NCBI GenBank assembly: GCA_000697055.1
Contig: JNDT01002360.1
Location: 1-64,000 of the forward strand
Length of the DNA stretch: 64,000 nt
Reading direction: 5' to 3'
DNA from: Saksenaea vasiformis B4078
Lineage: Eukaryota > Mucoromycota > Mucoromycetes > Mucorales > Saksenaeaceae
Part shown: piece after piece, positions 1 to 64,000 of the stretch
How positions within the stretch are numbered: the first letter of the stretch is position 1
How the letters are laid out: each line of letters starts with the position of its first letter
Program-made: the position numbers and the translations under genes
The notes under the pieces: model-generated
The model's input: the letters and a program-made list of their open reading frames with translations, nothing else
Told to the model about the DNA's origin: nothing
Database searches by the model: none

Positions 1-151
1 TCCCTCTTTACAAATTTCAAAAATAACAATATCTGCCTCTCTAATCTAATTCGCATGCGTAATTACTTAAACAACATTACAAAAGAAAACTTAACTCAAA
101 ATAAGCAGATACTCTCAATTAAAAAAAGCCGTCTAAGAGACTGGAAGGGGG

Positions 152-394
152 TGATGTAGTATCCAGCTATATCAAATGGTCTAGTGTGATTATAAGCGGA
201 TGTTTAATTAAATATATCTGAACTAACTCAGGAACTCCGTTACTGACGCAATCCAGCGCTATATAAATATCACCACCTAGTGTAGTCTTGATCTGTGGTT
301 CTGATTCCAGAATAAACTCCCCTACACTTTGGTTTCATTGTATCTCTTGTTTTCCACACTTTTATTTCAACCTTGACGACTACACGATACAACA
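152..394 (+). mobile_element. Probable 3' LTR of a Ty3/gypsy-like retroelement
   Basis: Seen: the segment starts TGATGTAG and ends ACAACA, so it has TG...CA ends. It is directly preceded by a G-rich purine tract (GGAAGGGGG) of the kind that primes plus-strand synthesis next to a 3' LTR. Inside are a TATAAA at 262 and an AATAAA at 311, which fit U3 promoter and R/polyadenylation elements. Bases 1-151 would then be the tail of the element's internal region. Inference: the element lies about 380 bases upstream of a tRNA gene, a common landing zone for LTR elements. The matching 5' LTR and target duplication cannot be checked because the window begins inside the element. Confidence 0.45.
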
Positions 395-774
395 ATATGA
401 CACAATTAATATACAATAAAGAATATAACACAAGTCTCAAAGGATTTATCTGTCTGATTCTTTTTATTGATTTTCTTCTACAAACCTTTCAATTTCTATA
501 TCACAACTTATTATTAACAAACTAATCTAAATATCAAAATAAATAAAAAATTTAAAATAGTTAAAATATAAAAAATTATTTAGTTTTATATTTTTTAGCT
601 TTTTATATTTAAATAATTTAGTTACAAGCTAAATTATTATCTATATTAAAAAAATAGATTTAATTTTTATTTATAAAGATAAATATCATTACTACCATAT
701 GCCATAATCATAAAAAAGCCAATTATCTATAGAGAGTACCAGAAATTAATATTATTTTTATCGAAAAATATGAA
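395..774. other. AT-rich spacer before tRNA-Cys
   Basis: No gene is seen. Bases about 520-760 are extremely A/T rich with short TTTA and AAAT runs and stops in every frame. Confidence 0.6.
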
Positions 775-846
775 GGGGTCATAGCTCAGTGGTAGAGCAG
801 GGGATTGCAGATCCCAAGGTCCCGTGTTCAAACCACGGTGGTCCCT
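775..846 (+). tRNA. tRNA-Cys (anticodon GCA)
   Basis: A complete 72-base cloverleaf folds by eye. The 7-bp acceptor stem (GGGGTCA with TGGTCCC, two G-T wobbles) carries discriminator T73, the cysteine identity base. The D arm contains AGCTCAGTGGTAGAGC. The anticodon loop is TTGCAGA, giving GCA. The T arm has the GGTTCAA-type box B. There is no intron. A T5 run follows four bases downstream as the Pol III stop. It reads codons UGC and UGU. Confidence 0.96.
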
Positions 847-849
847 CAC

Positions 850-854
850 TTTTT
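850..854 (+). terminator. Pol III T-run terminator of tRNA-Cys
   Basis: Five consecutive T residues start four bases after the tRNA 3' end, the usual RNA polymerase III termination signal. Confidence 0.8.
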
Positions 855-3800
855 AAATTTTTCGAAAAAAATTTTTTTTTTTTTTGTCGACAACGTTGTC
901 GTATCCAGAAGATCTCGACCAATCGGAAGTCGAATCCCAAAAGGAAACAGCTCGGCCCTCAACCATAAACGGCACGTAGCGCAAACAACATCGACCGAAC
1001 GTCATTTCCCTTTGGAAGCATTATTCCGCATTTACCTTTTTACATTTCCTGCCGACATCGTCGAATAATTATAGCATTAGAAAAAGATATATAAGCATGA
1101 ATAGGAGAACGAAATAAAGAATCAATTGACTTTATTCTTTTATTTTCTGACGCTATTCAAGTTAGCTTCTGTGGCCATTGATTGGATCAGCCAAAAAAGA
1201 AGCACGACAACGTTCGATCTACGGAGATTTGGATTTGTTTTTGGCCGTTCCTGAAATAAAGGAACAGATCGGATCAAGGAAGAGCGTGGAAGAAGCCAAA
1301 GAACGATATTGATCGAGATTATTTAAACGAGAAACACAGATCACTGCTAAAAGGCTCTTCGAAGGTTTCAGATGTAGAAATGTCTTACCGCGTTCCATTC
1401 AGACACTGAGAAAGCATAAATAGCTTCGCTATTTGTAAAGGGATAAAGATCATCTTTTCGATCTGTATTTTACTTATTCTATCATTTCCCTGATCCTGTG
1501 TGGGTTTAACCGATCAGCTGTGTCTTATAGTGACTCGGAAGGAAATCCAGATTGATAAAAACAAATATTTTTTAACAATCATTTTCTCCATCTCTAGGCG
1601 TTACTTTATATCGCTTTGCTTAACATAGTAAGATCGCATATATTGTTAAAAGTGCCGTGTAGGTAAATCCATTTTGACATAAATTCGTATCTGTCATAAT
1701 ATATCGAAAGATAGTATCGCTTTTTTTTTTGACGTTTCTTTATCAAGATGGTCTCAAAGGTCTTATTCTTCTACCCTATGATTGACTTTGTACAGGAATG
1801 CAGTATACTAATGTTATTCTTATTTGCTAGGAATTTATCTTGCCAACGCGTTCTTTAGGTTATTCTCATTACCTTCAGGACCTTTATTTTGAATTGGATT
1901 TACGATTGACCCCTAGAATTGTATTAAAGCGAAGTACTATGACAAAAGCGTACATACTGAGGTGCATTCGATACTGCGATCGTATTTTTTTCCCCCTTTG
2001 ACTGATACTATTCATTGGCATAACCTACAGCATGTCGTAGGGGCATTGGCGCTAAAATAATCACAATGGCATTGTAGAATCATCTCTTTGCTTCCTTTTA
2101 AAGAAAGAAGCAAATGGCGAGGTTGAACAGACTTGGTCAGGAATTCCAAGACAATGACACTATCATTGATTGAGAAAGTTTTTGTCGTTGTCTGCACAGG
2201 TCTGATGATGCATTTCGGTTAAGCAAGAGGGAAATGTACTAGATCAGATATGCCATTCTATTGGTACTCCTGTTGTCAAGTATGCAATGCAATGCTATAA
2301 ACAAGCACGAATAGGTAAAAAGCAACTTTATTCGTCAGGCAAGGACAAGTAAAGTTTGTCCACTCGAGAAGTGTTTCCCGATTCAGAGAATGACGGAAAG
2401 ACACGCTGTAGAAAGACGTTGTTCCGATGCATCAGCTAATGTAAAGGAAAAAAAAAAAAAGAAAAGAAAAGATGTAATTGTATAATCCGTGGTGAAAGTG
2501 TAAGTACGCGAGGTGCATGAAACCTTTAGACGCATAGCCCATTTTAGAAGTATTGTCCGAAAAAGAAAAAACAGTATAGTTCTACCATTGAATTAAGGTT
2601 GTGATGGATTAGAAAGATAGCAGTGTGTGTGTGTGGGGGGGGAAGTGAGAATCGTATTGCGTTATCAACCTGCAAAAATTTTGGGTGATGGTAACGTGCT
2701 TCTCGGACGCGTTCATGTCGTATCCATGTTCACTGATTCGTCAGTAAGATACGGGGGTTTAGTTACCCTGGTATGCTTGATAATTGTTACATTCTTTATT
2801 GCCATGAACGTAAAGACGCCCAATTTCGCTATTTTCACGTGGAAAGTTAGTCCGGAGTTGATACTTTTCGCCCTCCACCAAATTCATGCCTCAGGGGGTG
2901 TTGGGTGTGTGTGTGTGTGGAAGGATGACGCTATAACCTAGGGCAATAGTTGTTATTTGATCCTTTTTTTTTTAGGATCACAAAGGATGCTGCAGAAGAA
3001 GGCAAAAAAAAAAAATCCTCCTTCTGGTTAATTTAGTGGAGTTAAAACAATTGGTTTTCATTGAGAAATCCTGGTTCATCAGGCCTGGGATGCCTATGCA
3101 GGGCCGTGCAGATTAAGCTGTTGTGACGATTGTTATCGGAAAAAAGGTAAATCTCCAGGATAGGCTAATTCCAACATTGTTTTCGAACAAATAATCACAA
3201 TTGCAGCTATGTTTTTTCTATTCTAACAACAATCATAACAAACTTACATAACTTGCATGCATCACGGATTGGCTGCAACTATCCGGATTCAAGGGGATAA
3301 TATACTTTATCGACCCTCCTTCCGTTTGGTGATTGACCGAGCCCTAAGACATGATTAACGTGCAGCTGTTGTTTCCAGGCGACACATTACTCTTTTTTTT
3401 TTAATGTATCTAAAAAGCCTGCTTGCAGTAGGAAGATGACACAGCATAATAATAATAATAATAGTAATAATAATAATAATAATAATGATAATGAGGGCTG
3501 GACCTTTGCCCTGGAACCTCTGCTATGACGAACAACAGCAGAAAAAAAAATCCCTTTTTTTCCCAGGAAGAAGAAAAAAAAAGAAGATACATCACTGTGA
3601 CAGGAGGCAGCTCCTTCGTTTCACGGAACTGGCCTTAAAAACGCGGTTTTTTTTCTTTTCTTTTCCCTTTGACAGTAAAAAGCGGATAGGATGGGATTGA
3701 TTTTCATTTTCATCAATAGACAAAAAGATGAGATGTATTTGTTTACTTATCTTAGCTTCCAGATCTGGCACTTTCATTGATGGAACCCGAAGATACGCAT

Positions 3801-4154
3801 CATGTCACATATTGCAAATGGCTTAAAAAGGTTTGCAGATTGCATACCTACTACATCTTTGCCTATTGCTAGGCGCACTAGGTAACACCTTAGGGGCTTC
3901 CTCGTCATTAGGATGCATAACCAAAACTTGTAACACGACGATGCACACCATCTATCGAATGGTTACACCCGTTCTTGGGATGTTTGAGATAGGACAGATC
4001 TTAGATGGGATCATTTGAGGAAAGAGGATGTTTTTTTTTAAAAAAGGACGTCATAGGGCCAATATGATTGGGTAGAAAGCAGCCGAAAAAATTAAAATGG
4101 TCAAACGAAATTGAATTTCACACAAAAATTAAACCCATTCCACACACACTGAAC
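855..4154. other. Intergenic, no supportable gene
   Basis: About 3.3 kb of non-coding sequence with A/T homopolymers, an (AAT)n tract near 3448-3490 and short TG runs near 2621 and 2908. The open frames at 2627-2941 and 3833-4018 begin at non-ATG codons and resemble nothing I know. Confidence 0.5.
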
Positions 4155-5028
4155 ATGCTTGAAGCAACGGGACTTTCTATGCAACTTAATGATGGTCGCT
4201 GGCTCTTTAAAGATGTTGACATTCAGCTAAATAAAGGCGACGTGCTTGTATTGAGAGGACCGAGTGGAGCCGGGTAAATGAGAGAGAAGGAAGAAAAAGT
4301 TGATAAGTGCTTAACATTCATGTTTTTGTTTTTAGTAAAACGACCTTGTTGAAATGCTTGGCAGAGTTAGTTCCCTACAAGCATGGTGAGACCAAGCTTC
4401 ATGGCAAGGGACCTTTGGAATATGGAATTCCTTCGTGGCGTTCCAAGGTCATGTACGTTCCTCAACGACCCGCCATTCATCCTGGTACACCATTGGACTT
4501 GTTCGAGATGGTCAAGAAATACGCAAGTCAAAAAGACAAACAGTTTGGGGATCCGGTAAACATTTGGTTTTTTTTTCTTTTTTCGGTAGAGGCATACACA
4601 CCTCATCATTCATCATTTGTTAAGGTTCAAATTGGCATGGATTGGAACTTGTCTGAGTCTCATTTCACGGAAAAGTGGAGTAATCTTTCGGGTGGAGAGA
4701 TGCAACGTACAGCTTTAGCAGTAGCGTTGGCTTTAAACCCGGAAATCTTATTGTTAGATGGTAAGCTTGAATGATTTTTTTTTGGTTTAAGGGATGCATT
4801 TCTCTAAAAAATAAGGAGAAAATAGAGCCTACGTCAGCATTGGATCCTGAATCGACTATTCTTGTGGAGAAGACCTTGAAGAGTCGTACTTGTATCTGGA
4901 TTACGCACAGCCCACAACAGGAGGCGCGTGTGGCAACGAATACGTTGACTTTGGCGCGTTTGACTAAACAGATTGACGATGATGAACGTTCAGACAGAAC
5001 AGCAACGGAGATTGCTATGCAGATCTAA
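4155..5028 (+). CDS. ABC transporter ATP-binding protein, FetA/STAR1-like
   Basis: Exons 4155-4273, 4336-4555, 4625-4760 and 4826-5028 join in frame to 225 aa. A complete ABC ATPase is visible: Walker A GPSGAGKTT (35-43, split by intron 1), signature LSGGE (134-138), Walker B ILLLDEPTSALD with D158/E159 (glutamate codon split by intron 3) and switch histidine H186 in WITHS. There are no membrane segments, so it is a stand-alone nucleotide-binding subunit. Family knowledge: this compact layout matches bacterial FetA (YbbL, metal export) and plant STAR1, which work with a separate FetB/STAR2 permease. No permease lies nearby. The start is the first ATG in frame; the frame also runs upstream, but only from a TTG. 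Substrate is unknown. Confidence 0.85.
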
Positions 5029-6666
5029 AAAAGAGCAATTTTGGATAAGGATGGAATACCACATCGCATAGAAAACTATTTCCCCCCCTTCTCTCTCTCT
5101 CTATCTGTCTCTCTTTTTCTTTTTTCTTGTTTTTTGTTTTGTTTTTACAAACCTCTTGCGTTTTGTTTCCTTATCCCTCCACCTCGTTGCTAAGAAAAAG
5201 GTTAATACACGACTCCCAACTTTCCTTTTTTTTTTTTTTTTAGGGAAAATAGGATTGTGGTTGTTGTAATTGTTTGAGATTGCATGATTATCATTTTCAG
5301 TAGGAGGATGGTCTTAGCTCCTACATGCAGATAAAAAAAAGAGTCCTGGATCTAACCCTTTGAAGCATAGAACATAAAGAAAAAGTTTTTTTCGCGGGAA
5401 ATTCAAGGTCGCTGCTGCAATGCACAGCCATTCATGGGAAAAAGGGTTTTTTAACAAATTATGTTAGAGTGACTCTTTTTTTTTTCCGGGTACTGATTCT
5501 TCGGGTCGGCATGGCGGCAAACTAAAAAGTCTGAACAACATGAGCTGGGTTACAACAGCACATGGTGTGTAATGAAGGAAACGAGATACAAAAAAAACTC
5601 AGTCTCCATGGTAACTGAAAAAAAAAGAGAAGATTGGGTAATCATGCAGTTATATGCTTGGTTTACAAAAAGGGCAGGTAAATAGCATAGGGCAGTTGGT
5701 CATTTCTATTTACCAATCTACAACCCTCGGGAAATAGAACGCGTAAAAAAAGAAAAAGAAAAAGAAGGATCGACAGGCTACAGATAAGAAAAAGGGGGTT
5801 TTTGTGTGGGGGGAGGAGGAGAAGGAGGAGGAGGAAGGAAGGAAAGATGAGTCTTATTTTATACAACAACAAAGCATTGAAGATCAATAGGAAAACCCTA
5901 ATTAGGAGAAGTTCTATAAGAGAAGAAGGAGATGTTTCTATTTTCTTTCTTCATGTGTGTGTGTAAGAAAGAGACAAGAGAGAGGTTGACAAAAGATAAA
6001 GTTGTGTAAGCCCGGCTTTCAATCATTTATGGTAATTGGGGTTGTTTTGACGTATCGCAGCGGGTATTCATATGAAAAGGCTAGCAGTCGGTATATGAAA
6101 ACAAAACCTGTTTATTTTTTATTTTATTTTGAACAGTTGTCGGTCTCTTCTGCGAAAAAAAAAAAATAATAATAATAGTATATAAATATATGAAGAATAA
6201 TGGGAGGTTGAATGAATATAAAAAGAAAAAAAGAAAAATAAGGCATAGTTATTAACATCATAATGGAATAGAGAGGAAATGAAGAAATTCATGCAAAAAA
6301 AAAAGAAAAAAGAAAGAAAGGAAATCATAGCGTGGCCCATAAGAAAATGTGTTAAGGTTGACAATCAATAAAAATGCAATGGGGATGCTAATAACAATTT
6401 AAGGTTTTTGTTTTTTTTCTTTTTTTTTTCTTTTTTCGGAGGAAGAAATGATCATCATGAAAAAGAAAAGAGAAGAGAAACCGTCAACGGTTCCACAAAT
6501 GTAAAGAAGAAAAAGGAAAAGTAAAAAAAAAAAAGATGCGTGGTAAAAAGTGTTTGAGTGTGTGCGTGTGTGTGTAAATGATAAAGGGGAAGTATTTTCA
6601 GGAATATTTTCTTCTTTTTTTTTTCTTTTTATGTCTTTTTTTTTTGTTTGATCTTTTTGTTGTTTT
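5029..6666. other. Intergenic between convergent genes
   Basis: Holds the 3' regions of the ABC gene and the zinc-finger gene. It is dominated by poly-A, poly-T, GAA/GGA and CT-rich tracts. I see no gene. Confidence 0.6.
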
Positions 6667-7458
6667 TTAGAGGTTCTTGTATCGTCTCTTGCCTGCACCT
6701 TTCATTGCCTGTACTTCTGGACTTGTGCGGCAAAATTCTTCCATACGTAAATGGCGTTTAAGCGCGTCCGTGCGGGCAAAAGACTTTTTGCAACAGAGAC
6801 ATGAGTAAGGCTTAGCTCCTGTATGGACCCGGATGTGGCGCTGAAGATCGTGCTTACGAGCAAACGCGCGAGAACACATATGGCAAGGATAAGGCCTGAT
6901 ATCGCTTGATTGCACTTGACGAGTGGGTTGTGGAACGGTCGTAGGCAACGCAATGGATTGTTTTGCTGCTGCTGCTTGTTGATGTTGTTGTGGTGTGCAG
7001 TAAAAGTTGACATTTTGCTGCGCTTGTTGTTGTTGTTGTTGTTGTTGTTGTGCTGCTGCTGCTGAATAAAAGTAGGGTAATGTAGGGATCGATCGTCGAT
7101 GTTGATGATGATGATGTTGCAATACGGGTGGTGCTGAAAAGAATTCAAATTCCTCAAATGTAGAAGAATCCGTTGAATAGGGAGATGATGAAGAGGAAGG
7201 TAGACAGATCTGACCAACAGCTTGCATATCTGGTGATGATGAAGCATTGTTGAATTCTTCACCATACATCATTTCTTGCTTCATTGGTGCTGCATAGGGG
7301 AAGCTGACAAATGGGTATTGCATGGGAGATAGAAGTTCGTCTTTTGATTCCAATCCATCCATTAAAGGCATGCTTGGATTCAATGGAGGATAAGCAAGTG
7401 GGTGCGCGTCAAAAGAACCCGAATAGTACGCGACATGAGAAGATCGATCTTGGTACAT
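6667..7458 (-). CDS. C2H2-type zinc-finger transcription factor
   Basis: Single exon, 263 aa, starting at the ATG of MYQDR; the frame extends upstream only to a TTG. Two zinc fingers sit near the C terminus (about residues 190-246). The first is CHMC...HIRVH (C-x2-C-x12-H-x3-H). The second is CLCC...HLRMEEFC, where the last ligand is a cysteine (H-x5-C), as in several fungal two-finger factors. The linker VHTGAKPY matches the canonical TGEKPY type. The rest is low complexity: a serine stretch, HHHHQH, alternating poly-Q and poly-A, and a Pro/Tyr/Met-rich N terminus typical of activation regions. It probably binds DNA in the nucleus. The finger spacing recalls Crz1/Msn2-like factors, but I cannot assign an orthologue. 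Confidence 0.8.
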   Translation of the reverse strand: MYQDRSSHVAYYSGSFDAHPLAYPPLNPSMPLMDGLESKDELLSPMQYPFVSFPYAAPMKQEMMYGEEFNNASSSPDMQAVGQICLPSSSSSPYSTDSSTFEEFEFFSAPPVLQHHHHQHRRSIPTLPYFYSAAAAQQQQQQQQQAQQNVNFYCTPQQHQQAAAAKQSIALPTTVPQPTRQVQSSDIRPYPCHMCSRAFARKHDLQRHIRVHTGAKPYSCLCCKKSFARTDALKRHLRMEEFCRTSPEVQAMKGAGKRRYKNL

Positions 7459-7649
7459 GGTTAAAAAAATAAGAAAAAAAAAATTTTTTTTTGTGCGTGG
7501 CAAAGGATGAAGTAGAAGAAAAAAGAAGCATCAAAGACATGCGTATTTTATAGAAAAAAGTTATTGGGACCGATCAAGCCAAAAACCACAGACAGCCGCG
7601 CCCCCCCTTTTTCTCCACACACACAGCACACACGCACACAAGGCGCGGC

Positions 7650-7653
<4 letters not shown>

Positions 7654-7698
<45 letters not shown>
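7654..7698. repeat. (AC)n microsatellite
   Basis: An uninterrupted AC dinucleotide tract of about 45 bases, upstream of the zinc-finger gene. Confidence 0.95.
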
Positions 7699-7705
<7 letters not shown>

Positions 7706-9322
7706 GCATCCATACATACATAAACGACGACGTTGTCCTACGATGTGTAGACTAATCCAATCATGGCATATTCAACCCCCCAGGAAAAATTGACCCCCTT
7801 CTCATAACAAATCAGTTTTCTCCTTGCTTCCCTTTCTCGACAAACTGACGCCAGTCCTTTTACACTTCCCTTACTGTCTTTCTCTCTTTCTTTCTTTTCG
7901 TCCCGGCTTCTTTTCTTTTTTATATTATGAAATGATTATTGTATTTTTATTTAACTTATGTCGATCCGGGATAATTTGGTGGTACAGTTCCTTTTTGGCT
8001 TCTTTCTTAATTAAGGCATGGTGCATGAACCAGATGAAGTATAATTTCCATGGTGATTACAACAGCGTTCTTTCTTTCAGATAGACACACCTTGTGTTAC
8101 GCTCACACTCTGTTTCTCTGTCCCCCCTTTTTTAGAAGTGGGGGTTGAAAAAAAAAAGTGAGCGAAAAGTCTAAACAAAAACGTTAACGTAAAAAGAAAG
8201 AAAATAAAAAAAAGAGGAGGCGTGGACACAACAAAAGGGGGAAATTAGATAACCATGGTTATGTTGCTTCTATGGTTACGTATTTTTAGTAGTACCCATG
8301 TTGGGCCCTCGAAATGAATAGGGCGGCGGCCATGTTATCGAATTGATGGTGACCAACCAACAACCTAAGGGTTGATAACGGGCTTTCCTTTCTTCCATAA
8401 CCACCGACAATTTCGTAACAATAACACACGCTATTCATTAAAAATAGTAGAGCCTGTAACTCTATGCATCTATACATCTCATGCGAAGTTGTGCATACAC
8501 ATATTCTGTGTCTCTAAAAGAAAAAAAAAAACCAGACAAGAAACAACAACAATCCCTGCAAACGCGAAAACAAACAATCTTTTCTCTTTCTCAAAAGTCT
8601 CATTAGAACTTTGCACTAGATGAATTCAATCGGTAATAGAATAATAAAAAACAAAGTTTAAAGTCATAGTCATCCTTCTATCGATGTTTAGGAGGACAAT
8701 AATCCCGAAAATGTGGAACGCGGATTTGAGAGAAGACGAAAAGACTACCGGAGTGGGAAAAAAAAAAGGTTGTTTCACCATAACCTACTGCCGATCGATA
8801 GTAAAAAAAATACCATTCAACTTGCTACATTGTCAAAAATAGAGGTGTCATGACGCGTAAAACATTTCTCCTTTCTCCCCACACTTCTTGCACGGCACAT
8901 TTTAGATCGACAAGAGGACCTTATTTCCTGTCACCTGAATGTTTATTGTAATTTTCCATATTCACATGAGTGCAGGCTTTGACTCCATTGCCTTTTTTTA
9001 AATCTTCCCGATGAGAATTCTTCAAAGGAGGTACATAGAATATGTGTATGTGTTTCGCGCGATCATCTCGCACCCCCAATATCGCAAATGACTTGTACAA
9101 CCTACTAAGCTCGTTTGCTCTTTTTGAACCCTCTTAAACTTTTTTTTTTTTTTTTCCAATTGCTAGACAACACTTTTTTTTTCCTCATGTCTATGATTGT
9201 ATGCCCGGGAAACAGGATTCTATTTTATTTTTTATTTTGACTTGTTGTTATTTATTTTCCATAGACAGCATTACCAAGTGGCACCGTGTAAACATTCAAT
9301 TTATTTTTTTATTTCTTTGCAG

Positions 9323-9444
9323 AAATGAATTTGCCAAGACAAAGGGGAATAAGCTTGAAAGTGTGAATGGGCTTTCGGAAGAACAACGTGCGAAGCGTCG
9401 TTTAATCTTCGCGCGCAACAGCAGGAGGGTTGACACCCGCAACG
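9323..9444 (+). other. Possible isolated coding exon
   Basis: A stretch bounded by TTTGCAG on the left and G|GTAATT on the right reads NEFAKTKGNKLE...SEEQRAKRRL...DTRN without stops and with a charged, protein-like composition. A short upstream segment (from about 9265, after TTCCATAG) could splice to it. No start codon or recognisable domain was found, so this may be chance. Confidence 0.2.
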
Positions 9445-9601
9445 GTAATTCATGTACTACCTTCGGTGTTTACAACCTCTATAGACCTGACCCTCGTATT
9501 ATTATTATTATGATTATGCAGTACGCATTTTTTAAACTATAACGGCGTTATCGTCGATAAAGCTAGAAAGAACTTCCGCATACTTGATGGTTTAGCCCTA
9601 A

Positions 9602-9604
<3 letters not shown>

Positions 9605-9648
<44 letters not shown>

Positions 9649-9677
9649 GAGAGAGAGAGTGTGTGTGTATGTGTGTA
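9605..9677. repeat. Composite (CA)n-(GA)n-(TG)n repeat
   Basis: CA repeats pass through a short GA run into TG repeats. The CA and TG arms are complementary, so one strand could fold into a long imperfect hairpin. Confidence 0.85.
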
Positions 9678-10067
9678 ATCTCAATGCAGTCGCTGGGAAA
9701 ACATTATCTTATGTCTGCATCTTTTTTTTTTTTGTTTGCTGGGAAACGTTATCTTGTCTGCATCCAACAAATAAGAAAACTTGACAGCTGCAGTATCAAC
9801 AAATATTACCACTCCAATGCCCTCTCATCATCCTGAAACACACTTGTAAACATAACACATCTTCTTTTTTTACCTTCACGCAGATCAATTGGTTTCCCGC
9901 TCTGGCTATGCAGCCCTGTAAACAACAGATATAAGATCGACCCTCTTTTTTTCTATCAGACCGAAATCCTGACCCCTGGGTGACACCTTTGGGTCTGGAA
10001 ACGCATGTTCAGGATAGGGCACTTCATTGGCGCGGGTTCGACCCCACAAGAAACACCCAACAGAAAA

Positions 10068-10098
<31 letters not shown>

Positions 10099-12308
10099 CA
10101 CACAACCCCTACAACCAACGGAGAGGGCAAAAAATAAAAAAATAAAAAAATAGAAGAAAAAAAAAGGATCAGTGCATCATGATGTTGACCTTCGAACTTG
10201 GCTCTACTCCACCTCGATGGAAACGTTCGCTGCAGGGACGAGGCGATTCATTGCGGAGCCAGGGGGTTTGTGAGACATCGCTGACCTCCACCAGTTATTT
10301 ACTCATCTCTCTCTCTCTCTCTCTCTCTCTGTCTGTCTCTCTTTCCCTCGCGTCGGAGATCTTTCTCCGTTGATCTTGTCTTGCAAACGGGGAACCCACG
10401 TGAAACGAACGAAAGAAAAAAAATTAGACTACCTAAATATTTACCCGCCATCCCTTTTTTCTACTTCTCCTTGTTGCTTTACGTTCGGTCTTACAATGGC
10501 GTCAACTACAGGTACCTTTTTTGGTCCCCAAGAACAAATCGATTGGATCCAATTTCGAAGCCAGTGCCCCTTACCGGACACAGGTCAACGTAACATGTTC
10601 GTCCGACATTTCCAGAGTTCCATCTTTATTTCTCTAAATAGTTCCTATGGATCTGCATAGCCTCGGCCATTTCGTACCGAGTTCGGGGCCACCGGCCATT
10701 CACATTCATAAGTAACCAATGGTGAACTCCACACTCATTCTTTTTTTTTTAAATCCACCGTGCGTCTACCATGCGGTTCCTGGTACCTATCCTGAAGATC
10801 CCAACTCATTCATGTTTGTCACAAATAGGGTAATCAAACAAATGGTAGTACAACAAACTCCATAATATGCTTCACGAGCTTTGTATATCAATTTAATCAC
10901 ACACCCTTCATGCCTGCCGCAGCTAGGCGCACCACCCGCCTCCCCAAACAGAGAGAAAGAGAGGGAGAGAAAGACAGAGTATAAGTGAGAAAGGCGTGTC
11001 AAGCCAATTTTTTTTTTTTGCCCTACCAAACAATGATGTACGCCACACTTTCATATCTCTCTCTCTCTCTATCTTTCGCTCTTTCTCTCTCCCTCTCCCC
11101 CCCTCTCTCTCTGTATGTGTGTGTGTGAACCTGGATCAACACTGAATCTTGTTCTATTATGTACTTACCTTTTACTGGAGGTTGCCGTGAACAAATCCCG
11201 TTCCGCTCCTTCAACACGCTTTGATGTACGCGGTTTGTTACGTAACGGTTTTGGGGTGATAACTACTCAATCTGTCCATATCTCATGAGATCACCACGCT
11301 CCCTGAAGCATTGATTCATTTTGGGGGAATTTAACCGCGTAAACTCGAAAAAAGGAAGGTACCACACCGTTCGTCTGCATGAACTTGAGGCGCCGGTACA
11401 AGATGGTATCTGACAACGTCATCTATCCCAACCTATCCATTCGATCTATTGCTTCTGCAACCGACGTCAAAATGCAGACAATTGTATGTTCTTATTAAGA
11501 AGAGACGGAGTAACTCCTTGAATCCCATTCAGTTACAATTAAGGATCTTACTTGCATCAAAAAAGGGCAACCAAATTTCTTCTTACCCTTAAATGGTCAA
11601 AGGCATTAGAGAAAAAGACAAAAGAAAAAAAAACTTTATTGCATCATGATGTAATATCGCATACTCTTCTTGGGAACCTTCCAAAAAGATCACATCGAGC
11701 ATAGTAACCAGCCTCTCATAGACACAGTAACATTACCATCATCCCACAAGTATAGAAAAAAAAATTCGCATGAACCAAAATGGCTGATCCATAATGCCCC
11801 TTTCCTGTGCAGAACAGAAGTCCAGCTGATCTGCTTTTTTTTTTTTTTTACCTTGTATGTGTGTGGCGCGGACAATAAGACTATCTCGATTCAGTAGAGT
11901 TAAGGTCAGGAACATGACCTCTCTCTCTAAACTCTCGCTCTTTCTTTTCCGTCGTCCGCGTGATGCTATAGCAAAAAAAAAAGGGAACTCTTAAGTATTC
12001 GGACAAAGAAACCGTTTAGGATGTACTTGTTTAAAGAGGAATGCCAAGTGGGATTGGTAGTAGTAGTAGTAATAGTATTGTCGCTATAGATGTTCCTTTT
12101 TTTTTTTTTTTTTTGGTCTTTGTTTTCGCCATGTCCAGGAATAAAGAAGGGGAGGGATAAGCAATGATTCGTAAAGTTCTATCAATCTTTTTTCTTGTAA
12201 ACATTCTTTTGTCTTCGTCTTTGCATCACTCTTGTGACGGTTGCTGTACAATTCTAGTGTGAGCAGGTGGAATAATAATAATAATAAGGGGATTTCTTAC
12301 CTGTAATA

Positions 12309-13907
12309 TTATTTCTTGTTCTTGTTTTTGTATCGATCTTTCACCAGGGGATGATCAGCAGGTGTCAGTAATTCAAAACTGCATAAAAGTTCTTCACTGA
12401 CACTCATAATGGCGCCAAAATTATCAAATTCGCCACAGTAATTGGGTGCAGAGAAGATCGTTACCAACGTTCGATCGTTAAAGAATTCATAACCATCTTC
12501 GACCACCATGTGAGCACGGCATACAAGATCCAAATCAAACTTCGCAAGGAATTCATTAATCACTTTTTTGCCGAAACAATAGGATACGCCACGTTCATTG
12601 TCTTCCCATTCCACCGTAACATCCGATGGATCGGACCATAAAAGATCATTGAGCAAACCATAGTCGGGAACATCAGTCGGACGTTGAATGTTGCGGATCT
12701 CATCCATATGATGAAGAGAAGGTGACAGGCCGCCATGCACACAAAAGATCTTTCCAGCAACCAAACCTGCAATTGGTAAAGTGTTGAAAACATCGACAAA
12801 CGTTCGCCACATCTTTGGACTCAATCGCCGCTTGCATTCGTCATAAAATCCGTAGACTATATATAGCCCCCGTCATTGTGTCAGAAAAAAAGGCAAATCA
12901 AAATGTTTTCCTGTTTTTTACCTTTTGTTACATTGGCACATTCATGATTGCCTCGTAATATAAAGAAATTTTCCGGGAATTTGATTTTGTAACAAAGCAA
13001 CAACAACATCGTTTCCAAGCTCTGTTTCCCCCGATCCACATAATCTCCAAGAAACAAGTAATTACTCGAAGGTGGAAATCCGCCCATTTCAAAGAGACGA
13101 ATCAGGTCGGTGTACTGTCCATGTGTATCACCCACAATTTTAACAGGTGGTGTCAATTCAATCAATGACTGCAGAAAAAAAAAAGGAATGTGTCAATAAA
13201 CTGGGCTAAAAAAAGAAAATGAGCTCGATGAATCTATCCATTACCGGTTGGCTCAAAAATATTTCCATGGCTGTCCGACAAATGGCATTGACTTCGGCGT
13301 TCTTCAGGCACAACTGTTTCGACACTTTGGTGGCATAGCCAGCTTCGAGTAGTCGGCGGATGTAATCATCGATTTGTGCCGTCGTTGCATATTTTACATT
13401 CATACTCGCCACCGAGTTCATGGTCAACTGGTTGATAGACCCGACAGTGAGTTGGTTCATGTCGGGATCGAGCATTGGGTCAAGCCCATTGGATTGCTGA
13501 GGAGGCCAAAAGTCTGACTGTGCTAAGAGTTTATGTTGTTGCGGGTGAGCCACTTTCCCCTTGAACGGGTCAGGTTGGGCATGAACCGTGTCTTGTTCGT
13601 CTGAGCCATCTGAAGTGGTGATGATATTTGGTATCTCTCGTTGGTCTGTTTCCTTTTGTACCGGGTAATCGGGGTTTAGTTGCGCCAAAGCAGATGAACT
13701 TTGGCTACCGGAAGATCGTGCAGGCAACGACTGACGGTGTTGTGAAGTGATGAGAATCGAGCTGACGGAATGTGTAGTGTTGGTACTGTACTCATTATCC
13801 CCTCCTCCTCCTCCTCCTCCTGGTGACGGATCCGTTCGTGCAGGTGGAGGCATACTTTTTGCCCGTCGATTTTTACGTCCGCTTTTCTTTGATACACCGT
13901 TTCCCAT
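12309..13907 (-). CDS. PPZ1: Serine/threonine protein phosphatase PP-Z
   Basis: Exons (coding order) 13245-13907, 12922-13168 and 12309-12856 give 485 aa. The first 190 or so residues are a Ser/Pro/Gln-rich extension starting MGN, a likely N-myristoylation site, as in yeast Ppz1. The rest is a PP1-like catalytic domain with metal and active-site motifs GDTHG (D235, H237), GDYVDRG (D263), GNHE (N295) and the C-terminal [11 protein letters not shown] region. Family knowledge: PPZ phosphatases are fungal-specific and act at the plasma membrane in potassium and pH homeostasis, cell-wall integrity and growth. The first PP1 motif carries Thr where most relatives have Val or Ile. Both introns fit (76 and 65 bases). 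The basic C terminus is KNKNKK. Confidence 0.93.
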
Positions 13908-16257
13908 TGACAAAAGAAAAAAAAAAGGGCTTAAGGAAAAAAAAGGGAGAAAACTCACAGGAAAGTTGTACCGGAAAAATTCACTTCTCTCGCAAAAGGA
14001 TTTACCACGTGATTTTTTTTTGCGGTAAAAAGAAGTTCTGCTTCTTTTCAGAAATGGGATTTTCCTTCGCTTCTGTTTTTACTCCATGACTCATTTTCAT
14101 AAGGGACTATGGACTTTTCGAAGCAATAGGGGCCATTGATGCGTACACGTTATAGCTAGCGTTCAACAACAGCAGTATGTGTGTCCATTTTGTGTATTTC
14201 AAACTAATCGAGGCTGTACACCCCGTCTTGATTGGTTTAGGCAATTTGAGTCTTTTCAGGTCCAAACGTTGGTCTACTGAAACTTTTCCAACCATAGGTT
14301 AGAAGACTCCTACTTGATAAAAATTGTAACATTACCAATGAGCTATCTAAAACATGCCAAGTGGTATTGGATTTTATCTTATCTCGCATCTGCCCAAACT
14401 GTTTTCTCCAGGAACAAGTAAAGAATTCCTATACGAAAATAGTAGGAACCAGCCTGTTCTCCATGAATACAGTAGGATATGCGATTTACAGAGATAAATA
14501 TTTGTCACGTACAGGCTCATCTGACATCATATCGCGCTCTGACCTGTCTTCTTAAGACCATTAAGCAACATCACCTTCCGCAGATCATCGACATCTTTAT
14601 ACTCACCGATTGACAATCGAGGTTGCCGTGTTTGTTGTTGGCTGACGCGCGTTTCTGTACAAAGTCTTGTCTTTACGCGGCAAACGATCGTTATTGAAGA
14701 TCGATTGACATGTAAAATGCTGATGACCTCCTAATCGCGAATCGTCATCTTGGATTCCTTTTGCTGGTTAGAACATACATATCTTTCAAAATATGATATC
14801 ATCCTAGAAATAGCCGGAGAATAACAGTACATGCAGAGTCATGTCCATGTTGTACGGCCTCCTCTGTTGACCAGCCTTTGAATCGTCTGCTTGCCCTGGC
14901 CATTTTTTTTTTTTTTCCTTGAACAGCAGCTTCCATGACAGGATTACAGTCCATTTGAAGACAGAACGATCAAGATCCTATACAATATAATAATGAACGA
15001 AGTCAAGAAAGACTAGCGGTTTCAATCAAATTTTGGCAGAAGACGAGATGATTTCCACTGTCAGTACGAACTGTTTTTATATTGTAACTGCTAGATACGA
15101 CAGAAAGCCACGGGGATCCTTGGCTGTGGCATTGAGTACAGCACCAGAATAAAGCGTTGCTTCTCTCGAATAGAAGATGAATCTAGCCAAGAGTATTTGG
15201 ACGAGCCTGATTATGAACCCATCAGCAAGGTTGGAAAACGAAGCTGACGTTTACTAAGAACTTCCGTCAAGGACAGGTTGGCAGAATGAACAGGGAAAAT
15301 TGCCTCGCCAAAAGGACGAGATGTTGGATTATTTAAACAACACTCTACCTCAGAAAGTTTCTAGCTATCTCAATCAATTAAAAAAGAAAAGCAAGCACTA
15401 TAATCAACACGCTTCATTTTTCCAGTCCATATGCATAACATAGATGCTTGGTTCAGCTAATGGCAGTATCTTTGCAAAGTGGATGAACCATTCACTTGTT
15501 TCACCTTTGCTGACGATTTCGGTGTACTCGAAATTGGCTCGTAATCGAGTCCTTATCTTTCACTTGAGAAAATCGGCACGTTGTACCGGATATCCACGAC
15601 CAAGCATTCCGGTCGCAGTGAAGGACGTGGCTGTCTGCTGGATCTTCATGATTGTACAAAAGTGGGGCAAGCGGAAGATAAACGCGCTCTGGCTTGCCTT
15701 TGCAGATACACATGATACGGAGTGGTCAAACAGGGCATTTTCTGGCCGTCATTGGTTGTCATGCAACCCATTCAGTTGACAAGTTGTCAGAATTTGGTGC
15801 AGCTGATGTTGGCTCGGAATTTAGGGGAAAAAAGAAACACGTTATAATTTTGCTGTTGATCCAGGCGCATGAAAATGCACATATCACCGCAGTTGACACA
15901 GTTTGATACTTGAATAATTTACATCACAAGTACAACTTCTCACTCGTTCCCCCCAGTCTGTTACGGGCCATTGCTATTTTACAAATTATTCGTTTGCGAG
16001 AAAAGAAAGGCCAATGACGTAAAGCAATGGCTGTGCTGTGGCGAAACCTTACGGAAATGCTGAGCATGTACACCGGGCCGCGATCGCCCCCAACGAGTCC
16101 ATAAGTCACACAGATGGGCATAGCGTATCCGCTTTCTTTCTTTAACCAAAGATACACTACAATGCTTCTTTGTTTCTTTTTTTTTTCCAGTTCATTGCAT
16201 GAAATAAATACTAGAGGGAATGCGAGAGGATTGACAGTAAAAATAGAAAGGAGACTG
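13908..16257. other. Intergenic, no supportable gene
   Basis: About 2.3 kb of mixed sequence. An open frame at 15444-15779 (+) has no similarity I recognise and no splice context. Part of this stretch may be decayed mobile DNA, but I see no diagnostic motif. Confidence 0.4.
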
Positions 16258-17666
16258 TCATTGTTTATAAAAACTTAAAGGGACACTATCTTCTTCATTT
16301 GGACTTCGTGGGGCGTCATTTTTCTGTGATTTCGTTTGTGCTGGAGGTTTTCCATAATCAGCATTTGGAATGGGTTTATATTTGTCGTCTTTTTTGTTCT
16401 TTTTTGGTCGTGTGATTTGTGAAGAAAGTTGAGATGCACCTGGTTTAGGTGTTGATGATGATGCATACATGGATTGGGGACGTGGTGTACGACTCGGACC
16501 ATTATTGGATGCGAGAGAGGCGATATCCCCTCGACGCGGTTGTGCGGTTGATGCATGGAATGGAGAAGATGTAGATTGATGCGGAGGAGGTGAAGGAGGG
16601 GGCGATGTGGAAGATGATGTAGAAGATGCTGGTTGTGGTAGAGGTTGTACATTGATAATGGAAAGGTACCAGAACATGAGATTGGATATAAGTACTTGTT
16701 CTCGTAGAGGTCGGCGAGGATTGGAGAGTTTCATATGAGATAATCGATAGATGGCGCGTTCAATGTGTAAAGGTAGCCGGTAACTATGGATGTAATGCTT
16801 GGTTACTGTGCTGTTCGGCTGGGTAGGAAGTTTGACAGGTGTGGGTTTCGCCGAAAACTTTCGGGAAAAAAAGGCCGCCAGTCCGGATTTTTTAGGCGAA
16901 GGAATGGCCGACGTGGAATTGACGCGTGTCAACGCAATCATCCCTTTCTCCGCTGAGGGTCGCCGATTGGCTGGTACATCATCAACACGTCGATTCTTTT
17001 TCTCTTTATGTTCAAACAGCGTGCTGAACCATGACGCCTTTTTCTCGGCCTTTGAAAAAGTCATGCGATCCGACAACGACCGTCTTAAAGACTTGCGACG
17101 TTCTTTTTTTTCATCAGCAACAGGTTGCAGCTTGACAGGAGCAGGAGGTTGTTGTTCTTCTTCTTGTTCTTCCGTGATGGATGGTAAGGCGGTGGCGTCA
17201 TCACTTTGTTCTTCTTCTGTAGGCTTATCCGATAACTGCGATAACACACTGGTTTCCGCGTCATGCACGCGAGATAAGATTTTGTGTTGTGAAGAATCCC
17301 GCTCGAGACTGGCACTTCCTAAATCGATCCATTCACTCATGCTAACTGGACGGTCGTACAACGTGACGCCTTCCCTTGAAGAAGCGGCATGATGATGACG
17401 ATGATGATGATCTTCTTCTTCCTCCTCTTCATATGGCCTGATATGAGCGGATATTCGTTTTCGTGCGCGTCGTTTTTCCTTATCGTCTGTTGGTGTTGTT
17501 GATTGCCGACGCACTTTACCTCGCGCAGAAAGAGCGGAGCGACGGAGAAGAGAACGACTTTCTTGCGGAAATAGAACAGGTGAATCATCGAATGCTGTAG
17601 AATACCGATTGAAAACGTGTGGTGAAGTATCCTCTAAAGCAAAAAAAAAAAAAAACGTTGTTGTTA

Positions 17667-17697
<31 letters not shown>

Positions 17698-18484
17698 TTG
17701 AAATGTTATTTCTTTTTGTTTACCTCGTGATAAGGATTTGTCATGCACAGAAAAGGAACGATTTAAAGATTCCACATCCCGGGGACTGGCAAGAGAGTCG
17801 TCCCCATCACTGTCATTTAAATCATCTTCGGATGTATAGGACATGGATAAGATAGAACGCTTTCTGCGTACTTTAGAAGTGTCTCTGGTTGGTACTAGAC
17901 CATGTGTTTCAATCCAAACAGCAAATTCGTTGGGTGCAATTTGAGGATGTTTATTTGCCGGTACCCTAAAAAATTCAGCAAACTTACTTAATTGGACAAA
18001 TCTCTCTCTTTCTCTCTCTCTCACTCTCTTTCTCTCTTTTCCTCCCTCTGATAGAACTTGTACTTCCTCCTCCCCCCAAAACGGATCATCGGCAAAATCC
18101 CATTCCCAAATAAATAAATAAATAAAATTCCAAGTAACACCAAAATGAAAAAGAGCAAAGCCAAATGGCTTACCAAATGAGATTGGATAATTCTGCGATT
18201 TCGGCATCTCGTTGTGTTGGGCATACTGCATTTGGCGCATGATTGGGAGGCGCTATCGCTGCGGTTTGTTGGGATTCCAACTCGTCGGACGGCACGTTGA
18301 CTGGAGAAGGTCGCTGACTGTCCAAATAGTTTGACAAAAGTACAGTGACACATACACCGGGATCTAGTTTGTCGGGAGATGTATAGTGTTCATCCGTAGG
18401 TAGTTTCGTCATGTCGGTTGCATCGGGTTGCGGTTGATCTATTGTTCCCACGAGACATGTTGGCTGAGTCGCTGACTGTGTCAT
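16258..18484 (-). CDS. ZDS1: Zds1/Zds2-like protein with Zds C-terminal domain
   Basis: Exons 18174-18484, 17724-17965 and 16258-17633 give 642 aa. The N-terminal junction reads NLI|WVPANKHPQIAPNEF, resembling the short WVPA-x-HP block near the start of fungal Zds proteins; this decided the acceptor at 17965 over one further upstream. The middle is long, Ser/Arg/Glu-rich and disordered, with an HHHRHHH run. Around residues 468-520 lies the block HIERAIYRLSH...NPRRPL...QVLISNLMFWYL, the conserved Zds_C signature. A Pro/Ser-rich tail follows. Family knowledge: Zds proteins bind and localise PP2A-Cdc55 and influence mitotic entry and exit and polarity; the C-terminal domain does the binding. Intron 1 (208 bases) holds GA/CT repeats. 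Confidence 0.85.
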
Positions 18485-20467
18485 TACTACTAGCTTGTTT
18501 TCTTTTCTTTTCTTTTTTTTTTTTTTCCCTTTGCTGTAGTTTCGCTGACTCTCTTCGTAACTACAAAAGAGGCAAAAAACACTCAGTCTTCCAACGCGCG
18601 GCCTCTTTTTTTGTTATGATTTTGTTCGTTCTCAGCAACGGTGGTACCTCGATTATTTTCTGTTTTTCTTTAAAAAAAAAGAGTCTCGCGTGATAAAGCA
18701 ACCCAGAAAGAAATCTGAATGATAATTGGTTAGGATATACAATCCTGTGTGTGCAGAAAAAAGAAGAAAAAAAGAGAGAGAGAGAAAAAGAGAGAGTGAG
18801 AGAGGAAAACAAAAACCAAAATAAAATAATAGCGGGCACAACGAGTTTAGTTTACTTTCAACGAAAAACTGGAAAAGGAAAAGCGCTTGCTCTTATATTC
18901 AATGTCCGCATTACGATGTGACAGCAAAAAACACCGCAATTCTGAAAAGATCATTTGTTATACAAGCAAATAAGGCAAAATAGGAAGTGAAAGTTTAGAT
19001 GTCGATGAATTTTTATATATTTTCTTTTGATTTCTTTTTTGCCTTTCTATCAAAAAACCCTGAGATCGAGGCTTAATTGTTATTTTTAGATAATAACTAA
19101 ATACCTGGTTTGTTTCATTACTGCGATCATTTTCGTCACTAGAGACTTATCTGTCTGTCTGTCTGTCTCTTTCTCTCTTTCAACTTATCGTCTGTGTTTT
19201 CCCTATCATGGTAAATGATCACGTTTATTTTCTCAGAGAGAGAGAAATACATACATCCGTTCTTACCAAAGGAAAACCACTTCCCCGATATATCCTTTCT
19301 TCTAACCTTTCCTTTTCTTCTCGAGAACTATCCATCTTTTCCAATCTACAGGATTTGAATGCACGTCTATACTTGGAAACCACATGTATATTAATCCAAC
19401 AATAAATCCTATCCCAAATAACAAAAAAAAACTTCTTATCCTAAGGCATTGGGCAAAGCTGCATGCGAAGTATCCACTGCAGGATGCAATAAGAAAAAAA
19501 AGTAGTTTCCAAACAACCTCTTTCAACCGTTCGATTGGTTCGCTTATCACGGAATGATAGGTAATACACTGCAAAACAGTCTACTTTATTCGTGCTGTAA
19601 CAACTACATCCCGCTGACCTTCAACAGGACATCTGGGTTCCAAGAGGACTTCCTGTCAAAATACAAACCGTCACGTTGAAGAGTGAGTGAGTACTTACCA
19701 CGTGGGAGCAACATTTGATCGCTCTGTAGTGTGTACTGAACGCTATGCTCCTGGCATTCCATCTTATGAGGAGGTGTGACAGAAAGCTTCCTGATTTACC
19801 CGGTATTTCCGCATGTTCTTTTTAATCAATGACATCAAAAGTATGAAAACGTACTAGTTGCTTGAATATTATTGGATGAATCCACCCATCAAAATTCGCT
19901 GAGTTGGTGTGTGTGTATATATTCAATTCATATCGTTGTATGAACCGCATGACATAGCCAGAAGAAGACATATGGACAATTTTTGAATGATAGTGAACAT
20001 CTTTACGACAGTCTACACAACTTTATCCGTTGGGTACAAGTGCAAAATCGAAGTTGTATTTCGTTGGCTGTCCTATGGCGTCCATGCCCTGATCGACCCG
20101 TCGACAGTATTTTCCATGGCGAGTACCTTTGCATTAAAAGTATCCTATTTTAACAAAAACCTCGACTTCTTCATCTCGGCTTTATCGTGCCATCAAGGGC
20201 ATGCTTTACTCACGTTTGCTTTCTGAATGAACACGTATATACGGATATGGCAAGAGTTTTCTGCGAGTCATTCATATATCAAAATGACTAATTCCAGTCA
20301 GTTCTGATACTGAGTACTTTTTCAGAAACCGTGCATCACCTCACAGGGTTGCATGGGGAAGGTGACTTCGTCAAAGGCCCAATGCATTTGTGGCACTGGC
20401 GTTCGGAACACGAAACTTTTTTTTTTTTTACCGCGAAAAATTACGCATTCACAACCTACAGAAAACA
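18485..20467. other. Intergenic between divergent genes
   Basis: Holds the promoters of the Zds-like and WD40 genes, with CT/GA tracts and poly-T. The weak frame at 19302-19574 (-) is not similar to anything I know. Confidence 0.5.
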
Positions 20468-22620
20468 ATGGTGGAGGGAAAGTTCAATACAAAGGCTGAT
20501 GCTCCTGTTCGTGGCGTTGACGCCGATATACAAGGTCCAGCTAGGGCGCGATTGCTTGCTGAGGACATTCAAACAAGGACCGCATACCCAAACCTGCATG
20601 CCAGAAAAAGTGAATGGCAGATCGTCAACGAAGAGTAGGTTAGTGTGTCGCAAGACGTGTTGGTGACCCTCTTTTTTCCATAGCGATGCGAAACCGTACC
20701 TACCGACTACTCAGCCTGATCCTGTTAAAGTCACCGTTGGCGTTCAGGATCCAGAAACTGTCGAACTTCCCTATCTTGAAAGTTTATCAATGAGTAAGTT
20801 GCGCATCATCAAAATGATGTTATTTCATGGTTTTTTTTTTTTTGCCAGCTCATCATGGATAGATCAGTACATGCCAAACAGAAAAGGTCATATCATTAAT
20901 ACGGCGGGCGCCGTATGGGGACTCGATTTTGTACCCAAAGATCCCGCGGTAGAGAGCGAACCTTTCACGCAGTACCTGGCCGTAGGAGGCTATAAAGGAA
21001 CGATCGACGAGCATCACGAAGTGGATGATATTCAAACAGATGGATCTTATCTCAATTGCATTCAAATCTGGCGCTGCCATCTAACTGCTGCCGAAATACC
21101 CGAAGATCCAGTACTCGATTTATGTCTGCTTCATCCTTATGGCATTATCCTTGATATGAAATGGTGCCCCTATGGGGCCTATGAAGAAGAGGTTCGCTAT
21201 TTTCTTTCTTTCTTTTATGTTACGTCGAACTTGAGGATTAAACCAGTCCATTAGGTCTCAGATCCATCAACTGACCATCTTCCCAAACTCGGTATTCTCG
21301 CCGTGTCATTTGGGGATGGTACAGTCAAAACAATTGTAGTACCACATCCAGCCTATGTTCGACAGCATCTCACAAATGTAGACGAAAAGACAACCGTTTA
21401 CTGTATGTGTTGGCGATGATGAGAACAAAAAGAAAGGGACTTAACCATTTGACGAAAAACTAGTACGGATACAGCACGCTCGCTGTACACTCCACCTACC
21501 AAGGATTCATACAACCTGTCTAGCTTGGGGTGGTCATAGGCGTATAGCATGTGGAACTACAACAGGTAGGTGGGATCAAAGGAAAAAGATAAAACGATTT
21601 TTTACATTGATTCATGCATGTCAATTTCCCAGGTAATATTGTGGTATGGGATATGGAAGCAGCCCTCTGCAATGAAGATGCCAGCACGGAGGTGCAAACA
21701 CAGCGAGCATTATGTTGTACTATCCGTGGACACGATTCCGGTGTACGTGCCGTTGCCTGGCACGGTATGGATGATCCTGTCAATCTCGTGTCTACGGGAT
21801 GTGAAGGTGGTATGAATGCACATGATATCCGCGATCCCTGTGTCACCATGCCGCTGGCACGCCATCGAGGTAACACAAAAAAAGAGAGTATCAAGCAGCG
21901 GAGCGCAACTCATCTTTCGAAAAAACTTAAGGTTTCATGTATGGGTGTGCATGGCCTGGTCATAGTGATCTTCTTGTTTATGTTGATGGCGAAAATGTGT
22001 GCCGTGTGATGCGAACAAGAGACTGTCCGGATCTTAAAGCTACAATCAAAACATTCGATAGCAGAGGCTATGTATGGATGTTAAGTGACAGTTTACAACA
22101 CCCGTTCCTTGCTTGCGGAACCACAGATGGATGGGTCAAACTACTGAATATCTACCACTACCGAAGAAGAGGATCTGTAAGTGATCTAGACAAAAAGAAG
22201 ACAAAAGACTGACAACAACTACTATTGCTGCGTAGCCGGCCACACAAGAAATCATATATAAGCTGCAATACGACAAGTCGTCAAAGACATTCCGTTTTAT
22301 AGACGGTATGCAACCTCAGGTAACAAAGAGCACCCTGTTTTCTACGTACACACACACTAACAAACATGATTGTCAGCCTGCCGAGATGAATAAGGAACTG
22401 CCTATTTACCATGCCTTTGCAGACATGACATTGAATATCCCACGCGTAAGCAAAAAAAAAAAAAAAAAAAAAACACCGGGAGAAGGAATTTTTTTTTTCT
22501 TAAAGCAACATGTAGGTCGTTTGGAACAATAACCGAAGGACTTCCGGCTGGATTGCAAGTGGAGGAGCATCCGGCTTGTGCCGAATCGAGTTTGTGGGAA
22601 GAGGACCGGATTGGGAATAA
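20468..22620 (+). CDS. WD40 protein resembling the TFIIIC subunit Sfc6/GTF3C2
   Basis: Ten exons keep frame to 531 aa: 20468-20634, 20684-20793, 20863-21191, 21255-21402, 21464-21565, 21633-21869, 21932-22176, 22236-22319, 22377-22445, 22516-22620. Degenerate WD repeats are visible, for example GAVWGLDFVP, YLAVGG, IQIW, LGILAVSFGDGTVK, CGTTTGNIVVWD, GHDSGVRAVAW, LACGTTDGWVKLL and WIASGGASGLCRIEF at the C terminus. The order DMKWCPYG...LGILAVSFGDG and the run into CGTTTG..VVWD match the WD40 subunit of Pol III factor TFIIIC (human GTF3C2, fission yeast Sfc6), which binds tRNA-gene box B. The match is from memory, so a generic WD40 protein remains possible. The acceptor at 20863 was chosen because the stronger-looking one at 20849 brings a stop. 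Extra 5' exons may exist. Confidence 0.65.
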
Positions 22621-22663
22621 ATCAGGAAGAAGAAGAAAGATTACAATAATAATAAAACCTGCT

Positions 22664-22689
22664 TCATTATTATTATTATTATTATTATT
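22664..22689. repeat. (ATT)n microsatellite between convergent genes
   Basis: An ATT trinucleotide run lies in the 74 bases separating the stop codons of the WD40 and crotonase genes. AATAAA-like motifs are present for the plus-strand gene. Confidence 0.9.
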
Positions 22690-22694
22690 GACGT

Positions 22695-23812
22695 TTAAAG
22701 TTTACTCTTTTGTGACACAGGGTTTCGCCATTGCGGCTTCCTCTTTGTATTAAACGCTACCAGACCTTCAGCAAGATTTTCTCCTGCAGCCCATGCTTTG
22801 GCTTCATCCAATTTCAACCATTCTTTCAGAACACCCGTCACCGATTCGCGTTCCAAAGCAAGTAGCAGCCCTTGTTTCGATAAATACACAGCGTCAGGAG
22901 AACTAGACGTTTCTTTTGGTTAGCAGATCAATGCCAATGGAAGGCTACAGTTCCTTACTTTGCTGTGATCTTGCGTGCCCATGCCAATGCTGCTTCTACG
23001 ACATTATTTTCATCTGCGATCACTTCATTCACCAAACCATGACCTTTGGCTTCATCCGCTCTAAAGAAACGTCCTGTTAACAACAACTCGCTCGCGACTT
23101 GGTAGCTGACTGTCCGCGCAAGACGTGCCAATCCACCTCCAGCAGCAACGACACCTCTCTTCACTAAAAAACAAGGTATAGGTTGGGTTATATTGTCATG
23201 GGAAACCCTGGGGTCTTTCTCCTCCTCCTTTACCTTCTGGTAAACCGAACTTGGATCTTTTCGTTGCTATCACCAGATCACAGGCCAGTGCGATCTCGGT
23301 GCCTCCACCTAAAATAGAAATTCAGGTACAATGAATTAATGATGATGCCACTAACTTTGTCCAAACTTTTTTTTTTTTTTTTTTACCAAGGGCGTAGCCA
23401 TTGACTGCAGCAATGATAGGCTTCCTACTATGACGATGATCACGGTTGCTAACGCCTCCAAAGCCTCCCGGAGGCAGCTGCATGCTGTTTAAGAAATCAT
23501 TCTCCGCGGGAACGCGAGCATCTTGAAGACTCGCAAGGTCCATGCCCGCGCAGAAAGCTTTTCCGCCTGCCCCTGTCAACTACATAAGCCATGTGAGCGC
23601 TCTTCTCTTCTTTTGATTATTATTATTGTGCATACAATAATACACCAAATGGCATCTTCTGACTGAGCCCAATCGATAACGCGTTGCATCTCGTTATTAG
23701 CCTCCCAGTTGAGGCAATTCAGCTTGTCTGGTCGATTAATAGTGATGAGCAGCACATGAGGTTCGGGAACCGAAAGCAGCAAGTACTCGACTGTAGGCAA
23801 AGCGATCGTCAT
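22695..23812 (-). CDS. Peroxisomal enoyl-CoA hydratase/isomerase family protein
   Basis: Exons 23636-23812, 23387-23579, 23234-23308, 22959-23163 and 22695-22902 give 285 aa. The crotonase fold is clear: [15 protein letters not shown] (about 60-74) and [12 protein letters not shown] (117-128) form the oxyanion hole, followed by [17 protein letters not shown]. The protein ends in SKL, a canonical type 1 peroxisomal targeting signal. Family knowledge: such enzymes hydrate or isomerise enoyl-CoA esters in peroxisomal beta-oxidation, although the family also includes hydrolases and dehalogenases. The exact substrate is not readable from the sequence. All four introns are 56-78 bases. It converges on the WD40 gene with 74 bases between stops. 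Confidence 0.88.
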
Positions 23813-26252
23813 GAAGCAAATAATGAAGAGTAGTAGTAGCTTTAAGAAAAGTTAGTGGATTGCTTTTTTTTTTATGTGTCGTAAAAAAGAGATGTTTCCC
23901 ATACGAGTCATCGTAATTGCACTCGCTTTGGGTTACTCATAGGTTGCAAATAAGAAAAAAAAAGGCATCACGTGTGTGTACAGCTTCACAAAGTCTGCAC
24001 ACACACACATAAAGTTTGAAGCACCAGTCAGTCAGTTTCATGCCAAAAAAAAATGATAGGTAACTTTTTTCATGTCGCCACTCTATACCTAGAGGGATCC
24101 CTCAACGAATGATAACACTTCCGACGCTGGGTGAACAGGTGACATGGCATGTCCGCTGACTCCTCTACGGGATCGTAGGCAGGATCACGCCATCGAATCG
24201 ATGACAAGTCGTTGTCGGTAACAAAGAAGGCTGTTTTCATGGTTTTTTCTTAGATCCATGAAACGTTCTTATGCATTCACATCCATGTTCCCCCCTTCTT
24301 TTTTTTTTTTCAAGGGTAGCCTATAACTCTACGGAGCGAATACTTGAAATAAAAACATGCATGTACTTGTTATTATTGTTGTGTGAATATTTATATTTGA
24401 TAGCAATACATAGTATCAATCGAAGGGGGGGGCCGCTGCTAGGTCAGTAGGTTATTGATAGATGAACGATGGAGCTGACGAGAAGGCGTTTCGCTTGCAA
24501 ATTTTGCGTCAGCTTAGGATACTGAGTGAGTGTGTGTGTGTGTGACAACGTTTACGTACTTTGAGTGTGGGCATAAAGCACCAACACGGCCAAGACGGTT
24601 CGGGACAGCGGTCATGCAGCCTAAACGGCATACAAAAAAATGAGTGATCCTGGATATGTAATAAAAAGTTGACATCCGTATCCGGGATGTTTGTACCAAC
24701 AAAGCCAAAGAAGAAGAAGAAAAAAGGAAAAAGAAGTGCTCGCTTTAAATATGCATCACTTTCCGTTATCTGAGACGTCCTTTTTGTGTGAGATAAAAGG
24801 AACCTATCTTCAACACACTTTTTGTATGAGACGACGGAATCCTGTTTCTGAGACACCGTTTTTATGAGTCAAAAGAACCCGATCACTGATTCACCCCTTT
24901 GCTTGACACGATGGTACCCTATCACCGACGCGCCTTTTGTGTGAGATAAAGAAAAAGCCGTACCTTCCACACACCCTTTGCATGAAATAAAAAGATCTGA
25001 TCACTGATATGCCTATCTTTAACACGTCATTGCACGAGACAATGAAACCCTGTCTCTGACGCATGTTTTGCGTTAGATAATGGAAAGCTATCCGTTACAC
25101 AAACACAACATGGAAGAATATGACACGCAAATCATAACATCGGATGAACGTAAAAATACGTACTTCAAAGCGCAGAGTGTATCTGGAAGTAACGCCGAAT
25201 TATTTCAAATAGACGCAAAGTCATGGGAAAAATCCAGTAGTTTTGCGTTTGCTTCCATATAAGTCTTTCTGAAGCAAATAAGCAGTACGCTATGACGACC
25301 CAAATCTTGCGCTCAATTCCGCACTAAGAACAAATGAAATATGCATCCGGTTTTTTTTTTTTTTTTTTTTTTTTCATCAGGGAGGCATATAACTTATATG
25401 AACATGGGTCGTCTGACGATGCAGATCGACTGATCAGCATAAACATCCAAAAGTAAAGAACTATCTCTCTCTTGGCCCAACTTAAACCTTAAGGGGTTCT
25501 TGACGATGGAGAATAGCTGTGTTTGAGTTCTAACGGTTGCAGAGGAACCTGAAGCGATGTGCCTTAATGGCAGGCCATGTTGAAAATATGAGAGATAGCT
25601 AAAGGCCAGCCTAGATGACAGATTAAAAAACAAAAAGGACGTTAGCGTGATCCTGGATTAAATGAAGTGCTTCCCCGGAACGTAACTCTTATGTACATAG
25701 CCTAAAAATAAAATAAAATAAAATACACCATCCTCCCTTCTTTACACACACGTTGATAAGGTTTTCCGGAAACTTTTATCACCAAAGCAACAAACAACCC
25801 GTTGCTCCACTTAAGATAATAACATGCTTTAGAGTAAAAAAATCACCTGAATGCAAACAACCGTCTTATTTGCTAATACGAAAGGAATCGTGAAGCAGCG
25901 AAAAGGAAAAAAAAAATTACAGTAACCTTATTTAGCGTGTAAGCCTGAGGTTCTTGCTTGACACTGCAATTAATTGCAGCATCATAAGCTTCCATTCAAT
26001 ATATATGTAGAGGGAATGAACAAGTACAGTACAGTCCACAGGAAAACAAAAGAACAGAAAAGGAAAAAGCATTTACATTTTGAACGCAAACAACGGGGAA
26101 AAAAAAAAGGAAAAAAGAAAAGTAGTACGAAATAACACAACACAAAAATCGATTTCTTCTTGGGGAAATGCACAAGAGATGGGAAAAAGAGGAAAAAGGG
26201 CAGAAGGGAAGATATGGATGAGAAAGGGGGGGAGGAAGAGAAAAGACACACA
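23813..26252. other. Intergenic with tandem repeat
   Basis: Contains poly-T tracts, CA runs and the degenerate 39-base repeat listed separately. No gene is supportable. Confidence 0.5.
24766..25105. repeat. Degenerate minisatellite, period about 39 bases
   Basis: About eight to nine diverged units recur every 37-42 bases, with one spacer nearer 52. Each has the order TATC-x-CTGACAC, CCTTTTG, TGTGAGAT, AAA, AACC. Examples start near 24766, 24808, 24846, 24884, 24923, 24964, 25001 and 25053. A 39-base period equals 13 codons, but stops interrupt most frames. The array looks old because units differ at many positions. Confidence 0.75.
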
Positions 26253-26997
26253 TTAGTTGGCCATGACCAACTGTTGTTGTTGTTGTTGTTGTTGTTGCTG
26301 CTGTTGCTGTTGCTGTTGCTGCTGCTGTTGTTGTTGTTGTGGCTCTTCTCCTTTTTGGTCTTTCTTTTTACCACCCGCCAAGGGTGAAGATTGGTGCACA
26401 TGATGCTTTGTCTTCATATTTTCTGGGCTGTTGGGTGGAGAGATCCGAACGGGGGTCGAATTTCTAGGTTGCAAATGCTGTAGATGTGGACTGTGTGACG
26501 GGCTCTTGACGGTTGAGGACGGGTCGAGTTTGAAAGTGATGCGACCACGAGAGCGATCTTCAAAGAGCGTCATGATATTTCCGTGGTCGCCTACCCGATA
26601 AGACACCGAGAAGGGGTCTATCCACAGTACAAAGTCGCGAGGGAGGTGGGCATGAATTGATGCCGACGGTAGTGACGCACGGTCGGCAGCTAACATAAAT
26701 TTTTGGGATAAGTCTATCTATCTCTAGCTATTTCCCTTTTTTTTTTTGTCTAGAACCAAGGTAGACTTGCTTGGTCTTATTACCTATGGCGAGTACTGGG
26801 TCCAACTGGCCATTAAAGTTGGAGATGGCTCTGAATCCATTACCGCGGAAAGGTTGCATCGGATCCCAATGATCGGCAAATCGTTGCATTAGCAATGCAA
26901 TCAGTTTGTCTCTAAACCTTGCTAGAATATCCTTGTCCAGTTTAGATTGTAAAAGTCTGCAGAGAAACTCCACCGCTTGCGCTATCTCAATGTGCAT
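26253..26997 (-). CDS. BTG/TOB family protein with poly-Q tail
   Basis: Exons 26784-26997 and 26253-26689 give 216 aa. The N-terminal 120 or so residues are a BTG domain: an EIAQAVEFLCRLL helix, the box A signature PFRGNGFRAI, the AADRASL segment and box B-like LPRDFVLWIDPFSVSYRVGDHG. Family knowledge: BTG/TOB proteins bind the CAF1/POP2 deadenylase through this domain and promote mRNA decay and growth arrest. They are usual in animals, and the family is uncommon in fungi outside the early-diverging lineages. The C-terminal half is Ser/Pro-rich and ends in a run of about two dozen glutamines encoded by mixed CAA/CAG codons, then LVMAN. Intron length is 94 bases. Confidence 0.9.
26274..26340. 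repeat. CAA/CAG (poly-Q) repeat in the BTG gene
   Basis: About 22 consecutive Gln codons on the minus strand, mixed CAA and CAG. The mixture makes slippage less likely than a pure repeat would. Confidence 0.95.
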
Positions 26998-27945
26998 AGT
27001 TCAATAAAGAAGAAAAAAAATAAAAAGGGTATTGGGGGAAACAACGACCCAAACGAGAAAGAGCATTTATTCCCTCGCGGAGTTTGAATTTAAACCACAC
27101 ACAGAACCATACACATTATTGGATTGCAAGACGGACCTAAACCAATTCAAGAAGATTTCACTCGGACTTTGGATGTTACTTGGAGAGACACTTCCGAACC
27201 GCATTTTTTTTATAGGATTCACATTTTGTTCTACGTAGCTCAAAATGCCGCGCGCATTTGTGAATTTACTATGAATGGCATCCATCATGTGCAAACCCCT
27301 ATTCGCGCCAATATCCCGTTATAAAAAAAAAGTAATTACAACAATTATACACTGGTTCCGCGAAAAAGTAAAAGAATAACTATCGAAATAGGAGCAGGAA
27401 AGGGCGTGCCAGTCTCCCTTCCGAGACATTCAATGAAGTGGAACACCATTTCAGAAGTCAGAACCGTGTGGCAACCTGGCCCATGCTCACGAGTAGCTTT
27501 CTGCGACGACGCCGCAACGTTGACAGGCTGTCATTCCGAGATAATCGTCTTGATTATATCGTTTAGAGGATAGAAATGATGACACGTTCGAAAAGCGAAA
27601 AAGACGAACGTCGTTTGCTCAAGGAGATCTACACCACGCGGAAACCAAATAAGCTTATTCCGAGCTCCTATCTATAGTACCAGCTCAACGCGGTGTAATA
27701 GAAGAAGAAGGATGGAAAAGCTAAGATTTAAATGATAGAACTTGTCGTTTACTGAACTCTTTTTCAAGCCTACGTGTTTCGAACAAGGAGTTCGTTATCC
27801 TGGAAGATCCGTTTACTTCTAACTTAAAAAGGATCATTTTACCATACAAAGACGCTTGGAATTCATTCATTTTGATCGTGAAATGCAACTTCTCAAACAT
27901 AGTTAAGAAATCAGTACTTTTTTCTTTATTACAATCTTTTTTTTT
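26998..27945. other. Intergenic, no gene seen
   Basis: Unique-looking sequence between the BTG gene start and the CorA gene stop. Small open frames near 27032-27324 lack any recognisable feature. Confidence 0.5.
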
Positions 27946-29919
27946 TTAGAAGACGCGACATCGTCTTGCAATAGTAAGAGAAAATACGGCAAATACAGCC
28001 AGACTACAAAGGATCCAGAAGAAATAGACAAGATTATCGTAATCTTTACCTGGCACCTTCACGTTCATTCCTAAAATGAAAAATAAGATATTGAGCAACG
28101 CGTTTTCACTAAGGACGAGGTAAAAGCCTACCCCATAAACCGGTTACTAGATTCATGGGTAGAAGGACTGTCGCGAAGATGGTCAGCCGACCAATAACAT
28201 GATTTGTAGAGTTTGAGGTTTGTGTCAGTTCAATCGATATCCGCGCCAAGTAATTTGAATGAGATCGCGCTAGCACGGTTTCATAGTGATTAAGGTTTTG
28301 AAGCATGGTAAGGATATGATCTATCAAAAAAGAATTTTTTTTTTTTCAGTGAGTGAGATATGCAACTTATAATTTCCTAACCTTGGACATCACCCAAATA
28401 CAAGGCCACATCGGGGAATATTCGACCATCGTTTGCTTCATGTTGTTCGTCATCAAGAAACAAAGGTGACATGGAAAAGGTGACTGAACCATTCTGCCGT
28501 TTGTGACCCATACATGGTGTTGGTAGAGGAGAGGTTTGTTGTTGACCCTGTGATTCTATCCATGGCTTGATGGCGGGTGAACCTACACTGGGGTTGGATC
28601 GTGTGCTCCATGACGAGCCGCCGCCGCTTTGGTGTTGGTCCAATAACCGTTCATCACGTACTCGTTCCTCAAACCGTTTCGTAAGTGCGCGAATGACATC
28701 TGCCTTACTGCTGAGCAGCCGTAATGTCTGCATCACTCTTTTACGACATGCACCGATACGAGAGACCATATCGGTCTGATCAGGTTTCCCAGGAAGAAGG
28801 ACAAGTTCATCAATGGTATTTACTTCTTGTTCGATTTGCTGGATGATGGGCGCGAAACTATCTGTGATCTCGTCAATCATTGCATAGTTTATCCACTCGG
28901 GAACAACGACGATGTAATCCTGTAACTGCTCTACGCGCTGCTGTACGTGGTCTATATGAGGGACATGCCCGAAATGAAACTTTGAAAAAAACGTTGAGTC
29001 TGGAGAGACACACACAGAGGAAACCCAAGTCATTTACCGTGAGTATGCAGCGCTTAAAAACGATATTGTAAAATGTCATTGGCTTCAGTTGGTGGTCTTC
29101 GTCATGGACAAAGGCACGATAACATACAAAGAGGTAGTTGCGAAAGACATCGCATTTTTCTCTGATTTCTTGTGACATGATGTCTTCTGTGGTAAGTGGA
29201 TGGATCCGGAATAACTACCATTAACATGAGCTAATTTTTCTTTTTTTTTTTTTGCCCATAAATGTATATATCAATTTAGCAATTTTGATGCATACCATGC
29301 TAAGTGCTTTCATTTCGACCGTAGATGGCGATGTGACGTCAATCCAGTAATTTTCTTTGGTTAAAAGGTCTTCGAGACAAAGATCCCGGTAATGAAGTTC
29401 TAGCAAGGATCGCTGTCTCTGTTGTCCAGTGTCGGGATGATAGTACCTGTAACGCTCAAAACGGTCGTGAATTGGCATCACCTGGACAAAGGACCAAGAC
29501 AGTCTGCATCAGCGGATGCTATTTCATGCTGCTGCTTCTTTCTTTACCTGATTATCTCCGTACAAACTCAACTTTTTCCGAAACTCTGGTTGTGGATGTT
29601 GTTCCTGTGGCGGAAACATTCTGAGCGCGTTCAGGTCGAGGTAAGGTAATCGTGGGCGATCACGCTGAGTGTTCGTAACGGTTGCTGTGTTTGATGAACG
29701 ACTTTGTTCAGCAGAGGGGAAGCAGATATCCTGTTCGGCAGCTGTCGGTCGTTCGAACAATCGATCTAGGTGTTCTGGCTTTGTTTCCAGCAGTTCTCGG
29801 ATACTCTCGCTACGTCGAACAGTGCTAGCAGACCGACGTACATTGTCGATAAGGACAGTTGCTGAATCTACGTGTGGTTTTTCTTGTAGAGGGTGAGTTG
29901 GCTGGGAATAAACATCCAT
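27946..29919 (-). CDS. CorA-family Mg2+ transporter, Alr1/Mnr2-like
   Basis: Exons 29548-29919, 29296-29481, 29038-29214, 28382-28979, 28132-28320 and 27946-28070 give 548 aa. A long N-terminal cytosolic region leads into the CorA fold: FRIHPLTTEDI, then FHFG and long helices (QQIEQEVNTIDEL, ACRKRVMQTLRLLSSK). A Ser/Gly/Pro-rich loop of about 80 residues interrupts this helical part, as in fungal ALR proteins. Two C-terminal membrane segments flank the pore signature GMN (508-510): IGRLTIFATVLLPMNLVTGLWGMN, then LVYFFWILCSLAVFAVFSL. The glycine codon of GMN is split by intron 5. Family knowledge: these are homo-oligomeric Mg2+ channels in the plasma membrane or vacuole. The first ATG in frame was used; the frame also extends one codon upstream to a TTG. 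Confidence 0.92.
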
Positions 29920-32116
29920 CAAAAATAAAGAAGGGAAAAAAAAAAAAGAAACTGCAAGGACAAAAGTCTAACCCAGGGATTAAATATGATTTAATTAGGA
30001 AAAACATATCGTTGTTACCTTAACCCGTACACGTAAAATTTATTTTATCTATTTTCTATTTTCTCGTTCCTTTCTCTATACTTCCGCTGCAGTAATGCCA
30101 AAAAGGAAAGAAAATTGAACTGCGGAAGAAAAATAAAACAGTATAGTAAGTGTTTATCGCTGTCATCGTCATTTGAGGGGCATTGAAGGGGCAGAGAGAG
30201 ACAGAGAGCACGAGAGAAATAGATAAGCAGAGAATAGAAGAGCAAAAAAAAAAAAAAAGGAGTTTGACATGACAAGGTTCTATTCTCCCATTGCTTTCTT
30301 TTTTCCCCTAATGATCTATCTGTTAAGAACCAAAGAAAAAGTTGCAAGTAAATCTGATAGCAGAAATCTTTCCTGGTATAATCTGTCTCGGCTTTTCTTT
30401 ACCATTAGTTTTATTTGCAAGAGTCCAAACAAAAGAATCGTAGGATCCGTTTACGGGATAACTGTGGGTGAAATTAGAACATGCATTGTCGGTTCACCCT
30501 TTGTTGAAGAAGATAGCAGCGTTTCGCTTCTCGAACAATAGTCAACAATAGAAACAGTTGGCCAAATAAAGTTCACATTATGTCTATGCTCATCTGCTTC
30601 ATTATTATCCATACTGAAGAAGGAAGGAAGGAAGGAAGGAATTTGCGGCGAACATAGCCCCCATAGTGTGGAGGAGGACATACCACAAACAGGGGAATCT
30701 GTGACAGAGATTATTCACAACCAATTAGTCATTTCATTGTTTCCATGGGAGCAACACCTATCACTTTGGTTGCTAATGGCTATGTATCTACTCTTCTTTA
30801 GACATCTACAGTAACACAAGTAGTTTATGCCTTCTTCCCTTTTTTTTTTTTCCAGGTATGGCATTTCTTGGTGGCATGATTGCCACCGGATTGCTGACAG
30901 GAGTAGGAGGAGTCCATGATCCATACAAAATCATGTTTTCGGGCCGTACTCATTTCTTTCCCCTATATGCGAAAGTTGGACAGGGTCTTACAGGTGGTTG
31001 TCACCTTGCCATTTGAAAATGTGATCATTTAGACTACTTCGAAAACTCACTAGCATGAAACTGATGTTCTGAAGGGGTTGGAAATTTTAAGGAAAAACAG
31101 AAGCACCCGGCAAATCAAGCGAAATCGTGCCATCCCATGGATATCTATCCTTAGTTCGAAAAGATTTGTCCTTGCTAAAGGTCAACGTGGAAAGGGTTTT
31201 CAGTGGTCTAGATAGCTTGAGTAACCCCCCCGCCCCGAATGCTCAAATTCGATCGTTTATCATGGGGGGAGGCGGTGGCCGCCATTGTTTAGGAGAGCAT
31301 CTGTTCGTTTGAGTTACGCTCCATGGGGAAATGCCCGAAGGTTTTCCGAAGAAGCACATGAGAGATATCTAACGGTTTTTCAGAATATGTAAGGCAGAGG
31401 AGCGTAAAGTTTCGTTGCGATGGCAAGTTTTCAGTGGTTGGCGCCAGTCAAATTCATGTTCTTGTCTTTTTTTCTGACAACGCCGGTTGCCATTGTATGA
31501 CAGGACAGACTAAGTTCAGCCTTTTGCTACAGTAGTGAGAAAGCACACATTTGGCGCGGCTGAGCCATACTTTAATTAAGCGGTGCTTTCAAATCTTTCC
31601 GTCTGTAGATAAACATGCATCCGTTTTGTGCGGACGCGTGTTAAGGGTTACTGATAGATTTGAAGTCCCAAATATGTTTCTGAGAAAGGACATCGTTTGA
31701 CCCGTGTGTGCCCGCTACTCCCAGTTCAAGCATAGCATATCTGTGTCCTGCTTATGAGCCGAGTGATAACCGTTCCTATTGCTATTTCTGGCTTCGATTC
31801 ATGTCATCTGTCAAAAAAAATTTGTCACGCTTTGTAAAGAAAAACCACATTCTGGGAACCCTGCTTTTTCAATGATTTTTGCTTTGTGTTGTCGTGTTTC
31901 TCTTTTTTGCTCTGCATAAGAAATCAGCCCTGAGGACGTGCACTGTTGCAGCCGTGTCGCGGTGTTACAGAAGCGTCGGGGTTGTCCGTTTTTGATGCCG
32001 GCCAATCAAAACGGACCAACTCACGACTTTCTTTGGGCTTGTCGGCTTACATATTGGACTCGTCCATTCGCTTTCTTCTCGCTTTTACTTTTTAACCACG
32101 CTTTCATTGTTTCATC
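29920..32116. other. Intergenic; scattered protein-like frames
   Basis: About 2.2 kb. Between 30560 and 31015 on the plus strand two short hydrophobic open frames occur (one ending WEQHLSLWLLMAMYLLFF, one starting MAFLGGMIATGLLTGVGG). No splice join works between them, and I know no family that fits. The last 200 bases are the PDI promoter. Confidence 0.4.
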
Positions 32117-33746
32117 ATGGTGAAGAAAACTTTGTTATGGACGGCTCTCGCTGCTACCTTTGCTGCTCTGACTCAAGCCGAGCTTCCTGAAAGCGACGTG
32201 ATCTCCTTGACCAAGGACAACTTTGACAAGCAGGTTCTCGGTGAAGATCTTATGCTTGTCGAGTTCTTCGCGCCTTGGTGTGGTCACTGCAAAGCCCTTG
32301 GTAAAATTGAAAGAATCCCCGTTTTGCAACGCAAGACTAATTTTTATGACCAGCACCCGAATACGAAAAGGCTGCCACAGAACTGAAGACCAAGGACATT
32401 AAGCTCGCCAAGGTGGATTGTACTGAGAACCAAGACCTCTGCATGGACTATGAAGTCCGTGGTTATCCCACACTCAAGGTCTTCCGTAAGGGTGAGAACT
32501 CTGAGTACAAGGGTCCCAGAAAGGCAGATGGCATCGTCAGCTACATGAACAAGTACGTGGCTACCTTTTTTTTTTTTTTTTTTTTGATTCCACCGTGTCA
32601 TTAAATGTGTCATTTGTTGTTTTTAGGCAAGCTGCACCTGCGTTGTCTGATTTGACTGCAGACAACATTGAGGAATTCAAGACATCCGACCGCGTTGTGG
32701 TTGTTGGTTTTGCTGCTCCCTCGGATGAAACCGCCAAGACAACAATCAAGTCGGTTGCCGAGTCATTGCGTGATGACTACTTGTTCGGTTTGAGCACTGA
32801 TGAAGCATTGGCCAAGAAGCACGGTGTCGAATCTCTGCCCGCTATTGTGGTGTTCAAGAAATTTGACGAAGGCCGTGATGACTTTGCTGGCGAGCTCCAA
32901 AAAGAGGAAATCGAGAAATTCATCAAGACCAGCGCTGTTCCTTTGTTGGATGAAGTCGATGCTTCCAACTTCGCTTTCTATGCTGAATCCGGTCTTCCTC
33001 TCGCCTATATCTTTGCTGACTCCAAGGAAATGCTCAAGCCTTTGGCTGAAGCTGTGACACCTGTGGCCAAGCAGTTCAAGGGCAAGGTTAACTTTGTACA
33101 CATCGATGCTCAGAAGTACGGTGGACACGCTGGCAACCTTGGTCTTAAGGAACAATGGCCCGCATTTGCCATCCAACGTTTGGACACTGGTGCCAAGTTC
33201 CCTCTTGATCAAAGCTTGGAAATCACCAAGGAGAATGTCCAATCCTTCGTCGAAGACTACGTTGCAGGCAAGATCAAGCCCACACTCAAGTCAGAGGATA
33301 TCCCCGCCGAAAATGATGGTCCCGTGAAGGTCGTTGTTGGCAAGCAGTTCCAGGATATTGTTCTCGACAAGTCCAAGGATGTGTTCCTGGAGGTTTATGC
33401 TCCCTGGTGTGGTCACTGCAAGAATCTTGCACCCATCTGGACCGAGCTTGGTGAATTGGTTAAGAAGCAGGATACCAAGGGCAATGTTGTGATCGCCAAG
33501 ATGGACGGCACCGAAAACGATATCCCCGAAGAAGCCAACTTCAGCGTGGAAGGATTCCCTACCCTGAAGTTCTTCAAGGCCAAGACAAACGAGCTCGTTG
33601 ACTACGAAGGAAACCGATCTCTGGAGGATCTTATCAAGTTCGTGAACGAGCATGGCAGCAGCGACATTACCTTCAAGGCCGAAAGCAAAGAGCAGAAGGA
33701 GGAAGGCCAGCAAAAGGAAGAAGAAGCTAGCCACGATGAATTGTAA
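32117..33746 (+). CDS. PDI1: Protein disulfide isomerase
   Basis: Exons 32117-32300, 32354-32552 and 32627-33746 give 500 aa. Residues 1-21 are a cleavable signal peptide ending TQA. Two thioredoxin domains carry active sites WCGHC (C55/C58 and C389/C392) in the a and a' domains, with b and b' between. The protein ends in an acidic lysine/glutamate tail and HDEL, the fungal ER-retrieval signal. Length and order match fungal Pdi1. It forms, breaks and rearranges disulfides in secretory proteins in the ER lumen. Codon use is strongly biased to GCT, AAG and GTT, as expected for high expression. The two introns are 53 and 74 bases; the second carries an 18-base T run. Confidence 0.97.
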
Positions 33747-33979
33747 AATAGGAACGTTAACAGTTACACCGCTTTCTGTGGATTAGTTTGCCATTCACCT
33801 TTCCCTCCACACTTGTAAAATCCCAATATCATAAAAACACGTCTCCTCACTCTATTAAAAAGTGAGCCTGTCAAGTAAAAAAAAAACTTCAAAAGGAAAT
33901 GCGTTTATTGAGACCCGTCTCTTGTTTATAAATAAATGTGTTTAACTGCGTTGATTCCATGTTGATGAAAGCGACAGGC

Positions 33980-35444
33980 TTATGTATTCATGGTGGTGGT
34001 AGAGTTCCCAGTGGGCTGTTCCGTGGTTACGGAGGTCGTACCCGACGTTGGACTATGTAGACTTGCGCGCTGTATAGTCCTAGTAATGGTGAAAGTCGAC
34101 ATCACACTTGTAGCTGTGGTAGTTGTCGTGGCCGTGGAGTCGATGCGGGTAGTGTGTGCCTCCTTTAGGGACTTTGAATGATGATGTGTTCTGTGTTTGC
34201 GGGTGTAGTTCGTGTGGTGGTGCTTGTGGTGCCCCTCTGGGTCTACCGTGCAGGTTTCTGTATGATGACATTGATATTTTACTTTTCTTGTCGTTGACGT
34301 TGACGTTGGCACAGGAAAGCAAGGCATACCTGAGGCGTGCTCTTTGGTTACACAAGACACATGCGGCTGTTTCTTTTTCGTTCGATGGTTGTGCTTCTTT
34401 TTTGATGGATGCTTATGTTTCTTTTTTGTCGGGGTTGGTTTGGGGGGTGAAGAGGTCTTGGGGGTACGCGGTTGTGTGGGCGTCACAGTAGGGCCACCGA
34501 AATCGTTACTACCCTTCGGCGTCGATTTCGAGTGTGAAGTTGCCTCATAGGTATACGATTGTGCGTGCGCTCTACTATAACCAGGATCGTTACTAACGGT
34601 TGGCGTTGATTGCGATTGTGAAAACGTTTTAGATGTGTATAAATAGGTGGACACGTTACTAGAAATAGCTGGATTGCCATGATCAGACCATGTCATATGC
34701 GGTCTTGGGGACGTTACAGGAGTGAACGAGGGTGTAAGAAACGTAGTGAGAGCATCTGCAGAGTTGCCACCTGCCAATGTTGGGTCGGGAAGTGAAGACG
34801 TGTTAGTGGCATGCATCCCGTTGGGACCAGCTGCTATCGTATTTGAGGAGGTCGCATTAGAAGCACCTGGACTACTGATTCCAGCTGGCCCAGCGGCCGA
34901 GCGGTTGAAATGAATATGTCCTGTGAATGGAACGTAAGTCGGATTGATCGCGTAGGTGAAGTACAACCATACCTAAGAAAGCCATATAATCGAGATCGAA
35001 TGTAACTTCAATCACACTAAATTCTGATGAGAGGATACGTTGAAATGTAGCGGTTTCTTACAAATCATTTGTCATATATTCCGAGTAATTACTTTTGATC
35101 GTCCAGTCATAGCCTCCGGAAGTAGAGTTTATGTTAGCCACATCTACGTGACCCTGAATCCGGTCCACTTCCATCAAGTATTGGCTCAATCCTTTAAGCA
35201 AAAAAATGTCCACTTGCGCGAACGGTAGGCTGTCTGGATCAGGCAGTGTCCTAAACCATTTGGTCACAGGTGAATATAGAATGTTTTCCGTTTCAATTAC
35301 TCACCATCTGATAGGCATTACCTGGCCGACACTCCAATACGATCCTGTCTTAGGGGACGTTATAATTATTGAATCGCTGCCCTTCCCTGCAATAACGTAT
35401 TGAAGCGCTCCTGCAAACAAGAGCAGAACCAAAATTGCAAACAT
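33980..35444 (-). CDS. Secreted Ser/Thr-rich protein with Kre9/Knh1-like N terminus
   Basis: Exon 1 (35305-35444) encodes a signal peptide (MFAILVLLLFAGALQYVIA) and the block ITSPKTGSYWSVGQ..PIRW, diagnostic of the Kre9/Knh1-like beta-sandwich domain. Exon 2 (35062-35250) continues it (WTLPDPDSLPF...GGYDWTI). Exon 3 (33980-34972) finishes the domain (VWLYFTYAINPTYVPFTG) and then gives a long Ser/Thr/Pro-rich region with Lys/His-rich patches, a likely O-glycosylated stalk. No hydrophobic C terminus is present, so a GPI anchor is not supported. The exon 2-exon 3 join is off by one base with every consensus site I tried. The gene may use an unusual splice site, contain a sequence error, or be broken. 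Role inferred: cell surface or wall. Confidence 0.7.
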
Positions 35445-37218
35445 TGAAGAAAAGAAGAGAAGTTACAAGGGAAAGAATGTATGATGAAGTTAAAGGAAAA
35501 GTTCGCTTATAGCAGGAAATGACCATAAAGGTTTCTGTTGTGAATTTATATGAAACAGTCGTAACACAATGGTAATGCAGCCAAACTCGAGGTGCGATAG
35601 TGTAACGTTCCGTGTGTACACAAAAAAAAATTGTCTATTCACCGACGATAAATGTCGTTTAATGAAATATTCGTAGCATAGACCTGCTTTGAAGCTGATA
35701 GTGCAAAAAAAAAAATATAGAGGCATGTTTGCGATTGGCTATATAGACCGATGTCTCTTTAGCAGTAAAGGCACTATTCGATCATTCCATTCAGGTAACA
35801 CGAACATGTCTGTAATTCTTCGTTGTATTGTACATAATGATGTATGATCAAATGCGGTCTAATGTTTTGCTATCAAAGAACGTCCACGTCAGTATCTGCT
35901 AAAAACCGAGCTATGCACGTAGTGCTGAGTTTAGTTGAGCGATACGTTTGCCCCTATTCCTAGGGGCACAATTTAGTAAGTCGGAATGAGGCAGTGCCCC
36001 ATCTTCAGTTAATATCACACAAACAACTTCGAATAAAGAGGATTTATTCGCACCTTATGATCGTGCTTGTTTAACCGGTGATCTTCTACGACATTCGGAA
36101 CAGATCATAGTTTCACAACGTATAATTATAAGTTTAACATTATACTATTGTCGCCATCCGTGCGAAGACGCTCCTACCAAATATAGTAGGCTAAGATAAA
36201 GAAACGATATTTCTCTAAACTCATTACGCAAATATATATCTCGGTGAGACCCATGTTATCGGTGCTTAATCATACCATTTCCATAGTACCACTTGGCCTC
36301 TCTCGATTGAGTCTTCTCAAATTTTATGTGTGGCTATGGAGCTTAACGCTGTCGACAAAATCGTTATGTACATATAAACAGTCAAGCAACCGTCTTATTT
36401 CCTGTCTCGTTCTGAAATAGTACAGGAATGGGGAATTTTGATCAATTACTTGATGTAGTGGATGAAATTTAGTTCTTCCTCAATCAACAGCCGGAAACTA
36501 TAGTGATACAGATACAGGAATTACACAAGAAATACGAAAGGTCGGATCGTACCTTACTTCCGGCATTCAGTTCTCCCTGGATGTAAAGTTGTAATGTTTT
36601 TAAGCCTAAAAAGGACGATAACCTGGGGATGGTATGACTATAGGATCCAAACGTTAAGAATATCGATTGCCTCACATTTGAGATCAACTCCTAGGTTCAG
36701 CAGGTCCAATCATCAGGTGAGAGGTACCCTTTGGAGCAGAATATCTTGGAAAAAATTTCGTGCAATAATAGTTTTCCCGACGCCAAGCTCTCGGAACACT
36801 GTATGATAAAGTCGATAACTCGCCACGAACCCGTTGAGGCGTAGACAATGGAGGTCCATTTTCTATATAAGTTGCCTCTTGCAGCCAATACATCTGCACT
36901 GTCGCAGACGCACTTGAAATCAGTTAAATGAGACAAACATCCATACGGGTCAACCATCCCTTTATCCTTTTTCTAACCGACCATTTTGGGGAAGCAAGTT
37001 AGTTTGCTTTGTCACATAGGTATCTCTCTCTCTCTCTCTCTCTCTCCAGTATCATTATCATGACATTGATCATAGAATATACCTGTTAAAGATAGAACAA
37101 AATGGATCTTGATATCTGTCTGCATTGTATATACACATTGAAACAACTTTAAAACAGAGCGGGGGAGGGAGGGAATATAGGGTTGTGAAGAGGACAGAAG
37201 TAAATGCAGGTTTCTCTT
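35445..37218. other. Intergenic, no supportable gene
   Basis: Contains a perfect hairpin (listed separately) and a (CT)n tract at about 37025-37047. Open frames at 36484-36957 (-) are not recognisable. Confidence 0.5.
35949..35968. repeat. Perfect 8-bp inverted repeat
   Basis: TGCCCCTA and TAGGGGCA flank a TTCC loop, giving a stable GC-rich stem-loop with no flanking T run. Function is unknown. Confidence 0.7.
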
Positions 37219-38731
<1,513 letters not shown>

Positions 38732-38991
38732 GGTGAAAGCGAAAAAAGAGAGACAGAGCGAGAATGGGGATCCATTAACTAAATGCTTCGAGTTTGTGGC
38801 ACCTGAGAACTCAGGTTGGGGACAAAGGGGAGATCAAAGCTTTAACTTTCACGTGTCACTATCTGCCTGTGTTTAAACCGTTTCATGACCACCAGCCTTA
38901 GATGGCGTGCTATTTTTTTAAGAGTCCCCAAACCCTGGGCTCCTTGCAACTATTCTTTATAAATGAACTATATATACAACAAAATCTCAGA

Positions 38992-40833
<1,842 letters not shown>

Positions 40834-42820
40834 AAGTAGGTAAAGAAGGAAAACACGCTTCTTCAAGATAACAAAAGGATAAAAAGAGTAAGATTAGAGA
40901 TCCACTGAAGATTCACAAAGTTCGTGTTTAAACCGTGATGGGCTCATGTTCATTGCGCGTGGAGAATAGTAATGCTTACCCAACGTAAAAAAAATTGGAG
41001 GATCCTCTATAGAAAAGCAAGCACTCGTTGATTTGATTCCGATATTGGAGTGGAGATTAGGGGAAGGAAAGCAGTAAAAAAAAAAAAGACGTTTTGGAGT
41101 TTTGTTGGTGTGGATTTAGCAGTGGTGCACGCCGGCACTCGTAGTTTCCTTATTTGTATTTGCATACAAAGTTGCGACAAGAGAACCATTCGTTCCTCTC
41201 ATCTATCATTCCCCCACTTATGAATTCATATTCGCTTATTACTTCCGTCTTCCACTGGCAATTGGTTCTAGTACTTCGGTTGCTTCTTGCAGTGTTTTTT
41301 TACCCTTAATCTTCTAGAACCTTTTTTGTACTCCGTCCCTTCAGAGGAATCAACATAATTGTAATTGTTTATTGCCAATTACATAGTACGATTTCCTCCG
41401 CAGGAAAATAACAATTTATGCATACAGACCTGATAAAAGCGAAGTCATCTCTTTGTTTTTTAATGGTGATGAGTAACACCCAACGATATCGTTCTTATCC
41501 CCAATGTGACGGTCAGTCACTCAAAAATGTTGCGTTACGCCAGCGTATTGCGATCTTTGCTCAATGCTTCTTGTCCCGGTGATATATCAAATGTCATGTA
41601 AAACCTGAAAAGGGAAGTTTGCAGGATGTATGAATGTCATAGGAGCAGCTATTTAAGAAACACAGACATCACAGCAAAGAGTGCGAAATGGCGGAGATCG
41701 CATTTCATGTGGCAAGATCCACATGACTGATATCACATCTATTGCTGCATGATCCTCTCTAACTCGTATGCTGTCAAACCCATGCACCGTTAGCTAGATT
41801 ATTAATGTATAAATGAGTTTTTCGTTTTGCATATACAGGAATCATTAGATGAATGTCGCACAAGGAGCTTTGCTTACGTAGGTGACTCATCCAAAGAAGG
41901 CTTTTAGCGAAGTCACGAAGCAAGAACGATACCATTGTGGCGAAACTGTATACTGTTTATTGATGTTTCTCATACTAACACATTAAAAGCAAGAACGCTA
42001 TGTTACATGGTCTAAAAAAGGAAGAATAACCAATTCTGTGTTTAACGACTTGATGCAAGCAGAATTTAGTGGCAACTTCATAATCCCAGTTGACACTTTC
42101 TCAACTCACGCCTTTCATCTTTGTTTGCAAATAGGCCAGTGCGAATTGCGAGGCAATTTGTTGAATAAATGGTTTGCCCATCTGTAGCACATATATAACG
42201 GTTTCCAAATTTTCACGTCGAAACTCATCTGATCAATTTATCATCCATAAAGCCATGGCAGTGTTTAATGCGGAGTTTGTCCGACTCGTTGGTCATAGCG
42301 TAGCTCTGAGCAGCAGCACTCGTAGCCCACAGATCTCTATATGTCCTATTTTAGTACGTTAGTTCTTTCGGAAGTTCGATGCTCGTCCTGTTCCGAGCCC
42401 TAGATTAAGTATAGGAGATTTTGCCGTTTCGCTAGACTGAAAAGACCGCAGGCAAGAATCTAAGCAAGCTATTTTGCCGATTGACAAACAGTTCTTATAT
42501 GGGTACTTTTTCCTCGCTTTTTGGTCCATTTGACTTACCTAAACAATCAATGTAACGAAGTTAATTTACAGCGGATAATGTGGTATGCATTAAGAAGAGG
42601 AAACAAAAAAGGAGAAAGAGAAGAGAAGTAAAGGAACAAAGGAAGGCAAAGGAGGGTACTTATCATGTTTGCCTCTAATACTACGTATGTCTCCCTGTAT
42701 TCAGCAGTGCAACAGGACAGCAAGAGAATCATGGTTGCCTTCGATCGATCCCCGCACCGATCAATGTGACTGGTCCTCCAGTGTTGCGCGTGTGCCTGCC
42801 TTTCTCTCTCCCGTTTCCTT
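40834..42820. other. Intergenic between divergent genes
   Basis: Nearly 2 kb holding the promoters of the LAMMER kinase and SRP-receptor genes. Short frames near 42060-42360 could not be built into a gene. Confidence 0.5.
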
Positions 42821-43722
42821 ATGATGAATGTGGATCAGACGTTGCTGCTACCCGTCCTTATAGCTTTAGCTTTGGTGCTGCTGGTTGCTTTTGGTGAGAA
42901 TTTGTTCCATTTATGTATGACCTCATTGAAGTTAATGGGTATGCATCTTTAGGGAGCTTCTCCTTATTCAAAAAGAAACAAGCTGGGTCAACGATCCTGT
43001 TGCTTGGAGTCAGCGATGCAGGAAAAACTGCCATGTATACACAGGTAAGGCTACATTATTTGAAAAATAGCTTTGGATGCTGACATGACCTCCTTAAGTT
43101 GCGGTTTCGCAAGAAGGCAAGCACCGTGACGTCTATGAAGGAGAACGAAGGCCGTATTACAATAGCTGACAAGGTGCATAGACTTAGAGATCGGCAAAAG
43201 CTTATATGAGTGCAGACATTTGATTTAGTGGATATGCCAGGCCATGAACGTGTTCGTTACCGGTTTGCGGATTTCTTACCTGTAACACGTGCGATTGTCT
43301 TTGTTGTCGACAGTTCCACAGTGAATCGATCGATCCGTTCTGTAGCTGAATACTTGTATAATATTATGGCTCATCAACAAACGCAAAATCAACGCATACC
43401 CGTGTTAGTCGCGTGTAACAAGGCCGACAAAGTGCTATCGTTGCCGAAACAACGCATCCAACATTTGTTGGAAGCAGAGATGTGAGGAACTGCATGGAAA
43501 CGTTCGGCTTATTCATTATTTACCAGGAACCGATTGCGTGATACACGCACAGCTGCAGTGGAGCAGCAAGCGTCGGAAATGGGCGATCAAGAGGCATTTC
43601 TCGGCTACGAAGGGGAAAATTTCAAGTTTGAACATCTGGAGAACGCTGTAACATTTGAAAGCTGCTCAGTTGAGAAGGAAGAAATGGATGAAGTCAATGA
43701 ATGGCTGCGAACGATAGTTTAA
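42821..43722 (+). CDS. SRP102: Signal recognition particle receptor subunit beta
   Basis: Exons 42821-42893, 42953-43044, 43099-43173, 43216-43481 and 43527-43722 give 233 aa. An N-terminal membrane anchor (LLLPVLIALALVLLVAF) is followed by a Ras-like GTPase: P loop GVSDAGKT (43-50), switch II DMPGHERVR (86-94) and NKAD (148-151). The C terminus ENAVTFESCSVEKEEMDEVNEWL matches SR-beta. Family knowledge: it anchors SR-alpha at the ER membrane and couples SRP docking to the translocon. Intron 3 is only 42 bases with a GTGCAT donor. A second ATG directly follows the first; either could start translation. Confidence 0.93.
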
Positions 43723-45093
43723 TCATTAAAAAGTACATATAACAGCTACAGTTTCTACATACTAAAAATCAAAATGCGCAGAAAGGCGAGGGCGACATGG
43801 ATCAGCACAATTGTCGGAACTGGTATCTGGAAGATTTCCTTGTGTGCTGTTGTTTTTATTTCTTAATCGTGTAACATACGTGTTGTTAGGCTTCAGTAAT
43901 TAGCAAGCATTAGTGTTGTGGGATAGTCTAGAAGGTTACTGTCACCTAGAGATAGTCTGGTTGCTTCTAAAGAACAGCTTGACCTGTAGTAAATGAAACG
44001 TGTTTCACCAGTTATGCCGAAGGTCCTTACTATCGGACCAATCCGTAAAGGGATGAGCGATGGTGAGCTAATGGTGGACTGCTTGTCAGGAAAGAACTTC
44101 TATTTATCGCTAGATCATTTAGCGAAGCTATAGAACGCAAGGAAAACTTGGCAGAGCTAGCCGGTTTATGTTCAGATTAAAGCGCTCGGAAGTACTGTGA
44201 TAAGAGAAAAAAGAATACGGAGATCATGTTGTTACATTTCAGGTGTCTCCAGCGATGAGCATGTTGTTTAATCTGCCGAAAATAATCGGCGATGTGTCTT
44301 GCTTTTACCCCTCACTATTTACAAAAAAGTAAAGTACACTTTACATTCTTTCCTTGCCCACATGAAACGTTGAATGCGCCTGAAGGGTCACTTTACCATC
44401 CATTGAATGTATTTTTATGCTGAGAAAAGGTTCAATATGCGGTCGTAAGTACATGAATTGATGATAAACACATACTGTACTTACGTCAAAATGGTTCCCG
44501 TCGGTAAACGCACAATTCATGTAGAATAAAGGATACAATTCATGGTTAATAAAGGGAATATACTTGCATCTCTTTCTGCTCACCTCCAACAGCAGAAGTC
44601 GAACTCGCATCACACCATGTGGAGCGACATGGGGAAATCTTGACGGCACAGGCACGAATGATCCTGGATGTATATTCCATGTCGGCGACGGTGAGCCGAA
44701 GAAAGGAGAAGCGACTTATGCGTCACTTTGAATACCCATTGCGCCTCGTTATCTAAGACAAAGCAGATAACCAGCGACGCGCCATTGCATGTGCCGGCAA
44801 TATTTTTTCCACATCCTTAAGCCGAGCTATATATTTCGTTGAGCATGGGCAAAGCGGGAGCGTATTTCGACAGAATAATCGGACATCATGAGCTCATATA
44901 GTGATAGGCATGCAATAGTGGGCAATTAAACCACCATCGGCTAGAGTTGTACTCTCACAGCCGTACTATCGACCAAGCACGCAATTTTCAGAAGTAAATG
45001 TCGCTGTAATTTGGCATTTTTTTCGCATAGATTATATTACAAATATGATATTAAGCTTTTTGGAGAAGATACACTTGTAACTAGTTTGTTCAA
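43723..45093. other. Intergenic, no supportable gene
   Basis: About 1.4 kb. An open frame at 44341-44655 (-) has a plausible composition, but I recognise no domain, and its 5' part has competing open frames. Confidence 0.45.
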
Positions 45094-46361
45094 TTATAAG
45101 TCGCTGACCATTGGTTTTTGCACAACGACAACGTGGAAATTACTGTAGCAGCGATATAGCTCTATTTCCCGGGATGCATCCTGCAATCTTTGCTTAAAGC
45201 CTTCTGTCGATGGCTCTCTTCCAAAGTACTGATTTACCGCCGGTTGACTATGTGATAAAACGTTAAGTAGATCATCACGGAACATAACACCTAGACGCCC
45301 GCCTAAAAAAGGAATTGATGCCATTAGTAATGCCGTTACTTTTTTCTGCTTTGTCATCTTAAACGTACCCCATAATCCGATTGGTAGCGATAGATACTTT
45401 TCTAATCGATTCTCAGCATCTTCAGGTATTACTGTATTCAGTTGTCGTGCCAGTCGTGGTGAGAATCCTCGGCTCTTAGCGGTCTCGATAACTAGGATCA
45501 TGTATTAGCCTTGCCATCACTGAAAGAAAGAGGGAAAAATTGGCGGAAAAGCTTGCCTTCCTTGTTTAATTGTTCGATTATTGGACCAGCAGAGTATATC
45601 AACATATCCATTTCCATTATCTCAAGGTATCCGCCAGGTCTGAGGATCCGCCAGCAGTCCTTGACCGTTTGCGCATACTGATCTGCCGTGAAGGCCAGGT
45701 TCATAAATCGGATGTGGCAATAATCGACACTCGCCTCCTCGAAACGTTGATGCAGTCCGTGCAGCACGTTGTGGCGCCAGAATCGACAATTGGGCGGCGC
45801 ATTGGCAGGAAACATGTCAGTGCAATCGATGCCGATCACTTCGAGCTCCGGATGGTCCTCAGCAAGGTCGATACACCAAGCTCCAGGGCCACATCCAATA
45901 TCTAGAACGCGTGTCATCTTGTCAAAGTCGGTCGGAATATCGAATTCGCCTTCAAAGGCCAGCTTGATTAGGTCGTTCTTCAACTGGATTCGATCGGCCT
46001 CGTCCTCGCCCGAAGTCAGCAAGTAACTCGAATGAGTTTTCACTCTACAGTCATCGGTGTCTTTCTGATGCCGCCGATTTCCGTTGAACGTTGTAGTCGT
46101 AGCCGATCGTTTGGGTTGTCGCTTTGTTTTGGACAGAATGGACACAAGGGTCGATCGTTGTGATGATCCCGAATGAGGTGTGAAATCTGGTACTGCTGCT
46201 GTCTCGGCATCACCCACTGATTGTGATCGTTGCTGCCGTGCTGCATGACTGTGTCGTGATGGCGATGACGTTGTCGATGTAAACAACGAGAAAAGCGAGG
46301 TATTTTGCAGCCAGGAACGTCGCCGCTGTTGTTTCTTCTTTGTGTTATCCGTATAAAACAT
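45094..46361 (-). CDS. Class I SAM-dependent methyltransferase
   Basis: Exons 45557-46361 and 45094-45491 give 400 aa. The first 115 or so residues are basic and Ser/Thr-rich without a clear domain. Motif I VLDIGCGPG (152-160) binds the methionine part of SAM, followed by EVIGIDCTD, SVDYCHIRFMNLAF and the motif III-like RILRPGGYLEIMEMD. The downstream half (SRGFSPRLARQL...) resembles fungal LaeA-like and related methyltransferases of broad, often secondary-metabolic, function; the substrate is unknown. The only intron that restores the frame has a GC donor (AG|GCAAGC) and CCTAG acceptor, 65 bases. The stop lies well separated from neighbouring genes. Confidence 0.85.
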
Positions 46362-46612
46362 TTTATAATTATTACTAGTGTATAAGTATCAGAATGGAAT
46401 AGCGTTTGTTGGCGTAGCGGAAAAACGATGGCTCGCTCGGCAACGCCAGTAGTCTTCGCTTTGATAAACGATAATTAAGTGGTTGACACATGTTTCCCGA
46501 AAGCGGGGCTCCGTGACCATGTCTGTAGCCCTGAAATCCCCGATTGTTAGACTATTTACGGAAATCAGACCCAGTCCTTACCTGTCATACAAAGTGACGA
46601 GTGAGCAGTTCC
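46362..46612 (-). ncRNA. Candidate guide (omega/fRNA-like) RNA region 3' of the Fanzor gene
   Basis: Fanzor and TnpB nucleases use an RNA encoded at or just after the 3' end of their gene. This gap immediately follows the Fanzor stop on the same strand. It contains a nested hairpin at 46488-46522: outer stem ACATG/CATGT and inner stem CCCG/CGGG with a 4-base loop. The same bases can also be read as an alternative last exon: a donor GTAAGG overlaps the stop, with CTAAC and TTTCAG before base 46532, and an open frame of about 47 codons follows. I cannot tell these apart from sequence alone. Confidence 0.3.
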
Positions 46613-49600
46613 TTACTGCCTAACTGTCCTGGACAGTGCTGCCGGACGAGATGCTAATTGGCATCCTGATTCGATGTAGCGAACTAAGATATCACGAATA
46701 TTTCGGCCGGCATTAACATCTCTATTCCAAAACTAATCAAATAGTTAAGTATCAACGTGTCAAGCCAAGCAGTACGGCTTACTAGAGATGTTCTGATTCC
46801 TCGTCTATCATGTGCGCACTGAGGGCACAGTCGGATAGGATAGACGATATTTCTATAATTGTTGCGAGCTATTCCTGTGTTAAAGAAATATTTATACAAA
46901 CCGGACTAAATCATACCGGGTCGGCGTCTATTGGGGCATTCACTGCTTAGATGCAGAATCTGCTCGTCGTCACCTAAGCAATATTGATGTTTGTGCTTGT
47001 GATGCCGGCGTCTGATATACTTCTTACTAGAGATCAATTCATATGAATCAGGTTTCCATTGTGTCCATTTGTTTCCCAAACATACCGATGATTACACAGT
47101 TGCATGTTATAGTCACGGAAATCGACTGTGTCGTGATGACATATGCTGCAGACTTTGCTGGTTTTGTACTCGTCTACGCATATGACTGGACATAGCTGTG
47201 CTAGCGCCTTGCGAAAGGTCTACACATGGATAGTAAGTATTAATAGGATTCTCACTACCAAGAGAACTTCAACACTCTCACCTTCACCGGTAACGGTGCA
47301 TATGTCTTATAGCCTCCACTATGCAGGTCGGCATCTCCGTATGCCACAAATGCCCGCCGCTGGTTACGTCTACTGTTTTGTGCCTCATGATGTTGACGAC
47401 GTTGGCGATACCGCGCTTTTTGGTTCTGTTTTTGCACATTTGCAACTGGAGGCTGACGCAGAGAGATAATTAATGAACGAAGAATAAGCAGGCAAATGCT
47501 CACCAGGGTTGAATTGGGATAAAATCCCCCGACTTGATCCGCGATAACGTCCATGGTCATACTTCTGGAAGAGTCCTGCAAGGCACGCCTTTCCCTGTGT
47601 CTGTAATGACGGTTGAACTCATCCGTTCTGGAAAAGTCCATTCAATATGACCACATATTGACAAGAACATTCTGTAGCTACCTCTGTTTTTCGCTAAATT
47701 GTGCCGTGAGAAAGCGCTGGAATTCTGGAACAGACGAGGCCGTCTTAGGATGTTCCGAAAGACGATCGTAGACTTCCTGCATGTTGGCAATTTCACGATT
47801 TTTGCTTTCTATCTGAAGACTCCAGTTAAATTTGGAGCTGGCTCTAAAAAAGCATGCAGTTATTGCACTGACTACATACAGGATCTTGTTCTTACTGATA
47901 ATAACCATTCGTGACAGAAAATGTATGGCTATTTCTTGCCTCTTCATCATGAAGATCCTCCGCTGTGTCTACGGCGGTCACAAGGGAACGAATACCTACG
48001 AAATCCGTATATAGCCTTTGTTAGATTCTTTGTAGCAAGGAGCATACCAGGATCGATTCCCACAATGCGAGTTCTTTCAGGGTCTAAATGGCGTGCGACC
48101 GTTAAGCCCGTGGGCTCCTTCTTCAAATGATAGATGCCACACTGCAAGTCAGAGAAATCCCTGTTACGAGGAAGGAACTGAAAGTCTCTTTGGGAGGACG
48201 GATAAGATGCTGAAATGCAACCTTTCTGTTAGCGTGCTCCACGGTATAACAAAAACTGGACTGACCTTGGTTTGGTTTGCGAGATTTAAATCTGACTGCC
48301 ACCATAACACCATCCGTCTCAAAGCCATAATCAAACTCTACTTCTGGTAGCTCATCGTTGTTTATCCCTTATATGAATAAGTGTAAGGACATTACTTCCA
48401 TGCTGTTGAATATGACCGAACCTTGTGCCCGGCGGCGGCGAGGCATGACTCTATCAAGACAAAAAATCGCTTCCCAAAGTTGTTCGCGGTATATCATGTC
48501 CTTGAGCGCATTATTGAAGGTATGAAAGCCTTGCAAAGGACCCTAACGTAAGAGTGTCAATTTTTCTTCGGTCAATTTATGTTTTTTTTACGAGACACCT
48601 ACTGCTAGATTTTCCGGGAGGTTGGTGGTAATGTCTTTAAGCGCCCAGTAAAGTATTTTACCGGTTACGGGGAAGTAACCTAGTGTAGTATTATTGCTTA
48701 GCTCATATTATGGTTCAAACAAGGTCACCAGGTTTCAGGTTACCTATCTGGTTTTTAGACATTGGAACGAGAGTCCAGCCTTTTCCATTGAGTTCATTTG
48801 TTTGCTTAAGCATTAATGCTGAGAGACGAAGCATACAGGGAAGCAACCGCTGGTTTTCATCGTCACTGAGGTCTGCGGTTATATCTACATTGCCAAGGTT
48901 TTCCTGATAAACATTCTGAAACTCTCTAGGATGCTCCCAACGATAAGTAATCGTGAGGAAGAAACTACGTTAATATCTTGTCTTGTCATACCCATAAAAG
49001 ACTTCAAGGTCGGTGATTGAATCATCATCTAAAGTTGTCCATGCACTACGGTCAAAATGTTCTTGTGCTGTTATTCCCCGGACACATTTGGATGCTACAA
49101 ATTTGAAGCAAGGCGATATCACGTAAACAATGTAAAGCAAATACATTAAGCAGTGGAGTAATACCTAGGCTTCTCGCATCGTGTCGCTGATTTTGCGGGT
49201 GGTTCGCAAATAGTTCATCAAAAAAGGCAACGAAGGTTCGCTTCATATATATTTGAAGATTCGACGTGATGTGTAGGTATGTGTCTATAAATACGAAAAG
49301 TTTATGTTTTCTTCTTCTCAAATAGTTCCACTTACTAGCAACTATTTTCCCCGCAAATGACGAGGCCAGCTCTCTTAACATATATGTCAACGTGGGAAAC
49401 CGGTAGTTTTCTGCAGAAGTTGTAAGTGTATCTGGCCTTACAAATTTACATGTATACCTTCTCCCGTCGCTGGGTTCATTCTGCAAGTATCAAAAAAGTT
49501 TTCGAAGGTCTGCCGTAGATCGACACACCAGCGGTAGTTTGACTATTGATCATGGGAGCAGATTTAGTTTATCCTGATAACTTCCTAACATCACTACGTA

Positions 49601-50017
49601 CAAACACTATCCGAATGTTTGTGCCAGGATCTCGAGTCAGGATCATTTTAAACGCGGCAATAAAAAAGACTTCGTCGTGGACAGGAGGAAAGGTTTCGAA
49701 CTGCCCATCGATCCAACGATGGGTGTGCAAATTGACAAGCAACATTGCACACTGACAAGCGGTTGCGTACTGTTCTGCCACTGAACGAAAAACGCCCTAT
49801 ATCAGCTTGTACTTAATATATTTGAAAGAGTTTATATGAGAATTCCATAATACAGTACCCTAAGCTGCTTGTGGTTTTCCTGCAGAAAATTGCAAAGCTT
49901 CAATTTTCGAGCAAATGAGTAGTCGCGGCCAGGCAACTGCGAGATGGGGGTGTTCTGGTACCCATACCGTCTCCTGCGGGCCGGGGACTCTGCAACTTCG
50001 TTATGTTGTCTATCCAT
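46613..50017 (-). CDS. Fanzor (eukaryotic TnpB-like) RNA-guided RuvC nuclease
   Basis: Eighteen exons keep frame to 795 aa: 49859-50017, 49602-49796, 49336-49480, 49284-49165, 49094-48992, 48925-48744, 48679-48603, 48542-48396, 48350-48266, 48209-48048, 47995-47896, 47843-47682, 47627-47504, 47452-47282, 47219-47086, 47026-46917, 46874-46783, 46732-46613. RuvC motif I is VGIDPGIRSLVTAV (D457). The later blocks are AYGDADLHSGGYKTYAPLPVK, VDEYKTSKVCSIC (E661; zinc ligands C668/C671), RLCPQC (C742/C745) and WNRDVNAGRNI (D761). This order and the DE-x2-TS-x2-C-x2-C block match Fanzor1 proteins, eukaryotic relatives of IS200/IS605 TnpB that cut DNA with a guide RNA. All catalytic residues are present. 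The join at 48350 (AG in GATGAG, 45-base intron) is the weakest. No transposase or terminal repeats were found beside it. Confidence 0.88.
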
Positions 50018-50917
50018 GTTTTTGGGAATAAAAAGGAAGGGAGATTTGTTGTCAAATAGTTAGATGGAATACATGTGAACTCGTAGGACTGTTGTTTCGT
50101 TATCCATGATGGGACGCTGCTAATAGGCGAACACTTTTTGCACCTCCATGTCTGCTGAGCCTTTCAGCAAGGGGAATTGCTACGAACACTCAGCGTCTGC
50201 CTCTTAGTGACACTCATGTAACATAATTTAGAGAACTGTTAAATAGGTAGCTTCGAATTCTCTATGAAATCTGATCGTACGCAAATATCAACGAGTTGTC
50301 AAGCCTCCGTGGATCGACTGTTTAGGCTTAGATAGATGAAGTGTTGATATCTATTTGTAAGCGCTCGACGAGGACTTAATTTACGGGCATTCAGCTTATG
50401 GGCGCTCATCTTGTGGACGCTAGCTGCACAGATACCTACGATTTGGTTTTTATTCGAGGACGGTCATACGCGCATTAAAATTCGGTAAGGTGTTTGTCCA
50501 GCCGCCGGCGAAAACACATTACATGAGTGTCCCTAGCAATTCCCTTCAGCAAGGTATGGCCAGTGCAAATAGGCAGTTAACTTTGTAAATGACGACGTAC
50601 TTGACGGGCCGCTACTTTCAAATATGCATGTAAGTAACTATTGCGATAAGAGCAAGGGAAATCTGTCCAGAATTCTGTGACGGCGGCCGAGGAATATCTT
50701 TCTACAACCTTCATATCGATATCAATGGAAAATGATTAAGAAGTGTCATTCTCTTTGTCATTGGATCCTCTGGCCAGGGGACCAGTCATCCAGGCCATAG
50801 GACCTGTTTCGTTTTGAATATTTCAAATAGATAGGCTCAGGAACCAGAAGACAGATAATACATGGGCAATACAACAACGTTGGATCAAGAGAATACTGAT
50901 TATGCGTTTTTTAAAAA

Positions 50918-51334
50918 ATGCAGTTGGCTTGTCCAACTCATATGCTAGCCTACCATCCATTTTACTGTCTCGAAAAATATTTATCAGTAAAGGAACAAAG
51001 ATTAAGGACTTCTCTGCCTGTCAGATTCTTGTATACCATTAACGGTTGCCGTTACACCACTAGCGTGGCAGATCTTCTCATTTCGCCACTTATTTTTGCT
51101 GCAATTGCTCAGAAAGATCTGCTACTACCTCATCTTCTTCGAAAATATTCTCTTAAATGTTGGCATCAATGGAAGCGAATACTTCTTCATGATGCATGTG
51201 GTCGTTGTGATGCTCTTGGCAGAGTGTTCATAGCTGACAGTAAGAAGCAAGCTCGTTTTTGGAGCTCCGTCACCATAGAAGTCCGAAGATTAACTGAGCG
51301 ATTTTATTTGCTGTCTTTAACATCCGAAGATTAA
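50918..51334 (+). CDS. Hypothetical protein, 138 aa
   Basis: An ATG-started, uninterrupted frame divergent from the Fanzor gene, about 900 bases from its start. It is basic, Leu/Ser/Arg-rich, with six cysteines including CGRC, but I recognise no domain. It could be a real gene, one exon of a larger one, or a fragment of the element that carried the Fanzor. No splice sites or neighbouring exons were convincing. Confidence 0.3.
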   Translation: MQLACPTHMLAYHPFYCLEKYLSVKEQRLRTSLPVRFLYTINGCRYTTSVADLLISPLIFAAIAQKDLLLPHLLRKYSLKCWHQWKRILLHDACGRCDALGRVFIADSKKQARFWSSVTIEVRRLTERFYLLSLTSED

Positions 51335-52270
51335 GTAGAAGTTCTCATTCGTTTATGTTAGTTTCCGAAGATCACCCTTAACAGGCTACTTTCATTGGCG
51401 CACAACAGCACAGACACCGCAGGCGAGCCGAAAGCGGAGCGTATAGCGGTTGTTCAAAAACGAGCACAAGCGATATTTGTTGTTTCATGCCTCACCACTT
51501 TTGGAAGAAAATAGATTCGCCTCTGTCGGAGTTACGGTACGTGCTTAGCAGATGCCATTGGTATTCGTCAGATAACCTTTTGTTTGCAGGGCTTACATGA
51601 TCGATATACGTAGACTCAGTTTTACTCACAAATACAGCGTCAGATTATTAATATTTTATTGTTCTTGGAAATCAACATTTGTGTAACCCTGTATCCGCTG
51701 AAAATTCTGAGAATCATATGAAAATGAATCTCTCGCACTGTCAATTCGCAAGAAATGAAAGCAAAGTGACCAATGGTGTTTGCATCATCAGAAAGGGCAA
51801 ACTATATAAGGAGCTTCGGAAACGGCGAAAAAATCTGACTCCCTGTCTTGCCACATAAGACAATAGCATATTGCAGCTCATTAGCCAGGCGGTATAATAG
51901 AGTTTAGGTTTCTGTATGCTCGAAAGACTGTCTTAGCAGATTATATTTACCTTGATCGGAACATAGAGCTCCTTTTTCATAAAAGAGCTACGGTTTATTT
52001 ATGGAACGCAATAAGGCACGGTCTATCCACTTTTTGTTTCACTTTGCCTGGGCTCAGTTCATTCAATTTATCAAGCTTATGCTGTACACTCATGCATCAT
52101 TGTACATGCTCTGATTTATTTTGGTAAAACCATTGCTGCTTCATGTTCCTCACTTGAAAACTAAAACACTCATGCAAGTGGATCCCATTTTCATAAACGG
52201 TTGTGCATTGCCAACTGTTTCTTGACTGTAAGAGTTAAAGAGAAATAATACTAAGTTCTATTTTTTCAGG

Positions 52271-52432
52271 CATTATATATTTAATATATTTTTTGATACT
52301 CCTGATCCGTTCACCGTCAAGCAAAATAAAACCAAGAAGTCGCCACCTGTAAAGCGGGTAAAGCAACAAACGATGTCCAAGATGAACATGGAGCAGACGA
52401 GGGGAAGTAGATCACTATCCCCTGAGACATAA
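52271..52432 (+). other. Possible 3' terminal exon of an unidentified gene
   Basis: After a TTTTTTCAG acceptor the frame reads YIFNIFFDTPDPF, then a Lys/Pro/Gln/Ser-rich hydrophilic tail ending SLSPET and a stop: a membrane segment followed by a cytosolic tail. The composition is strongly protein-like, but no upstream exon could be joined in frame. Confidence 0.3.
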
Positions 52433-53045
52433 TGTGTCAGTTGTGAACGTGTGTCTGTGGGCGCTGTGTTTTTGTCGCCCCTCTTAACCCCTCTTTTTCT
52501 TCCCTTTAGAATCGGTTGTTTTTAGTAGACAAGAAACAAGTATTGAACAAGATTAGAACAAGATAGTAAAACTTTGCAAAAATAAGTATCCCTATTGTGA
52601 GATTCTATGTTGTTTCAAAAATACTGAATAAACCTGGTATCTGTGAAAAACAAGCTTCTGTATTATGAGTTAAGGTAATGCATCAAGGATGTACCATTGG
52701 CGACTTTGCAAATATTTAAATCGCAGTTTATGCACGCTTTTATAACGTTAGCATAAGTAGTAAATTATCTAAATGCATTGGAGCGTTACTGAATGAGATT
52801 AAGGATACTGTTTCTAAAAGAAAGATTGTGTACACACGTGACAAAGCTACTTGCTAAATGAAGTGTCTGTTGGGAAAAAAGTGGGTTCCTTGTTCATGGA
52901 CTGGGCACAATCTATTTAAACCCCCTTTATGCTCCACACCTTCTTCTTTCTTTCCCCAGCGGATAAACAAGCGTACGCTTCACTTTTCTTTTTGTCCAAC
53001 ACTTTCTGTTCCTGTATTTTTTATATTATTATTACATTTCTGGAC

Positions 53046-54814
53046 ATGCTTATTTTGAAGTACAATACGCTTTCTGCTGACGATCTGTTTGTGGTGGAAC
53101 GAGTAAATTTCAAAATTGGCTTTTAAAAAACGTAACATTCTAATGATCTCTACGGTATCCCTCTAGCGTTTCTTGCGGTGGATAGATAACAAAGGTCCGG
53201 TGATCGATCCCGAATTCAGTGTACTGAATTGTACCCGGACCGATATTTACGGTCATCTGCTTGGTATTTTTACCAAGCTGAAGGTATTAGACACGCTCAG
53301 GATCGATGCATCCCAACTGCTCGATTTCTTGATTGACGTTGATGCTGCTTATTTGGACGCACCCTATCATTCGTTCTACCACGCTGTTGATATCGTGACC
53401 GTCTTGTACTATATGCTTACCGAGTTGGTGGCGGCAAAATACCTGTCGTCCTTGGATGTGGCGACATTGCTACTCTCGGCACTATGTCATGATGCTGGTC
53501 ATGTAAGTCTAATCTTTCTTTAAAATTAAGGAGGCAAGCCAAAAAAAAAAAGAAAAAAGAGATTTTTGTGCCATTGTTTCCCCAATCCCCTCGTAAGAAA
53601 GGAAAAAAGAAAGCTATATTCCTAAGGAGTTCCTTATTTTTTCCCCCTTTCTCCTCATACGTTACAACTTTGCCACTGATTTTTATTGCTTGCATTGCCT
53701 TATTCAAACAATCGTGATATGGTTATCTAAATTATCTGCATAGCCGGGATTTACCAACTTATATCAGGTCAATTGCCAGACGCAGTTAGCAAAACGATAC
53801 AATAACACGTCTGTTCTCGAATCTTTCTCGGTCGAAATCGGTCAAAGTTTGCTGCATAAACATAGACTGCTGAAATCGCTGGAACACGATCAACAACAGC
53901 AATTCCTGGAGAAATTCGAAAATATGATCTTGTCTACAGATATGGTGTACCATTACGATCTTCAAGAACAACTTGGTTCACTGGAAGAAATGATAGCCTG
54001 TATGATGTGGTTGGATTCTGACGATACGAGCGATGCAGATAGCTTACTGTGGGACATGAGCTGGTGCAGCGATAACGATAACAGTAGTTTTGAGAATGGC
54101 AACGACAACAGTGCCAACTGCAGTATCCTTGACGACGAGGGGTCTCTACTTGATGGAAAACAGCGTCAGAGCCTGTGTCGAATCCTACTACATGCAGCAG
54201 ATATTAGCAACACCGTCCGCCCATGGCCAGTGTCGAAACAATGGTCAGATTTGATTGTTCAGGAGTTCTTCCGCCAAGGTGATGCCGAAAAAGCAGCCGG
54301 ATTGCAGGTTTCGCCTGGAATGGACCGCGAACATGCCAGTCAACCGGATATCAGTCTCAAATTTGGCGATTTCGTGGTGAAGCCCTACTTCGAGGCTCTT
54401 TCGAGCGTGTTGCCAGCCGGCCATGTATTTTTGGATTACCTTGCGCAGAATCGAGAAGAATGGATACGACTGAAGGACGCCCCCACGATGGCCACCACCG
54501 CATCTCCGCCGCCTCCTCTTGGTCTTCATGAACGACAATTCCCCGAGAGTCTGTTACCTGCACAACCTGTTTTGAATCCTACCGGTCGACGTGTCAGCGT
54601 GCCTGCTGGTCTGGTTGTTATTCCGGATCACAGATACTATTCTCCTCAACGTCGCCGCAAAAGCCCCCGGCATGCCGTTGGTTTCCGTAGCACGAGCCAT
54701 TCCACTCTACGTCAGATCAACAATGACAGAATGGACTTTTTCTTTCATCGCCGAAGAAGTGAACAGATGTGCAGCTACAACGACGCGTTTCTCGAGTCAC
54801 CCATGGTCATCTGA
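53046..54814 (+). CDS. 3',5'-cyclic-nucleotide phosphodiesterase (class I)
   Basis: Exons 53046-53102, 53167-53502 and 53744-54814 give 487 aa. The catalytic domain has YHSFYHAVDIV (H87, H91), the metal-binding HDAGH|PGFTN (H127-D128, split exactly by intron 2) and LLHAADISN (D284). These are the histidines and aspartates of class I PDEs. Family knowledge: it hydrolyses cAMP and/or cGMP, ending PKA signalling. An Asp/Asn/Ser-rich insertion of about 60 residues lies between the second and third motifs. A Pro- and Arg-rich tail with possible kinase sites (RRRKSP) follows the domain. Intron 2 (241 bases) is long for this window. No N-terminal regulatory domain is visible. Confidence 0.92.
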
Positions 54815-55409
54815 GAGATAAAAAAAATCATGATCTCTAAACAAACAAACAAAAACATAACATCGGAAGCTGGTTTCTCTTATACGCCCTTTTCTTGTAC
54901 GAGTCTGTTCCCTTTCTCTGTTCTTCTTTGTGGGTGCGCGTGTGTATTGAAACTGTACTTTCTATTAGGATTTTTTACTTTCTGTATCATACTTTCCGCT
55001 TGTTCATAAATATCATTTTTGATGCATAGACATTTTATGTCTTTTAGTAGAGTTTGTCATGATCAATGACCCCTTAGTAGCGACAAAAGAAGAAATGCCC
55101 ATGGGGTAATTGCTGATCGACACGTTTTGTTTATCCTCAAACATTTCAAAACCGGTTCGTCAAGATGGATAAAAAATCCTGTTGAATCATGTTGTGCAAC
55201 CAGGCTTGGTTTGTTGGTGGTGGGGGAGGAAGCGCGTAAGACCACATGGCCTAACAAACATCATTAAATACACACACATGCAAATGTAAATAGACATTTA
55301 CTCTCACACACTTGCATAAGAAGAGAGAGAGAGGTGTTAGTATAAATTTCTCGCCAGTTCTTTTTATTCTTTTCCCCCTTCCCACATCTTTTTTAGCTTT
55401 ATATCCACA
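54815..55409. other. Intergenic spacer
   Basis: 3' region of the PDE gene and promoter of the RGS gene, with pyrimidine-rich tracts just before the RGS start. No gene is seen. Confidence 0.6.
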
Positions 55410-56087
55410 ATGGCATTTCAATCTCCTTTGACACTCGAGACACTTTTGTACGACACAGCTACTGATCTATTTCATGAATTCGCTGCTTTCCTTCAGCGAA
55501 CGTTTTGTATCGAGAATCTTGTTTTTTGGATGGCTGTACGACATTATCAAGACTGTGCTCAGCGCCACTATCAGCTACTTGGTGATAACCCATTAAGCAA
55601 TAGCGCCTCCTTTCAAGCTAAATGTCTCGCTATTATTGACACCCACATCCAACCTAATTCGCCTCAAGAAATCAATATCCCTTGCGATATGCGACAGAAG
55701 ATCCTCACTGACATCCAAAGTGGCAACTATGATCCTGCTATTTTCGATCCAGCGCTGGAAGCCGTAGTAGAATTGATGCGAGCCAATTCATTTATTCCTT
55801 GGCTGACTGAATGTGCCCCAGCTTATTTACCAAAGCTTCCGCGATCTTCGTCAATGCCATCATCATTTCACCAGGAAAAGCGTCCACATTTACAACAACA
55901 TGAACAGATGCGTCCAAGTTTCTCGTCCTGTAGATCCAGTGCGTATGACCAGCCTACAAAAGGAATATTTAAACGAATGAAACGAACGCTGGGATTAGCG
56001 ATACCCCGTCAACACCTGTCCGCTCCAAACACACCACGGACTTCATCTGATATTATTCGGTTTACCTGGAAAAAATCACGTCGATGA
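55410..56087 (+). CDS. RGS-domain protein
   Basis: A single exon of 225 aa. Residues about 14-145 form an RGS domain: LETLLYDTATDLFHEFAAFLQRTFCIENLVFWMAV, then INIPCDMRQKIL and a C-terminal helix with FIPWL. The tail is Ser/Arg-rich with a basic end (WKKSRR). Family knowledge: RGS proteins speed GTP hydrolysis on G-alpha subunits and so shut off G-protein signalling. It lies next to the cAMP phosphodiesterase, which also damps this pathway. There is no DEP, membrane or other extra domain, so this is the short type. Confidence 0.87.
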   Translation: MAFQSPLTLETLLYDTATDLFHEFAAFLQRTFCIENLVFWMAVRHYQDCAQRHYQLLGDNPLSNSASFQAKCLAIIDTHIQPNSPQEINIPCDMRQKILTDIQSGNYDPAIFDPALEAVVELMRANSFIPWLTECAPAYLPKLPRSSSMPSSFHQEKRPHLQQHEQMRPSFSSCRSSAYDQPTKGIFKRMKRTLGLAIPRQHLSAPNTPRTSSDIIRFTWKKSRR

Positions 56088-56806
56088 ACAGAGAATTCTT
56101 TCACCCCTTTCCTCCTTTATCTGTTTCTCATCTTCTTGAAACGCTTATATAGATAGTGTTTCTTTATACCATAGTAACCCCCAAGGGACCCCTTAGATCT
56201 AGACACAAAACACTTCAATAGACCTCGAAATGACCGTACCATAGAGTAGACAAACTTCTCTTCACTTCTTTTTCTTAACAACGATGAAACTTTGTTGTCT
56301 TTTGTTACACCAATTCACTAAGCCGATTTGGGATGGAGTGGGTAATTTAGTGGCAAATGATATCTTGACTAAACAAAGTGGCTTTTGTGGACTTTCTGGA
56401 ATTATGGGAATAGCAAGAACGACAAAGCTTACACAAATACGGTAGAACGTCAAAGTTTGTAAATCCAAGTCAGGGCAACCTATCAAACATGGTGATCCAA
56501 CAATCTTTGCTGTTGTGAGTTCGAAAAGGCTCTAGAAGATCGACCACTTCCAATGTGCCTCGTTTTTTCTTTCTTCTTGACAGAGCACTATCAAGTTCCC
56601 CAGGATCTCCCCCAAAACAGGCACGTGCTTGGCTGTAATCGCAAATTCACTTGACAACAACAAGAAGGTCATCTGCAAGCAGCAATGTTGTGTTTCAGGA
56701 AGCGTGCAAATTTTCATGAACTCCATTATTGATAAGAAATGTACAAGTATGGATGAGGGCGTATGAATGCATATAGATTTACAATTGCGGGAGTACTAAA
56801 AAGCAC
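56088..56806. other. Intergenic between convergent genes
   Basis: 3' regions of the RGS and KH genes. The small minus-strand frames at 56262-56726 are not convincing. Confidence 0.5.
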
Positions 56807-57725
56807 TTAAGCGTAGTCTTCAGTCCTGGATTCGTGGAAAATTGTTCTGCAGTCATCAGACCATTGGGTATTTTGCAAGCCATCCGGACAAAAGTCATCG
56901 TGCCACTGATCATCTTGAAACTGATCGGGACAGAACTGTACATCGTTTGTATGTGTGATTGGCATATTCTCTGTTTTCTCCTGCTCCTCCTCTTCTTCCT
57001 CTTCATCTTCATCATCGCCATCCTCTTCTTCCTCATCTTCAGCATCGATATGGACAGGTTGTTCAGCAATATGAGGAACGTAGTAAATATTACGCGGGGA
57101 TAATGCCTCTCGTCGATTGTTTTGAAAGCATTGGCCGATCATCAGCACTGCTTTTTCAAATCCATCTAATCGTTGAGGATCCAGGCGATCAATCGACAAC
57201 TGCAGCACCTGTTCGGTTGTATTGGGCAGAACACTGCTCTTTAGCAATATTGTCGCACCGCTGACCTGCGTGATTTCTGCCAAAGCACATCTGGTGCGGT
57301 AGGTTGTCCCGTCAGGTCGTGTTGATACGCGAGGGCATTGAAGTTTTGAGGCCAGCGCAACTGGAATAAGGAAGTTAATGCCGAGTTTCTACAAAACGTT
57401 CTTAGCACGTTCTTAACTAGGTGCCTTATCGCATTACTTCAGTATAGTTTAAAGATTGTCTGAAAGAAAATAATAACACCATGGCTTTTCGCCATGCACG
57501 CGCAACGTTCTCCAAGTTGCCAGCCATGCTTGTTAATCGACCAAATTCATCCCATTCTGGGTGGAAATAGAGTCGGACACCATAGTCATCTTGAATCTTG
57601 AACTGGACTTGCCGCTGAAGTCCGATTAGCGCGCCAGATTTTCTCATGGGCAACAGTGCGCGTAATGTAATGGGGCTACATCCTGTCTCAACATCCACAA
57701 GCTGCATGTATTGGCCTCGATGCAT
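56807..57725 (-). CDS. KH-domain-like RNA-binding protein, degenerate
   Basis: Exons 57438-57725 and 56807-57388 give 289 aa. Two KH-like modules are readable. The first is ITLRALLPMRKSGALIGLQ...IQDDYGVRL; the second is FLIPVALASKLQ...EITQVSGATILL...LPNTTEQVLQLS, each with the helix-strand rhythm of PCBP/HEK2-type KH domains. The RNA-contacting GXXG loop is missing or altered in both (IGLQ in the first). The C-terminal third contains an acidic run of about 25 Asp/Glu residues and then a Gln/Asp/Trp-rich tail. Family knowledge: KH proteins bind single-stranded RNA; loss of GXXG usually weakens this and favours protein contacts. An upstream exon is possible because a TAG acceptor precedes the start. 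Confidence 0.6.
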
Positions 57726-59314
57726 AATGACGACAATCGTCTAGCAATTGTAGGTAAGAAGGGTTAGACAACAGTGTCCCCTTTTATAGTCTGCCTCTCT
57801 ACGGACGGTCACATGTTAATGGCTCGAATTCGCCAACGCCTATTGTACGGCAGAAGCAGAAGCAGCGCTTTAATGATGGAAAAGAAGTAAAACCAAAGGT
57901 AGAATATTTATAAAATCGCCATATAGTAATTAGGATGTAGACAAGAAATATATAGGATGATAGAGCTATTCGAGCTGGAAACATCGTCGGCCAAAAGAAC
58001 TGTATATGCTATCGGAACCGTATTTTGAATATGTTGCCGAATCCTTCACTTCAACTTTTCCACGATACATCTTCAAAATGCGATACATGCCATCCTTACA
58101 TTTTATAGGCTATTATGTATAGACGATAGTTATGCTGCTATGATCGCAGGTGGTTGTACAAGTGGAGAAATAAAAGTTTGATTGGTTTAACGTTTCCTTT
58201 AAGAGAATTCGAAGCCCTTGCGTCAATGTAAATCGCTTACCGTAGCCGCTTTGACGCATAGCTAGCTTTTGACTTCATTGCCGTGTGACGCAGTCAGCGT
58301 AGTGAGAGCCATACATGTCTCATGCTCGGTTTGCCACTTGGGATGCGGCGATAGATTGAGGTATGGATGGTCGACCGAGTTGTCACCTTAGATAAGGAGC
58401 AGCCTCACTGTCCTACGTTGCTCTACCGTCTCGCTTTAATTTAAGTTCATAATAGCTGCAAATCATCTCTCCAGAAATTTCTACCGCAGTTTTACGGCCA
58501 GCGTCGTTGAAAATAAGATCTTGTAGTAGAAGCTACATATATCAAAGGCTAGAACAACTGCAGTAGTCAAAATAGAGTTGTAGGGCACTTCCACATAACG
58601 TCACACAAAAGATCCACCTGCTGATAAGATTGTACTTCATGGGGAATTTGTCATGAGGAATATGTCATTCCAAAACAAACACTTTTTGGAATATTATAAA
58701 AAAAGGAAATAGGGCTCTAGGAGAAGAAAAGGAATATAGCAAATACGTAATGCCTTCTGATTTTCGGTTTGGACACGCAGTTCGCTGTGTGGCACAAAGG
58801 CCTCTTGCAGTATAGTGGAAAAAGTTTGTCATAAGAGATAGTGTGACCCCGTCTCGACTCTCGCACTTAAAGCATTTTCCTTTCTTTGCGTGATTACTAT
58901 TTGGCTCCCTAAACTTATCATCTTGCTATGGCACAGGTCATTTTTCTTTAAAAATATCAAAGAGGTCCAGCACTATATTGACCGCACACCATCCTCATAG
59001 ATTGTAGCTGACTATAGATTGATAAACCGTATGCGAACATTTGCAGGTGTAACATCGTACGGTCATCAGTATCCGGTGCCAGGTGTATGTGGAACTAGAA
59101 AGACGGTCGTCGGATGTCATTTTCACCTTACTACTCAAAACAATACCTGTCCATTGAGGGAATTTATCATTGAATAGAGTCAAAAAAATAAGATATTAGT
59201 GGGTTTATAGTACTGAGGGCGCAGATGTTTATGGTTTCCTGTTCGTCGAAAGTGCTTTTCCCTAAATGGTGTCCGTATCACCGGATGGGATACAGCTGCT
59301 GATACAGTCCATGC
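57726..59314. other. Intergenic, no gene seen
   Basis: About 1.6 kb upstream of the KH gene and downstream of the surface-protein gene. No domain or long frame is supportable. Confidence 0.5.
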
Positions 59315-60318
59315 TTATTCTTCATCCGATGAAAGCCTAGCATTGCGATGGAGGTTATCGGCATATACTACAGTTGCAGTATCGTTTGTAGGAGAATTCC
59401 TGACGCTTGTACCAGTCGACTGCTCGTGCTTATCTACCGGCTGTGGTTCTCGCTCGTTTGGAAGTTGGTATTCAATTTCGTTCGGCCGTTGCAGCTCATA
59501 TTCGTTTGGGGGGTGCATTTCATACTGATTGGGTGGATTTCTTCCGTAACTTTCTGGTACAAGGAAATGATTTCCATCCGGTTCCAAACCCAACGGTTTC
59601 TCTTTGCCAGAGGCAAATCCATTATCGCGATCGTTCTGCTCCCCGGTAGCTTTCTCTATTTCATTTTCCACCCTATTTCGATCGACTCTCTGTGGCAGCC
59701 TGGATTGATCGGATACGTTTCGTTTTCGTGACCGTCGCACCAGAACCGCAATACCAATTATCTTGTGTGATAACTTAGTGCCTGAATATTGTAAACAGGA
59801 TACCTTACCAACGCAACTGCTGCCACACAACCCACGACTGCCCCCACAATTGATCCTGTAGGTGTTGTTACGGTGCTGCTTCCAAGATGTTCGCTTGACG
59901 TTTCTATAGATCGGGGGGAATTTGAGGTAGTAGTAGTAGTAGTGGTAGTATTGAGGGACGACGAGGTAGATGTCACATGTCCTCCAGGACATCTAGGATC
60001 ACCAGGCGTAAAACAGCCTGGGAAGTAGTAGATTGTTGTTGACGCATCACTACTTCTTATCGGCGCTCTACATTGAAGAGCAGTGATGGGTTCGCAGTTA
60101 TGGTAACTAATTGAGCTTGAAGTATAAGATGTTGTCGGAGGCGTTGGAGTAGGAGATACAGCTGATGCCCTAAAAGGTTCGGTCGTTGATGTCCAAACTA
60201 GCTGCCTACGTTGTAGAGGAGGATCGGTTAAAGTAGAAGACGGCAAAGAGGAGAAAGAAGTTATTGTTGCAGTAGCAGTGCTCTCAGGTGGATATGCTAT
60301 ATTCAAGGATACGACCAT
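59315..60318 (-). CDS. Single-pass membrane protein with Ser/Thr-rich ectodomain
   Basis: Exons 59809-60318 and 59315-59761 give 318 aa. The outer part is Ser/Thr/Pro-rich with six cysteines (YHNCEPITALQC, CFTPGDPRCPGG) and a poly-Thr run. The membrane segment GSIVGAVVGCVAAVAL|IIGIAVLV is interrupted by the 47-base intron and followed by RRSRKR, a stop-transfer anchor. The cytosolic tail carries four 8-residue repeats. Acceptor CACAAG was used because CAG eight codons earlier is out of frame. The architecture resembles fungal wall sensors or adhesion proteins, but no family motif is visible. No signal peptide is clear at this ATG, so a further 5' exon or an upstream start (the frame stays open) is possible. 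Confidence 0.65.
59441..59536 (-). repeat. Four tandem 24-base (8-residue) repeats in coding sequence
   Basis: Units PPNQYEMH, PPNEYELQ, RPNEIEYQ and LPNEREPQ follow one another exactly, with PN(E/Q) and Glu conserved, inside the cytosolic tail of the membrane protein. Confidence 0.85.
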
Positions 60319-61771
60319 GGAGAGAGAAAGAAAGAAGCATTCCTTCTTTTTTTTTTGTTGAGAGTGTGTATTTCTTGTGCATGGTCGGGTAGTACAGAAC
60401 TGTTCTGGCATCAGAATAAGAGTTCTGAGATGCATTGGAGGCACCGCACTTGATCAACATGAAGGTTTTAGCTCGATTTTTGTTTTGCAATAAACTTTGC
60501 CTACTCTTATCAGTTTGCCTATTGACTTAAACGCAGTTCACTCTTATTGGCCCCACTGTCACTACAGCATCACAGGTTGAGCTATTATGCTGGTACATTG
60601 TCGCACTCTTCTAACGATTAAATCTGTGTTTGAAGTCGAATAGACGCATATCAGGTCACTTCGCTAACTGCTCCTAAATTAGCAAGCCATGTTGAACGGT
60701 TACAGTGTAACATCTGACCATCGTTAGTGTTCAGTGTGAAACTATCACTACGGCTGAAAGATAACACAATATCTGGAAGAAACCTTTGCATCAGCTAAAC
60801 ATCGTTTTGGTCGGTGCTGAATGGAATTTGCGGTGGGAAGTTGAACTTCATGTATCAACTCAAACTGTATTAGACCGGTCCATGGTCTTGGATGATAGAT
60901 TTTCCAATCCCTATTAGTGCACGAAGATCTACTCCTTTCTTTGGATCTATTTGACACTAGAATTGATTGTGCGTACAGAACTATTCGTGTCTTGGTTAAA
61001 ATGGCCAAACCACGGAAGACTTTCCATTCATCCACCATTCAAGGTGCGGGGACGCCCTCGGAGCAAGTAAAATAGCATCGGGAGCATCACTCCATGTGCC
61101 GACTGTGACAAGGTTTTATGCTGCATTCATCGGAGGATCAAACTTGACATAGGTATGACTTTATTGTGTGTTGATGATCACATACCCGATTCGTTCCTTC
61201 GCGCAAACTCGGCTTTTACAAAGTTGCACAATCAATCTAGAAGTGCAAAAATCTATTCAATAACTAGTACGGATAGAGTACTGTATATACGTTAGACAGA
61301 TTCAGATAGCAAGCAGATGTGATATGATGTCATATTCACTAGTAATTCCAGAAGACAATTGGGGGCAACTGTGTATTTCGTCAAGAAAGCATATCTGCAA
61401 TACCAAAAGCTGACATCTGTAGCTATGTGGCTGCATTAATGTGACGGATTTAGTGCAGACATTGCCAACTTCGCAACTGTTATTATATTGTACCTTTTAT
61501 CAGTTTGTGCACCGGCTCTCACCTACAATGCCATGATACGTGGCACCATCAAAAACGATTTATCCTTCAAACACCTCTGAGAGAGCTTAAACAGTTGCTG
61601 GCAGACTTGCCGTCTCATATGTCTCGCATTGGAAACTGTAGGACGCAAAGCGCATGAAAATGCCTCACTGTGAAGGTGACTCTGAGTTGAGACTGCATGG
61701 ATAACGGATAAATATGAACAAGTGTTTAAGCTCCGGCTCTTTTTCGTGTTTTTTGCAAGTTTGATTTCACC
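60319..61771. other. Intergenic, no gene seen
   Basis: About 1.45 kb between divergent genes. A minus-strand open frame at 60748-61038 is not recognisable. Confidence 0.5.
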
Positions 61772-62553
61772 ATGACAAAGAAAGCACTTATTTTCATCGC
61801 CGATGGCACAGAGGATATGGAATTTACTTGTTCAAGTAATGGGAGTTCGTGTAAAACTGTCTTACCTAAGTGATTGTCATTTCGTAGTTGACATTCTTGG
61901 TCGCGCCGGGATCGAAGTAACTTCTGTCGGCGTGCAGTTAAAAGACAAGACTTATGCAAACTGTCGTCAGGCTATCAAAGTGATACCTGATGCATTGTTT
62001 GAGAATCAGACTTGGGATGCTGTGAGTAAGCTAAGGATTGTTCATACCACCTTGACGCATATCAATCCTGTAGGCCGATTACGACGCTATCGTTATTCCT
62101 GGTGGTCTAGCTGGTGCAGAGACATTGGCTAAAAATACGGATGTGCAAAAGCTTGTCCAGTCGTTCTATTCGCAGAAAAAAATCGTAGCCTTTATCTGTG
62201 CAGGTCCACTTGTGGCTAAATCTTCCGGAATTCCTGATAAGCATACCATAACTTCTCATCCTTCCGTGCGCGATCGGTTGTCTTCTGGTACGGCAATAAG
62301 GGTAGAAAAGATACAATGCTATTGACCTTAGAAAAAGTCTACAAGTATTCAGAGAATCGTGTGGTTGTTGATGAAAATGTGATTACCAGCCGAGGCCCTG
62401 GCACGGCGTTCTTGTTTGCTTTGACGATCGTCGAGCAGTTGCTAGGCGATAAGAAGGTACGTTTAAGTTAAAATTTACAGTTTGCCGATTAATACAAATT
62501 TGTAGCTTGTTGAAACTATGAAAGAACAAATGGTCACAACTGCAGAGTTGTAA
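61772..62553 (+). CDS. DJ-1/PARK7-family protein
   Basis: Exons 61772-61835, 61888-62021, 62074-62287, 62332-62456 and 62506-62553 give 194 aa, the standard DJ-1 length. Key features: [10 protein letters not shown] with E17 matching the conserved acid near the active site, [11 protein letters not shown] (74-84), the nucleophile elbow FICAGP (C108), [11 protein letters not shown], and [24 protein letters not shown], the DJ-1 signature. Family knowledge: these proteins act against reactive carbonyls and oxidative stress, with reported deglycase or glyoxalase III activity. Introns are 44-52 bases. All splice joins preserve frame. Confidence 0.94.
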
Positions 62554-62845
62554 AGGTGCCACTAAGAGAGCAAGACAAAGATGCTTTTGCAAATAACCAT
62601 GACATCAAATGTAGCTCTATTTGTAGTTAGTTCAAGCTATATGATACATCAATGCGAGTAAAAGGAAGCAGCTTTGAATGCTTGTATTAATTTTGGTGTT
62701 GTAACTGTCCACTACTTCATGAGAATCTCAGGCTCGATCAACACGTCGTCCTGCGGCGGTGAATAATTTCAATCCCCGCCATGGCCACATCGCGAGGTGA
62801 TGGCTGTCATCTGGATCCTCCCTTTTCTCCTCGCACCCGAGAGCC

Positions 62846-64000
62846 ATGGTATGTGAGCGACGTGAGATTATCGATCAGATGAACTATAAAGGGCGGATGG
62901 GTGGATGAGTAGATGGATGGATGCAATTATATTTGAATACGCGGGGCAGTTGGTCGTCTTAGGGACGGCGATCATTTGCAGGATCAAGAATGCTCACCAT
63001 GATCTACATTTTTCTTTTTAGCCATTTGTTAAGCAACAGAAGAACAAGGGTAAGTTTTTTGCAGCACTATTTGATAAATTGTTTGTGAGATTAACTTTTG
63101 TGTACTTCATTAGCTTACTTCAAGCGTTACCAGGTCAAGTACCGCAGAAGAAGAGGTATACAGTTACTGAAATACTCCGCGTAGCGATGAGAGATGGCTT
63201 ACGATGTATGTAGAGGGCAAGACCGACTACTATGCTCGTAAGAGACTTGTAGTTCAGGCCAAGAACAAGTACAACTCCCCCAAGTACAGACTTGTTGTCC
63301 GTTTCACCAACAAGGACATCATCTGTCAGATCGTCTATGCCAAGATCCAGGGTGACTTCGTTCTTTCTGCTGCCTATGCTCATGAGCTTCCCCGCTATGG
63401 CATCAAGGGTGGTTTGACCAACTGGGCTGCTGGTAAGTTCTCAGTCATAAGCAATGGAAAGGGAGGAGTGTATATACCTGACTGATCTGTATTTCTGTAG
63501 CCTACGCCACCGGTCTTCTTTTGGCCCGCCGCACCCTTACCAAGCTTGGTTTGGCTGACAAGTACGAGGGTGTCACCGAGCCTGATGGCACTCTTCAGTT
63601 GACCGAGCCTCTTGAGGATGGTCCTCGTCCTTTCAAGGCCTTCCTTGATGTTGGTTTGGCCCGTACCTCCACTGGTGCTCGTGTCTTCGGTGCCATGAAG
63701 GGTGCTTCCGACGGTGGTATCTTTGTTCCCCACTCCGGTAACCGATTCCCCGGTTTCGACATCGAGACAAAGACCAACGATGACGAGTTGTTGCGCAACT
63801 ACATCTATGGTGTTCACGTTGCTGAATACATGGAGTACCTTGAGGAAGAAGATGAGGAACGTTACAAGAAGCAGTTCGCTACCTTCTTGAAGAACGGTAT
63901 CACCTCTGACAAGGTTGAGGATATGTACACCGAGGCCCACGAAGCCATCCGTGCCGATCCCGCTCTCAAGCCTACCCAGAAGAAGGGCAAGCCCGCCAAG
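62846..64000 (+). CDS. RPL5: 60S ribosomal protein L5 (uL18), 3' end outside the window
   Basis: Exons 62846-62848 (only the ATG), 63022-63049, 63114-63155, 63214-63432 and 63501-64000 run past the window edge. The protein begins [31 protein letters not shown] and continues with [54 protein letters not shown] and [12 protein letters not shown], all hallmarks of uL18. It binds 5S rRNA with uL5 as part of the 5S particle of the large subunit. Codon use is highly biased, as for ribosomal genes. The start codon is alone on its exon, before a 173-base first intron, a layout seen in many fungal ribosomal-protein genes. Confidence 0.96.

Follow-up and report, generated by a model that had tools for sequence, protein, structure and literature searches.

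The window, the whole 64,000-nt stretch of Saksenaea vasiformis B4078 DNA under analysis, contains an intron-rich, Fanzor-like gene that occupies exactly positions 50017..46613 of the minus strand. The gene model encodes a protein of 797 aa and comprises 19 exons and 18 introns of 42-70 nt, with no internal stops. No other gene was found in the 4,923-bp transposon that carries it (Table 1).

Table 1. Features of the Fanzor gene and its transposon in the window (positions are those of the window)
Feature	Position	Strand	Basis or remark
Whole transposon, 4,923 bp	46507..51429	(-)	copy alignments end here; terminal inverted repeats (TIR); genome-wide end matches
Target-site duplication, left copy, CCGCTTTC	51430..51437	(-)	8 bp
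Target-site duplication, right copy, CCGCTTTC	46499..46506	(-)	8 bp
Target motif position, window copy, TTGAACAACCGC (consensus TTCAAACTCCGC)	51446..51457	(-)	20 bp to duplication
Nested short element, 21-bp inverted repeats (GGGAATTGCTA...)	50172..50544		upstream of Fanzor
Fanzor exons 1-5	50017-49859, 49796-49602, 49542-49458, 49410-49336, 49284-49165	(-)	copy-checked model
Fanzor exons 6-10	49094-48992, 48925-48744, 48679-48603, 48542-48422, 48367-48266	(-)	copy-checked model
Fanzor exons 11-15	48209-48048, 47995-47896, 47843-47682, 47627-47504, 47452-47282	(-)	copy-checked model
Fanzor exons 16-19	47219-47086, 47026-46917, 46874-46783, 46732-46613	(-)	copy-checked model
D459, GIDPG, RuvC-I, DPG signature	48052..48054	(-)	predicted catalytic residue, gene model
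E663, alternative place, six residues before C670	47169..47171	(-)	predicted catalytic residue, gene model
D763, NRDVNAGRN, RuvC-III	46718..46720	(-)	predicted catalytic residue, gene model
Near-invariant 36-nt block after stop codon	46577..46612	(-)	alignment of 20 sequences

The gene model was built from splice signals and then corrected by alignment of the window with 20 copies from the same genome; its final form was set by hand from three earlier models and the copy alignment. Those earlier models (one from splice signals only and two comparative ones) were dropped, as their introns ran too long or they retained exons that contain stops in other copies. At exons 13 and 18, an in-frame alternative acceptor lies 6 nt downstream. 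A first-pass annotation of the sequence had described an intact, intron-rich gene with 18 exons and 796 codons; the intact frame and the many introns hold, and the exact counts give way to 19 and 797. The catalytic residues it listed as D457, E661, and D761 are the right residues in the right motifs, each numbered two too low.

Several lines of evidence establish that the gene is real. In 16 near-complete sister copies, GT-AG boundaries are retained at 273 of 288 introns. Donors are conserved at 96.9% and acceptors at 97.9%, compared to 62-66% for GT or AG inside introns and 82-83% within exons. Among 17 copies, including that in the window, divergence at codon positions 1, 2, and 3 is 0.066, 0.057, and 0.191; third positions thus change about three times faster than first and second positions, and introns diverge by 0.169. 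The dN/dS ratio of seven mostly intact copies is 0.174. The gene signal is far beyond chance, and purifying selection acts on the protein between copies. The sister copies have the same introns, so the window copy is not exceptional in its intron richness. Under the model, L022, L024, L028, and L037 are free of any frameshift, stop, or splice change; these are four of the 16 other near-complete copies, and each of the remaining 12 has one or more such defects.

The predicted protein has the catalytic signature of a Fanzor nuclease. According to the available part of PMC10711439, Fanzors differ from ordinary TnpBs in a DPG motif at RuvC-I and in a glutamate placed six residues ahead of the zinc finger. 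This protein has both signatures exactly, as GIDPG (residues 457-461) and as E663-YKTSKV-C670; the GIDPG motif and the glutamate are unchanged in the window and in all 20 copies. The third catalytic aspartate, D763, lies after the zinc finger, as expected of a Fanzor nuclease, and is retained in the window and 19 of the 20 copies (the exception is L022, an otherwise open copy with H instead). Two CxxC pairs, as noted in the first-pass annotation, are present at residues 670 and 744. The zinc-finger spacing in the TnpB search expression of the same source, CxxCx(12,18)CxxCx(4,8)D, does not describe this protein, in which 70 residues separate the CxxC pairs and 15 precede D763. This unusual 70-residue stretch is likely a Fanzor1-like extension.

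In a profile search, proposed as a check in the first-pass annotation, residues 650-691 match PF07282 with an E-value of 1.2e-5 and a score of 25.8 bits, just under the curated gathering cut-off of 26.3. A profile comparison of residues 648-783 with the C-termini of four other Fanzors in the genome gives E 2.1e-5 and a probability of 77%; the aligned stretch includes the glutamate, both CxxC pairs, and the RD at the end. Together, the signatures and the match to other Fanzors of the genome bear out the earlier assignment of 46613..50017 on the minus strand; judged from sequence, this is a Fanzor nuclease gene. No PDB chain matches the protein in sequence at E up to 1. With about 8,000 candidates scored, the sole relative found in the protein database is the Rhizomucor pusillus hypothetical protein VTP01DRAFT_10036, which is 31% identical over 26% of the query. 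A repeat search of the protein database with the alignment as query returned no relatives, and a search started from VTP01DRAFT_10036 returned only itself. The predicted structure of that protein (mean pLDDT 31.6) is too poor for fold comparison. Within the reach of protein-database search, these results suggest that the family is a divergent, barely annotated branch; its length, introns, and host group point to the Fanzor1 type.

The transposon that carries the gene begins at its left end with GGCTCGCCTGCGGTGTCTG at position 51429 and terminates at its right end with ...ATGGTCACGGAGCC at 46507; the coordinates of the first-pass annotation span the gene without the rest of the mobile unit. The family form of the inverted repeat is GGCTC-N7-RTGTCTGTRG, from which the window left end differs at the last base. 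The repeats are imperfect: 13 of 22 terminal bases are identical between the two ends of the window element. The genome search for further copies that the annotation had also proposed (38.7 Mb, 666 contigs) found them and defined the ends. With up to 2 mismatches allowed, the left end has 28 matches and the right end 34; with up to 3, the right end has 47. Reversed control patterns have 0. Some of the 47 right-end matches are doubtful (C656:6793, for example, lies in the flank of L021 and is no end of a known copy), and a few, such as that on C596, may belong to other element families. DNA matches to the element elsewhere in the genome are 78-98% identical, and the nearest copy pairs are ~96% identical. 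Most copies whose ends were read have the same sharp ends; in some (e.g., L026, L032, and L036) the ends are altered or missing.

Partial copies are best explained by assembly rather than by truncation, since 18 of the 21 copies of known contig extent reach a contig end within 10 bases; those that stop elsewhere lie on C360, C5, and the rearranged C632. Copies truncated at the 5' end with a constant 3' end, as in retrotransposition or Helitrons, were considered and dropped because most of the breaks are contig ends. The left 0.9 kb of the element contains one long ORF (50915-51334, plus strand), rejected as a second gene because it has no codon-position signal and contains stops in copies. The nested short element is 373 bp long and has a 9-bp duplication, CTTGCTGAA, visible by eye; it is present in L021, L022, L023, and L026, and absent from the other copies reaching that point.

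Target-site duplications accompany many insertions. Among ten loci with both ends found by script, six have duplications of 8 bp or more and four (L028, L029, L031, and L038) have none; at L026 and L037, whose ends the script missed, duplications are visible by eye. When all pairs of ends are compared, 11 cross-pairs share 8 or more bases, against 0.47 expected. Most of these are plausibly two halves of one insertion split between contigs; the exceptions are the pair of the window with L023, which is a coincidence, and the pairs of L069 with L054 and with L055, of which just one can be real. A duplication of 9 bp was weighed and 8 bp preferred, because G adjoins the left end in 27 of 31 left flanks while the bases at the matching place in 29 right flanks are evenly spread. 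Counter to this, nine bases match in three of the six scripted loci with a duplication and, by eye, at L037. No vacant version of the window insertion site was found elsewhere in the genome.

These data bear on two other accounts of the gene. The first-pass annotation had raised domestication as one possibility. On this account, the fungus co-opted the Fanzor and keeps it at one locus for a host function. The open frame, the purifying selection, and the lack of a detected transposase in the element would agree with this, yet a domesticated gene should sit at a single or fixed locus without element ends. Instead, many copies with the same ends, 34 right-end matches, target duplications, and diverse flanks are found, and selection is seen across copies of which many are decaying. 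Copy number and target duplications largely refute domestication, which is left with very little probability. Alternatively, the family may be an inactive relic whose copies stay similar through gene conversion and whose selection lies entirely in the past. Mosaic alleles among copies, some defect in 12 of the 16 near-complete copies, and the four loci without target duplications fit a relic; the pairs that are ~96% identical, the four other copies with an open frame and every splice site, and the many perfect 8-bp duplications argue against one, and this account is unlikely. The evidence instead supports the window element as a member of a non-autonomous, recently mobile transposon family. 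A still-active Fanzor element is possible, given the identity of the closest copies and the four of 16 near-complete copies that are open with all splice sites.

The earlier remark that no transposase is visible also stands: none was found in or beside the window element. The genome contains 48 MULE-domain and 50 hAT-domain hits, and TIR matches number 115 genome-wide, compared to 48 for a reversed control. By eye, no MULE or hAT hit lies within 8 kb of a TIR match among the 100 of 115 matches listed, and no MULE hit lies within 10 kb among the matches listed. TIR matches at C596:130159 and C217:24420 fall outside the known Fanzor copies. A search for KDZ transposases had no hit in the genome; the same search also had none in control genomes.

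A nearly invariant noncoding block follows the Fanzor stop codon. Divergence in these 36 nt is 0.029, while intron windows have a median of 0.164 and a minimum of 0.095 (none of 79 overlapping windows of equal length is as low). Fourfold sites of the adjoining codons 769-796 are unusually conserved as well (0.088, versus 0.21 overall). The stretch 46506-46640 has an ordinary folding energy (z 0.39), and the only Rfam match is a sub-threshold one to a CRISPR-repeat family (E 0.8). By eye, the block contains short stretches able to form hairpins. Known Fanzor1 transposons produce their guide RNA from the right end, and this RNA is predicted to take in the inverted repeat and the duplication (PMC10711439, available part). 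The block, the last exon, and the right end would fit a guide-RNA (omega/reRNA) scaffold region, which is proposed here as a candidate.

Insertion of the element is oriented. A motif, TTCAAACTCCGC, is common to 31 distinct and otherwise unrelated left flanks at positions -29 to -18, and its first base lies 20 bp before the first base of the duplication; that base, at -9, is C in 25 of 31. Twelve of the flanks come from among the window and 20 long loci, and the other 19 from short loci (L041-L059); nine long loci (L024-L027, L032, L033, L035, L039, and L040) gave no left flank because the end is missing or altered. TCCG is found within -26..-17 in 19 of 31 flanks and at -60..-51 in one (background, 1.7% of random 10-mers; p 1.8e-26). 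In 19 of 31 flanks the motif matches best at exactly -29, and in 27 the best match falls within -32..-29; for random 100-mers of the window, the share at -29 is 2.1%. These counts are flattering, as the motif was read from the same 31 flanks that were then counted; given the effect size and the fixed position, chance is nevertheless unlikely. Among the flanks, only three pairs show weak similarity (E up to 0.01), and in two of these it spans the motif itself. At L030, L053, and L054, which have an extra G at the junction, the motif by eye shifts exactly with the duplication, and at L034 it does so to within one base, as expected if the motif belongs to the target. A mirror-image motif is lacking: CGGA is absent from the first 45 bases of 29 right flanks. 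Insertion thus occurs in a single orientation, the left end of the element facing the motif at a constant spacing. The window site is a weak example, with 8 of 11 scored bases by hand count, and its position is tied with offset -17, which the motif scan reported as best.

One possible, though doubtful, explanation of the motif is that it is a promoter feature, and that the element inserts at promoters toward the downstream gene so that a host promoter could drive the Fanzor. The next ORF in the window starts 146 bp beyond the right end in the same direction, and right-flank ORFs of 70 aa or more number 26 on the Fanzor strand (one of them spurious) and 10 on the opposite strand. In bacteria, Mutator-like transposases of the TnGBS/ISLre2 kind insert 15-17 bp away from promoters, always facing the same way (PMC3942029, available part). 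Counted per locus, however, the strand bias is 12 versus 6 of 18 (p 0.24), left-flank ORFs are divided 14 versus 16, and the core motif occurs 127 times genome-wide against 81 for a reversed control, a 1.6x excess due partly to a tandem array on C270. The ORF strand test is weak because of introns. Tested by strand bias and genome-wide motif count, promoter targeting is not established.

A nuclease role in choosing the insertion site has less in its favor. If the Fanzor or its RNA picked the site, transposition would be coupled to the nuclease, and oriented insertion at a fixed distance is indeed the geometry of targeted transposons; the Fanzor is, in addition, under selection in an element without a known transposase. 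Against such coupling, stretches of the element match the motif or its complement no better than shuffles do (best 9 of 12), and the motif lies 20 bp from the duplication rather than adjoining it. Unequal transposon ends alone can explain orientation (PMC3942029, available part), and the unequal ends here fit this Mutator-like explanation, so that no nuclease role is needed. No clear TAM lies next to the duplication, so that nothing visible connects the insertion site with a Fanzor target. Site choice by the Fanzor or its RNA is thus highly improbable. The broader proposal of a eukaryotic targeted-transposition system, in which the nuclease, or a partner of its RNA-protein complex, has a part in target choice or donor-site repair and nuclease and targeting are mechanistically linked as in bacterial targeted transposons, is scarcely more probable.

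The observed ends, 8-bp duplications, copy number, protein selection, catalytic signature, conserved 3' block, and oriented insertion very probably belong to a copy of a multicopy, non-autonomous, cut-and-paste DNA transposon in which a Fanzor1-type gene is the only gene found, and which would work as follows. A DDE transposase encoded elsewhere would move the element in trans, recognizing the two unlike ends and the TTCAAACTCCGC target motif, and would insert it with the left end facing the motif. Transcription of the element's 3' end, running on into the right flank, would yield a guide RNA; the 36-nt block and the right end would form part of its scaffold, and flanking host DNA would serve as its guide. 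TnpB-type nucleases have a role in donor-site repair. After excision, the Fanzor-guide complex would likewise cut the empty donor site, and repair from a sister copy would restore the element there. Each copy's guide would be its own flank, so the benefit would fall to that copy. Such a benefit in cis may account for selection on a passenger Fanzor that trans-mobilization does not need. Selection across copies suggests a benefit in cis, since in a trans-mobilized family a passenger that served every copy equally would be expected to decay.

The window family offers a direct test of why transposase-free eukaryotic transposons keep an RNA-guided nuclease, with many copies, several open frames, and strong selection on the protein; the candidate region for the guide-RNA scaffold is narrow, and the insertion sites are well defined by their target duplications. 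The motif, oriented and at a fixed distance, is a handle on the transposase that would move the element, and represents a eukaryotic case of aimed integration comparable to bacterial targeted elements. No report of an oriented target motif for Fanzor elements was found in the literature searched (supplements and most subscription papers lie outside it); as far as searched, the motif is new.

The closest described counterparts are Fanzor1 elements without a transposase in Rhizopus, Phycomyces, and Mucor, which appear to be of MuDr type with 9-bp duplications and whose zygomycete families are tabulated as Fanzor1 (PMC3627910, available part, as for all statements from it below). Like the window family, ROr-4, PBl-3, and MCi-4 are found in fungal genomes and combine a Fanzor gene, inverted repeats, and long target-site duplications with no transposase inside. 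They differ in having 9-bp rather than 8-bp duplications (the comparison is by description), and the available text describes no oriented target motif for them. The window family would be placed with these zygomycete Fanzor1 families. The Fanzor1 transposon of the insect ascovirus SfAV is likewise non-autonomous and encodes only Fanzor1 (PMC10711439, available part; PMC3627910). There too the right end gives rise to the guide RNA, and the scaffold is predicted to contain TIR and duplication; in SfAV the RNA was demonstrated by experiment, whereas that of the window is inferred. In contrast to the window element, with 8-bp duplications in a fungus, the SfAV transposon has 4-bp duplications, a viral host, and an unknown superfamily. 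SpuFz1, PpFz1, and GtFz1 (the first two fungal) are also Fanzor1 nucleases with a RuvC catalytic site (PMC10432273 and PMC11423790, available parts), whereas the window Fanzor has 70 residues between its CxxC pairs and no PDB sequence match at E up to 1. VTP01DRAFT_10036 has GIDPG and VDEYKTS in common with the window Fanzor, and is a predicted protein of 530 aa that lacks the C-terminal CxxC and RD region. The bacterial Mutator-like TnGBS/ISLre2 elements resemble the window family in oriented insertion at a fixed distance from a target feature and in unequal inverted repeats (PMC3942029, available part). They encode their own transposase, however, and target sigma-A promoters adjoining IR-right, while the motif here is on the left-end side and no transposase was found. 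Transposase-free Fanzor1 elements are thus already known in Mucorales; as far as searched, what differs here is the 8-bp duplication and the oriented target motif.

The Saksenaea vasiformis genome is, judging from profile matches, very rich in Fanzor genes: a search with PF07282, the Pfam zinc-finger family by which Fanzor/TnpB proteins are detected, returned at least 137 matches genome-wide, with 150 of 388 candidates scored. The Fanzor gene of the window, whose zinc finger is divided between exons, is absent from these matches of at least 137.

The window copy of the transposon is flanked by ordinary host genes (table). The start of a methyltransferase-like reading frame lies 146 bp past the right end of the element and runs in the same direction as the Fanzor gene; the window copy therefore occupies the upstream region of this frame.

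Features flanking the Fanzor transposon in the window (names assigned by eye; host genes are presumed from what they look like)
Feature	Window position	Strand
Methyltransferase-like reading frame	45498-46388 and 45094-45504	-
Host gene, presumably protein disulfide isomerase	32505-33746	
Host gene, presumably phosphoethanolamine cytidylyltransferase	37801-38433	
Host gene, presumably cyclic-nucleotide phosphodiesterase	53744-54814	
Host gene, presumably RGS-domain protein	55341-56087	

Intron 4 of the Fanzor gene (window 49335-49270 and the aligned copies) occurs as two sharply different alleles, and the combinations in which the copies carry them do not track the overall similarity of the copies. 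This pattern suggests that copies of the transposon have undergone recombination or conversion with one another. In two further copies on separate contigs, L029 and L040 (C458 and C573), the left target duplication of one is identical to the right duplication of the other (CTAGCATC). This match points to recombination between copies, to haplotypes, or to misassembly.

On contig C584 of the same assembly (G000), an inverted-repeat match to the family's element ends and a Fanzor zinc-finger match (65372 and 65948) lie about 580 bp apart in the expected orientation, and this pair is possibly a diverged relative of the window's family. Contigs C29, C33, C74, and C428 evidently share a repeat, 23 kb or longer, on which another Fanzor is carried: all four have a Fanzor zinc-finger match of identical score, and in each, the same exact 29-base string is found about 23 kb from that match. 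This repeat is perhaps a large transposon.
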